DNA of 58,469 nt, from positions 1 to 58,469 of the forward strand of contig JAZDSV010000070.1 of the NCBI GenBank assembly GCA_036784855.1, in the 5' to 3' direction. This DNA comes from Aphelidium insulamus. Taxonomy: Eukaryota; Aphelidiomycota; Aphelidea; Aphelidiaceae. Of this stretch, positions 1 to 58,469 are shown piece by piece; the first letter of the stretch is position 1, and each line of letters opens with the position of its first letter. Below the pieces are notes generated by a model. It saw only the letters and a list, made by a program, of their open reading frames with translations, was not told where the DNA came from and did no database searches. A program made the position numbers and the translations under genes.

Positions 1-393
1 ACGCCAAATGACGTCATTCTGCGTCATCGATCGGAACCGGCAATTCGGGAGCCGGTTGCTAGCGCGGGAAACCCTGATCGGACGGACGGTCGATCGGTCA
101 GTCCTTCCAGACTATAAAGGGCGGTGATCTGGCGACTTGACCGGCAGTCTATCTACGTTTATCCACACTTAGACGTTAGGTTGGTTCTGTCTGGTCGCGC
201 TCCTCCTGGTTGACGTTAGGTTGGTTCTGTCTGGTCGCGCTCCTCCTGGTTGTCGCGTCGTCTCATCACTCAAAGGTATTGTTAATAAATACGTTTATCC
301 ACACTTAGACGTTAGGTTGGTTCTGTCTGGTCGCGCTCCTCCTGGTTGTCGCGTCGTCTCATCACTCAAAGGAGCCAAGCGCCCTTTGTTACA
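1..393 (+). repeat. 5' LTR, truncated by window edge
   Basis: TATAAA lies at 113-118, and AGTCTATCTA at 146-155, about 33 bp downstream, is the likely transcript start. An AATAAA at 284-289 is a candidate polyadenylation signal. The downstream part is built from repeats of a unit of about 70 bp beginning ACTTAGACGTTAGG, with one extra partial 40-bp copy that the 3' LTR lacks. Confidence 0.93.
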
Positions 394-403
394 TAGATAG
401 ACT
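394..403 (+). promoter_or_regulatory. Self-complementary primer binding site
   Basis: TAGATAGACT directly after the 5' LTR is the exact reverse complement of AGTCTATCTA at 146-155, the predicted 5' end of the element's own RNA. I see no match to the 3' end of initiator tRNA. This is the arrangement of Tf1/sushi-type elements, in which the RNA 5' end folds back to prime minus-strand synthesis. Complementarity is seen; use as primer is inference. Confidence 0.75.
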
Positions 404-408
404 CTACC

Positions 409-3400
409 ATGGAGGAAGCTCCACCAACGCCAACTCTGAGACCACCCACTCACGAGGAACTGATAACACAAGTATATACGTTGACTGATCAAAATCGGGA
501 GCTCCAGCAGCAGATGCAAGAGATCCAGCAGCGCTTGGCGGCAGAATCTATTTTGGACTGCCCGACCCCACGGGCTTCTCATCGCAGCATCCCCGAGACA
601 TCAGTCAACGCCATGCGTAGTGACGTGCATAAACTGCTACAGACCAAGATGATCCAGGCATTCAGTGGCACCGCCGAGTCAACATTGCTCGTGCGCAAGT
701 TCCTCCGCCAGTGCAACATTGCATTCGACTTCTATGGCATTTGTGCCCTGCAGGCGCGATATATTGTTGTGGGAGCAATGTTGACGGATCGAGCCGAGTT
801 GTGGTGGTCGGCATTAGCTGCCCCACCGAATACGTGGACCACCTTTGAGACGATATTCCAGGAGCAGTTCCTGCCAATTGGGGAGGTGAACCGCGCACGT
901 TATGAGATGAGCCGACTGGAGCAAAGAAACTTCAAGACATTAGCCGAGTATAATGCCAAATTTCGCGACCTGCACACGGTTATTGGCAACATGACGGAGT
1001 GCGAGGCACTTGACATCTACCTCCGTGGATTGAGCCGCGCTACACAGCTCCATGTGGCAACCTTGTCTCCCGGCAGCTTCGAGCAAGCAATGGCTTGGGC
1101 CGTCCGCTTTGATGCCATAGCTACACAGGTGGATGTCAACATAGGCCGCCAAAAAGCGACACCATACCGTTATTCCGGGTACAACAATGCAGCTGTGGCA
1201 GCCACCCCGCCGGCCGGAGCCAGTAGCGGTCCCGAGCCCATGGACCTCTCCGCCGCAGCCAACGCCGGAGCCGTGGCATACCCACCTAAGCTGACACCAG
1301 AAGAGAGGGAGCGCTGCTTCCGCGAAGGCCGTTGCTTGGCCTGTCGTCAGTTGGGACATGTGGCCGCCGATTCCGTTTGCCGTTTTTATGCTTTGCGCAG
1401 CAATAAACCGACAATTTCTCAGTACGAACTCATTTCAGCTGAAATTGAAAATGCGCGCATTGAACGTCATGCCAATCAGCATAACCTGCTGCGAAAAGCA
1501 GGCTCAATCAAGGGACGGAGCGTAACTATTTTATTCGATTCCGGCGCGACGCACAATTTTGTGTCCGCTCGCGTACTACACAGCCTCGGATTGACGGCTA
1601 CTGGACCGTCCAGCCACGTACGACTACCTGATGGGAAAATTTGCAACGGATTGGGAAGTGTGACACTACCAGTGGAGATAGGGACCCACTACCGCGAGAA
1701 CATCCAGTTTGTTGTCATCGATCTGCACCGAGACTTAGACGTGATACTCAGTAAGGAATGGTTTACCGAAATCAACCCACAGGTGGACTGGCGCGAGAAC
1801 GTTCTACGATTCGATAGGCACGGCCGACAAGTGGTCATACAAGCTCGGAATGCACCGCTTCGCGAATTCGTGGACTGTCAGCTTCTCGAGTGCAATGCCT
1901 TCACTAAGGAAGCCAAACGGTCCAACGAGCCCGTCTATGCCGTGCTTGTCAAGGAAATTTTGGATCCAACACGTGAGAACGCGGTCCATGTGCCCGGCCT
2001 GGATAAGTTAATCAGTGGATTCAATGACGTGTTCAGCAAGCCGCCGGACTGCCTACCACCGCGCCGCGCTGTTGATCATGCAATCCCCCTAGTTGAGAAC
2101 GCGCGCATACCGGCGCAACGCTTCTACCGGTTGAGCTTCGCGGAATCGGACGAGCTCAAGGTCCAGCTGAAGAAGCTCCTTGACCGCGGTTGGATCCGTC
2201 CCTCAACTAGTAGTTATGGTGCACCGGTGCTCTTTGTACAGAAGGCCAACAACCGCGGTCTGCGCCTGTGTGTTGACTACCGCGCCTTGAACGACATCAC
2301 TATGAAGGACCGCTACGGAATGCCACGCGCCGACGATTGCCTTGATCAGTTGGCCGGGGCGAAAATCTTTTCCAAATTGGATTTAGTGTCCGGATTCCAC
2401 CAAATCCGAATCAAAGACGAGGACGTACATAAAACGGCGTTTCGAACGAAATATGGTCACTTTGAGTATCTCGTGGTGCCGTTTGGACTGACCTCGGGCC
2501 CCGCCACGTTCCAACGCCTAATGAATCAAGTTTTTCAGCCTTTGCTAGACGATGGCGTCGTGGTGTACCTGGATGACATTTTAATCTACTCGAAAACGCC
2601 ACAAGAACATTTGCAACTGTTGCAAAAAGTACTCCAACTACTGCGCGATAACCAGCTGTATGCCGAGCCAGCCAAATGCGAGTTTGCACGTTTTCAGACG
2701 CATTTCCTGGGCCACGTTGTGGGATGCGATGGCATTCGCATGAACAGTTTAAAAGTGGAGCTCATCCGGGATTGGAAACAGCCCCGGAATGTCACAGACC
2801 TGCGTTCATTTTTGGGTGTGTCTAATTACTATCGACGTTTTATCGACCGGTACTCTCATATTGCCGCGCCGCTTACCGCTCTCACGGGGAAGGGAGTGGA
2901 ATGGCAGTGGACGGAGCAGACAGAGGCGGCATTCACTACCCTGAAGCACTGTCTCACGTCAGCGCCTGTCTTACAGCCCCCGGACCGCAATCGCCCATTC
3001 TTCATTTTTTTTGACGCCTCTTCAGTAATTGCAATTGGATCTGTGTTGTGTCAAGAAGATTCGGACGGACGCTTACATCCCGTTGCCTTTGAATCGCGAA
3101 AACTGAATGCAGCTGAGCGGAATTACCCAGTACATGAAGTGGAGATGGCATCGTTAGTTCATGCACTGAAGAAATGGCAACACTACCTTGATGTTGAGCG
3201 ATTTTTCGTGTACACCGATAACATCTCACTTCAGACTCTGCATACCAATGAAAACTTGAGTAAACGACAAATACGCTGGTTAGCCGAGATTCAAAGCTTT
3301 CAGTTCACCATCCGACACATACCTCGAGAACAAAATGTGGTGGCGGACGCCCTCTCCAAGTACAATCAGGAGCCTGTCGGACTTCCGAATGGAACCGATA

Positions 3401-5066
3401 TCCACACTTTTAATGGCGACACATCAATGCAAATTGCACACACGGATCTGGTTGGTCCGAATGACGTGCCCATACGTGATTTGAATATGGAGCGCCAAGC
3501 ATTTCATGACATGGTACGCACCGGATACCAAAATGACAACCGTTGTCAACGCATTCTAGCCAACGGCCAAGCGCCATTCCGAGTCGACAATGGCCTGATC
3601 TTCTTTGAGCCGCAGTCTGCTCCATCCCGACTCCTCGTACCTACAACACCCTTGGTTATCCGGACCATTCTGAAGGATGAACATGACCGCGCCGGCCATT
3701 TTGGAGTGGAAAAGACAATGGACTTGGTACGACGCAAGTACCTGTGGAACCACATGGAAAAATCAGTTCGACGCTATTGTGCGGCGTGTGATTCCTGTCA
3801 ACGTGTCAAGGATACTAATCGGCCGCCACATGGACTATCCGTACCACTTGAGGTTTCCGTAGAGCGCTGGTCAGACCTGGCTATGGACTTCATGCCGGAC
3901 CTGCCCACTAGTCATAACGGCAACGATTCAATCCTGCTTGTGGTATGCCGTCACACAAAGGCCATTACTCTGATTCCGTGCAAGAAGGCCGCCACATCCG
4001 CCAAAATTGTTGAGCTACTACGTCTACACGTCTTTCAGCACAAAGGATATCCAAAATCCATAGTATCGGACCGTGACTCGCGATTTTCATCGCGCTATTG
4101 GACAGCATTGATGGCTCGTTGGGGTGTGGAACTCAAGATGTCCACCGCAAACCACCAGCAGACTGATGGACAGAGTGAGCGAGGCGTTCGTACGGTCAAA
4201 GAAGTCCTGCGCCACTATGTCAGCTTTCAACAGGACAATTGGGAAAAGCTACTCCCCGACGTGACTATGGCATATAATGACGCCACCAATGCATCCACTG
4301 GCTTGACACCATTCTTTGCCGACCTGGGCCGCCATCCAAACGTCCTGAAGCTACACACCCCGCCTTCCAATGCACCGGCAGTGGAGGAGCTCGCACAGCA
4401 GCTGAAGGAAACTAGCGAGCAAATTGCAGATCGCCTGACCTTGGTAGCACAAGACCAAAAATTTTACGCGGATCAGCAAAAGTTGAACCGCCAACATTCC
4501 AAATTGGTAATCTGGTTCTACTCGATGCTTCGGCCCTCACCAATTGGCCGATCTTCCGACAAGCGCCGATCCGAAAGCTGCGACCGCGTCGTTTTGGCCC
4601 ATTCAAAATTACCAAGATTGCTGGAGTGAACGTCACGCTGGAACTCCCACCAACCCTGCGGATCCATCCAACTTTTCATGTGTCACTCATCACGCCCTAT
4701 GTAGCATCGGACATTCCAGTGTATGATGAGCCTCCTGCAGAAATTATTGATGGTCAAGCGGAGTTTGAAGTAGAGGCTATTCTCGGACATCGAACCTTCC
4801 GGCGACAGAGACAATACTTGGTGAAATGGCGTGGTTACTCTAACGAACATAACACCTACGAACCACAACGTAATCTGACAAACTGTGGCAATATTCTACG
4901 CAAATACCATGAACAACTGGCAGAGGCCTCATTTTTGTTGGGGAGTGTAACCCCAAATGACGTCATTCTGCGTCATCGATCGGAACCGGCAATTCGGGAG
5001 CCGGTTGCTAGCGCGGGAAACCCTGATCGGACGGACGGTCGATCGGTCAGTCCTTCCAGACTATAA
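409..5066 (+). pseudogene. Gag-Pol polyprotein with C-terminal chromodomain, one frameshift
   Basis: Gag and pol share one frame from ATG 409. Visible in order: capsid-like gag; a degenerate zinc knuckle near 1330-1380 (C-x2-C-x4-H-x6-C instead of x4); aspartic protease motif DSGA near 1540; reverse transcriptase with YLDD near 2566; RNase H starting with a DAS motif near 3015; integrase with HHCC zinc-binding motif near 3680-3800 and DDE residues in MDFMPD, SDRDSRF and the later QSER helix. At about 4500-4515 the frame changes by one base, as expected from a one-base deletion. The second frame carries the GPF module and a chromodomain (about 4755-4920, LVKWRGYSNEHNTYEP) and stops at 5066. 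The frameshift may be a real lesion or a sequencing error; otherwise the pol looks intact. Confidence 0.9.
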
Positions 5067-5407
5067 AGGGCGGTGATCTGGCGACTTGACCGGCAGTCTA
5101 TCTACGTTTATCCACACTTAGACGTTAGGTTGGTTCTGTCTGGTCGCGCTCCTCCTGGTTGTCGCGTCGTCTCATCACTCAAAGGTATTGTTAATAAATA
5201 CGTTTATCCACACTTAGACGTTAGGTTGGTTCTGTCTGGTCGCGCTCCTCCTGGTTGTCGCGTCGTCTCATCACTCAAAGGTCTGCCTGGCGTGTCTGCT
5301 CTCACGCCCTGCTGACACTTAGACGTTAGGTTGGTTCTGTCTGGTCACGCTCCTCCTGGTTGTCGCGTCGTCTCATCACTCAAAGGAGCCAAGCGCCCTT
5401 TGTTACA
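4946..5407 (+). repeat. 3' LTR
   Basis: 462 bp from TGTAACCCC to GTTACA. It matches the 5' LTR almost base for base up to the repeat zone, then has an extra copy of the repeat unit (about 5281-5385) introduced by a unique stretch (TCTGCCTGGCGTG onward) and carrying one variant base. TATA and transcript-start motifs recur, with AGTCTATCTA at 5095-5104. Confidence 0.95.
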
Positions 5408-5496
5408 GTCCCACTCGGACACGCCGCGGCACGTCTCGCGGTACTCCAACACTGGAAACAGCTCGGGCGGAATTCCCCGCCAAAATGCAACGATCT
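5408..5496 (-). pseudogene. Exon-like fragment abutting the retrotransposon
   Basis: Read on the minus strand, a good splice acceptor (TTCATTTCACAG) is followed by 29 open codons, IVAFWRGIPPELFPVLEYRE and onward, ending exactly at the LTR boundary. The reading is protein-like and suggests the element inserted into an exon of a minus-strand gene whose remainder lies left of the window. I do not recognise the protein and could not find the upstream exon in the AT-rich DNA to the right. Confidence 0.4.
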
Positions 5497-5499
5497 GTG

Positions 5500-7700
5500 A
5501 AATGAATTAACTGAGTAAAGGTAATACTGTGACCTTAAGTAATAATTATAACTTGCCTGTACTCTGAGGAATACTGGGATGTACTCTGAGGAATTGTTGA
5601 CTCTGAGGAAACCTATTTTTGCTTGTTATCTTTATGATAACAGTTATACTTTTGTAGAAGCAGCAATTAAAATAAAGATGTTAAAAAATATTTTTTTCAT
5701 TGCTATCAATAAATTCTACTGTTAAATAGGTCAACAATACATCTTTGCATATTTTATTGTTTCTTCATTACTATGAAAAGGGGGATCTGAAACCAAAACT
5801 AATTTCAGCCAATCAGACCTTCTTACCTACTTACCTACGCCTCTAAACTAGCATATGTATTGCAGATGATACAAATGTATCCATTAGTGTTGCATAAGAT
5901 ATGATGAGAGAATACACAAGAATCCATTGGTGTTGCCTTCAGATATAATACATAACAGGCAGGCATACAACACGTGACATGAATAAAGCAAGTATGTACG
6001 ATTACTCCTGGGAGTGGGAGTAACCGTTAAGGCACCACGTCGCGTGCCTGAAGTAATTTAAAATACATGTTACTTGTCTATTTCCTTTTCACTGTTCTGG
6101 TGCTATCACCGGGATCACAACCCCTGATCCTACAAAGTACAGTACAGCAGTCAGCAATAAAGCCTTACAGTAAAGCAATCATTGATTATGCAATCCACCG
6201 CGTATGCAGGCATGGATGTACAAGGAATACAGCTGCAGGATATATGTAACAAGAGAATACATCACACCATACACATGATTACCTAATGATACAACATCAC
6301 CACATATCCATATCATACCATTTGAGCCATATAGAGAGTTTGCGTACATCAGCATTCTCAGCGTGCCTGTGGCATCTGTCTCACATGAGCACATCAAAAA
6401 GTAATCATGCACACACTGCACACACCTTCAGAAGCTGTGTAGAGGCCACCTGGTGCTACAGCTGATGTCACCAAAAAAAGGCGCATCTGTGGCAGGTAAG
6501 CACATGGATACAAGCAACGCACCACATGTGGCCAGCAGCACACACATCAGAGCAGCACATGCAACACTGCATGCAAGAGTGAGCAAGGTGGATACAGCAG
6601 CTGCATTTACATACCAGAGGATCCATGCTACAGGGCTGCTAGCACGACAGCAAGAGCATCAGTGGAGTAGCATATAGAATGCATCTAAACAGGCATACCA
6701 TGTGACTGCTGGACCCAGAGTAGTAGAGGCATGCATGGATTGCATAGGTGGCAAATGGCACGGCAGCTGTAAACAATAAGCACAAATGCAGGAGAGCACA
6801 AGATACAGACCTCACAGTATGGCCACAAGCACCTTACATGGCATCAAGTGCGGTGCCCACTAGCTGCGCAGTGCAGCGAGAAGAGAGAGCACTTGCAGTC
6901 CATACCGGCAGTTGCATTATTGCCATGCAACCAGTAATGCAGCAACCACGCCACTGCATAGAATATGAGCATGAATGTGCACAGACAAGACATACATACA
7001 TGGAGCCAGCCAGAGAACGGATGTGCAGCACTAGGAACGGCATGAATTGGTGGAATATGAGAGGCCGGACTGGACACACAGATCATGCGCAAAAGTGCGT
7101 TGCGTCACATGCTCATATAAAAACTCCACGAATCTAAGCGCCATGCCAACCGCGTTTGAGACACAGCATAGTGGAGCCGTGGTCAGTATGCAGCCCGAGT
7201 CTGACGCTTGATTTCAAGAAGCTGACGCTGTAAACTTTGACGCACAATAACTACATGAGGAGAAGAGCACTCAAGTTGGTGTCAAATGGGACCTAGAGGT
7301 AAATTTGAAGCTCTACAATATTTATTAAGTGATAAAGGTGTTAATGTGGAAGCCTGAATAGTTTGTATAGTTGACCGCTCGATTTTGGAATCAAGCGGTA
7401 AAAATCAGGGTTAGGGGGGTTTTTCCATATGAAGGCAGCTGCCTTTTACAGACTTATATACCCAGGAATTTCGACACTCTCGCTAACTGAAAGCACCGGT
7501 CCAACTATTGAAGTTCGTAGACATATTCACACGCACCGCTGTGACACTGTGCCTTGTTTTGCAAGCCAGCTAGATCAATATGTATATCCCTGCCTCTATG
7601 TCTGCTACAATTCAGGCGGTTTACACACGCATACAAAGGGACACTACCAACGCAAAGATGGTGATGGTGAGTTTACTGTCGTACGCTTGCGCCCGCATTA
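5500..7700. other. Intergenic, no convincing gene
   Basis: AT-rich then CA-rich sequence with short open frames lacking recognisable domains or splice logic. ACTCTGAGGAA occurs three times at about 5562-5608. A 60-codon frame at 6067 starts with a hydrophobic stretch but has no other support. Confidence 0.6.
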
Positions 7701-7702
7701 CG

Positions 7703-8755
7703 CTACTCCAACACGAGCTCCGCCGCTTCGCACAGGGAAGCCAGCACCGCCTTGGTTATGGTGACGATCTTTGACAGGATAAAGTTGGGACGGTTCACCA
7801 GGTCGCCGGGGCCGTGGAACTCCTTGTCGCGGGCCCCGCCGCCCACAAACATGCCCGAGTCGATTCCGGCGCGGTCGAACGTATAGTCGTCATAGCCCCA
7901 CTCGCTGCTGTAAGCGTACAGGCTCAACTCGGGCACATACTTGCCCGTCCAGCGGATCAGTTTCTTGGCAAAGTAGCTGCCAAAGTATGTCGAAGGTATG
8001 GCGGCAACCGACGAGTTGCCATAGCGCGGCTCGGTGTAGCCCACCATATTGGCGTACACCATAGCTTGAACGGGTATTCCGTTTGCCCGGGCCTGTTCGA
8101 CCCACGCGGCGCTGCCCACATTGCCCTGCGTCTGGCCGCTGAAGGCGATCAGTGTCACGCGCGTGGCAAACCGCACATTGTGCTCGGCAATCCACGCGGC
8201 CAGCTGCAGCAGCAGTGCGGTCCCGCTGGCGCCGTCGTTGGCACCCGGCGCGCGCGCAGTCGGCGAGTTCACATCCACCGCGCTGTTGTCGTAGTGCGCG
8301 CCCACCACCACCGTCGGCGTGGAGAAGTCGCGGCTGTTACTCGGCCACAACTCGGCCACCACGTTCGGATTCCACTGACGCCCGTTGGTGGTGCGGTTGT
8401 AGTGGTGCAGCGACGCGGAGAAGCCCATGCCGGCCAGCTGGTCGCGGATCCACCCGGCCGCCACCGCGCCCGAGTCCGAGAAGGACTGTCGCGTGACAAT
8501 GCGCGAGTCGGGGTGTTCCCCGGTGAGGTACGTCGTGTAGTAGCGCATACGGTCCGTGCTCTCGTCCAGCAACGCCATTAGCCGGTGGATGCGCGTCTCG
8601 TGCTCCGTCGGCGCACGCGGACTAAACGCGTCTGCGCCGAGTGCGTGCTGCTGCTGCTGCTGTTCTCCTCGCGGAACGGCGGACGCGTTTGCACCTGGTG
8701 AGCACAGGAGGCAGACAGACACTGCCGCACAGCTTCATAATGGACAGTTTTTTTC
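7703..8755 (-). pseudogene. M28-family secreted aminopeptidase-like protein, degenerate active site
   Basis: One long exon (about 339 codons, stop at 7703) has the M28 zinc-peptidase fold: GAHYDN (His143 of the frame), PGANDGASGTA (Asp163) and a late EFHGPGD (His303). Three usual metal or catalytic positions are changed. The Glu-Glu pair of the GEEQG motif is Gln197-Thr198, and the Asp before MVGY is Asn225. The frame opens inside a signal-peptide-like stretch (SCAAVSVCLLCSPGANA) preceded in frame by a stop. The only nearby upstream ATG (8742) is out of frame with it, so the start is probably lost by an indel, unless translation starts at an internal Met or an unseen 5' exon exists. A polyglutamine run follows. 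Either a pseudoenzyme or a decaying gene. Confidence 0.7.
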
Positions 8756-8929
8756 GGATGTGAAGGGCGCAGAAGAGGCAGCGGCGCCGCGGTCGAGCGC
8801 CCTGCAATATCATTGGTGGGCAATGGGTCGATTCAACGCCACTTATGAACTCTACTTGTCGTGCATTGTTTTTGGGACCAGACTTTTGAGGACTCGATTC
8901 CCCAAAACCGGTGAAGTTTTGCGCCGCCG

Positions 8930-9289
8930 CTTAAATACAGTCGCAGTGGAAAGGCCAATGCAGATCAAACTCGTTTGAAGAAAACCAACTGCCCCTTTCA
9001 GGTGCAGTCATGCCGGTGCACCTATATGTATTAATTTTCATAGATTTTGGTGTACCGCGATTCTGAATCTGAGAACTTTGTTGTAACTGCATTCACCGCG
9101 CAGCACAACCATACTTTAGTTCGCCCTGAAAGCTCGCGCCTATTAGCCGGAAATCGTTTCATTCCACTGGCGGTGAAACAGTGGATAGAAACGTGCGTGT
9201 ATCTCGGGCTTATGTATTTGTTGAATTGTCAGTCCAGTGCAATGCTTGTGAAAGTAATAGACGAGTATACGATGATCAGTGTTTATTGA
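8930..9289 (+). pseudogene. FAR1/MULE transposase DNA-binding domain fragment
   Basis: Before 8990 one frame reads KYSRSGKANADQ followed by TRLKKTNCPFQ. After a possible 44-bp GT-AG intron (about 9001-9045) it continues VYRDSESENFVVTAFTAQHN and HTLVRPESSRL. The pattern of a Cys-Pro-Phe segment followed by a F-x-V-x-x-F then HNH is that of FAR1/WRKY-GCM1 zinc domains found in Mutator-like transposases. No catalytic DDE part is present downstream. The intron is a guess; the HNH-like signature is seen. Best read as a transposase relic. Confidence 0.45.
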
Positions 9290-9299
9290 AGATACAATG

Positions 9300-9629
9300 C
9301 ACACCTCTTATAGGCGTGCATTGACGTCGTAGTTCCGGCAACAAATGTAGCCGTACATCTACACGTCCGCATCCGGCGATGTTGCTACGGCAACGTCGCT
9401 GTTGTTGCCGTGGCGTCGCTAAAGAATCCGACAGTATTGTTCCAAATATGGCTCAGACACATTTTCGTAAAAAGGCGATTGACGAGGCTTATGAGATGAT
9501 ATGTTACAGGTTTATTGTGCGATTGATGTGAAGTTAAACTTGTGCAGGCGGTTGATTAGCTTGCTCAATCGTCGATGATTACTTTGTTTCCGCTTTTAAT
9601 GACCGTAGCGCTTCATTGAACTGGCTCCG
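9300..9629. other. Intergenic, nothing recognised
   Basis: No feature seen between the MULE fragment and the 3' end of the Crinkler gene. Confidence 0.5.
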
Positions 9630-12572
9630 TCACTCCACACTCAACGAACAGTACAAAGCAGTAGTTATCGTTTTCTGGGTCTGTGGGTTCGAATTTATCA
9701 GTACAGACGAAGTTATAACAATATCAAGCATTATACCTTTGGGAAGTTCGTGTGGCAGTCCATTTATACTACGCAATTTATACTCATATGCCGTTCCATC
9801 CGCAGTGGAGTGAGCAATCTGACCAGAAACTTGCGCGAACACTAAAGACCGAGATAGGTCTGGTTTCTTGTCCAATACGCCCTGAAATATCATCGGTCCT
9901 TTGCCTTTTTCCGCGCCTTTAGAGGGTGGCTGGGAAACCTCACGTTTGTCGATTTCGTTGACGTCACTAATGACGCTTTCATTTTGGAGTCGCTGCCGCT
10001 TTGCTTTATGCCCATCGTGTGGCTTCTTGCGGTCCGCCAACCATTCATCATACGTTCCAGTCTTTGCAGTCGCAAAGTAACTCTCCTGCAAACGATGCAC
10101 AAACACAATGTGGATCTGCGCCTTCTCAGGAACACGAACGATGATTTGCTGCATTGTAGGTAGAGTGACCACATGGTGATGTTTCGCCTCGCCAGCGCCA
10201 ATTAGCACCAAGCCGCTTTCAGTCTGTAGGTAGATCAATATCTCAACGCCGTCTTTGTTTTTTGCGCGGTCTAGTTTGCCAATCACCGCGCCTTCCATTG
10301 CCACAATTTCCTGGGGCCACTCGCCATTTGGTGTGGTCAAGAACGGAATCACCAATTTGCGGTCACAAACGGGCATGAAGTCTCCAAAGTCCACTTTCAC
10401 TGCGGCCATGTCTACGTTGGTAGGAACCGTGTGGTAGATAACATTCGCGAGAAAATCTTTCAATTTTGTGCCCCGCAGTCCGCCCAAATGAGAAGCTGCA
10501 CAAACTGCCGCCGCCAAATGGGTCTCCATCCAAGTCCCATCGTTTGCTGGCTGTACGGCATTTTGCGTGTTTAACTCCTGGCCAATGACACTTGCAGCCG
10601 TCGCAAATGTATAGCGAAAAGGTACCGTATAATTGTATGGTCGGATGGACAAAGAAAGATCGGTGACATCCTGCTGAATGGACTGATCTGGTATAAATCG
10701 AGCGGGCAGTATGAATGGGGCAATTTTGGCAGTTCCAAGAAGAGTCAAATGTAGCAGAAAATCCTTTCTAGCAGCGGGAAACGACGCGATGGGGTTCCAT
10801 TTATCGTGTTTAATTTTGCCGGCCACAAACACACTTTGGTTGGACATAACGGTAAAATCGGGATCGCCGACCAAGTTGGCAAAATGTGAGTGAATTAGTA
10901 CCGTCGACATTGTCCTAGGCTCCTTGCATCGCTTCAAATCGTCCAGGGTTGCAAAGGCGTTCAGGAAAAGGCGCACCTGCCCTACTATTCCATAATTTTT
11001 AGAGGCCGATGAAAAATACAGGTTTTTCGTATCAAATATCATTCGGGTCAATTCTGTCAACATTGACTGGAATATGTCAATGCTAAAAATTTCTTGACAT
11101 CTCACCCGATTTGCAATGAACATGGCAAATCGGGGCCGGGAATGAAGCAAAATGTACTGCAACCACTTTGGAGGTAGAGGAGCGTGGACATCAAATCCCA
11201 GCGTCTGGAGAGTAACCGGCGGAAAAGAGGAAATACGTGGCACCAAGGCACAACGGTGTTGTTTGAAGAGCTTGCTTCAGACTGGAAGAAAAGTTTGGCA
11301 ACAGAAATGTCGGTTCCCGACAAGACAACAGGCACCCCAACGATGCGAAGGGCGTTTCGAAGAAAGCGCACCAAAGAAATACCTCCAGACGCAGTCGTGG
11401 ACACCTCATCGATGAAGATACACAACTTCTTCTTAAGGCTTCTAACCTTTGCCGTGGCGGCCGCCCGCGAGGATGGAGTTATTATCAAATTGGACTCTGT
11501 GCCAATATTTAGCTCGCAAATTGTATTGAGAAGATGTTACCGTTGCGTTCAGAAGGGGCTGCGTTGGCCAAGTCGGCCAACTTGTCCACCATTCCCCAGA
11601 TGAAGAGGTTGCGCTTAACTTCTCCCATCAGCTTAAGGGGAAGATCGAAATTGTCGCGCAAGATTGCCCGATCCTCGGCAATGCACATCTTCAGCAGTAG
11701 TGTGCTGCCCGAATACGCCTGGTATATGTCTTGAACAATGTCCTGAGCAGCAGACGCCAACATATAAATGCACTCGAAATTTTTGTCCCGCAGAGCCTGG
11801 ACCAAAGTCAGAGCCATTTGAGTTTTTCCCATTCCAGACGAGCCTTCGAGGAATATAAAGGGAATGGTTTCGCTGTCTGCAGTGGCGATCTGTCCAATTT
11901 TGTCAACAATTGGAGCAATAGTGGCGTGGTGCTTCAGAAAATTGGCGACACGCTGGTAGTTTTTATATGCAGCGCACACGGCGGGATCGTCCAAGATAAG
12001 AGCAATCGAGCCCGCGATGGGAGGCTCTGCATGATTTAGTCTTTCTCTAAATCAGACAGCTTACCTTGCACTGGCGGTAGAGCAAACTTGACAATGAGCG
12101 GATTCTTCGATGTAGTTTGACCCAATGTCCATAATTTAACCTCCAAATCGTACTGGCGCGAGTCGTCGGGAGAGTGGACGGTGACATCGCTCGCATCCAC
12201 ACCCTTCAGCTCGGGCTGAGTAGTGCAGAGGTATTGGACCAGATCCATGACGTCGCTCATACCATCGATGTTGATGCAAACTGGCCCACCGCCGCCGCTG
12301 TATCGAATCCACACAGCTAAAGAATATCTGATAATGAGCGGTTCCTTCGGCGTAGTCTGACCCAATGTCAATAAATTATCCTCCAAATCGTACTGGCGCG
12401 AGTCGTCGGGAGAGTGGACGGTGACTTGAGAGGCGCCGACGCCAGCCAGCTCGGGACGAGTGCACAGCAGGTGAATGAGATCAATGATGCGGCGTTTTGA
12501 ATTCGGTGGGAAATCAGCGAGATCAATTTCGTCCAGGCCGCCATCGTTGAAGCAAATCCACAGAGCTGCCAT
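9630..12572 (-). CDS. Crinkler (CRN) protein: two header domains, P-loop NTPase, PD-(D/E)XK
   Basis: Exons 12572-12065, 12026-11541, 11496-11255 and 11204-9630 give 936 residues. The N terminus holds two tandem ubiquitin-like Crinkler header modules sharing VTVHSPDDSRQYDLE and a LGQTT segment. Next comes a P-loop NTPase with Walker A GSSGMGKTQ and Walker B LCIFIDEV. The C-terminal half contains a restriction-endonuclease-like core ending GEAKHH, the E-x-K of PD-(D/E)XK nucleases. CRN proteins of oomycetes and basal fungi combine these parts and are proposed host-nucleus effectors or inter-organism conflict proteins; the role here is unknown. No classical signal peptide is seen. Intron 1 (38 bp) and intron 2 (44 bp) are clear. 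The third junction needs either a 50-bp intron (11205-11254) or a one-base frameshift; the intron keeps the frame. A hAT relic lies just upstream of the start. Confidence 0.85.
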
Positions 12573-12583
12573 TAGGGCTCCGA

Positions 12584-12735
12584 TCGAGTCGGGTCGGGTC
12601 GGTCGAGACGCTCGACTCGACCCGACCCGACATGACCCGGGTTGACTCGACCCAACATAACCCAACTCGGGTCAACCCGGGTCCGTCGGGTCAACCCGGG
12701 TTGACCCGGGTCGAACCTGACTCAACTGACCCGAC
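12584..12735. repeat. GGGTC/GACCC low-complexity palindromic repeat
   Basis: About 150 bp of interleaved GGGTC and GACCC words, including the perfect 20-bp palindrome GGGTCAACCCGGGTTGACCC at 12688-12707. It lies between the Crinkler start codon and the 3' end of the hAT transposase. Similar (CCCGA)n/(GGGTC)n tracts are common at ends of hAT elements, so it may be the subterminal region of that transposon (inference). Confidence 0.75.
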
Positions 12736-12816
12736 CAACAATTTTCAGACATATGAAAAAATGAAAAATCATTAAAATACTAATCATTAAATTATTCATT
12801 CCTAAGTATTAAGTAA

Positions 12817-13970
12817 TCATTCCAAAGTAATAACTTTCTTGTCCGTGAATGCTTTCATTACCTTCTCTTCGATCTCATCCGGGATTACATTGAACCAAAA
12901 CTGCATCAGCATTAGTTTTCGGATTGTTTCTGCTTTTAGAGATGCTCGTCTTATCCCCAATAAGTCTCTTGCTGCACTAAACCATCGCTCCACTGCAACA
13001 GAGCCGGCTGGTATTGCCAAGTAGTGTCGAGCCAATGCTGCCAACACGGGGAAACGATATTGATTAGCCTTCCAGTACTCCAGTGGTGCGGCTGTTAAGT
13101 CCAGTGGTTCGTCAACATACCGATGCAATTCTTCAGTTGTTGTTGCTATGTTCTCCATACGGCGGCGTTTGGTAATTGATTGTTGTTGCCATGATTCCAA
13201 CTCAACATCAATAACTATTTGCTCTGGCTGAGTTGTTACTGGCTTGCTGCTATTGACTTTGTTCATGGCATCAATGATAATTTTTTGATACTGCTCCGCA
13301 TATTCCGGGCATTTTGCATCCACCCATGCCATTTTTGTATCTGGCTGCAAAACCATACTGATAATGCTGATGTCGGACAAACTTGATTTCTTATAATATT
13401 GGATAGCCTTCAAAGCGGCAGCCTGGCACGCAGTGTTGAGTTGAATGTTTTCATGTTGTTGCTCTTCGAAGAAGTCGATCAAAGTGTTAAACAAAGGGAT
13501 GACCTTGCCAATTGTTGTGCCTCTATTCTTCGAAAAAGTTTCCGTGAGTTTCTTGAGCGGCTCGAGAATTTTTGCCATAATATCAACCAAAGTCCATTCA
13601 TCTTCAGTGAGTGAGAACTTCTCGAAACTTTTAACCGTCTGGCAGATTTCAATTAATGGCTATTTCAACTTCAAGCAACGCGCTGCCATATCAAATGTCG
13701 AATTCCAACGAGTGCTTACATCCAATATCACAGCCAAACTGCCGGTGTTCGATGCCTTACAATAATGTGAAAATTTTTCGCCCATCTGAGGAGATTTTCG
13801 GATTTTTGTGATCAAACTTCGAAGTTTCTTCAGTGGATTTGCTCCTTGAATTGCAAACTTTTCACCATCAATATCCATGATGTCCCCTAATGTCGCCTCA
13901 CCTTCTTCACTCTGTTCCACGCAGTCTCCGGATTCAGTGCAGTTATCATCATCTTTTTGCTTATTGTCAA
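12817..13970 (-). pseudogene. hAT-family transposase, 5' truncated with an in-frame stop
   Basis: Minus-strand frame from about 13970 to 12817. It contains STRWNSTFDM, typical of the hAT catalytic core, and the C-terminal hAT dimerisation region (YWKANQYRFPVLAALARHYL and onward, with VERWFSAARDLLG). A TAG at 13660-13662 interrupts an otherwise continuous frame after CLKLK. The N-terminal BED finger and first catalytic Asp region are missing; homology stops near the palindrome at 13977-14027. Not functional as it stands. Confidence 0.85.
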
Positions 13971-13976
13971 ATAAAA

Positions 13977-14027
13977 TCCTTTCATCGTTTCAAAATGGCA
14001 GCCTGCCATTTTGAAACAATGAAAGGA
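13977..14027. repeat. Near-perfect 51-bp palindrome
   Basis: Two 25-bp arms (13977-14001 and 14003-14027) are reverse complements with one mismatch around a single C. The left arm starts TCCTTTCATCGTTTCAAAAT. It marks the point where hAT coding similarity ends. It could form a cruciform or be a fold-back remnant. Confidence 0.85.
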
Positions 14028-14368
14028 TGAAAGGCGTGACGCGAAAAAATTTTCATCTTATTGGCGTTCTGATTGCAGCACGAACAAGCATCGATCACTG
14101 AAAGTTTAACGCTGCTTTATTTGTTGACAATATACCATTTCAACTGCCACCAATATGTCAAGGTTCACATCCATGGCCGTCTCCACGTACTTTTCCGCAT
14201 TAGTCACGACTGATATTGGCATATCTTGACTGTAAGTAACCCACCGCAATCGAATCAGCACTTCGGCTACGTCTGGTGACTTGGAGCAACCAGTACTCAA
14301 GTATCCAACGTTGTAAAGTATCCAGCATCAATCCTACGTCTTGCTTTACATCTAGATGTGCAGCTAGT

Positions 14369-14412
14369 ATATATATATATATATATATATATATACTTTA
14401 TATATATAAAGT
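14369..14412. repeat. (TA)n microsatellite
   Basis: Alternating TA run with one interruption (ACTT), between the hAT relic region and the next gene. Confidence 0.8.
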
Positions 14413-14486
14413 AGATAATATACCCGCTGAAAGCGCCTAACCTGCACCCGTAGTCATCATTGTCTGTTACGGTGCGTTGCACAGCC

Positions 14487-14953
14487 CTAATCACGGCACT
14501 GCCGCGTGTAGTTGGCGTTCTCGGGTGTCATGTCGCGCACCAACTTCTCCTGGTCGGCACACCGCTGCAAGTGTATGAACAATCAGTGTAGCCAGGCAGC
14601 GGTGCGCGGTTGTTCAATCATCCCAGCCAGTCTGGAAGTGAACTCGGCATACCATAAGAAGCGCATGGGAATCGTCGACCTGCTGAGCGGTTCCTGGCCA
14701 TAGCCCTGGAAGCCAGGATGTTCAATCGCGGTCACTGTTGCGCGCACAATGTCTGGCTTCACCACTCTCCGGTTGGTGACGGCCAGTTTTTGCTATGCTC
14801 ACGCCCTGGAAGCATAGCCCTGGAATCCAATGTTCAGTTTGCGGTCACTGTTGCGCGCACAATGTCTGGCATCACCATTCTCCGGTTGGTGACGGCCAGT
14901 TGTTGCTTTGCTCACACCCTCCACACGTTGCTCTGGGACGAGGAACCGCTCAT
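14487..14953 (-). CDS. Unidentified 61-residue protein with a 17-nt micro-exon between duplicated introns
   Basis: Proposed exons 14953-14916, 14819-14803, 14705-14653 and 14564-14487 total 186 nt, ATG to TAG. The protein starts MSGSSSQSNVWRVAMLPGRL and ends KLVRDMTPENANYTRQCRD. Introns 14820-14915 (96 bp) and 14706-14802 (97 bp) are tandem copies of one another, about 90% identical, both starting GTGAGCA and ending TTCCAG. Including the 17-nt exon between them is what keeps the third and fourth exons in the protein-like frame. Skipping both copies as one intron gives a short alternative product. The protein is not recognised; two Cys flank a charged helix-like stretch near the C terminus. 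Splicing is inferred from sequence alone. Confidence 0.55.
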
Positions 14954-14959
14954 ATCTGC

Positions 14960-15900
14960 GGTGGTTGATTACCTTCTTGCAAGGTCACGCCAAACAGTGC
15001 CTTGATAGTCACAGCAACTTTTACCGAACGGCCACGCGCTGCACCAGCTGCATGATCCGTCCACCCCATCGTCATCTGCATATTATAACGTTGTATTGTA
15101 CTGTAACTTAAGTATAGCATTCACATAACAATACCTCTTGCGCACTGCATTGATTAAAAGAAAGTTCGTCTTTCACTTATAAAAGGCATCCGAGTGGATC
15201 GAGGATTCGCAGTTATCAGCAAATCCCTCAAATGTTTTCAGGCCGCCGGCGAATTACTTTTTCAGTTCACGTGGACAATACCCCTCCCAAGCTTCCCCTA
15301 ATCTTCCAGGTTCGTGCAACGCTTGCTCCATCCTACATATTGTGTTGTTGTCGAAACTGTCGCGAAAATAGTCACAGCCAGCCAGTACTGCCAGCGGTAT
15401 ACTATCATAAGAATATAGCATTATTTTATCATTTAGTTGGTACTGCCGACCATAGCATACACTAGCATGATAAGAAGTAGTCCAGCAGCACACACATCAG
15501 CACACAGAAATGATTATTTTGATTAGCAAATGATGTTTAATGCATTATTTTGATTAGCAAATGATGTTTAATGCTGTGGCCATCATCCATAATAAACCCC
15601 CATAATTCTAATGCTGTGGCCATTGGCGCCGCAATATTATTTTCGCGTGGCAAGATTGATAAGCAAATTGGCGATATGCTGCGAATCCGCGTAGCTGGCC
15701 ACTGGCGCCGGTTCAGCGCGCAACACACACCTGCACCGCCGCCATCACCACCACCGTCCGCTACACAACGCTCGCCTTTGCCAGCGCGCGCGCGCTCTAC
15801 GCCTCAGGCCGTGACCGCCACATCTGATGCCAACATCTCGTCTCTGCCTGCTTGGCGCCGCACTCAAACCACGTCCATGACGGTCGGCAGCGGCAGAAAA
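14960..15900. other. Intergenic with a 31-bp tandem duplication
   Basis: No convincing gene. A 31-bp unit (ATTATTTTGATTAGCAAATG and onward) is repeated in tandem at about 15512-15573, in the likely promoter region of the COA3-like gene. Confidence 0.5.
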
Positions 15901-15906
15901 TGGTCA

Positions 15907-16157
15907 ATGTCGACGGAGGCCGCTGCGATACTGCGTCGCCGTCTCGTGCTGCGTAATGGCGTGATGGCAGCACTCATTGCCTTGTTTGCCGCCGGTGTCT
16001 GTGCGTAGTACCTCGTGTGCGTAATTTCCATTCGCGCGCTTACTCTTCAACTGCAGACAAGTATTCCATCTACGCTGTGCAAGCCGAAGATATCACGGAC
16101 GACTTTCTCAAGGACATGCTAGCCGCCGAGGAGCGCGCATTGAAGCAGGAAGCATGA
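15907..16157 (+). CDS. COA3: Cytochrome c oxidase assembly factor 3 (Coa3/CCDC56-like)
   Basis: Exons 15907-16000 and 16057-16157 give 64 residues starting MSTEAAAILRRRLVLRNG; an in-frame ATG at 15877 would add ten. A basic N-terminal stretch precedes one membrane span (VMAALIALFAAGVYKYSIYA) followed by an acidic tail (EDITDDFLKDML). This is the layout of Coa3, an inner-membrane protein that regulates COX1 synthesis and early complex IV assembly together with Cox14. The intron (56 bp, GTGCGT...CTGCAG) falls inside the membrane span codons, T|AC. Family assignment rests on architecture and the YSIYAV-type motif. Confidence 0.7.
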
Positions 16158-16454
16158 AGAATAGAGGCATATTCAACATGTGGTGGTGGTTTAAAATGAG
16201 GGTGGTATCTAATTACGTGAACATCTGCAGCGCCGTCGCGGTGGAACACCTCACGTCGATATATAACATGAACCATTACTTGGGGTCACCGCGCGGAACT
16301 TTTTGGCCCGATTTTAGGCATGGTTGCACGTGAGGACTGTGCGGCATTTAGTGACTGGAGTCTTGTTTGATGCGTGCATGCCACCAGTGGCACAGTCATT
16401 GTATGAATCTAACGTTACAATTCCACGGAACTATACAATGTGTATTTAATCTCG
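16158..16454. other. Short intergenic stretch between convergent genes
   Basis: 3' flanks of the COA3-like gene and of HOB1; no feature seen. Confidence 0.5.
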
Positions 16455-18435
16455 TCACTGCACATAGTTCCCGGGGAAAACGCCCTCTGTGCCGTCAGCC
16501 TTGCGCCCACGCCACCACCCATTCACATCCGCAGTCCGTTCCACCAGTATGATGGAGTCGCCGCGACGAAATGACAAGTCCCCCGCCTGCTGTGCATCGT
16601 AGTCATAAAGGGCGGTCAGCGTAGTAACTGCTGGCTTCCGAGGCGCCGGGGCAGGTGCAGCGATTGCACGTCCAGCCACCGGGGCGACATTGGACTGGTC
16701 TGAGCTTCTTGGTGCTCTTGGCCAGTCAGATCAGTGAGAGTAGACAGAATATGTATAGCAACGCTTACGTCATGGAAGTTCCCTGCAGCGCCAGCGGCTT
16801 CTGTCGTACAGCGGGCGGGGCAGGCGCCGGTGGTTTCTTGGGCGGAATAGTCGCATTTGTGAGAGGCGGACCGGTGCGAGTAGGTTTACTAGGGACTGCA
16901 GATGACAGTGAGCTTGCCGCGCTCGGTGACCGATCGAATGGATTGACTGCCAGTGGTGCGACGGGGGCAGTATTGCCCACAAATGGATTCGGTGCCGCGG
17001 ACGGAGTCGGTGTCTGGTATGGGGGAGGGGACTCGTCAAACTCGCGAAACGACACACCGCCATCCGAGTCGGCACCATTCTCGCACGCCTGATCTGTGGC
17101 AACAGTAAGTTATAAGCTAGTAAGTCAAAAGACAGTGCCTCACCAGGCTGCGGAGAGAGCGCACCGCCCTGGCCCGCGCCCTGCAAGATCTTGATATCAC
17201 TGAGGAATTGATCCGCGTTCAGTTTCTTGCGTTGGTAGCCTTCCACGGCCGACGTGGACATGTCCACTTGTGCCGCCATCTGATTGTAGACCGCGTTCAT
17301 CTGGGAGAACAGCTGCAGCTGGAACTCGATGAGTGCCTCGGCAATCGGGTCGACCACTCCCGCACGCAGACCGATATACGTTGGCAGCTGCTGTTTCAGC
17401 ATGTCATTCAGGCGGTCGAAATCTCGTTGTGCGGTCTCCACGCCTGATTCGGCCTGCATTACATTTGTATCAATACAATTAAATCGTGGCAGGAACCAAC
17501 AAAATACCTTGGCAATGGCCTTCTCGTCAATGACAGCGGGGGAATCGCGCTGTACAACCGTGGCATTGCGCTCACGGCTCTTCTTGGCGGAATCCAGTGC
17601 ACGGTCCAGATCAATACGCTTGTGCTCACGCTTGACAATTGTGCGCTCCACACGCTTGTGCAGCTGGATCCACTCGGCTGTTGGCTGGATAACCTGGCGC
17701 TCAATCTTCAACTCCAGGTCGGGCACCGCGGTCTGCGTGACAGTCTGTGCGGCCGCGTAGAAATCCTGCGCACGACGCATAGATTTCTCTGGCGTGATGG
17801 GCCGAAAGCGTTTTGTGGATGCAGGTGCCGGCATTGTGGCACTGATGGGCGATATGGCGCCATTGGAGCCATCGGCACCACTATTCCCAGCCACGTACTT
17901 GCCTATTTATGTTGAATGATATTATTAAGCGCAGTAAAACCACAATACACACCTGCAATCGGTTCATAGACTTCCAGCAGCGTCCGTGCAAATGACTCTT
18001 GATGGTCAAACATGGCTGCAGCAATGTTATAATAATTGTGCAATATATATATATATATATATACTTGCCCACTAGAGACTCCTTGTACTTGACGGAGGCG
18101 GCATGCAGTCGCTGTGACAACTCTTCCAGCTCCTTGAAGGACTCTTCATACTGTGCAAACTCGGCGTCCACCGTCTCTGCGCAGATGGGGAGATAAGTAT
18201 GACATGTGAGTGAGAGATGGACACCCACCCTCGGCATAGCCAGCCTTGGACTGGATGACGTGCGGCAGACGGTTGACGGCCTTTTTGAACCCCTTCCTGC
18301 CACGATCTGGTCAGCCACTACATATGTTGCCCATATATAGCAGAAGTGTCTATATGCAGACGACGAGAGCAAGATGGAAGCAGATGGAGAGAGAGCAAAG
18401 GGCAGGCAGAGACGGGCGCACACGTACCAGCTCAT
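16455..18435 (-). CDS. HOB1: BAR-SH3 amphiphysin, Rvs167/Hob1 type
   Basis: Eight exons: 18435-18428, 18296-18229, 18176-18069, 18015-17953, 17902-17508, 17453-17144, 17093-16769, 16716-16455; 1539 nt, 512 residues. The N terminus [20 protein letters not shown] matches the Rvs167 start. The BAR domain (about residues 1-330) includes YEPIAGKYVAG and [15 protein letters not shown] Pro/Ala-rich linker follows, then a C-terminal SH3 ([20 protein letters not shown] to GVFPGNYVQ). The family binds and bends membranes in endocytic vesicle scission with actin. Exon 1 codes only 8 nt. Intron 3 (18016-18068) starts with GCAAGT, a GC-AG intron required by the frame. The acceptor of exon 8 has a near alternative giving a shorter linker. 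The start lies 34 bp from that of JTB, head to head. Confidence 0.93.
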
Positions 18436-18469
18436 TCTGTTGACGCCGATCAATCACAGCAGAACTGCA

Positions 18470-19112
18470 ATGCGCCTGTTGTCGCTGTGCATTTTGGCGG
18501 CCTTCTTTGCCGTGGATGCCGTCAATGCCGTCAATGCCGGTGCCGTGTCGTCGCCCTTGTCGTCCGTGAATGGCACTTCCGTGTCGGCAGCGCGGCACAT
18601 ATCGTCCAAGCCGCACACCGTGGCCATCCCGCCCGGATCCCTGGCAGAGATGGAGAGATGCCGCCGTGTACACCAAAGCCCATATCCGAGTGCGTGCCCT
18701 GCACCGCCATACAAAAGGTACAGCAACGGTGCATCTGTGTGTGTATATCTGTCTTTTATCCCCTGTGCAGGCAGCATTGCTGGCCGAGTGCGCCGAGACA
18801 GGCTACCGGCAACTGTACGGCGGCTGTGAGGGACACACGGCCACGCGGAATGACAGCGCCGCATCCGCCGGCTCCGGTGGCAGTGCCGGACAGTGGCGCG
18901 GCTGTAATGTTCCCGCCAGTGAAGAGGTGGTTCCCTTTGTGCTGTTCCAGGTGCGTGTCAGATGTAATTCCTTTCATACATGCACACATTTATTATATTC
19001 ACAGCTGTTCACGGGAGCCGGGGCGGCGTTGAGCGGGTGGTGGCTGCGTCGGCGCCGTCAATGGCACGAATACGAGACACACTCGCGGTTACAGCGTCGC
19101 ATGCGGCGATAG
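18470..19112 (+). CDS. JTB: JTB family membrane protein
   Basis: Exons 18470-18565 (signal peptide MRLLSLCILAAFFAVDAVNA), 18658-18717, 18771-18950 and 19005-19112; 147 residues, close to the usual JTB length. The core CTPKPISECVPCTAIQKAAL, then ECAETGYRQLYGGCEG, has the JTB cysteine and ECxxTGY spacing. A Trp-rich hydrophobic span (LFTGAGAALSGWWL) precedes an Arg-rich tail. JTB proteins are small single-pass membrane proteins linked in animals to mitochondria and cytokinesis; function in fungi is unclear. The first junction (GTGAAT donor, GGAGAG acceptor) is the weakest part of the model; the three downstream exons are well supported. Confidence 0.72.
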
Positions 19113-19185
19113 ATACAATTATATGTATACAAACTTCATGGCATATGAGAGTGCTTTATGTATGTACATATGAGCAGATATATTG

Positions 19186-20842
<1,657 letters not shown>

Positions 20843-20901
20843 ATGATTATACACGATACAATACAGATTTATTAATCAACACGCAGCTCGCAGCTCGCAG
20901 C

Positions 20902-21566
20902 TCACAGCGCCGCCAAACCGCTCAGCGTTTCGTCCAGCTCGCGCTTGCAGGCCGCGTACTGCTGCTCCAGTTGCTGCTGCTTCGGCTCAAAGTCGTCGCG
21001 CTCCTGCTCCAGCTGGCTAATCTTGTCCTTGAACTGTGCGGCGCGGCTGTCCAGGGCCTCCAGCCTGCGACGATAACATATAAATATTAGCATAGACAAC
21101 TATAGGTATAAAATCCACTACCACCACCGACGTACCGTTGAGCCGACTCGGCCAGCGCTGCATTCACCTTTTGCAGTGAGGTCTCGAGCATGTGCGACTT
21201 GCGTGCCAGTCTGTCCCAGTGTTACGTGTGAGTGCCACTTATTACGATACTTACGCCTCTGTCTGGCCGCGCAGGGCATCACTCTGCGCCGACTGCTGCT
21301 TGATGTCCTCGTACTTGGCCTCGCTGCGGACTATTTCGTCTTCTAGCGTGGCCATCTTGGACTGGTGCTGGTGGATGGCGGCGTCTGTGCGAGTGGGTGC
21401 CGTGTCAGTGTGTTGGCGGAGAGTTCCCTGAACATGACACAGCGGTACCTCTCACGGCCAGCTGTTCCTGCACCACATGCAGCTTCTTCTCGCTGGCCTC
21501 TGCGCGGGAGTTGGCCGAGTCGATCTCGACCTTGAGCTGGCCGATTTTCTCCTTGAACTTGTCCAT
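20902..21566 (-). CDS. Tropomyosin
   Basis: Exons 21566-21449, 21384-21255, 21210-21136 and 21064-20902 give 486 nt and exactly 161 residues, the length of fungal tropomyosins such as Cdc8 and Tpm2. Starts MDKFKEKIGQLKVEIDSANS and is an uninterrupted heptad coiled coil to the end (ELDETLSGLAAL). It polymerises head to tail along actin filaments and controls formin and myosin use in cables and the cytokinetic ring. Four short introns, all GT-AG. Confidence 0.95.
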
Positions 21567-22094
21567 TGCGTTGCGATATGAGTGTGCGTTGTGTGATGAA
21601 AACGTGTGGAACAAACAGGGCCCCTCCACACATACATATCATCCATCCAAATGATATTATAAGTAAGTTGTAGTATGTAGCTCATTGCATACATACAAAC
21701 ACTTTGGATATGCAGTGGATGATACATACCATTTTCACAGCAAGAACCAGAGCAGAATAAACTAATTGCTTGCGGACTTAACAGCTATTTACATTATTCA
21801 AACTGAATGACAGGATGCCTGGTTAGTTACTCACTGACTTCTTGACCAAACTAGAAGCTGAACCTTGTACGTATAGGTTTAATATTAATATAAATAAGCA
21901 GTGGCACTCTTTTGAAGTTAGTTTTGTGGGTAAGCGAATTATGATTCTGTGCAATGGGCACGGCTTAAGTTAGGCACCGTAGCAGCATAACAGCTCTCAC
22001 CAGTTAAAGCTGCCTCAAATTACTGTATTTGCTTGTTAAATATGTTTCGTAACAGAAAGGAAAAAAGAAAAAAGAAAAAGAGAAGCAAAAAAAA
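21567..22094. promoter_or_regulatory. Divergent promoter region between tropomyosin and KAT14-like gene
   Basis: 528 bp, AT-rich, ending in an A/G-rich tract (about 22055-22094) directly before the KAT14-like start. No coding signal seen. Confidence 0.4.
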
Positions 22095-23747
22095 ATGTCA
22101 ACACCGCCCCCGACGCGTCGAATGCTGGTTCCGCGCCTTTTACCATCGCAGACCGCGGTGTCCCCGCTAGTTGCGGCAAAGTGCGCGTCTGGCAATGCAC
22201 CGATGGCCGCTACACCCACTCTGCCCCCTCTTCTCGATACGGCCGCATGGCTGGCCCTACTGCGGCGTATCAGCCACGAAAATGGGCCACAACACGCGCT
22301 CATCCTTCAGAAGCACTACTTGGCCGCGCTGGCGCAGCTCAACATCTCGCCCACCATTAGCGCTGCAAATCCGGTATCACCATCTACTTTGAATAGTCTG
22401 CCCACCACCACGCCATCCTCACCCACGGCGACACCGCCACGCCCACGGCAAATCAAGAGCAAACAGTCGAGCCCGAGGATGTCGCTGCCACCATCCGCCA
22501 AAGTACTCATACGCCGGCGCATTAAACAAAAGGTGCCGTGGCTGAGCGACTTGTCATATGAGCTGAGCGATGTGCGGCCGTCTGTTCTCGGCGGCACCGC
22601 TGACTTGACTGACGTACTGCACAAGTGTCGTCAAATGTCACGTCAATGTACGTTCACTACTCTTATATGTAGATATAGTCTTGACATCTTGGCAGGCCAC
22701 GGGGGGAGCGAACGGGCACGGGCAATAAGACGGCTGCAACACCGCGTAAATAGGCGTCTGAAAGCCGAGCGGGACGGTGTCACTGTATTTGATCTGGACC
22801 GATGGGTGACGGAGAGTATGCGCGATGCGTCCAACAAGCTGCAACCGCTCTCCACCAAGCCATTCGACCATCTGGCCGAGGAGCTGCTTGCCGATGCCGG
22901 GTGGCGCGGTCTGGAGTTTGACACTGGCTCCGATATCTATGTTGATGGGTCTGCCCACTGTCGGAGGCGCTCGCGTCGCAGGCTGTCTTATGATGGTTCG
23001 TTGGAGAAGAATGAGAACGGCGCCGTCCGCGTTATTCCATTTGGTGAACGGTTCATCTGCCGCTCGTCGGCTGGCGGCGACCTGTCCAGCTGCCGGCTTC
23101 CCGCATATCTGCACCGAGACTACACGTCCCGGCCGGCAATGATGCAGATATTGTGTGCCGTTCGTGGCATGGCTGCTGGACTGCACAGTGCCGCGGAAAC
23201 CGAAACATCATCGCCATCATCACTATCAATGCACCCCGAATCCATCGACTATGTGTACTTTGACCCGCGGCGACACATGCTTGGCGCCACGCACCTGCTG
23301 CAAGAGTCGCTATGGCCCGGCATCACGTTGGTGGCCGAGGCGGAACAGCCACTGCACGGCCTGATTGCCACGTACGGCCGGCGAGTGGTGGGCGCTTTAT
23401 TTTTTGACACGGCTCCCGACTGTCCCACGGTGTACTTGATGTACTGCTGTGTGGCTGCGGGCTGGGACCGGGCGGGCATCGCCAAGAAACTGCTCTACCT
23501 GGCGGCAGTGGGCGGTGATGACAGTGTGCCGCACGCGCATCTGGTGGCCGGCAAGGACTGGGTGCTGCACGTCATGGCGGATAATGTGGCGGCGGTGCGA
23601 CTCTACTCGCAGATGGGGTTCAAGAGCGAAGCGTTTGTGGTGGGCTACTATGACGCGCATGCACCGCGCTGGGCCGGCTCCTACGCTGACGGAGAAGCAC
23701 CAAGACCACGCCGGAGTGCGTTGTACATGCGGCTGAGACACCGGTAA
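22095..23747 (+). CDS. GNAT acetyltransferase, KAT14/CSRP2BP-like
   Basis: Exons 22095-22647 and 22696-23747, 534 residues. The N-terminal half has Pro/Ser/Thr-rich stretches. The C-terminal GNAT domain (about 380-534) has LLQESLWPGITL (compare the FWPGID motif of KAT14), the acetyl-CoA loop WDRAGIAKKLL, DWVLHVMADNVAAVRLYSQM and a final LYMRLRHR, matching KAT14, a subunit of the animal ATAC complex. Presence in fungi is patchy, mostly basal lineages. The 48-bp intron is a multiple of three with no stop, so retention would leave the frame open. Convergent with gamma-tubulin, 48 bp apart. Confidence 0.8.
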   Translation: MSTPPPTRRMLVPRLLPSQTAVSPLVAAKCASGNAPMAATPTLPPLLDTAAWLALLRRISHENGPQHALILQKHYLAALAQLNISPTISAANPVSPSTLNSLPTTTPSSPTATPPRPRQIKSKQSSPRMSLPPSAKVLIRRRIKQKVPWLSDLSYELSDVRPSVLGGTADLTDVLHKCRQMSRQCTFTTLICRYSLDILAGHGGSERARAIRRLQHRVNRRLKAERDGVTVFDLDRWVTESMRDASNKLQPLSTKPFDHLAEELLADAGWRGLEFDTGSDIYVDGSAHCRRRSRRRLSYDGSLEKNENGAVRVIPFGERFICRSSAGGDLSSCRLPAYLHRDYTSRPAMMQILCAVRGMAAGLHSAAETETSSPSSLSMHPESIDYVYFDPRRHMLGATHLLQESLWPGITLVAEAEQPLHGLIATYGRRVVGALFFDTAPDCPTVYLMYCCVAAGWDRAGIAKKLLYLAAVGGDDSVPHAHLVAGKDWVLHVMADNVAAVRLYSQMGFKSEAFVVGYYDAHAPRWAGSYADGEAPRPRRSALYMRLRHR

Positions 23748-23795
23748 TTGGTGGAAAGTATACGCGGCAAATTGTATTACAGATTGAACAATGCG

Positions 23796-25561
23796 CTACA
23801 CCGCCGTGCTCTGCTTCTGCTGCATCTCGGCGTCGCTCTGGGCCTTTTGCAGTCCCTACAAGTTGATCTGTCAGCCGTAGTATATAATAATTTATAATAG
23901 AATAAGACCACATTCACACATAGTATTGTCAGACATACCCAGGAGAGATAATCTTCGCGTTCGCAGGCCTGATACTCTTCCACCAGGTCCTGGACAACGG
24001 TGCGGCACGAGTCAAATTCGTCCAGCGAGTCGCTAAACATGTCGCACTTCTTGTACTGTTCCAGGAAGGCATTGCGCTTGCGCAGCCGGTCAAACTGGTC
24101 GCAAATGCGTTTGAACAGCGACGCGATCGACGTGTGGTTGGCCAGCATGAGGCCCGACACCTTGTGCGGTGTGGTAACATACGGAGACTTCTTTGTCAGC
24201 GCCACCTGTATGGACGCGGGGCCCCACGGAATAAAGTTGGCCAGTTTGCGCTCCCGGATGCGGAGCAGTGATTTATGCACCTGATTGTGAACACTTGAGA
24301 AAAGCTATTTTATACGAACCTCGGTCGGATCGGCTTCTCCCTGAATGATACTCAGTGCGCTGATGTAACAGCTCTTCTTTGTGGTGTCGGTGGAGACCAT
24401 CTTGTTTTTCGGTTGGAGCAGGCGCCGCATAACATCCAGCACCGATGTTCTTTGCACAGCTTTGGACTGATGTGTACATGAGAAATCTGAAAGCAAAATA
24501 CACTGAAACGATAATCACCTTGTCGGCCTCATCGCTGGTGAATGGAGTGTAGGAGGTGGACAGAAAGTGGCAGCGCGGTGTGGGAATCAAGGCAGCCATC
24601 AGTCCGACCAGATCATTGTTCATGTAGCCTGGGTAGCGCAGCGTCGTGGTACTGGCAGCCATTACCGTTGAGACAAGGCGGTTGGTGTGGGTGAATGTCG
24701 GGTTCTCCAGGAAGAGGCGTTCGGCGGCAATGCGATTGAGTGCGGCATTGTCCAGCACGACCTAGAAGTTATTGAATACATAGATCCCTGATATACAATA
24801 TAGCGTACCACACTGTCTGCATTTTGAGTGAGACGCTTGAGTGACAGGATCGAGTTGTAAGGCTGCACCACTACATCGCTAATCTCCTCGCTGAATACCG
24901 AATAAGTCTGAATAAGTTTCTTTGGGTAGCGGTCATTCAGCGCTTCCAGTAAGTATGAACCGAGTCCGGATCCAGTTCCGCCGGCTATCGAGTGCAGCAA
25001 CATGAAGCCCTGCACGATGTTAATAGACGACAGACACACACAACGGATCACACCTCCAGACTGTCGCTGCCGTCCGCCTCACGGTCAAGCATATCCATCA
25101 CATCGTCGTGCACGGTCTGTCCAGATGAGTAGCCGGATGCCCAGTTATTGCCGGCACCGCCGCCGTCCTTTGACAGGTAGATATTTTCCGGGTTGTACAA
25201 GTTGGCGTATTGCGATTGCAAAATATTGTTGATAACCTGCCAGTGCGGGTGAAATATACTATTGTGTATATATATATAAACGACAATATACATACTCGAG
25301 GCTCCAGGTCCAGTAAAATGGCGCGGGGAATGTAGTGCGCATCGTCGGCCTGATAGAAAAAGACGTCTTTGCGGTCGCCGGCAGCGCCATCAGCGGCAAA
25401 ATCCTGCAATAAACCATCTGGACCAATGCCATGCTCCTCGCACAGCTGCTTCCAGAACTCCATGCCGACTACGCGTGGTGAGGTGGGCACAAGCGTCTTG
25501 ATATTAACGTACTCTGGTTGCCGCATTGGCCCGCCTGTAGCGTGATGATTTCCCTGCACAT
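23796..25561 (-). CDS. TUBG: Gamma-tubulin
   Basis: Eight exons: 25561-25513, 25468-25296, 25236-25054, 25009-24809, 24761-24519, 24466-24320, 24280-23939, 23855-23796; 1398 nt, 465 residues. Start is [20 protein letters not shown] (most orthologues have MPREIITL). The gamma-specific [19 protein letters not shown] and the tubulin GTP-binding loop [13 protein letters not shown] are present, as is KKSPYVTT. It nucleates microtubules at spindle pole bodies or centrosomes within the gamma-tubulin complex. All introns are GT-AG, 41 to 83 bp. Confidence 0.97.
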
Positions 25562-25853
25562 GCACACCATTAAGAAAAGAACATCGTGACATGACGCCTA
25601 AGCTAACACAGCGATTGCTGCATGCAGCACAGCAGGCAGCAAGGCAGCACACCGTACCGCGGCATCGTTAAAGCGCTGTTTCACACTGATATGTATGTTT
25701 TCAATCGGCACCGGAGCTTTATTATTACAATCTGTTGCGTACAACAATCAATGGAGATCCTGTGTACGAGAGAAATCCACACACTAACAACTGCGGGGAT
25801 CATCTCGTTAGTTGCCAACAACAATTGAGTCACACTTAAAAATGTATTGAATA

Positions 25854-26114
25854 TCAGTTATCTCCAATGGCATAATCCTCGAGTGCCAGCAAGCCCGCAA
25901 TCTCATACTGAAACTTTGCGCCACGACGGCAAGGCATTAATGATAATGAACCGCCAATGACAGTAACAAGAGCATTGAAAGTATTTGCAACTTTGTCTGA
26001 TAATGTCAATAACTGTGTACATGGCGCGTTAAAAGCAAACCGTACTTCATCTGCGTCTTGCGCCAATGGTGTCAGATATCTTTGAAATAGCGCAATCGTC
26101 GGGTTTGCTGCCAT
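25854..26114 (-). CDS. Hypothetical 86-residue protein
   Basis: Single open frame starting MAANPTIALFQRYLTPLAQD and ending LEDYAIGDN. Composition is protein-like with a helical N-terminal half. No domain recognised, and no splice sites needed. It lies alone in the interval between gamma-tubulin and THOC1. It may be a small subunit of a larger complex or a chance frame. Confidence 0.35.
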   Translation of the reverse strand: MAANPTIALFQRYLTPLAQDADEVRFAFNAPCTQLLTLSDKVANTFNALVTVIGGSLSLMPCRRGAKFQYEIAGLLALEDYAIGDN

Positions 26115-26260
26115 CTGTCGCGCCAGTTATCAGGTAATTGGCTGAACAGCCTGGCTAGTGCATCCATAGTTCAATTGGCGAGCATCATTAATAAAGCCGG
26201 AATACAGAATGTGCAGCGACACAGCGCTGTATTCGCCGTCATGTATTAAGTATTAAACGA

Positions 26261-26389
26261 ATGTTTGGTGCTGTGAACCTCTTTGCCATCGCTGATATCG
26301 TCAGCAAAGACGGGGTCCTCATGCACCTCGACCGGCTCGGCGTAAAGCACAACGATGCGCCTTCATTCTTAATCCATATTGTGCTGTAA
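26261..26389 (+). CDS. Possible 42-residue small protein or relic
   Basis: ATG frame MFGAVNLFAIADIVSKDGVL to SFLIHIVL with protein-like composition, alone in the 550-bp gap before THOC1. No homology recognised; may be part of a spliced gene or chance. Confidence 0.18.
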   Translation: MFGAVNLFAIADIVSKDGVLMHLDRLGVKHNDAPSFLIHIVL

Positions 26390-26669
26390 ATATTCGGGAG
26401 TGCGCATCCTGCAGCTGACAGCAGTGGCGTATGATATACGTGACAGGTCATAGTGCGAATACGCTGACTGTTGAATTGCTGATACATTAATACATCCCGC
26501 TGTATGAGTCCTGCATTTCCACATGCTGAGCATTAAAGCTTGACGATATAGGTGGTTCGCGTGTCTGTCTGCGACCTGTCGCTCCAAGCACGGCTAACGA
26601 ATCCAAGCTGATGCATTTAGTACCGAATATAGAGTCATCAGGCTTCGAACGTCTTCACGATCCTTAATA

Positions 26670-28970
26670 ATGGAATCAGATAACGACAATATGCTGCCCG
26701 CCCGACTGGCCGGCGTGATGGCCGCGGTGATGGAGGCAGCACTGCGATACGTACAGGCAGATGCTACCAGCCAAGCAGGCGTCGTGCCGCAACTCGTCGA
26801 CGTGATCACGGCGGCCACGGAGCAGCTGGGGTTGACGCGCGCGCGATGCCTTGCTGTCGTGGAGTATGCTCTGCGCGAGCACTTGACCACGATGGCCGTG
26901 GCGGTGCCTGATGGCTCCGAGGCCGATGCAATTGCGGTAGCATGGTTATTCATATGAAAAACTGTGCTCACCGAAGCTGTAGCTGAGACGATCGCTGGAA
27001 TTCCTGACGCAGTGTATGCATACCGGTCGGTCTAATCATTATCTATGGACACTGCTTGCCACTTACAGCTCTCACTATGCACAGAACTGATATCGCCGCT
27101 GTCCATGTGGAGCCTGTTTGGCGATGTATTCGACTCGCTGCCGGTGGTCGAGTGCCCGCGCATCTTTGACTTTATACGTGAATACGTCTCGCGGAGAAAG
27201 GTGTTATTGACTGCACGCCTTTTATATATATACATAATTAACATGTATGATTGTTAGGCAGAGACAATGGACCTGCGGCTGGGTCTGATGGTGCTGCGAG
27301 TATTCAACGACTTGTTGCGGAGACTGTCGCGCACCACAGACACGGTGTTTTGTGGCCGTATTCTCATACTCTTGGCCGGCCTGTTTCCCATCACCGAGAG
27401 ATCTGGTTTGTATTTTTGAGCATTATTTTACGAAGTATAACACAATGTGCAGGTGTTAATGCTGCCGGCAACTTCAATACGGACAATGTGACGTTGTTTG
27501 AGGGCCGAGATGATTTGGGTCTGGACGAGAATCTGCGCAACCAGACCTTACCTGCTTCTACTGCTGCTGTGGACTACTCTTCTACAAGTATGGCTGTCGA
27601 TCTGCCAGGCGTGTACCGCATGTTTTGGCGACTGCAAGATTTCTACTCCAACCCGCCGTCCATCTACCGCAATCAGAGTGCATTTGCGCTCTTTCAAAAG
27701 GTTTGACATACTGTAATGTAATCGACCTATGACAACGTATTAATAGTGCGTCGATGGAGTGTTTGGAATATTCGCCGAGATCAATGGACAAAACGGGCCC
27801 ACAGGCACAGACAGCACAACTGATCTGGAGCCGCAGGGCGGATTCTTTCCCAAGTATTTGACGGGAGTGTCTATATTCCCGTTGGAGCTGCATGATACAA
27901 CGTTCCGCCGCTCTGTCCTCTCGCAGACAGTGTTCATACTGCACCACCTGAAGAATGTATTTATTGTCAATGATACCACCGCCGAGCATGGAGACAAAGG
28001 GGACACGGCAAAGCGCGCGACACCCTCACCGTCACCCTCTCCGCTGAGACCTCCTCTGGAAATAGCTGGGATCGCCGAGTGGCTGGAGGCGACGCTGCAG
28101 ACCGCCATGCAGCTGGTGGAACAGAGCGGCGCAGATGGGCCGCGACACCTGCACGCACTGTCCGACGCATCCAGCCGCGAACAGGCGTGGGTCACGTGGA
28201 AAGTGCGGGACAAGTGTGCCAAGTTTGAACTGGACCGAGTGGACATTGACACGCAGCCCGCGCTCAAGAAGGCGACGCTGCTCTCCGCCGCCAACCCGTA
28301 CGGCGACCCCTCCATGGCCCTGGTCTTCTCTCAGCTAGACAATCTGGACCGCCTAGAGTCAGAGTATGAAAGTGTGTAAATCTTTGTCAGCATACACTCA
28401 TATTTTATCAGAGCGCTGCATGTCCCGACGCTGGACGAACTGCTCGAACCACTGCGAGAACAAATGAACCCCGACGACCAGATCGACGCCGAGTACCGGC
28501 TCAGCGCCGACATGTCGTATGTGTGGCGCGCACTCCGACTGGCCACCAAGGAGCACTGGCAGCTGCTCAGCAAAATTGACGGCGCAAGTGTGTTTGATGT
28601 GGAAAAGTTGTGCGCGGCGCTGGATCAGCAGCAGCGACAACAGCAACAGCTGCACAAAACAACAACAACAACAACAACAATGGACATGGCGGTGGATGTC
28701 GAGGTGCCACGAGCAAACAGCGCCATCAACTCGGCCGTACCCTCGGAGGATGCCGCCATCGACGATGAAAAAGCGCAGCAGCCAGTTGATACCATCGATG
28801 ATACTGGAGCGATCAATGAGCAGCCAAATAGTGAAGACCAGAAAGACATGATGGACGCAACCATTGCACCCATGGATACAACAGGCACTATCCAAGCGGA
28901 ACAAGTTAACGCAGAGCAAGAACCCTCAGATTCAACAATGCTGCTGGACGACGAAGCAGAGAAAATATAA
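26670..28970 (+). CDS. THOC1: THO complex subunit 1 (THOC1/Hpr1)
   Basis: Exons 26670-26936, 27069-27200, 27258-27405, 27453-27700, 27747-28363 and 28412-28970; 1971 nt, 656 residues. Similarity to THOC1 is strong in VFNDLLRRLSRTTDTVFCGR, MFWRLQDFYSNPPSIY, FRRSVLSQTVFILHHLKNV and MSYVWRALRLATKEHW. THO couples transcription elongation with mRNP packaging and export as part of TREX. The C terminus is Gln/Thr-rich then acidic, without the death domain of animal THOC1. Intron 1 (132 bp) is longer than the rest, but no extra in-phase exon fits. Its stop is 31 bp before the next start codon. Confidence 0.92.
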
Positions 28971-29001
28971 CGATTAGGGTTGCCGCTTGATTGCACAAAT
29001 C

Positions 29002-29425
29002 ATGTCGACTTATATTCGGTGAGTGCGCGTGGTGTACATATGTGTGGTGGTGGTGGTGGTGGTAGTGGTGGTTGTGGTGTACATATACGTATGCGTATTC
29101 ATTTTCATATGCAATATCCCGTAGGGCACCACGCGCCACCAAGCCCATTAAGGTGACGCTGCGGCCGAGACGAGCCGGAGCTGCGGGCGGCCAGAAGGCA
29201 TGCACGCAGGAGATGACGGCCCTGTTCAACTGCTGGAAGCTGAATGCCGTGGACGCCGTGCCGTGCCAGATACACGCGGCCTCACTGCGCCAGTGCGTTG
29301 GCTCCACGGTGCGTATAATGTATAATCTTACGTACTTATCACCGCCACCACAGACGCCCACGCCCGCCCCCGACTACTCGGCGCTCAACTACCACCTGAA
29401 CAGGCTCATCAACCGCAATCGCTAA
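29002..29425 (+). CDS. MRP10: Mitochondrial small-subunit ribosomal protein mS37 (Mrp10/CHCHD1)
   Basis: Exons 29002-29018, 29125-29308 and 29354-29425; 273 nt, 90 residues. A basic N terminus (KVTLRPRRAG) precedes a CHCH domain with two perfect CX9C motifs (CTQEMTALFNC and CQIHAASLRQC), then ALNYHLNRLINRNR, matching the C-terminal NYH motif of Mrp10. Imported through Mia40 oxidative folding and built into the mitoribosome. Intron 1 holds a (GTG)n run at about 29042-29075. The first exon codes only 17 nt. Confidence 0.88.
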
Positions 29426-29506
29426 GTGCATCCACATGGCAATAGATATGCAAAAGTATATACAGTATACATTGATATACATGAACTGAGATTTACTATT
29501 AAGGCA

Positions 29507-30496
29507 TCACTGCTCAAATGGACGCGCCTCCATGCCGTCGGGTGGGCGCACAGGGACCGGCGCCTTGCCCACATCGCTCCAGTTGGTGCTGAGCGCCGTG
29601 CCGCCACTCTCCGTGAAACTCTTGATCATGGCTTTGCGCGTCTCGTCGGAGCCGTCGCGGTAGATCTGCTGGAACAGTGCGTTCAGCGCCTGGTCGCCCT
29701 CTGGCTTCTCGTCGTCAGCCGCCACTTCTGCCGCGGCACGGTTCCAGTCCACGGCCTTCTTGGAGGAGGATGGGTAGGCGGGCGGTGCCGACGTGGTGCT
29801 GTGTGCTGGTGCCGTATTGCTTGCTCGCTCCACGATGGCCTCTGTGACATTATACATAATTAATATAAAGAGAGAGACACAGAGACAGAGAGAGAGAGAG
29901 TGTGTGTGTGTGTGTACGAGAGTTGGTTATTAATGTGCAGGCACTTCATACACACAGCAAATCATGAGTAAGGATACCAACATCAATATATATACCGCAC
30001 ATATATATAAAGAGATACATAGGTATCACGCACCGTCAGCAGTGCCGGTCAGATGGGTCCAGTGCAGGCCGGCGGAGCGTTTGCACAGCTGCACCTCCAC
30101 CTTGGTCTTGTAGAGCTGCGTGCGACACTGTGCCGCGTCGATCTCGTGTGACAGCGGTGCCAGCTGCAGCTCGCACTCGCCACTGCCATTTGCACCGCGG
30201 TATGTGACCGTTACCTTTAAGTATATTACATGCATATATAAATAGTATAATATATCACATATATGGATACCGTGCGAGCATCGGGGTAAGTGACCGTGAG
30301 TTGGTCCGCCGTGCAGTTGCGCAGATAGAGAGTGACGATGACGTGCGAGGCCGACTGGTACCAGTCGTGGCTGCCGGCCATTGAATTCAATGCAGGATAC
30401 ATATGCAGTGCAGCACAGGCATACATACCGGATGGCAGTCTGCGATGGCGGTTGCTGTGGTTGTTGCATAGTTGAATCCGCAGCCATTGCGGCCAT
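29507..30496 (-). CDS. SGT1: SGT1-like co-chaperone (CS + SGS domains, no TPR)
   Basis: Exons 30496-30429, 30370-30271, 30214-30034 and 29841-29507; 684 nt, 227 residues. CS domain from HDWYQSASHVIVTLYLRNCT to KVEVQLCKRSAGLHW. SGS domain near the C terminus (NALFQQIYRDGSDETRKAMI, then SFTESGGTALSTNW). The TPR part of plant and yeast SGT1 is absent, as in animal-type short forms. It bridges Hsp90 with SCF/Skp1 and kinetochore clients. Intron 3 (29842-30033) contains (GA)n(GT)n at 29869-29914. Confidence 0.9.
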
Positions 30497-30605
30497 TGCC
30501 GATCAATTAATAGTGTGATAAGCGTGATGCGTTGGGGTAAAATAAAATCACAGCATTGAATTCTCCATATTCTCCATATTGGTTTTATTTCAAATAGTTA
30601 GTAGT

Positions 30606-30700
30606 TGTTACTGGACCCGGACTACTAGCCCGACCAGATCCAGCTGCCAGAGATCGTCGACTTGTGCGGACAGGGCAGACCCATATTGTCGCATGTCATG
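30606..30700 (-). other. Possible terminal exon of an unplaced minus-strand gene
   Basis: After an acceptor-like TATGTAG the minus strand is open: DMRQYGSALSAQVDDLWQLD then LVGLVVRVQ and TAA at about 30609, followed by AAATAAA. Upstream exons are not found because the 111-bp repeats occupy that space. Weak. Confidence 0.2.
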
Positions 30701-30704
30701 TTCT

Positions 30705-31121
30705 ACATATGGTGTTGAATAGTTTTGCCACGTATATTTATGCACTCAGCACAATAATATTCTGAATGCAGATGCCAAATCCATGTGAATTGAATTCTTC
30801 ATAACTTGCTGGCGTGCCATACATATGGTGTGTGATTGCCACGTATATTTATGCACTGTGTGCAATACTATTCTGAATGCAGGTGCCAAATCCACGTGCA
30901 TTGAATTATCCATCTTTTACTGCAACCATACGGCGTGTGAATAGTTTTGCTACATCTATTTATGCACTCGGCACAATAATATTCTGAATGCAGATGCCAA
31001 ATCTACGTGCATTGAATTATCCATCTTTTACTGCAACCATACGGTGTGTGAATAATTTTGCAACATATATTTATGCACTCGCACAATAATATTCTGAATG
31101 CAGGTGCCAAATCTACTTGCA
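30705..31121. repeat. Four tandem copies of a 111-bp repeat
   Basis: The word TGCACT in the core ATTTATGCACTC recurs at 30741, 30852, 30963 and 31074, a constant 111-bp spacing. Each copy continues ATTCTGAATGCAG[A/G]TGCCAAAT. Copies are diverged by scattered substitutions. Noncoding, upstream of the ACSF3-like gene. Confidence 0.93.
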
Positions 31122-31232
31122 TTCGGTGTACCAGCTAGTAAACTGGTACCCATGTCATGGCAGCTTGAGTGAGAGATCAATGTGCTGTAACAATACAGCA
31201 TATTGCCTGGCTTGTCTACCTATGTATCAATC

Positions 31233-33585
31233 ATGCATTCACCTATTATGGCCGCCATGTTGCGATTAATTACGCGTCGATGGCTGTGTAATGTGCGTAC
31301 GGCGCGTATGGCCAGCACCGCCAGCACCACCCCCACAACAGCATTCACACCCCGCACAACATTCATGGAGCGCATGTGGCAGCTGTCTCATGAGTCGTCG
31401 CAGGCACGCTAATACATATTATTTGATAATATAATATACGTAATGATAATGATCTTAATGCAGAATGGGCTGGTGCGGGTGGCTGTGCGCAGTGGCGGCA
31501 TAGATTACTATCACACAGAACTTTTGTGTGCAGCCACCAAACTGCGCGATAAAATGTGCCGTGCTCGTGGTGGCGTTGAACCACGCACCGTTGCGTACAT
31601 CATGCCAAACACTGTTGATGCAGTTGTGTCCCTGCTCTCGTGCTGGCACCCATCATCTTCAAGTTCTTCACCATCAATGGCCAGTATTGCCGTGCCCTTG
31701 TGTAAGTATCAAGTGTGTTTTTATGTTATAATCAGTGTACGTTCGTTGTAAATATGTGTGATGATGTATAACTACATGACAACTACAGGCAATACATATG
31801 TATGTAACAGAGTACAGCGCAGGCACAAACAGCGCGAGAATGGCATCAGGCCATCGTGGATTCCGAGGCAGACACGCTGCTGGTGCATCCGGCATTCAAG
31901 CCTCGCTGCGAGGATATGTTGCGCGATTGTGGTCCGATCAGTGCGTCCATTGTGGTGGGCAGCGCTTTGCCGCCACGGGATGCTGGCACGGCGGATGATG
32001 AATGTTTCACGCCGACATCATTTCCTGCACCAAGCACACCTGCGCTCATAATATACACCAGTGGCACTACGGGCAAGTGCTATGTTGTCCCTTTTAGATA
32101 TATTCATATATTCATCTTGATGTTACTATTTAGGAAGACCAAAGGGCGTGGTGCACACACACGGCTCACTGGCGGCGCAGATGGCATCGCTAGTGACGGC
32201 GTGGGAACTGACGCCAACTGATCGCATTCTGCACTGTCTGCCACTCAACCACATTCACGGCCTGGTCAATGGGTTGTTGGCGATGTTGTACGCCGGCGGG
32301 ACCGTGGAGTTTATGACGGGTGGTCCGTTGGGTGTAGTGTCCAAGAAAACTGCCAGTGCCGATCAGTGGACTCACTACCGACCACAGTGGGTGTGGCAAC
32401 GGTTGCTGGAGGACACTGTTACCTCTGGCAATTCAGCCAACAGCCATCGAGCCATCACGGTGCTGATGGCTGTGCCCACCATTTACGCACAGCTAGTGCG
32501 CCACTTCAACCACGCACTGTCGGACGGGGAGAGGCACAGGTTGCGTGCTGGGCTGCGGGACAGCATGCGTCTGTGTGTCAGTGGCAGCAGCGCGCTGCCC
32601 GACTCCATATTCGACTCGTGGTGGCGCATGTGGCAGACTGACGACAGCGCTGGCGATGAGCGTCCGTGGCACACACTGTTGGAGCGGTACGGCATGACGG
32701 AGATCGGTGGGTTGTGCTGGATGGTGGTGCTGATGGTGTGTAGCTGAGTTGACCGTCCGTAGGTATGGCACTCTCTAATCCGTACCGTGGTCAGCGGGTC
32801 AAGGTGTGTTTACCATTTTATGCATAGAAATTGTGTCTCCATATATGTATGACAGGGAACAGTGGGCGGGCCACTACCCGGGGTTGAGGTGCGGCTGGTG
32901 GACACGGAGCGTGGCGATAAGCTATGCACTGGTCCTCTGGAGGCCGGCGAGCTGCAAGTCCGCGGTGATACTGTCTTTAAAGAGTATGTATGCTAATAAT
33001 TATATTTATATAACGCTAATAATTATATTTATATATTCTAATAATTGCAGGTACTGGAGGCGTCCAGAGGCAACAAGGGAAGCTTGGAGCAATATAAATG
33101 AATGTGATGGCGATACTGCTGACAAAGGCACCGATACAAATAAGTGGTTCCGCACCGGAGACATCGCCGAACGAACCAACGCCGATAACAGCGTGTACCG
33201 CATACTGGGCCGCGCCAGTGTCGACATTATCAAGAGCGGTGGGTACAAGTTGTCCGCGCTGGAGATTGAGCGCGCGGTGATGGACTGCTGTTCCGGGTGG
33301 CTGGCCGAGTGCAGTGTGCTGGGTGTTGCCGATACCGCGGCGTGGGGCGACGAGCGGGTGGGCATCGTTGTGGCAGTTATGGCAACAGTTGGCGACAGAG
33401 CAGAGTGTTTGACAGTGGACGCACGGCGGCCAGAAGCACTGCTGCACCGCATACGCAACGCCACTGGGAGACAGCTGGCCGGCTACAAGCTGCCCCGCGT
33501 GATCAGGGTTGTGCCGGCATTGCCGCGCAATTCCATGGGCAAGGTGAACAAGCGTGAGCTGGCCGGGCTCTTTGCAACAATTTAA
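31233..33585 (+). CDS. ACSF3: Mitochondrial acyl-CoA synthetase, malonyl-CoA synthetase (ACSF3)-like
   Basis: Exons 31233-31403, 31464-31701, 31818-32072, 32134-32706, 32763-32803, 32856-32983 and 33051-33585; 1941 nt, 646 residues (641 from the ATG at 31248). An Arg/Thr-rich N terminus looks like a mitochondrial presequence. AMP-binding motif YTSGTTGRPKGV, LLERYGMTEIGMALSNPYRG, hinge RILGRASVDIIKSGGYKLSA and the A10 lysine in PRNSMGKVNKREL are all seen. ACSF3 makes malonyl-CoA from malonate for mitochondrial fatty acid synthesis and malonylation; methylmalonate is also used. Two introns are GC-AG: intron 3 (GCAAGT at 32073, forced by the SGTTGRPKGV motif) and probably intron 1 (GCACGC at 31404). 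Substrate is inferred from family resemblance. Confidence 0.88.
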
Positions 33586-33750
33586 TGAAATAATTTTTTA
33601 AATAATTTAATAAATAATGCAACAATTTCTGGCTTATACATTGCATTTATTGAGTTGTGATGTGGAGTGGTGAGCGGTGGTGAGGCGCCGAGTGTGAATT
33701 GTGCGTGTGAGGTGGAGTGGAGTGTGTGGGAGCGGAGCAATTGGTACCCG

Positions 33751-35149
33751 TTAGATCCGGTTTCCATTCCAATCGTCGTCATTTCCATAGCCGCCATACC
33801 AATCTCGCCTAGTATCATCTTCGGCCAGTTCCGCATGACGGCGAAGACGGCGCCCCGTTGTACTGGGAGCTCCGTTCAATTTCTCCGAAGGCTCGATTCC
33901 CAGTATGGCGTACGGGTCGAGTTCTTTCGACTTCTTGCCTTCGCCATCCGCAGCATCGTTTTTACCATCTGCTTCCCCGTTAGACACATCATCAGCCGCA
34001 TTGCCATCGGGTTGTCCAGCTGCCTTGCCATCTGCTGCATCGCCATCTGCCGCATCGCCATCTGCCGCATCGCCATCTACGTTATCAGAGGTGGTCTCTT
34101 CGGCCTCCTGCTGCACCGCGGCAGGCTTGAGGCTGACCTCGGCGCGGTAAAAGGTCTGGGATAGCCAGCGACGGATCCAGTGCTTCACCTGGAAGTCCAC
34201 ATAGTAGACACCGTTGCCCGTCACTGCTTTCGGCAGGCTGACAGTGGCCGTTGTGTCCTGGTCGTTGCGAGTGGTGAGCACACCGTCAGCAAGCTCTTTG
34301 CGGTTGGCGGCATTGTAGACCACGTAGCGGATGCCGCGGTTCGGCAGCGGTCGGGTCAGCTGCACAGTCATCTTGGGCGCTCCGTTCGCTGGTGCCACAT
34401 CGCTGTTTTCATTGCTGTCACTGCCATCGCTGTCGTTGTCATCGCCGCTGTTATCATCCACCGACGTCTTCGCCGCCGACGACTGCTCGCCACTGGAGAA
34501 CGAGACGCTCTTCACCACACTGAACTCTTTTGGCACTTTGAAGTTGGTAGGGCCAGTTTCCAGGATGGAGAACTCGCTGCTGGCCATCAACTTCATGCCA
34601 CCAAAGAGACCTGTCTTGCCGAACAATTCCACCTTGAAAATATCGCTGGCACCCAGAGTGACACCGTTCAACAAAATTTTCATTGAAAAGGATTTGGTCT
34701 CGGCGTTCTGCGCCTTGGAGCCTTCCTTAGAGGAGTCCTTCTGCTCCTCACGATCGCTCTGGGCAGTCGACGAGGACTCATCGGCGGTAGATGGCGCTTT
34801 CAGCCATTCCGAGCGGGGAATATGTTTGGTTTCGATCTGAGTCCAGAAGAAGCGGAATCGGCGACGCGATATCTTTAGCTCCATCTCCGCCGGAAGTTTC
34901 TTTATGTCATCGGTTAGCAACTGCGTGAACTTGACCTCGATAGCCTTGTTATTGCTGTCACCGGGCATCACCACGGCCGATTTGTCCGCCGGCGCGAGAA
35001 ATCTGGGCAGCAAGGGCTTGTTGGCTGCAGGCGTACATGAGTGAGAAATTACAGCAAATAAAGGGCAATAAATGTGCAGATACACGCGTACCCTGGGCCA
35101 CGGTGATGGCAGCGGCCACGCAGGCCAAAATTGCCGTGGAAAACTTCAT
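33751..35149 (-). CDS. Secreted protein of unknown function with Ala/Asp repeats
   Basis: Exons 35149-35092 and 35024-33751; 1332 nt, 443 residues. Exon 1 encodes a clean signal peptide (MKFSTAILACVAAAITVAQA). The body is rich in beta-strand-like segments (VSLPKAVTGNGVYYVDFQVK), with acidic Ser/Asp linkers and a short GDAADGDAADGDAADGK repeat near the C terminus. No ER-retention signal or GPI site is evident. A CCAAT-type box (GATTGGTCAG) lies about 110 bp upstream of the start. Its neighbour is a second secreted protein in the same orientation with a similar strand-rich layout; homology between them is only suggested. No family recognised. Confidence 0.75.
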
Positions 35150-35541
35150 GTCGTCTAAAGGTGATGAGAGTGCGCACTTGAAGAGTGAAAAGCGCGCAAA
35201 TTGGCGCCACCTTTTATGCGCTGACCGATAAATGTGGCGTTTTTGCACGCTCGCTGATTGGTCAGAATAGACGCCGCATTTAAAGGTTGGAAAGGTTGGA
35301 AAATTCGATTTCCACCAGTGATACAGCAATTAGATATCTTGCAATGTGTGTGCATTGAAAAAGAGATGAAAACTACTTCAATGTATATTGTATGAAAGCA
35401 GGTGGCGCCACATATTATGGTTCCTCTGCCGCGTTTTGTTGCGCTGAGTTTACCACTGCTGCGTTTTGTTGAGCTGATGTTACCACCACAATGTCGCTCT
35501 GATACATTATAGATTAGTAACTATTGATAAGGCAATGTACT

Positions 35542-36433
35542 TCACAGACATACCCTGAAAAGCGTCCGGGACTTGTGGTCCAAGATTGCCAAGACGTAGC
35601 GGCCTTTCGTTTTCGGCGCCTTGATGTCGCCCATGACAATGTCCGTGTCACTCATCTTAATCTTGGTCTCCAACTTTGGAACCAGTTTCCCATTTTGAGT
35701 ATTCTGCCATCGCACAGTCAATTCCAGTGTTGACTCCAGCTGCGGCATTGGAGTGATTTCAAAGTTGACTGCGTTGTTCTTCACCACACCACGCGGCACA
35801 TTAATGCTTTGCACAACCTGTTCCTCTTTGGGCACGTCACTGTGCGCCCCAACTACGATATTAATAAGAAAATATAATACAGCTATTAACACACGTACTG
35901 GTGAACATGTGAAAGGATCCAGACACGGCCAGACTATCCTGCCCCGACCACTTTGATTTCTGCAGCCGCACATAGTACTTGCCATCGCCGATCTTGGCGT
36001 CGTTGAAGGGGAACTCGATGGCAAATCGGGATCGCTTGCGGTGATTATCGTAAGACATATACTTGACGCGCTTATCATTGGCCACCAGCTCTACTTCATG
36101 GCGCCGATGGCTGTGCTCCTCATCCTCGACCGCCTCGTCATCAGTGGCCACCACGTCCTTGTACTCCACCGGCAGTTTATACCGGTCGTTCAAGCCGAAT
36201 CTTTCCTGGTACAGCACCAGGGAGAAATTCGCCACGGGAAACACCTCCTTGTCCATGCCCTTCTTGATCGTGGCCTCGATCTCCACGCCGGGGTGGGAGA
36301 CGACCAGCGTCGGCACAAACATGTACTCGTCTCCGTGCGCCGGCTTCAGAAACTTGAAATTGGACCAGGCAGTGGCGACATCAGTCGTGCTGAGTGCCAG
36401 CAACGCGGCGGCAATGGAGGTCAGCATGCGCAT
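35542..36433 (-). CDS. Secreted protein of unknown function
   Basis: Exons 36433-35899 and 35852-35542; 846 nt, 281 residues. Signal peptide MRMLTSIAAALLALSTTDVA, then WSNFKFLKPAHGDEYMFVPT and further beta-rich sequence ending GRYVLAILDHKSRTLFRVCL. A His/Glu-rich loop lies in the middle. The pattern of short strands with a P-x-x-G start recalls cell-wall-associated Kre9/Knh-type sandwiches, but I cannot assign it. An in-frame ATG 17 codons upstream (36484) would bury the signal peptide, so 36433 is preferred. Intron 35853-35898 is 46 bp, GTACGT...TCGTAG. Confidence 0.72.
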
Positions 36434-36849
36434 AGTGAATTGGAAATGGATCCAGAAGAAGATGCACGCGCCGCTTTTTCTCATGGTCGATCCTCGACAT
36501 ATGATTGGTCGGATAGGATCAAGTGAATCCTCGATATTGTTAAGTTGTGCAGTACGCTATCACCGTCACCTTTTCAGTCTCTTTGCCGGGCCGCCATCCA
36601 AAGTTGCTAAGCAATCCTTCACCGTAAACGTCCGAGAGTTCAAAGCTGGCGACTTTATTAGTCGACACCAGAAATATAATCTCAAGAGTTTTAACGTTGA
36701 AACTTGATTGTGCAAGTCTTGAAGGAACTGGTAGGAATATCCAATTTTAAACCGATGCGTGTCACCGCGGGTCACTTGAATGAATCAAACCACACCTCTG
36801 GATTTGAATATTACGTCGTAACCGCCTTGATTCCATGTAGCTGGCAGTA

Positions 36850-37395
36850 ACCACACGGCATTATCATCAGGTAGCGGCGGAATCGTGGTAATTTTTTTTC
36901 GATCCCAGAACAAGCCACGATTTGCAGATTCTTGCTCGATGCCCGTAATAGGAGTGCAAGAGGGACAAAAACGACTGATCCATTAGGCTTTCTTCCAATG
37001 CCCATTCCATAGAGCTGTATGAGATCGCGCCAATTCCCTTTCCAAGGCCTTCGGGTCCCCATCGGGTTGCCAACCGAGACGCCTCCCACCCGCTGAATGT
37101 GAATGCTGCATTTACATTTACTGCCATCTCGCGGGGAGAACTGGGTTATAGCCCCTGTCGCCAACCTTATAATGAAGGCGAGTTGTTTGCATTTTTCGTC
37201 ATAACTGCGGATCTGAGGTCGTCGACTATATCCGTGGAGGACATACTGACACTGGCGGCAGTGAGTGCAGAATGGATATTTGGCGGAAAAGGTGGAATGG
37301 CGTGTGTCTGAACCTGACGAAGACAACTACGAGACAAATGCGTTCTCCGACGACGAACTAGTTATATTTTCATGCTCGGCATTGTCTTGAAAAAA
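36850..37395 (+). other. Unresolved coding-like locus
   Basis: Between the secreted proteins and NOL10 both strands show protein-like open stretches. On the plus strand TSHDLQILARCP joins, through a possible GTAATA...ATTAG intron (36945-36985), to LSSNAHSIELYEIAPIPFPR and on to ISVEDILTLAAVSAEW near 37270; a third frame then reads EKVEWRVSEPDEDNYETNAF. On the minus strand 37127-36867 is open for 86 codons. No frame shows a known domain and no complete model is possible. Possibly a decayed gene. Confidence 0.3.
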
Positions 37396-37484
37396 CATAA
37401 ATTCGGATATGCGTTATTGTATGTGGAGAAGAGGCCACAGCCAAATATTCCATTTCAATCATCACATTTTTTCATTTGCAAAAA

Positions 37485-39966
37485 ATGGAAGTCACGCACT
37501 CGAACCACGTCAAGGTGTACACCATCGCGTCGGTGGGCAAGAGCGCCATACCCGACTGGCTGGCCAAGCAGAACAGAAAGTCGCTGCGCTACGATCCCAG
37601 TAAGTGCAGTGGCACGTGTGAATACGAAACTAAAAACGGGCTTAGAATGGCAGCAACGCGTCGAACTCGTCCAAGATCTCGAGTTCCCCGAGGCGTCATA
37701 TCGGCTCCGTGCCACGCGGGATGGCGAGCATCTGGTGGCGACGGGTATTGAATATGCCGCGATATGCAGCGATGGGATTTAACGTATTTTCGCAGGCGTC
37801 TACAAACCGCAGATGCGCGTGTACGATTTATCGCAAATGAGCTTGAAGTTTGAGCGGCACAACGACTGCGAGAACGTTCAAATCGAGGTTCGTTATCGTT
37901 ATAATTATAATCTTGTGCGTTTTAGTGATAAGCTGTATTTCATTCTCATTTAACGCGGTGCCTGATATCAATAATAACTCACTGTGAATGTAGCTGCTGG
38001 GCGACGACTGGAAAAAGGTGGCGATGCTGCAGGCGGACCGGTCGCTGGAATTCCACGCACAGGGCGGTATACACTACAAGACACGTATACCGAAATTTGG
38101 TCGTGATCTCGCGTATCACCGACCGTCCTGTGATCTGTTGGTGGGCGGCCAGGGCAACGAGGTGTACCGACTCAACCTCGAGCAAGGACGCTTTCTCAGC
38201 CCTTTCCTGTCCGAGTCTCCCGGCATCAACGTATGTACATTACATTTAATCAATTAGCTTTTGAGTTACTTGAACTATGACAGATTGTTAAGAGCAATGC
38301 GGTGAACCAGCTTTGGATGCTAGGCGGTGAGGACGGGTTCGTGGAATTCTGGGACGCTAGATGTCGCAACCGCGTGGGACGTGTCAACTGCGGACTGGCG
38401 GTGATGGCCTCACAGCAACAGCAACACCATTCAGATAGTCATGTGTTTTCGACGCTGCCCGAGGTGACCGCCATTGGCATGATGGGCGATGGGCTGACAT
38501 ACGGCGTCGGCACTTCCACGGGCCAGGTGCTGCTGTGCGATATGCGCAGCGCCAAGCCCACCCTGATCAAGGACCATCAGTCGGAGCTGCCCATCAAGAC
38601 CGTGCAGTTCCTGTCGGCCCCAGGAGGCGGTGGCCAAGAGGTGGCTAGGTCGTCAGACTGCGCCGGCAACATGCTCAGCGCCGACTCCAAGGTGATCAAA
38701 GTGTGGGATCGCGAGTCGGGACGCTTGTACGCCTCCGTAGAGCCCGAGACCGACATCAACGACGTGCTGGTTTGGGATCAGAGCGGCCTGATCATGACGG
38801 CCAATGAGGGGACGCGTATGAACATATTCTACTTACCGTCGCTGGGACCGGCGCCCAAGTGGTGCACCTTCCTGGACAACCTGACGGAGGAGATGGAGGA
38901 GACACCGCGCCAGAACCAGTACGATGACTTCAAGTTTGTGACGCGCGCCGAACTGGCCAACCTCGGTCTGGACCACCTGATCGGCACCAACATGCTGCGG
39001 GCCTACATGCACGGCTACTACATCGACGTGCGACTGTATGAGAAGGCTCGTGCCATTGCCAACCCGTTTGCGTACGATGACTTTCGCAAGCGAATCATAC
39101 GTGAGAAGATGGAAGAGGCGCGGCGGTCTCGCATCTCTGCCACACGCAAGCTGCCAAAGGTCAATGCAGCGGTGGCCGCACGCTTACTCTCCAAAAACAA
39201 GTCCAGCAGTGGTGGTGGTGGCAACGATGACAGTGGCGCACAGAATCCGCTGGGCGACTCACGGTTCGGCGACATGTTCAAGAACCCCGAGTTCCATGTG
39301 GACGAAGAGGACGCCGAGTATGTCAAGTTCCACACCAAGGCACATCCCAAACACCGCAAAGCTGCAGCAGAGGCAGCCGCAGCGGCCGCCTACGACCGAG
39401 TGGCCGACAGCGATGACAGCGACCGGGACATGTCGTCGGCGTCCAGCAACGAGTTCACCGACAATGAGAGCGATGCTGATGATGCTGATGACAATGGCGG
39501 CATGGACAGCGATCACTCGGAGCAGTTGCTGTCACGTGGCGCACGGCACGGCAAACACAGCCGCCGTGGTGCCGCAACAAGCACCAGCAAACAAACAACG
39601 AGGCAGGGAGCTGCTTCGGGTCGGACTGCCCCGGCATTCTTCGAAGCCCGCGAGTCGGCCGCCATGGCAGACCGGCGAATTGTGGCCGCGGCCAGCCGAC
39701 AAAAGATCGGTGGCGCCGGTGCCGCTGTGCGATCGTTCGAGTCGCGGCTGCGTCGGGGCGGTTCTTCACGGCCACCTGCCAGTCGCGCAAACACTGGCGC
39801 CAAGAATTTCGTACCCAATGGTGGTGCCATGACTATGAAGTTTGCTGTCCGTGGTGGCGGGAGAGGGCGGGGTGGCCGCGGCGGTAGAGGCGGCGGTAGC
39901 AGGGGTCGAGGAAGTGAAAGTAACTCATCACGCGGCCACTCTGGGCGCCGAAGTGCCAAGTTCTAG
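37485..39966 (+). CDS. NOL10: Nucleolar protein 10 / Enp2, WD40 ribosome biogenesis factor
   Basis: Exons 37485-37599, 37646-37744, 37796-37887, 37994-38230 and 38284-39966; 2226 nt, 741 residues. Family-defining segments are KPQMRVYDLSQMSLKFERH, HYKTRIPKFGRDLAYHRPSC and EVYRLNLEQGRFL, followed by WD repeats and the NUC153-like region (YDDFKFVTRAELANLGLDHL). The C terminus is Ser/Asp-rich and ends with an RGG-type tail (about 39840-39930). Acts with Brr2-independent early SSU processome factors in 18S rRNA maturation. Introns 46, 51, 106 and 53 bp. Confidence 0.95.
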
Positions 39967-40493
39967 TAGAGTGCAATAGATAGATCGTCATGATAGACGG
40001 CATGAGAAGGTCTGCTCCATGGCATAACTGAATGAGTACCCATTGCAATGAGATGAGTGACATTGGAGTACTGTTCATTGGCCATTGAATGACTATACAG
40101 ACTTATCGGAGAAACGTCATGCGTTGGCCACTTTTGTAACTGCATCAGCATACTCGACCAAAGTAAAGAGCAGGTAAAGAGCAGGGCGTGTGACTGCATG
40201 ATGTACGATAGTTTAATATCGCTTTACTCACGCAAAATACCACCGAGCCTTAATATGAAGTATAAGTGCCACACATGCTTGAGAAATATTTGCCTATATC
40301 GGCGCGACGATCTCTCACGGAGAGTCCCGCAACGCTCTGTGCGGTGAGAAGAAATTGTGGCCTTCTTGCGTGTCACCAGCACAGGTAAAAGGTTCTAACC
40401 AACCAATGCGCCTTGAACTACTGTCAGCAAGGAGAGACACCTTGCAGTTCGATGGCAAGCCACACCTAGCATATACATAAATGTTCAAAGTGT
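39967..40493. other. Intergenic, nothing recognised
   Basis: About 530 bp between two plus-strand genes; presumably 3' flank of NOL10 and promoter of the exchanger. No repeat or coding signal seen. Confidence 0.5.
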
Positions 40494-40529
40494 ATGGCCA
40501 ACTGTTTTAGCCTCAAGTGTCCACCGCGC

Positions 40530-43500
40530 ATGAAATACAATGCCATAATCGCCGCATTGCTGCTGGCGTGGAGCGCGCAGGGCTCGGGCAGCGTGCTTCA
40601 GGCTTCTTATGCACACGCCAATGTGTCTGCTGCTGGTAACGGCAATGCACTCTCAGCGACGGCGGTTGGTGGGACAACCACGGATGCCGCAGCACTGTGC
40701 ACGCGGCTGCCAAGCGGGGACACGGCCACCATATGTCGCTACGTTGAACAGTACTGCAGCCGCCCCGAGATCCTGGTGGGCCGCATAGACTACTTGAGCG
40801 CGGTGTACTGCGGTCTGAGCAGCCTGGGAGAGGGGGCACCGGTGCTGGGGACCGTCTTGCTGGTATATTTAGTTGATTATTGTCTGTATTACAATGTTAT
40901 GGCGATGATGATGATGAACGTGTACAGGTGCTGCTGTTGATGGCCATGTTCGTGGTGGTTGGTACGGCGGCCAGTGAGTACGTCTGCCCCAATGTGTCCA
41001 CGCTGAGCCGCCTATTTGACATTCCGCCCGATGTTGCCGGGGTAACTCTCACTTATGTAGCCGCTATATCACACTAATGCCATGTTAGGTAACGCTGGTG
41101 GCACTGGGAAACGCGGCGAATGATTTGATCAGCAATTTGCTGTCGTTCCAGCGCCAGGATGGCAATTCAAGTGCGCTGCCAGTTGGTGAACTGCTGGGCG
41201 CCGGTCTGTTTCTGTCCTGTGTGGTGGTGGGCTCCGTGGGGATGTTGAGTGGTGGGAACGTGCGGCTGAACAGTCGGGCGGTGGTGCGCGATGTCGGCTT
41301 CTACCTGCTGGCACTGTGTCTGGGTGCAATTATGCTTGCGAGTGGCAGCGGGCCGTTCTGGTGGCAGGGCTTGTTCCTGCTGGCCGTGTACGCGTCCTAC
41401 GTGACCGTGGTGGTGTCCAGTGCAACTCTTGGCCGGCTGTTTGACAAGCGCACTTGGTGGCGGCGACAGAGTACTGCTCAGGTGCCAGAACTGCAACCGG
41501 CACCAGTCGAGTTACAAGCCGTAACCGTGCACAGTACCGCCACAGATGGCGAAGTTGCTGTACCCGTTTCAAGCATGCCGCTGCCAACCATTACGATTGA
41601 AGCGCCAAGTATTGCTGGCAGTCGTGGCAGTCTCGACGCTGAAGACGCGGCCGACAGCGACAACAAGTCCATCCGACATGGAAGCATTCACAGCGAGCAC
41701 AAGCACTCGAATGGCAAGCCGCTGATCCATCGGCGAACGCAGTCCGACTCCACGCACCACAACGTCACCCGCCGGCTGCTGGCGGGACAATCTGGCCATG
41801 CTCTCAGGCTATCCCACTCCACCGGTGGCGGCAGTAGCAGCAGCGATGCAGTGGTCACTGGCCACCACAAACGGCCCCGGAAACACAGGCGAACACCGTC
41901 CCGTCTGTTCATGGACTATGAGGGCCAGAGAACTGCCGAAAGCGGTGACATCAGCACCGGCTCACTTCTGTCTCCGCCCGCTTCGCTTCTCTCGCCGCCG
42001 GCCTCCTCACTGCACTCTGGTAGCAGCAGGCGCCGCCGATCCAGGCGTGCGGGTGGCCACACACACACCGCGCACGACAGCTACGACAGCAAAGTGAGCG
42101 AGGGCATTGTGGCGCTGCGACTCAACGAGTCCATCATGGAGAACATGCGGCTGAACAGTCTTGGCAGCGCGCTGGAACTGTGGAGCGCCTGGCGCCACCT
42201 GACACTGAACAGCGGTGATGAGGATCCAGATGGATCAGCGGCACTGTCATCGCAGCGCGGCCGGCATTACGCTTCCGGTGACCAGGAGGTGCGAGACAAG
42301 CAACAGCAGCAGCAGCAACAACAGCAGCAACAACAGATCTACAGCAGCCAGCCAGACTCGCGACTCTCATCTCGGTCACAGCTGCTGTCTGCGGTTTTCA
42401 GTGACGGGCAGCGTGGCGGTGCCGGCGGTGGCGGAATAGCCGATATGACTGACCGGTGTACAGTGTGCGCACAGTCCTCCAGTGCCGCTTATGAGGATTT
42501 GCTGGCCGCCGCTGCAACTGAGGAAGACGATACGCGGAACTTGACGGGCATTAGGACGCGGTGGACACTGCGGCTAAGGCGCCTGCGGGACACGGTGTAT
42601 GTGCGGCACTTTTTCCCACTGCTCAGCACGTGGAATATTCTCGGCTGGCTGGCGCGCTTTGTTGGCTTGTTGAATGTTGTGCCGATATTCCTGTTCAGCG
42701 CCACCGTGCCGATTATGGCCACATTTGAGGACGAGGTGGTCCCGCTAGCTGTGGATGCCGTGAACATTCAAGAAGTGGATGGTGATGATGAAGTCCGCAA
42801 AAATGCACTCCGGGAAGAACAAGAAGTAAAACTTGATACTGCTACAGTGGACACGCCGATATTCACCGCGCCTCCCGCCAGGCCAGAGTCGCCCACACTG
42901 CGCCACCGCAGTCCACGGCGCTCGCCCACCAGACCCAGCATGGCACTCGACGACACTAGTTCCACTCAACAAGGGCATAGCCAGTTTAATGACAATGTCG
43001 CGACAGTGCAGCAGTGCCCTTACGGTGAATGTGCCCTGATTCCGTGGCGGCACCGCTGGATAACCGTTCTGAATGTGGCTCTGACTCCGATATTCATCGC
43101 CTTTGTCCAGAATGGTTCGTTGTTACTATTTGTTTAACACAAATACAAATACCATACTAATCTTATACAACAGTGCACGACGACAAGGTGGGCCTGATGC
43201 GGGCGTGGCAAGTTTGCCTCATTGTCGGTGCTGTTTGCGCGGCACTGCTGGCACAAGTGTCGCGAGGGGGTCAGAGATACGTGAGGCGGCGGCGGCTTCG
43301 CCCACGAATGATTACTATTAATGATGTAGCGGTAGAAAGCTCCAGTGACAACAGTGATGCTGATGACGACGGCGACGAGGATGACGGGCGGGTGTGCGCG
43401 GATTCAAAGTGCTTGTACTGCTACACTCGCCGCCCGGCCGGTTCAGCGTGGCACCGCGTAGCGCGACTAGCACAGCGCGACTACTGGCGCAGCAGTGATC

Positions 43501-44060
43501 CGTATCGATACCTCGCGGTGCTGGGGTTCGTCAACGGGCTGATGTGGATCTACCTGGTCAGTGCAGAGATGATTTCGGTGCTGAAATCCTGTGGCCGCAT
43601 CATTGGCATGTCTGACGGGATTCTGGGTGTGACTGTGCTGGCGGTGGGCAATGTTGTCGGCGACACCGTAACCAACATTATGATTGCACGCATTGGCTAC
43701 CACTCCATGGCCATTGGTGCCTGCTGGGGCGCGCCTCTATTCAGTAAGTGGATGCGTATACATCTAGTGCATTTAATCAACTCTCTCATCGCAGATACAC
43801 TGTTGACACTGGGAATCGCCTTGCCTTTCCGGTGGCCCAAAGATGCAGTGAGCGGAGAGTTGCTTCCGCTGCGCGTCACACCGCTGATAATTGTGTCATT
43901 CACGGCACTGATAACGGTGCTGGTGCTCAATCTGTGCTGGATGGGTGCCTGGAATGGGTTCCGCTTAAGCAAGGCGTACAGCGCGTTCCTGATGGTGTTT
44001 TGGATGGCTGTCTTGGCACTCAATGTCTCGCTGGAGGTGCTGGGCCTGAATAGAGTATAG
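40530..44060 (+). CDS. NCLX-type sodium/calcium exchanger
   Basis: Exons 40530-40862, 40928-41041, 41089-43114, 43174-43743 and 43795-44060; 3309 nt, 1102 residues (an in-frame ATG at 40494 adds 12). A cleavable signal (MKYNAIIAALLLAWSAQGSG) and a short Cys-containing lumenal region lead to alpha-1 repeat GVTLVALGNAANDLISN and, after a very long cytosolic loop, alpha-2 repeat GVTVLAVGNVVGDTVTNIMI with GACWGAPLFNTLL. The loop of about 600 residues is Ser/His/Arg-rich and includes a polyglutamine run at 42300-42335. The CaCA/NCLX (SLC8B1, yeast Ycx1) subfamily exchanges Ca2+ for Na+, Li+ or H+ in mitochondria or vacuole/ER. The alpha-1 motif has NDL where PDI/PDV is usual. Location is not decidable from sequence. 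Confidence 0.88.
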
Positions 44061-44124
44061 CATGTTTGATTCTGTACACTGTACAGTATATATATGTATT
44101 CTTGTCGATTGTACAAACACGGCG

Positions 44125-44997
44125 TCAAAGAACCTGAGTGTTGAATATGCCGTTGTACTTGGCGCTGCCTTGCATTCGCATAAAGATGAACTGGCAGATC
44201 TTTGTGCCGGGAAACAGTTGCAAAGCGTGCTGCGAGCATCAGTATTTATGGCTATATAATAATGTACTATCCATACATACGTTGGAAGCATTGTAGATCT
44301 CCAGCACTTGTCTGTTGTCAATGCCGGGGTTCTTCAACGTGCAGGTATCAGTAGTGGACACCACAAACGACACCAACAGTACACAACGCACCATGAATCC
44401 AGCAGTGATGTGCACAAAGAGTCCCAGCCGCGCAAACCTCGACCGGCCCTCTGTCAACAATTATTCGTTGTGGAACTTATACATGGGCGAACTAACCACA
44501 CACACTCACCGAGCAACCCGCACAGATCCGGCGACAGTGTCACCTTTTCCACCGTTATCCCGAGACATGCCTGCCCGGGCAGCAGCAAGTAGGGTTCACC
44601 ATCGGCCAGCACCACCTGGGGGCGGCCATGCATATAGTCGCAGTATGTATTGAAGAACACACACTAGACCCACCTTCTCTGATATGGTCTTGAAGTCTGT
44701 CTGCTCCGTCACCGGCACCACCTTCAGCCCGGGCTTGTAGTAGCGGAACTCATTGCTCAGCGTCAGGTCGATGCTAGTCCAATGTACGGCATGTTGTCAG
44801 CGAATAAGTTCATGCTGCAAGGGAACCTGTAGACGGAGTATCGCATACCTGGCACAGCCAATGTTGGCAGCATCATACGGTGTGATACGGATATTCCTGC
44901 ACGGGGGCACCAGTTGGCAATGCAGACAGAGTGTGAGTGGGAGCACCTACCCCGACTCAATGTGCTTGAGGATCTCGTCCTTGGACAGCACGGCCAT
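44125..44997 (-). CDS. DCD: dCTP deaminase, seven exons
   Basis: Exons 44997-44951, 44896-44849, 44773-44674, 44615-44510, 44450-44392, 44331-44281 and 44229-44125; 516 nt, 171 residues. Starts MAVLSKDEILKHIESGNIRI; DLTLSNEFRYY, then EGRSRFARLGLFVHITAGFM, VLEIYNAS (general-base Glu) and LFPGTKICQFIF follow the dCTP deaminase/dUTPase-fold pattern, including the Ser and Arg of the nucleotide-binding motif. The enzyme converts dCTP to dUTP for dTMP supply. The usual DPG after the AG-F/I is NPG here. Dcd is chiefly bacterial and archaeal; most fungi use dCMP deaminase, so six introns show the gene is long resident or acquired early. Convergent with the exchanger, 64 bp apart. Confidence 0.88.
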
Positions 44998-44999
44998 CT

Positions 45000-46195
45000 T
45001 TATGTTATATGAGTGGATATTATGGATGCATGTATTTGCAAGCGGCAAACGAAGAACCTTCGTGTCGACAAAGCTACATATATAAGTACATCACCATTTT
45101 TGACCTGCACCATTGCTATGAGCACTGAACAGAATCTCTGCACAATTCATCACAGGTGCTGGAGGCCCGCCGTATAAATCCGGAGAACAGTGAGCAACAG
45201 CGATACATAAAGCCAATCGTGATATCCAATCGTACTCTATGTGTCAAGGCTGCTGCGAACTGAACACCGCTAACGCTAACTTGCGTTGTGTTGTTGTTTT
45301 TTGGGATGGACAGCATATATTTACATTTTATTTGATGGCAGTCCACAAGTCCCAGCTGGCTAGTGCGACCAAAATGGTCTGACCAATTTGCTACATAATG
45401 ATAAACTGCAGCCCCTGATGTGTCATGATAGCAAGACATTTCTTCATGCCATAGCGCTGCGCAATGCCAGCAGCAATAGTCCGCTATCTGGCGCCTTCCG
45501 GCATTGACAGACGCCAACTGCATGACAGAACTTTTCGACAACTAGCGATGAGTTGTTCAATTTAGCCGCACAGTACAACAACTTCCGCGTTACAGCTACT
45601 AAAGTTACTTTCCGGATATTCTTAGGAGGCTGCCGTAGTGGGTTTTTTGGCTTTAACGTTTATTGATCTGGGCTTTTAATCACAGATGATATCGCGCACT
45701 TGTTTGCACAATGATTCGCTGATTGACGTATCATGTCATCGATTCCGACCGCGGCACCTGATTGTACATCGCTTCCACCGTGTAGCTCGACAAGACATGT
45801 CGGACTCGTAGGCTTCTCGGTGAGAGCCTGTTTGATGTTGATGCTGCCGTGAGTGAGTTACATTCGAGTGGGCAGACAAACCGCCTTAGTATGACATTGT
45901 TGCTAGAGTTTCGACGAAATAGCGAAATCTCGTCCAGAATATGCAAAAGCTGCCGCTTTTATTGAAGCTAATTACGCATAACGGCTCAATTGACTTCCAA
46001 CACGGCAGTTACAAATATGCAGCTTCGCCTGAGCCAAGGAACATTAATTCATCTTAATACACATATCATATGAATGTCCGTATGTGGCATTCTGGGAGTG
46101 TCGTCAACTAAACATTCAGTAGCTGCTGAACGTTTCGTGCTTTGCTGAAAGAACGAAGGACTTACTTACATGTGTAGACTACAATATACCGTCAA
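45000..46195. other. Intergenic, about 1.2 kb, no supported gene
   Basis: Several open frames of 70-141 codons on the minus strand lack start context, domains and splice support. Holds the promoters of DCD and of the REV7-like gene. Confidence 0.5.
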
Positions 46196-47107
46196 ATGCC
46201 CCGGGCAACTGTTACCGCCAGCGCGCTATTCGCCGCATGGACTGCGTGGCTGGAGGCGTGCGTGCATGAACTGCTGCACAAACACCAGTGCTACCCGCCA
46301 CACCAATTCGAGCAGGTGCGGTGGCGTGCGTCGACTGGAGGTGGTGGTGGTGGTGGTTGTCAAGATGTTGGCGATAAATATGCTGATGCTAAAGATGATG
46401 CAACGCCGACGGCGGCCACAGTGCTGATACACCGGCACCGGCACCCGGCATTGCGAGACTACGTGGCACAGCATGTGGCCGTGGTGCTGCAGCATCTGCG
46501 GGCCGGCACACTGGCCGCGGTGCGTCTGAGTATATCCGCGACGCCGGATGGAGGAGAAGGAGGTGGAGGCGGGTCTGTGGACTACGAGTGGCACACCGTG
46601 GAGAATGAGTTGGGCATGGGTGCACTGCGGCGCGAGTACCCGCCAGACACCACGGTGCCACTCGAAGATTTGCTGCAGTCGGTCAGCGCGGAACTCCCTG
46701 AGGGTGACACTAGCAGTAGTGGTGGTGGTGGTGGTGGTGGTAGTGCTGGTGCTGGAATGGCTCTGGCCACACGCACAATGGGCGCCATTCTAATGCGGCT
46801 GGCCTCACTTCCTCCGCCATCACCCACACCACATCAGCCAGCATCGACTCTGTCACCAACGCCGCAGCATACAGTTTATGCCGCAATCACTACCGCCACC
46901 GAGCCCAATTGGCAGCTGTCTATAAAGACACGGCGCCGACTGCCGGCTGATGCGCACGGCTGGCTTCCGTGCCGCGTGGACCGGAAGGGCAAGGCGCCGG
47001 CCGCACAACACCGCGTCCAACACTTGTACCGCGCCGACTGGGGCGTCTTTGAGTGGACAGTGCAGCGCCGGCTCGCCATGTATGATGAGTATGGCTGCTG
47101 TAAGTAG
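46196..47107 (+). CDS. HORMA-domain protein, REV7/MAD2L2-like
   Basis: Single exon, 303 residues. Resemblance to Rev7 in the N-terminal helix and first strand (ACVHELLHKHQCYPPHQFEQ), in HRHRHPALRDYVAQHVAVVL, in strand VRLSISATPD, and in the late EWTVQRRL segment. Two Gly-rich insertions, (Gly)7 near 46340 and near 46720, plus a Pro-rich segment expand loops. Rev7 is the accessory subunit of DNA polymerase zeta and part of shieldin-like complexes in animals. Assignment is by pattern; other HORMA members such as Atg101 or Mad2 fit less well. Confidence 0.55.
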   Translation: MPRATVTASALFAAWTAWLEACVHELLHKHQCYPPHQFEQVRWRASTGGGGGGGCQDVGDKYADAKDDATPTAATVLIHRHRHPALRDYVAQHVAVVLQHLRAGTLAAVRLSISATPDGGEGGGGGSVDYEWHTVENELGMGALRREYPPDTTVPLEDLLQSVSAELPEGDTSSSGGGGGGGSAGAGMALATRTMGAILMRLASLPPPSPTPHQPASTLSPTPQHTVYAAITTATEPNWQLSIKTRRRLPADAHGWLPCRVDRKGKAPAAQHRVQHLYRADWGVFEWTVQRRLAMYDEYGCCK

Positions 47108-47144
47108 ACGCCTCTCTGCACAGAGGGTCCATACATGTGTATTG

Positions 47145-47447
47145 TCAAGTGGTGTCCGTGGTGCCAGCAGCTGCGGCAGCCACGCCATCATCCGGTTGGC
47201 GCCACCACTCCACCACTAGATCGCGGTGTGCCTGCTCCCGTGCCCGTCGCCGCTCCGCCGCCACCTGGTTGTTGTGTGCGCGGTGTGCCACGCGCTGCCG
47301 GTGCATGCACTCGGTCATGGCGTCCGCGACGGCCGTGCAGTCGTTGGTCATCAGGCGCTGCCACACGCCGCCCTCGATGCACCGGGTGTGCGCCTCGATC
47401 TCGGCGCGGCACGGCTCGTACTTTGGGTCGTCTTTCAGCGGGTGCAT
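47145..47447 (-). CDS. Twin CX9C mitochondrial protein, Cmc2-like
   Basis: Single frame of 100 residues starting MHPLKDDPKYEPC. Two exact CX9C motifs, CRAEIEAHTRC and CTAVADAMTEC, form a CHCH hairpin. The MHP start and the following basic helix (RRRAREQAHRDLVVEWWR) match Cmc1/Cmc2 proteins, intermembrane-space factors for cytochrome c oxidase assembly. Choice of Cmc2 over Cmc1 is uncertain. Convergent with the REV7-like gene, 37 bp apart. Confidence 0.68.
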   Translation of the reverse strand: MHPLKDDPKYEPCRAEIEAHTRCIEGGVWQRLMTNDCTAVADAMTECMHRQRVAHRAHNNQVAAERRRAREQAHRDLVVEWWRQPDDGVAAAAAGTTDTT

Positions 47448-47719
47448 GCGTAGTGCGTGCAGTATATTATATATTATAGTGTTGATTGAGACCGCCTGTA
47501 TTGAAGGCACTGTCCCGTCTCTACAGTCGGCACTTCACAGCATACGATACATACGGACATATGCATTGTATTTGGGGGCATAATAAATGTGGCTGATGTT
47601 TATTAGTGCAACTGTTGAAAAATTGTAAACCGTGAAGGCCGCATAGGTTGCGCCTTTGTTTAGCTAGTTGCCTAGCAACGCTTTGAGCATTAGTGACTGA
47701 AGCACCCGCGCTGCTTCCT

Positions 47720-48023
47720 CATCTTGATAAGACTTGAGGTGAAGCGCGCGTTGCTTGCACTCACTCTGCTTGAAGGTAATAGATCTTGATAAGACTTGAG
47801 GTGAAGCGCGCGTTGCTTGCACTCACTCTGCTTGAAGGTAATAGATCTTGATAAGACTTGAGGTGAAGCGCGCGTTGCTTGCACTCACTCTGCTTGAAGG
47901 TAATAGATCTTGATAAGACTTGAGGTGAAGCGCGCGTTGCTTGCACTCACTCTGCTTGAAGGTAATAGATCTTGATAAGACTTGAGGTGAAGCGCGCGTT
48001 GCTTGCACTCACTCTGCTTGAAG
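47720..48023. repeat. 62-bp minisatellite, five copies
   Basis: GATAAGACTTGAGG recurs at 47726, 47788, 47850, 47912 and 47974, spacing exactly 62 bp, copies nearly identical. Each includes GAAGCGCGCGTTGCTTGCAC. As 62 is not a multiple of three and all frames cycle, it is unlikely to code. It ends about 185 bp before the first EF-hand-family gene. Confidence 0.97.
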
Positions 48024-48207
48024 ATCACGAGAGTCCTAACCGGAGAATCTCAATAACAGAGCACTCAAGGTCGTCAGTCACGTCGGACTGAACCAGAGTT
48101 TCTTTAAGCGATCTTCTTAAAGTGGCAAAAACCTTCTTAAAGTGGCGCAGATTGCCACTTTTAGTAAGGCTATTGAAAAGGGTGCACAAAGCACTCAACT
48201 AGTGAAA

Positions 48208-49250
48208 ATGATTACTGATTTGACGCGCTTCTCGGCCGTGGCCGCCACGTGCATGCTGCTTGCCATCGGTGCAAATGCCGAGGCGGTGGCCAAGCCCCCG
48301 GTAGATTTGGCAAAGCCACCGGTGGAGTTGGCCAAACCATCGGCACAGGTGGCCAAAACCACGGGCAAAGTGTGCGCAGAGGGCGACGGCCCTGCCACCA
48401 ACACCACGATCATTCAAGCGATGTTTCCAGGGCAATTTTTTAACTTTACGGAAAATACTGCAATTAGTATGCTTGCATTTGACGATAACAAGGATGGATT
48501 GCTGCAGCAGGATGAGCTGAACGAGTTTTTCGTAACCAATGGAAATTATTCCGCGGCTTACACCAACCTCTTCAAGGACTTTGACCTTGATGGTAGGCTT
48601 CTATTTTTATTTGTACACTAGTTGATCTCACTGCATTATTAGGTGACAAGGGCATCAACGCGCAAGAGTTGAATGCTGTCATGGAGCAGATTGCAAATGT
48701 CACCTTCACCGGCTGCGCTGGGCTCTGCAACGCGGTCCAGGCCAAGTTGGACTCGTGTCACTTTCTGGACGATGTCGATATGCGCAATGGTACTACTGCC
48801 GACGCGAAGCACGTAAAAGACCAGCAGGACGCTTATATGCTGCTGGCCAGTTGCCGCCTAGGATATCCCGAGTTTGACAAGTTTGGCAAGTGCGTCAAAG
48901 AGTCGCCGTGTGACGGCATCTCAAAGTGTGTCGAGAAGGGACGGCGATGTCCCTATGGCATTTGCAACTTACTTGAAATTGGAGTCATCGAGCCGCACAG
49001 TAGCAACCTCACATCGGCCATTCGCACTGATGAGAAATCCATCAAGGCTTCCCATACGAAGGGCAGATGGTACTGGGCGGCCTTGCTCGCCACTTCAGCA
49101 ACTAGCGGATTGGCACTGAGAGGTTTGCTTGGAGGAGGCAGCGCGTTGTTGACAATGGGAAGTGCGGCGGGTTTGGTAGTGTCGGTGGCTCTAATTGTAT
49201 TTATTATCCACCGAACATATTATCGCAACTCCATGTACTTGGTTAACTAA
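48208..49250 (+). CDS. EF-hand/Cys-rich secreted single-pass protein, family member 1 (intact)
   Basis: Exons 48208-48592 and 48643-49250; 993 nt, 330 residues. Signal peptide (ATCMLLAIGANA), a Lys-Pro spacer with repeats of the VAKPPVDLAKPPVELAKPSA type, then the family signature VCAEGDGPATNTTI. EF-hand 1 loop DDNKDGLLQQDE and EF-hand 2 loop DLDGDKGINAQE are both canonical. A Cys module follows (GCAGLCNAVQAKLDSCHF, ASCRLGYPEFDKFGKCVKES, then KGRRCPYGIC), then one C-terminal membrane span (LVVSVALIVFIIH) and a 12-residue tail. Intron 48593-48642 splits the second EF loop. No family is recognised. Predicted to expose a calcium-binding ectodomain outside the cell or in a secretory compartment. 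Confidence 0.85.
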
Positions 49251-49616
49251 GATAGTACTAGAACAAAAGAAGTCTCGAAATATTTGCTGAACCTCTTCTA
49301 ATCGCTCATTCAACATCTTCACATCACTCGAATAAATCATGCACCTTGCAGGTGATTGTATGATTTTTACGTGGTAAGAAGGTTTCAACAACTGGACGTT
49401 TTCTGACATATTGATTGATTGATTTATTCATTAAACGTATCTAACCGGTCGGTCATGACGTTATAGTGATCGGACACACAATCGGCACACAGGTATGATG
49501 GACCCCATACGGAGTAAACCACCGAACAGTGACAGGCGCACAGTCGGGGCGTGATCAATTGTTGGCGCGCAGTGTTGTGATTGTTCTTGGCGAGTCGTAA
49601 CAGTCGATGTGACTAG

Positions 49617-49895
49617 TGTTGTTGTTGTTGTAATGGAGCTGGACGGGGCGGACCTTTACCGCGACGCCTCTGACGCTGACACTTGAGAGAGCCGAAACCG
49701 AAGTACCGAATATCTGAAGGAAACCGAAACCGCAACCGCAACGTGTTGAATGACCGAAACTGACACCCCGAAAAATCTGGCGGCACAACAACGCAGTAAA
49801 ATTCGAAAAACCGGCACAACACACTCCGGGGTTCGAACTCTATCTGCTGGCCGCCACCGTGTAGTAACTTAACCACTTGGACCACGGCGGCGGTT
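49617..49895 (-). mobile_element. tRNA-derived SINE
   Basis: On the minus strand from about 49893: pol III box A TGGTCCAAGTGG (49884-49873) and box B GAGTTCGAACCCC (49840-49828) at tRNA-like spacing, but the acceptor ends do not pair, so it is not a working tRNA. About 200 bp of unrelated body follows, ending in an (ACA)n tail (AACAACAACAACAC at 49617-49630). This is the structure of a tRNA-head SINE. No second copy is seen in the window. Confidence 0.65.
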
Positions 49896-50088
49896 TCTGA
49901 CATATGGATGTTTTTTCAGTAGATGCATTGGTTCACAACCTGACTATGCAGGTTCACAACTCGTCACCCACTCCAAGAGCAAATTGTTTATCGTTACTAA
50001 ATAACGCATAGCACCTCACCTTCTTCACGTTGATTTGGCCACTTTTCTTGATAGAAGGGATTGCGCCCCTTTTTTCATTATCGCGAAA

Positions 50089-51148
50089 ATGTTTCCGACT
50101 TGCCGTGACGGCCACGTGCGCCACGTGCATGCTGCTTGCCATAAGTGTCAGCGCCCAGCATGTGGCCAAACCACGGACAACAGAGGCGGCCAAACCACTA
50201 TCAGCAGACGTTGCCAAACCGTCGGCACACGTTTCCAAAAACATGGGCGGTGTGTGCGCTGAAGGCGATGGACCCGCAACCAACACCACGATTCTGGCTG
50301 CCCTTATCCCGACATGAATGTCACGGCCGCACAAGAAGCTGACGTAGTTTTTGCGGAACTGGACATGCACGACAACAGCGTACTGGACCACGATGAACTG
50401 AAAAACTTTGTTTTTCTAAATGACGCAGTCGCGGTAATGTATGGTGACGCGTTCAAAGATGTGGACTTGAACGATTCGTGTGCATTTTTTTCACAATTAA
50501 GGGCTTAATACTCATAGCCACGAATGTTTAGGCAACAATGCTATTGACAAGCAAGAGTTTCGAAATGTCACCGAGGCCATCACCAATGTAACCTTCACGG
50601 GCTGCATTGGGCTGTGCAATGCAGTCAAGGCCACATTGGACTCGTGTCACTTCTTCGACGAGATTGATCTGAGAAATGGAACCACTGCTGACGCGATGCA
50701 CGTAAAAGACCAGCAAATGCCCGGACGGTCCTGACCAGTTGCCGGCTAGGGGCTCCCCAGTTCGGCAAGTTTGGCAAATGTGTCAAAGAGTCGCCGTGTG
50801 GCGGGATTCCAAAGTGTGTGGCGAAGACGCGAATCTGCACTTTCAGGCTGTGCAATACGGCGGAAATTGGATTGATTGTGCCGCACATGCAAGTCTCACA
50901 ACGTCTCAGCGGCCATTCGCACTGATGAGAACTCCGTTAAACGTCAAAGATTTTTCAACAAGTGGTACGGGGCTGCACTAATTGCAACTGGACTGGCTGG
51001 CGGAGTGCCATTGAAGGAACTTGTATCCCGGGGTGGCGCGCCACTTTTGATGAGAGATGTGGCTGGTGTGGTAGTTTGGATAATAATCTCGGCCATTATC
51101 ATTCACTATCAAGCGACTCACAAATCAATGGTTGTGTTTGGTGGCTAA
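50089..51148 (+). pseudogene. EF-hand/Cys-rich family member 2, broken
   Basis: Same plan as member 1: signal-type TCATCMLLAISVSA, the signature VCAEGDGPATNTTIL, EF part LDMHDNSVLDHDELKNF, second exon GNNAIDKQEFRNV to LDSCHFF, then ESPCGGIPKCV and a C-terminal span (VVWIIISAIIIHY). Lesions: ATG 50089 is one base out of frame with the signal peptide; the frame shifts again near 50318; the intron donor has become GATTCG instead of a GT site; an A is lost near 50715 (KDQQ then stop); and a further shift lies near 50890-50930. Clearly a pseudogene. Confidence 0.88.
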
Positions 51149-51435
51149 TAGGGTGAAAGGTACTATGAAGCATATACGCCACTGCCTGCTGGTGGTGGAT
51201 TGCTTCCTTGATGCTGGACGCCGACCAAAGAAGGTCTATTGCATGGCGCTTTGAGCAAAATATAGATATTTCGGCAGGATTGTACCAGATCACATTATAA
51301 ATAGTTTTGCCTTGTGATTTGACTTAGGAGGACTAGAGTACTCGACGAATATGGATTTTTCCGAAGAAAAGTGTTTTTGCCAAGTCAAGAAGCAACACGA
51401 AATGGTTTGCGCCCTTTTTCATTCACATCACGAAA

Positions 51436-52517
51436 ATGAATCTTGCATTAACGCGCCTATCCAGCGTGGCCAACGTGCTTGCCACGTGCCTGCTGCTTGC
51501 CATTAGAGCCGGTGCCCAGTCTGCGGCCAAACCACCATCGGCAGAGATGGCCATACCATCGGCAGAGACGCCAAACCGCTATTGGCAGAGGTGGCTCAAC
51601 CTTCGGCAGACGCGGACACAGGCAGTGTGTGCGCCGAGGGCGATGGACCCGCAACCAACACGACAATTTTTGAGGTGCTCTTTCCAGGACAGAAATTCGA
51701 CACCAGCAACGATACCAACGATATATTGGCGCAAGAACAAGGACGGCTTCTGGCAACGCAATGAGATGGATGCTTTTATCTCATATCATGGAAATTTATC
51801 TGTCATTTTTGGCGATGCTTTCAACGATTTAGACCTGAATGGTAAATTCGCGTTGCTGTACAGTAACTGACGTCTTCTCATTGCACTACTTTGTCATACA
51901 TAGGCGATAAGATGGTCAATGCTCAAGAGCTGCAAAACGTCACCCAGGCCATCACCAATGTCACATTCATGGGCTGCATTGGGCTGTGCAATGCAGTCAA
52001 GGCCAAATTGGACTCGTGTCACTTCTTTGACGACATTGATATGAGAAATGGGACCAGTGCTGACGCGATGCACGTAAAAGACCAGCAAAATGCCCGGATG
52101 TTTCTTGCCAGTTGCCGGCTAGGATCGCCGGATTTCGACAAATTCGGCAAATGCGTTAAAGAGTCGCCGTGTGATGGCATTCCTCAGTGCGTCTAAAAGG
52201 GGCAGCGATGTTATAATGGCATTTGCAATTTGGTTGAAATTGGAGTCATTGAGCCGCACAGTGCCAACCTCACAACGGCCATTCTCACCGACAAGAAATC
52301 CGTCAAGGCTCAAGACTCCATTAAACGTTGGAACCGGGTTGGTTGGTTTGGTAGCCTTCTAGTTATCGGTATTGTATTAAATCGCCTGACCAGCCGAGGC
52401 AGCGCGACGCAACGTTTGCTAGATTCATTTGCCTTCGTATATCTTCTCTCTCTGGCTTTGAGATTCAACCACGAGATTATACATCGCAATCCAATGTACC
52501 TGTATGGGGGTAAATAG
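51436..52517 (+). pseudogene. EF-hand/Cys-rich family member 3, broken
   Basis: Exon 1 from ATG 51436 (MNLALTRLSSVANVLATCLL), donor GTAAAT at 51841; exon 2 from about 51903 (GDKMVNAQELQNV). Between about 51580 and 51735 the family sequence, including VCAEGDGPATNTTIF, is in another frame; two compensating indels let the main frame stay open but with altered residues. In exon 2 a TAA at 52194-52196 follows IPQCV where member 1 has a Glu codon; homology continues in the same frame to the C-terminal span and a stop at 52517. Upstream sequence resembles the 5' flanks of members 1 and 2 (CACGAAAATG). Confidence 0.85.
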
Positions 52518-52561
52518 AAGGCAGAGCATTTAACGTAAGCAGTTCTCAGCTATAGTCAAAT

Positions 52562-52710
52562 ATTGATATAGGTGTATATATGTAGATGTATATATGTAGA
52601 TGTATAGATGTAGATGTATAGATGTAGATGTATAGATGTAGATGTATAGATGTATAGATGTAGATGTATAGATGTAGATGTACAGACGTAGATGTATAGA
52701 TGTATGTACA
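52562..52710. repeat. Minisatellite of TAGATGTA words
   Basis: Irregular tandem array of 6- and 12-bp units (GTAGATGTATAGAT) directly upstream of RIB1. It is AT-rich and may overlap the RIB1 promoter. Confidence 0.92.
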
Positions 52711-52787
52711 AATAGCTGGAAGAACATTGCTCTGGCAGGCTTCAATAGTAATTGATGAACTGCATCCATCTATACAATCACGCACAG

Positions 52788-53981
52788 ATGGCATCAAGCA
52801 GTGCCGCCGTAGACCACGACCACCGCGGCGGTTCAGGGCAACAACAACACTATGCTGGGCCATCGGTGGAGTGCCACGTCCGGTCACGCATACCCACTGG
52901 CTCGCGTTTGTGTGGTGGGGTCGTCTGTGCCGAGTTTGATCTGCTACTGTACGCCGAGAGCCGGCAACTATCGCCACGCGTCATCACCTCTGTCACCACC
53001 ACCGCACACTGTCTGCAACCGATGGCATTTGTGTTTGGCGCGAGCAGGTGGCGACACAGCACTTCACTGGAGATGGAACGCGTGCCGGCGGAGACACCGC
53101 ACCAGCGCTTCGTGCGCGGCTGTCTCACCCGCTCTGCCCACAGTGACGTCATACCCGCCGCTGGTCAGCCCACTCTGCCGTGTCACCACCGCCGCCGCCA
53201 CAGCCATGAAGCCACAGCTACTGCTGCCGGAGAAGACTCGTCTCTGCCGCCGCTGGTGCGCGTGCACTCGGCGTGTTTCACGGGCGAGACGGTCTACTCG
53301 GCACGGTGTGACTGTGGCGACCAGTTACGACGCGCCATGCAACTCATGAGCCAGTCTGGTGACGGTGTCATTATCTACCTGCCGCAGGAGGGTCGCGGTA
53401 TTGGTCTCGAGGCTAAACTCATGTATGTCGTCTAAATTGCTCTTAAAGAATGGACATGTCGATACATCGTTGATACACGCACATACTGATTCATATGTAG
53501 GGCATACAATCTGCAAGATGCGGGGCATGACACGGTGGACGCCAACAGATTACTGGAACATCCTGTGGATGGCAGGCAATATGCAGTGGCTGCGGAAATT
53601 CTGCGCGACTTGAATATTGAAATGTGCCGTCTGCTCACGAACAATCCGGACAAGATTACGCAGCTGCGCCAGTCTGGCATTGACGTCGTGGAACGTGTGG
53701 CACTGCTGGGCACCGCTGCCGACCACATCATCCCGCCACCATTACTCGTATCCACAGATGCAGAATCAACTCTGGCTGGACGGCAGATGATGGCTCCATC
53801 ACCACCGCCAAACAGTGGCGTGGATCCCAAGGTAGACGCCGAGATTGATGCCGATTTGGTTGCTGTGCGCCGGGCATTGGGCAATCGCGGCCTGTTTGAC
53901 TATCTGCGGACAAAGGTGGCGCGAATGGGCCATATGATTGAGCTGGATGGCAACAGCGATGCCAGCTCGCAAGTGATGTGA
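52788..53981 (+). CDS. RIB1: GTP cyclohydrolase II (riboflavin synthesis)
   Basis: Exons 52788-53422 and 53501-53981; 1116 nt, 371 residues (an in-frame ATG at 52755 would add 11). Zinc site [20 protein letters not shown], catalytic [20 protein letters not shown] and [20 protein letters not shown] are seen. It opens the imidazole ring of GTP to give the first riboflavin intermediate. Monofunctional, not fused to DHBP synthase, as in fungi. The usual HSEC is HSAC here. The C-terminal tail of about 85 residues is an extension over bacterial RibA. It sits between the two halves of the EF-hand cluster, without obvious functional link. Confidence 0.93.
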
Positions 53982-54079
53982 TTAAAGTTGCGGATTCTAG
54001 AGTGTGCTGTCGCTGAATAAACCGTACTATGACCTTTTAAATAGCAACTGTAGGCCCATATCCATAAGGATATAACTGC

Positions 54080-54560
54080 TATTCGTCAGTCGATCCGTAA
54101 CTGAGGCTTGGACAGAGTCGCACAATCCCTGGCACCCGGCAAAGTTGACAGCCATTAGCTTGGGGATGGCCGCCTTCACTCGTCCGCAGAAATTTATCTG
54201 TCGCCTAAATTGATATGTGTCATTTTATCTCACAATAAGAACTTATTTAATATACACACTATTAACATCCGCAAGTATCTGATATCAAGAAATTGACGTG
54301 TTGCCATGAGTAGGTTGGCTGAGATTCATGAGCTTGCCAGTCGTTTGTCAGCTCTCATCATGCAGTCATGAATGCCCAATGATGCGAAATATTCCGACGA
54401 CAGGTTTCTGGGAGTGGTGCTCGGCAAACAGCGTAGTGTTCTTGATGGGTCCATCGCCGTCTGCACAATTCAATGACGCGTCTGCCATGGATGACGCCGG
54501 CGCCTTCGTGGCAGATGTCCCATTCGACAATGCTCGCGTTGCCAATATGTGTGGCACTTG
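54080..54560 (-). pseudogene. EF-hand/Cys-rich family member 5, relic
   Basis: Minus strand. 54560-54366 matches exon 1 of member 4: PASSMADASLNCADGDGPIK and NTTLFAEHH. Further on, degraded DNA still aligns (CTCATGGCAACACGTCAA). The start of exon 2 is recognisable at about 54205 (GGCGACAGATAAATTTCTGC), and the stretch coding CQGLC and SVQA follows. About 30 bp are then missing compared with member 4, between two GCC triplets, and similarity fades. Signal peptide, Cys module and membrane span are gone. Confidence 0.7.
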
Positions 54561-54672
54561 AGACGAATGGTGTCAAAAAGCAGAAAACTTTGCTCGCTTT
54601 GCTCAATATATGTAGCCTTATCATAACATCAACATTAAAAAAAACATGTATTTGCCGCTATTTAGCCCCCAT

Positions 54673-55712
54673 TTAATTTCGAATACTGATGATACTGGGA
54701 GAATCGGAAGCAATATACCAGGCTGCTGCCCACATGAGTAGACCACCAAACATATTTTGTCCCCACTCGGCCCACGGCACAGTTCCGATAAGGTTAAGAT
54801 ACATGTATAGCATGGGTGTTACGGAAGCAGCCATGGCAACGGCTGCCACATTATGCCACATCGTATTTCGCTGCGCACTAGTCACTTGATGACTGTCGGT
54901 CAAAACCGTTTTCCAGCTCCCTGCGCCGTTCATTACCGCGATATCGGCAACATTGCATCGGCCCCAAAAGCAGTGTCGACCCTTTGTCACACAATGAGAC
55001 ACCTTGCTGCATACTTTGGAGCGAACACAGCGAGCATAGTCCATGAAATCCGGTGAACCCAACCTGCAGCTAGTCAATAGCAGTGTGGCCTGGTGCTGGC
55101 GCCTAATCTCTTTTTTATCCGTAGCTGAGGCATTGAAGAAATGACACTGGTCCAACTTGGCCTGGACAGACTCGCACAGTCCTTGACATCCAATGAATTC
55201 AACAGTCAACAACTTCTTGATGGCCCTCTTCATCTCGTCTGCAGTTATTTTCCTGTCGCCTATTTGCATGATGTCATCTGACACATATAAATACTTTGGG
55301 TCATACCGTCAAAGTCTGCAAACTTTTTGATATCTGTGGCAGCAATCGATGTGTTGCCATGAGCCACTCGACTTAGATTCAAGAACACGCCACGCGACTC
55401 GGAAGCACTCATCACGCCGTCGTCATAAATGCCAAGCGATTCAAAGTACTTCGTGGACAGTTTGGCGGGAGGCGTGACGCCCGGAAACAACTCCGCAAAC
55501 AGCGTGGTGTTCTTGGCGGGCCCATCGCCCTCGGCACACGGTAATGACGCGTCTTCCATTGACGATGATGCGGGTGCCAGTGTAGCCAACGCAACATTTG
55601 ACGATGATTGAATTTCTGGTGCTGTCCGAGTGGTGGTTGGAGCGCTGGCAAGAGTTCCTCTTAGCGTGGCTGCAATGAAGCAGGCAAATATACGGCGAGT
55701 ACAGGTGCGCAT
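54673..55712 (-). CDS. EF-hand/Cys-rich secreted single-pass protein, family member 4 (intact)
   Basis: Exons 55712-55307 and 55259-54673; 993 nt, 330 residues, the same length as member 1 despite low identity. Signal peptide MRTCTRRIFACFIAATLRGT, Thr/Ser-rich spacer, signature PCAEGDGPAKNTTLFAELFP, a degenerate first EF-hand (YDDGVMSASE) and a canonical second one (DFDGDRKITADE). Cys module GCQGLCESVQAKLDQCHFF, TSCRLGSPDFMDYARCV, KGRHCFWGRCN. Membrane segment(s) near the C terminus (AAVAMAASVTPMLYMYL and GLLMWAAAWYIA). The intron (47 bp) interrupts the second EF loop at the same position as in member 1, after the Gly codon's first base. Confidence 0.83.
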
Positions 55713-56014
55713 GGTTGTTCCCTCCGCGTAATATGTGGCGCTTGTGACCTTTTACCTATCAATCCAATCACAACACGCAGACAGAGAGAGAGTAGAACGA
55801 TAAAGAAAAGACAACGAAGAAGAAAGACTCTGAGCGCGCAACTTGTACTAATCAGGGTCAAGGTTACGGTTCAACATCTACAGAGCACACAGCACAGATA
55901 TGTTTGGTGGCAGACCGCGGGCGCCATCCTCCTCCTCCACCCTCTCGTCGCTCTCGTCGCAGTCCGAGACCACCCAGCCAACATTCTCTAGCCAGGCGTC
56001 GCTCATAGCTTTGG

Positions 56015-56649
56015 ATGAGCTGCTGGTGCCGAACGTGAGTTGTATTATTGTGTGGGTAAAGAGGCGCGGTACTGACGGTGCGTGCAGGACCGTGTCTAAA
56101 ACACCAACCTACGAGTACTATGGCTTTGCGCTCTACTTGCTCTCTTACATATTCTATGGTCTGTTGTACAATTGTTTATATATAATCTTGCAGAACTGAC
56201 GCTGATGTACAGGCTTGTATATTGGATGGAGTTTCCTGCCGGACCGCGTGCTGAACGATATGGGCATAACGTATTACAGCAGTCGGTACTGGGCCCTGGC
56301 CGTCCCGTGTTACGTCATGGCATGCTTCTGTTTCCTGTTCATATGCACCGTGGCCATGGATCTGTTCAACACGCCACCACTGACCTCGAGCGACACCATC
56401 ACTGGTATGCAAGCATACTAGTAATACTAAATGGTTCACCATTCAGATGATTTCGCCAACTTGGTGCCCGTCGAGCGGCAAATGCCAACACAGCGGGGCA
56501 ATGGCCTCATTGATGACCGCATACCGGAGATTCAAGATTTGCCCATCAGCATGGTCAATGCTTGTCTGTACAGGCGGCGGCATCATCAACTTGGCAATGA
56601 CAGTGATGGCGGCGGCACAGGAAGTGCACCAGGGTCACCGATATCATAA
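56015..56649 (+). CDS. GPI19: PIG-P, GPI N-acetylglucosaminyltransferase subunit P
   Basis: Exons 56015-56034, 56088-56158, 56213-56404 and 56447-56649; 486 nt, 161 residues. TPTYEYYGFALYLLSYIFYG, FLPDRVLNDMGITYYSSRYW, NTPPLTSSDTITDD and RIPEIQDLPISMVN are the PIG-P hallmarks, with two membrane spans. It is part of the ER complex that transfers GlcNAc to phosphatidylinositol, the first step of GPI anchors. The start is uncertain: a longer Ser-rich frame from ATG 55900 (MFGGRPRAPSSSSTLSSLSS) runs into the same donor but one base out of phase. Either translation starts at 56015, or one indel hides a longer N terminus. Confidence 0.85.
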
Positions 56650-56735
56650 AACTTTTTGGTGTTGTACGCTGCGTGACATCTGCAGTTCTGGCGGCCAATC
56701 CCCGTCGCGGCAATTTCACTCTGTCAAAGCGCGCC

Positions 56736-57083
56736 ATGATGATCAAGAGCGGCGACGGGCAAATGTCGCCTGATTACGCCGATATCGCGCCGCCCCCATC
56801 GTATGCGGCTGCAGTGGCTGATGGGAGGATAGGTCGCGCCTCCGCCACACTCATAGTCATCAGTAATCCACAGACAGCAGCCAATAACAACAGCAATGAG
56901 GTGGGGTTCCACGGCCCTACGCCCGGACAGCCCGTGCCGCTGGATCAGAGTCAGTGGCGCGAGGCCAAGACAGCGGCGTACAACAATAGGATGCAGAGGT
57001 TCTGCATTTGGTTCTGTATATTGCTGGGCGGCGCCCAGTGGGCGCTGTTGTTGGTCCCACACTTTTGCTGGTGTCATACCTAG
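56736..57083 (+). CDS. Small membrane protein with PPxY motif
   Basis: Frame of 115 residues from MMIKSGDGQMSPDYADIAPP, with PPPSYAAAV (a PPxY motif that could bind WW-domain/Rsp5-type ligases), a polar middle and a C-terminal hydrophobic segment (FCIWFCILLGGAQWALLLV). An acceptor-like CATCTGCAG at 56676-56684 allows an upstream extension (LAANPRRGNFTLSKRA), so the true start may be further 5'. No family recognised. Starts 86 bp after the PIG-P stop. Confidence 0.45.
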   Translation: MMIKSGDGQMSPDYADIAPPPSYAAAVADGRIGRASATLIVISNPQTAANNNSNEVGFHGPTPGQPVPLDQSQWREAKTAAYNNRMQRFCIWFCILLGGAQWALLLVPHFCWCHT

Positions 57084-57089
57084 TCAATC

Positions 57090-57365
57090 AATGATTTGTG
57101 TATGTCGTCACGTGTCGAGCAGTGTGAATATTGTCCAAACAGTCGCCGCATGTCACCCCTGGACGTGCATCGCTGCCGGCCACAGTAGCGGCACATAGCG
57201 GCCGCAGTAGTAGCTGCTGGTACAACTGGCTGAGAGCGGCAACTGACACCATATTATGTTTTGTCCAATTGATCATTGTTTATCATAATTATCATAAATA
57301 ACGTTTTCTTCGACTGCATTTACCAAGCACGTTTATTAGCTTGTTACAATGCGTCGAGCAGATCT
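57090..57365. other. Intergenic, nothing recognised
   Basis: 3' flanks of two convergent genes. Confidence 0.4.
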
Positions 57366-57366
57366 G

Positions 57367-58027
57367 TCACTCGTCCGAAACGACCAGTTGAATTCCGTGT
57401 TCCGCCATAAACTCTGGCACCTTCAAGCTGCGGTCGTAGCCGTACGTCATGACATAGGCTTTGACCTCCGTCCATGAGTAAAGACGCTTTATCAGCGCCA
57501 CCTTCTTTGCGAACGTACGCAGTTTCAAAAACTGCTTGTCGTCAATATAGGCCTTCACTTCGGCAACAACAACCGGATTGGAGCAGAAGAAGTCGAGTTC
57601 TACAACCGATTGCGTGGCGTGAACAGTGCATTCCGGGTCGGGAAAGTGGTGGCCGACTGAAAGGCGACCGCGGCATTGCTGGAAACAGCTTTTCTACCCA
57701 CGCTTTGTTGACCCGCTCAATGCTCCACCACCGCTGAAGCTCGACAGCTTCGCATCGATTTGCGTTGAACAAGCCTTCATGCTGAATCGGTCTTTTCGCG
57801 TTGAATCGGTCTTGGCGCTCAATAAACTTTATCATGTGTGCGTGCATCGCCGACTGCTGGTCTTTCAGCGCCGCCAGCGCATCATCAAATTCACCTCGCA
57901 TCCCTGGCTGAGCGGTGGCGCTGGACAACGCGCGACTAGTCGGCGGAAAATGCGCAAAGCGGCGGGTAAGAGACCCGCGACGAAGGCCGGCGAATGCCAG
58001 GGCGGAGGTCAAGCGGAGAGGAGTCAT
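57367..58027 (-). pseudogene. PD-(D/E)XK nuclease-like protein with mitochondrial-type N terminus, frameshifted
   Basis: From ATG 58027 (MTPLRLTSALAFAGLRRGSL) an Arg/Ser-rich presequence-like region leads to a short helical part (FDDALAALKDQQSAMHAHMI). Near 57660 the frame changes by one base. The second frame reads HATQSVVELDFFCSNPVVVA then EVKAYIDDKQFLKLRTFAKK and stops at 57367. The E-x-D followed by E-V-K is the core of PD-(D/E)XK nucleases. No splice pair resolves the junction, so it is a broken gene or a sequence error. It differs from the nuclease domain of the Crinkler. Confidence 0.5.
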
Positions 58028-58053
58028 GGTAGCGAGAGGAATATATGCACAAA

Positions 58054-58110
58054 CTGAAAAGAAAGAAAGAAAAAGAAAGAAAGAAGAAAAGAAAGAAAAA
58101 AAAGGAAAGC
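58054..58110. repeat. (GAAA)n microsatellite
   Basis: Imperfect GAAA/GAAAA run just upstream of the nuclease-like gene start on the minus strand. Confidence 0.85.
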
Positions 58111-58145
58111 TAGCTCGCCCAATCAAGTCCTAAATCATCTTACAG

Positions 58146-58340
58146 ATGTACTGTGGCAATAGTAACAGCGAGCAAACACTTACTTTTCAAGAGCCACAGG
58201 ACGTCACGCATTTAAAAAATGCGCGACTGCGGCTGATGGAATGTGGTGATGATGATGATATATACTCGCCGGGCCCACTTGTACCCAACCATATCAACGC
58301 ATTGTCTGTGCATTATGAGAGTAATGGGTGTACTTTATAA
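58146..58340 (+). CDS. Hypothetical 64-residue frame
   Basis: ATG frame MYCGNSNSEQTLTFQEPQDV to SVHYESNGCTL with an Asp run. No domain recognised and no supporting context at the window end. Confidence 0.22.
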   Translation: MYCGNSNSEQTLTFQEPQDVTHLKNARLRLMECGDDDDIYSPGPLVPNHINALSVHYESNGCTL

Positions 58341-58469
58341 CCGTTGCAGTAGTTTGGTCTACAACAATGCTGCAATGGATTGTTGAATATTTACATCACA
58401 TCATTGTTCCTAGCTGCAGATTAGCACGAATATCCGGAGAACATGTATGCACCGCTTGCGGTGAAGAAA

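Follow-up and report, generated by a model that had tools for sequence, protein, structure and literature searches.

What do five closely spaced, partly decayed genes on one contig of Aphelidium insulamus encode, and could their products act at the contact with the host? The organism is described as an algal parasitoid that is sister to fungi. Aphelids link phagotrophic parasites with the true fungi, and the molecular basis of algal recognition and entry is almost blank. A sequence-only reading of the window (the whole stretch of DNA analyzed, 58,469 nucleotides) had proposed an undescribed cluster of secreted, cysteine-rich EF-hand proteins. The cluster was confirmed at 48208..55712 and consists of five loci with an unrelated gene between two of them.

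Organization of the cluster

48208-48592, + strand: member 1 exon 1, with signal peptide, Ala/Lys/Pro spacer, C-x-x-G-D-G-P motif, EF loop 1 and the start of EF loop 2
48287-48362: 21-bp minisatellite within member 1 exon 1, coding for the spacer
48593-48642, + strand: member 1 intron, 50 nt, GT-AG, phase 1, inside EF loop 2
48643-49247 (stop 49248-49250), + strand: member 1 exon 2, with the rest of EF loop 2, the seven-cysteine module and a hydrophobic C-terminus
50090-51148 (approximate), + strand: member 2, broken, the frame split over several frames, with the first two breaks common to the copy on contig C80
51436-52517, + strand: member 3, broken, its frame interrupted in exon 1, with an in-frame TAA at 52194-52196
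52788-53981, + strand: intact two-exon gene for a RIB1-like GTP cyclohydrolase II, located between members 3 and 5
54030-54572, - strand: member 5, degenerate, with remnants of exon 1 (54369-54572) and of exon 2 (54030-54224), the latter losing similarity shortly past CxxxC
55259-54676 (stop 54675-54673), - strand: member 4 exon 2, spliced model
55260-55306, - strand: member 4 intron, 47 nt, GT-AG, phase 1, inside EF loop 2
55712-55307, - strand: member 4 exon 1, with a probable signal peptide (judged by eye), Thr/Ser/Ala spacer, motif, degenerate EF loop 1 and the start of EF loop 2

The similarity between the loci exceeds chance because a genome search with exon 2 of member 1 retrieved member 3 (E-value 8e-77), member 2 (2e-40) and member 4 (5e-31). 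The gene models agree with the initial reading that members 1 and 4 are intact proteins of 330 amino acids each that share an intron site within EF loop 2, and the same splice models were chosen when the phase was left unforced. The identical length looks like a coincidence because complete spliced models of the family range from 305 to 387 amino acids. Members 2, 3 and 5, which had been called dead, have split frames, with the additional stop codon in member 3.

A genome-wide family with high turnover

As judged from the predicted gene models, the five loci are only one part of an expanded family that extends across the genome, with about thirty putative genes. The seven-cysteine core is found in 39 frames on 13 contigs of the same genome, with the same contigs recovered by four queries, and 28 of these frames belong to a complete gene model. 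The 28 leave out two models of C49 whose donors are altered and include the three C42 genes, the C82 gene and C92 178861 with unusual junction residues, a C41 model without a clear signal peptide, and a C1 gene that was counted as intronless although one run gave a spliced model. When the phase was unconstrained, the phase-1 intron was present in 25 of the 27 best-scoring models. Neighboring copies mostly cluster together in the tree.

Contig C80 carries another version of the cluster, in which the lesions are partly common and partly private. Contigs C142 and C80 are 87.7% identical over the 2.6 kb aligned, with no indel between 50066 and 50881; therefore, both early breaks of member 2 are shared, and the call of this member as broken appears the safer one. 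The sets of intact members differ between C80 and C49, on the one hand, and C142 and C92, on the other hand, and one mosaic of members 2 and 3 was found. The high turnover suggested earlier is thus borne out by the shared and private lesions and by the mosaic. The trait of variant surface antigens, being multicopy, clustered and recombining, is seen here in the 39 core frames, the 13 contigs and the one mosaic. Some broken calls elsewhere in the genome may be assembly errors because contigs C17 and C155, despite 99.1-99.5% identity across 9.4 kb, each break frames that are intact in the other.

Architecture of the proteins

Invariant residues were identified in an alignment in which 13 of the 27 models were kept, hydropathy and EF loops were surveyed in 21 models, and the C-tails and exon 2 were aligned in 30 rows, four of which represent copies that have no exon 1 model. 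An N-terminal hydrophobic segment exceeds our own hydropathy threshold in 15 of the 21 models; the other six, including member 4, fall below it. The intact proteins probably enter the secretory pathway by means of a signal peptide. The signature following the spacer, which had been read as C-A-E/D-G-D-G-P-x-x-N-T-T, holds for its C, G and P, which are invariant in the 13 aligned members, whereas the other positions vary.

The EF-hand pair is real at the profile level, which makes these proteins predicted calcium-binding ones. In particular, the profile of the pair matches calmodulins in two stretches that cover both loops (E about 1e-14), and Pfam EF-hand_1 is detected in 11 of the 13 members at E-values up to 0.1; member 1 alone scores 25.0 bits against Pfam EF-hand, just below the curated cut-off of 25.4. 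By a strict pattern, at least one loop is canonical in all 21 models, with both canonical in nine and one non-canonical in 12. The original claim of two EF-hands stands for the pair as a profile and needs correction for loop 1 of member 4 (GIYDDGVMSASE), in which positions 1 and 3 do not carry the customary acidic residues, leaving loop 2 as the sole canonical loop of this protein.

All 21 models have C-terminal hydrophobic segments, in agreement with the proposed membrane anchor, and the tails past the last segment are 5-41 residues long. Single-pass topology, however, is doubtful for the family as a whole because 17 models contain at least two such segments. Members 1 and 4 are among the four with one segment and may be single-pass.

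The cysteine module and the search for relatives

The module between the EF-hands and the hydrophobic C-terminus proved as fixed as first described: C56 and seven further cysteines are invariant in the 13 members, and the seven are again invariant in the 30 rows. By inference, these eight residues could form four disulfides. The module is the best conserved region of the proteins, with a mean pairwise identity of 0.36 versus 0.15-0.29 elsewhere (210 pairs).

Consistent with the earlier failure to recognize a named family, no convincing match to the module was detected in Pfam, NCBIfam, PHROGs, solved structures or 5.8 billion proteins. In the protein collection, for which JGI is the only named source and in which eukaryotes may be thinly represented, relatives were found neither among 2732 candidates for the member 1 query nor among 5642 for the 30-row exon 2 profile; with the 13-row profile, one of the 7996 best-sharing candidates was retrieved, an EF-hand protein that aligns over 9% of the query. 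Given such coverage, the family and its module have not yet been seen outside this aphelid. The literature searches, as far as the texts retrieved extend, returned no text mention of the family, and the term 'EF-hand' is not in the main text of PMC10608142, PMC11767097, PMC6299283 and PMC8657485.

Several weak matches were each confined to one of the 13 members, namely DUF4062 (E 0.006), Toxin_32 (0.009), CX9C (0.039), DUF2207_C, a holin, DUF1554 and DUF7133. Similarly, phrog_8296 (no function) matches one of the 13 members at 1.6e-5 and did not reappear when the exon 2 portions of 10 members were searched, a search in which phrog_15735 came up once, at 0.006. The exon 2 profile matches MED29 chains at 0.05-0.11 along part of the cysteine module. 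Exon 2 was modeled by AlphaFold with six rows from the window; the resulting model is poor (mean pLDDT 50) and was used solely to note its all-helical make-up. Compared with the PDB, it yielded no fold match (best E 5.2).

Selection

Pairwise dN/dS values were obtained with our own Nei-Gojobori script. Whole-gene ratios are 0.12-0.49 in 10 pairs, with dS above 1 in six of these, so that those ratios are rough. For the cysteine module, which was computable in eight of nine pairs, the values are 0.05-0.29, the lowest of any region in six of the eight and tied in one. Both the EF part and the module are below 1 in every pair computed. Values above 1 were obtained for the N-terminal spacer in two of seven pairs, on few changes, and for the membrane region in one of eight. 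On average, the intact genes, including the part encoding the ectodomain, thus appear to be under purifying selection, which weakens, for the ectodomain, the view of these proteins as fast-evolving under changing selection.

Comparison with characterized proteins

The paired 12-residue loops with acidic ligands are those of the calmodulin-type EF-hand superfamily; in contrast to calmodulin-type proteins, the members of this family are probably secreted and membrane-anchored, and have one pair only with an unclassified cysteine module attached. SPARC/BM-40 (PF10591) likewise combines an extracellular EF pair with disulfides, but was rejected: member 1 reaches 12.6 bits against a cut-off of 22, and the best E-value, in one of 13 members, is 0.019; SPARC is not known to have membrane segments, and its cysteine pattern differs. 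STIM has a signal peptide, a luminal EF-hand, a SAM domain and one span followed by a long cytosolic coiled coil. The present family shares the signal peptide, EF-hand and membrane segment, but usually has two hydrophobic segments and no long coiled coil; no SAM match was detected in the 13 members at E-values up to 0.1, and the short tails argue against this assignment as well. CREC/reticulocalbin proteins end in an HDEL-type ER retention signal and have no membrane span, whereas none of the 30 aligned C-tails has such an ending and hydrophobic segments are present. The XopAW effector model (NF041410) matches seven of the 13 members, scoring 26 bits where the cut-off is 120, and the matched stretch in member 1 is the EF-hands, so this was judged an EF-hand resemblance. 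Small secreted cysteine-rich effectors lack membrane segments and are ruled out by the C-terminal segments in all 21 models. Among zoosporic parasites, Batrachochytrium is described as having expanded secreted families, such as its proteases and CBM18 proteins; these carry known enzymatic or chitin-binding domains, in contrast to the unclassified module found here.

Possible functions

Our tentatively preferred reading, to which we assign somewhat less than an even chance, is that these proteins are calcium-rigidified, membrane-anchored ectodomains at the surface or in the phagosome that serve algal host contact or the handling of host contents. Having entered the secretory pathway, each would display the N-terminal spacer, encoded by a minisatellite in member 1, followed by a compact ectodomain made up of the EF pair and the cysteine module and then, usually, two predicted hydrophobic helices; the C-tail is short and often resembles V-x-L-x-G-P. 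At the millimolar calcium levels of the extracellular space or of secretory and phagocytic compartments, the EF pair would be constitutively loaded and would lock the ectodomain, which might be an adhesion or coat element as zoospore, cyst or trophont encounters the alga or deals with its contents. Local duplication would give rise to copies, which recombine and die, with the ectodomain maintained by purifying selection. That constraint counts against host contact, being no positive sign of an arms race, and the helices with a short tail would fit equally well with a protein of the ER or vacuole membrane.

The family may be part of how the parasite meets its host. The more specific proposal, that the new disulfide module defines a recombining repertoire of calcium-dependent, membrane-anchored surface receptors at host attachment or engulfment, is unlikely in that full form; if true, the sister group of fungi would have its first candidate gene family for host contact. 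Expanded, membrane-anchored and bearing an unclassified module, the family provides concrete candidates for such contact, and suggests that aphelid-specific biology is to be sought beyond named domains.

The broken copies within clusters, the different intact sets on C80 and C49 versus C142 and C92, the mosaic gene and the spacer ratios above 1 would also fit a variable surface or allorecognition family, in which recombining copies, with alleles differing in the intact set, provide strain or stage repertoires. We consider this rather unlikely since the EF part and cysteine module are constrained in all computed pairs, the spacer signal is built on few changes, no more than a single culture is known, and, to judge from the C17/C155 pair, assembly errors account for some of the frame differences. 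Conversely, the constraint on the ectodomain, together with the EF pair and the anchor, would suit an intracellular calcium buffer or sensor in the lumen of the ER, vacuole or phagosome, STIM- or CREC-like in action without being either. This possibility appears quite unlikely given the tens of clustered, rapidly lost copies, which are atypical of calcium proteins with a housekeeping role, and the C-tails without HDEL-type endings or long cytosolic parts. Aphelids make chitin-walled cysts, and probably secreted, cysteine-rich, multi-copy proteins could be structural components of a cyst wall or spore coat, cross-linked via cysteines and calcium and having no role in host recognition; the hydrophobic C-terminal segments in every model and an ectodomain that, by eye, has no tandem repeats make this distinctly improbable.

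Additional observations

ARAGORN found no tRNA gene within the 482-bp repeat. The RIB1-like gene in the cluster does not belong to the family, and a second intact copy is located on contig C80. In keeping with the assignment to A. insulamus, the genome also encodes a chitin synthase, with scores reaching 782 bits, and the flagellar protein IFT46, the gene for which is absent from 14 control genomes.

Organization of the cluster

Five loci of a family of predicted secreted or membrane-anchored proteins lie close together on the right part of contig C142.

Features of the cluster
1-58469, entire contig C142 (58469 bases), the window
48208-49250, plus strand, member 1, 330 residues after removal of a 50-nt GT-AG intron
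55712-54673, minus strand, member 4, 330 residues after removal of a 47-nt GT-AG intron
between members 3 and 5, GTP cyclohydrolase II gene, intact

As the sequence-only reading had it, members 1 and 4 are intact, are of equal length and share an intron at an identical phase-1 position inside EF loop 2; the same models were picked again when no phase rule was applied. Members 2, 3 and 5, described there as dead, are indeed split across several frames, and member 3 contains an additional in-frame TAA. The spacer of member 1 is partly encoded by a 21-bp minisatellite. A perfect 62-bp tandem repeat (4.9 copies, 47721-48023) is located immediately upstream of this gene.

Protein architecture

In 13 aligned members, the start and C56, G61, P62, D96, E103, C153, G155, C157, K163, C167, C199, G202, C212, C218 and C224 (member 1 numbering) are invariant, and the seven cysteines of exon 2 are invariant again in a 30-row alignment. 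The eight invariant cysteines suggest four disulfides in the module. The sequence-only reading recognized no named family here, and this holds up: searches of Pfam, NCBIfam, PHROGs and solved structures yielded no convincing name for the cysteine module, and literature searches found no text mention of the family. The family joins a known calcium-binding domain to an unclassified module, and this pairing is new.

The proposed pair of EF-hands is real at the profile level because the family profile matches calmodulin EF pairs over two stretches (E about 1e-14), with member 1 alone falling just below the Pfam cut-off. Under a strict pattern, two canonical loops are present in 9 of 21 models and one in the other 12, and in member 4 only loop 2 is canonical. 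The single membrane span may hold for members 1 and 4, which are among the 4 of 21 models with one C-terminal hydropathy segment above threshold, but is doubtful for the family because the other 17 show two or more. An N-terminal segment exceeds the threshold in 15 of the 21 models (member 4 is among the 6 below), and divergent members frequently end in a short V-x-L-x-G-P-like tail.

The family across the genome

We searched 17,953,404 bases in 169 contigs. The published assembly of A. insulamus strain X-133 is given as 18,927,283 bp in 274 scaffolds with 52.05% GC, from DNA of infected cultures of the alga Tribonema gayanum (PMC10608142); the searched assembly is smaller and thus probably a filtered version. 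The flagellar IFT46, absent from all 14 control genomes, is matched in this genome, as is chitin synthase (20 matches, best 782 bits; the same family also matches 4 of 14 prokaryote controls), which fits a zoosporic relative of fungi. Members also sit on contig C1, which places the family in the main genome.

A search with member 1 exon 2 detects 52 places, and divergent queries from contigs C32, C92 and C42 detect 46, 49 and 37, respectively; all four queries point to one set of 13 contigs. In the DNA around the matches, 39 open frames contain the core C-x-G-x-C-x9-C...C-x(11-16)-C-x(5-9)-C-x(5-7)-C. Complete gene models were obtained for 28 of these (26 if the models on C17 and C49 are left out, as these two contigs mirror others), with intron phase imposed and some models weaker than the rest; one, on C1, is intronless. 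In two further frames, each from C49, the donor sites are altered; the remaining 9 are truncated or have no exon 1 model, or show both defects. With phase left free, phase 1 was found in 25 of 27 models.

Turnover and alternative versions

A second version of the cluster lies on contig C80. The two are 89.7% identical across 4.4 kb and 96.6% identical in the cyclohydrolase stretch, for which C142 and C80 are the only contigs with a match. Likewise, the beginning of C92 has a counterpart on C49, with about 90-91% identity in the family stretch. Intactness differs between versions: member 4 has an open frame on C142 but a split one on C80, and the member at C92 4259 is complete there and fragmented on C49. 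These pairs look like alternative haplotypes or strains, although segmental duplication could also produce them, and part of the frame differences may be assembly errors. C17 and C155 share 9.4 kb at 99.1-99.5% identity, yet the frames broken on one are not those broken on the other. This pattern suggests that some indel errors remain in the assembly.

On C80, the copy at the member 3 position is mosaic: the first 300 bases are 95-100% like member 3, the next three 60-base windows show 81-90% identity to member 2 versus 40-55% to member 3, and the downstream sequence resembles both, then is nearer member 3 again. In the tree, adjacent copies mostly cluster together; six forks are weakly supported. 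The right end of C142 (57301-58469) recurs at C92 148-1241 (95%) and C49 511-1374, and C142 and C92 may be neighbors; a 195-aa frame at this end (57545-58129, minus) has no Pfam match.

Selection and possible functions

Whole-gene dN/dS is 0.12-0.49 in 10 pairs, the ratios being rough in 6 of them because dS exceeds 1. By region (9 pairs, not every region computable in each), the cysteine module gives 0.05-0.29 in 8 pairs, being lowest in 6 and tied in 1, and the EF part gives 0.13-0.50. The ratio exceeds 1 for the spacer in 2 of 7 computed pairs, on few changes, and for the membrane region in 1 of 8. As a yardstick, two cyclohydrolase copies differ by 6 silent and 2 replacement changes in exon 1 and by 8 of each in exon 2.

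The ectodomain would be calcium-loaded and disulfide-locked, anchored at a membrane and exposed to the cell exterior or a lumen. Interface genes typically show such copy number and turnover, hence our best, though tentative, guess of an adhesion or coat role at host contact. The constraint on the ectodomain favors a conserved biochemical task there over an arms race. A variable surface repertoire seems rather unlikely. Still less likely is a luminal calcium protein of the ER, vacuole or phagosome membrane, and we consider a structural cyst protein without a role in host recognition the least probable of these options.

Mobile elements and other features

Other features of the window
397-4626, plus strand, Ty3/gypsy-type polyprotein frame, open, 1410 aa, with gag, protease, RT, RNase H and integrase matches
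9633-12051, minus strand, 548-aa frame with no Pfam match, and a second frame beside it
12820-13659, minus strand, hAT transposase C-terminal domain (E 1.2e-15)
49412-49893, dispersed repeat, 482 bp

The Ty3/gypsy-type frame is flanked by LTR-like repeats (1-372 and 4950-5281; 89% alike). The frame beside the 548-aa frame has weak STAND/AAA ATPase scores, under the cut-off. ARAGORN finds no tRNA in the 482-bp repeat, which we take to be SINE-like from the look of its A and B boxes and which is present, with 40 of 88 candidates scored, in at least 14 full-length or near-full-length copies that reach 95% identity or higher, counting the one in the window.
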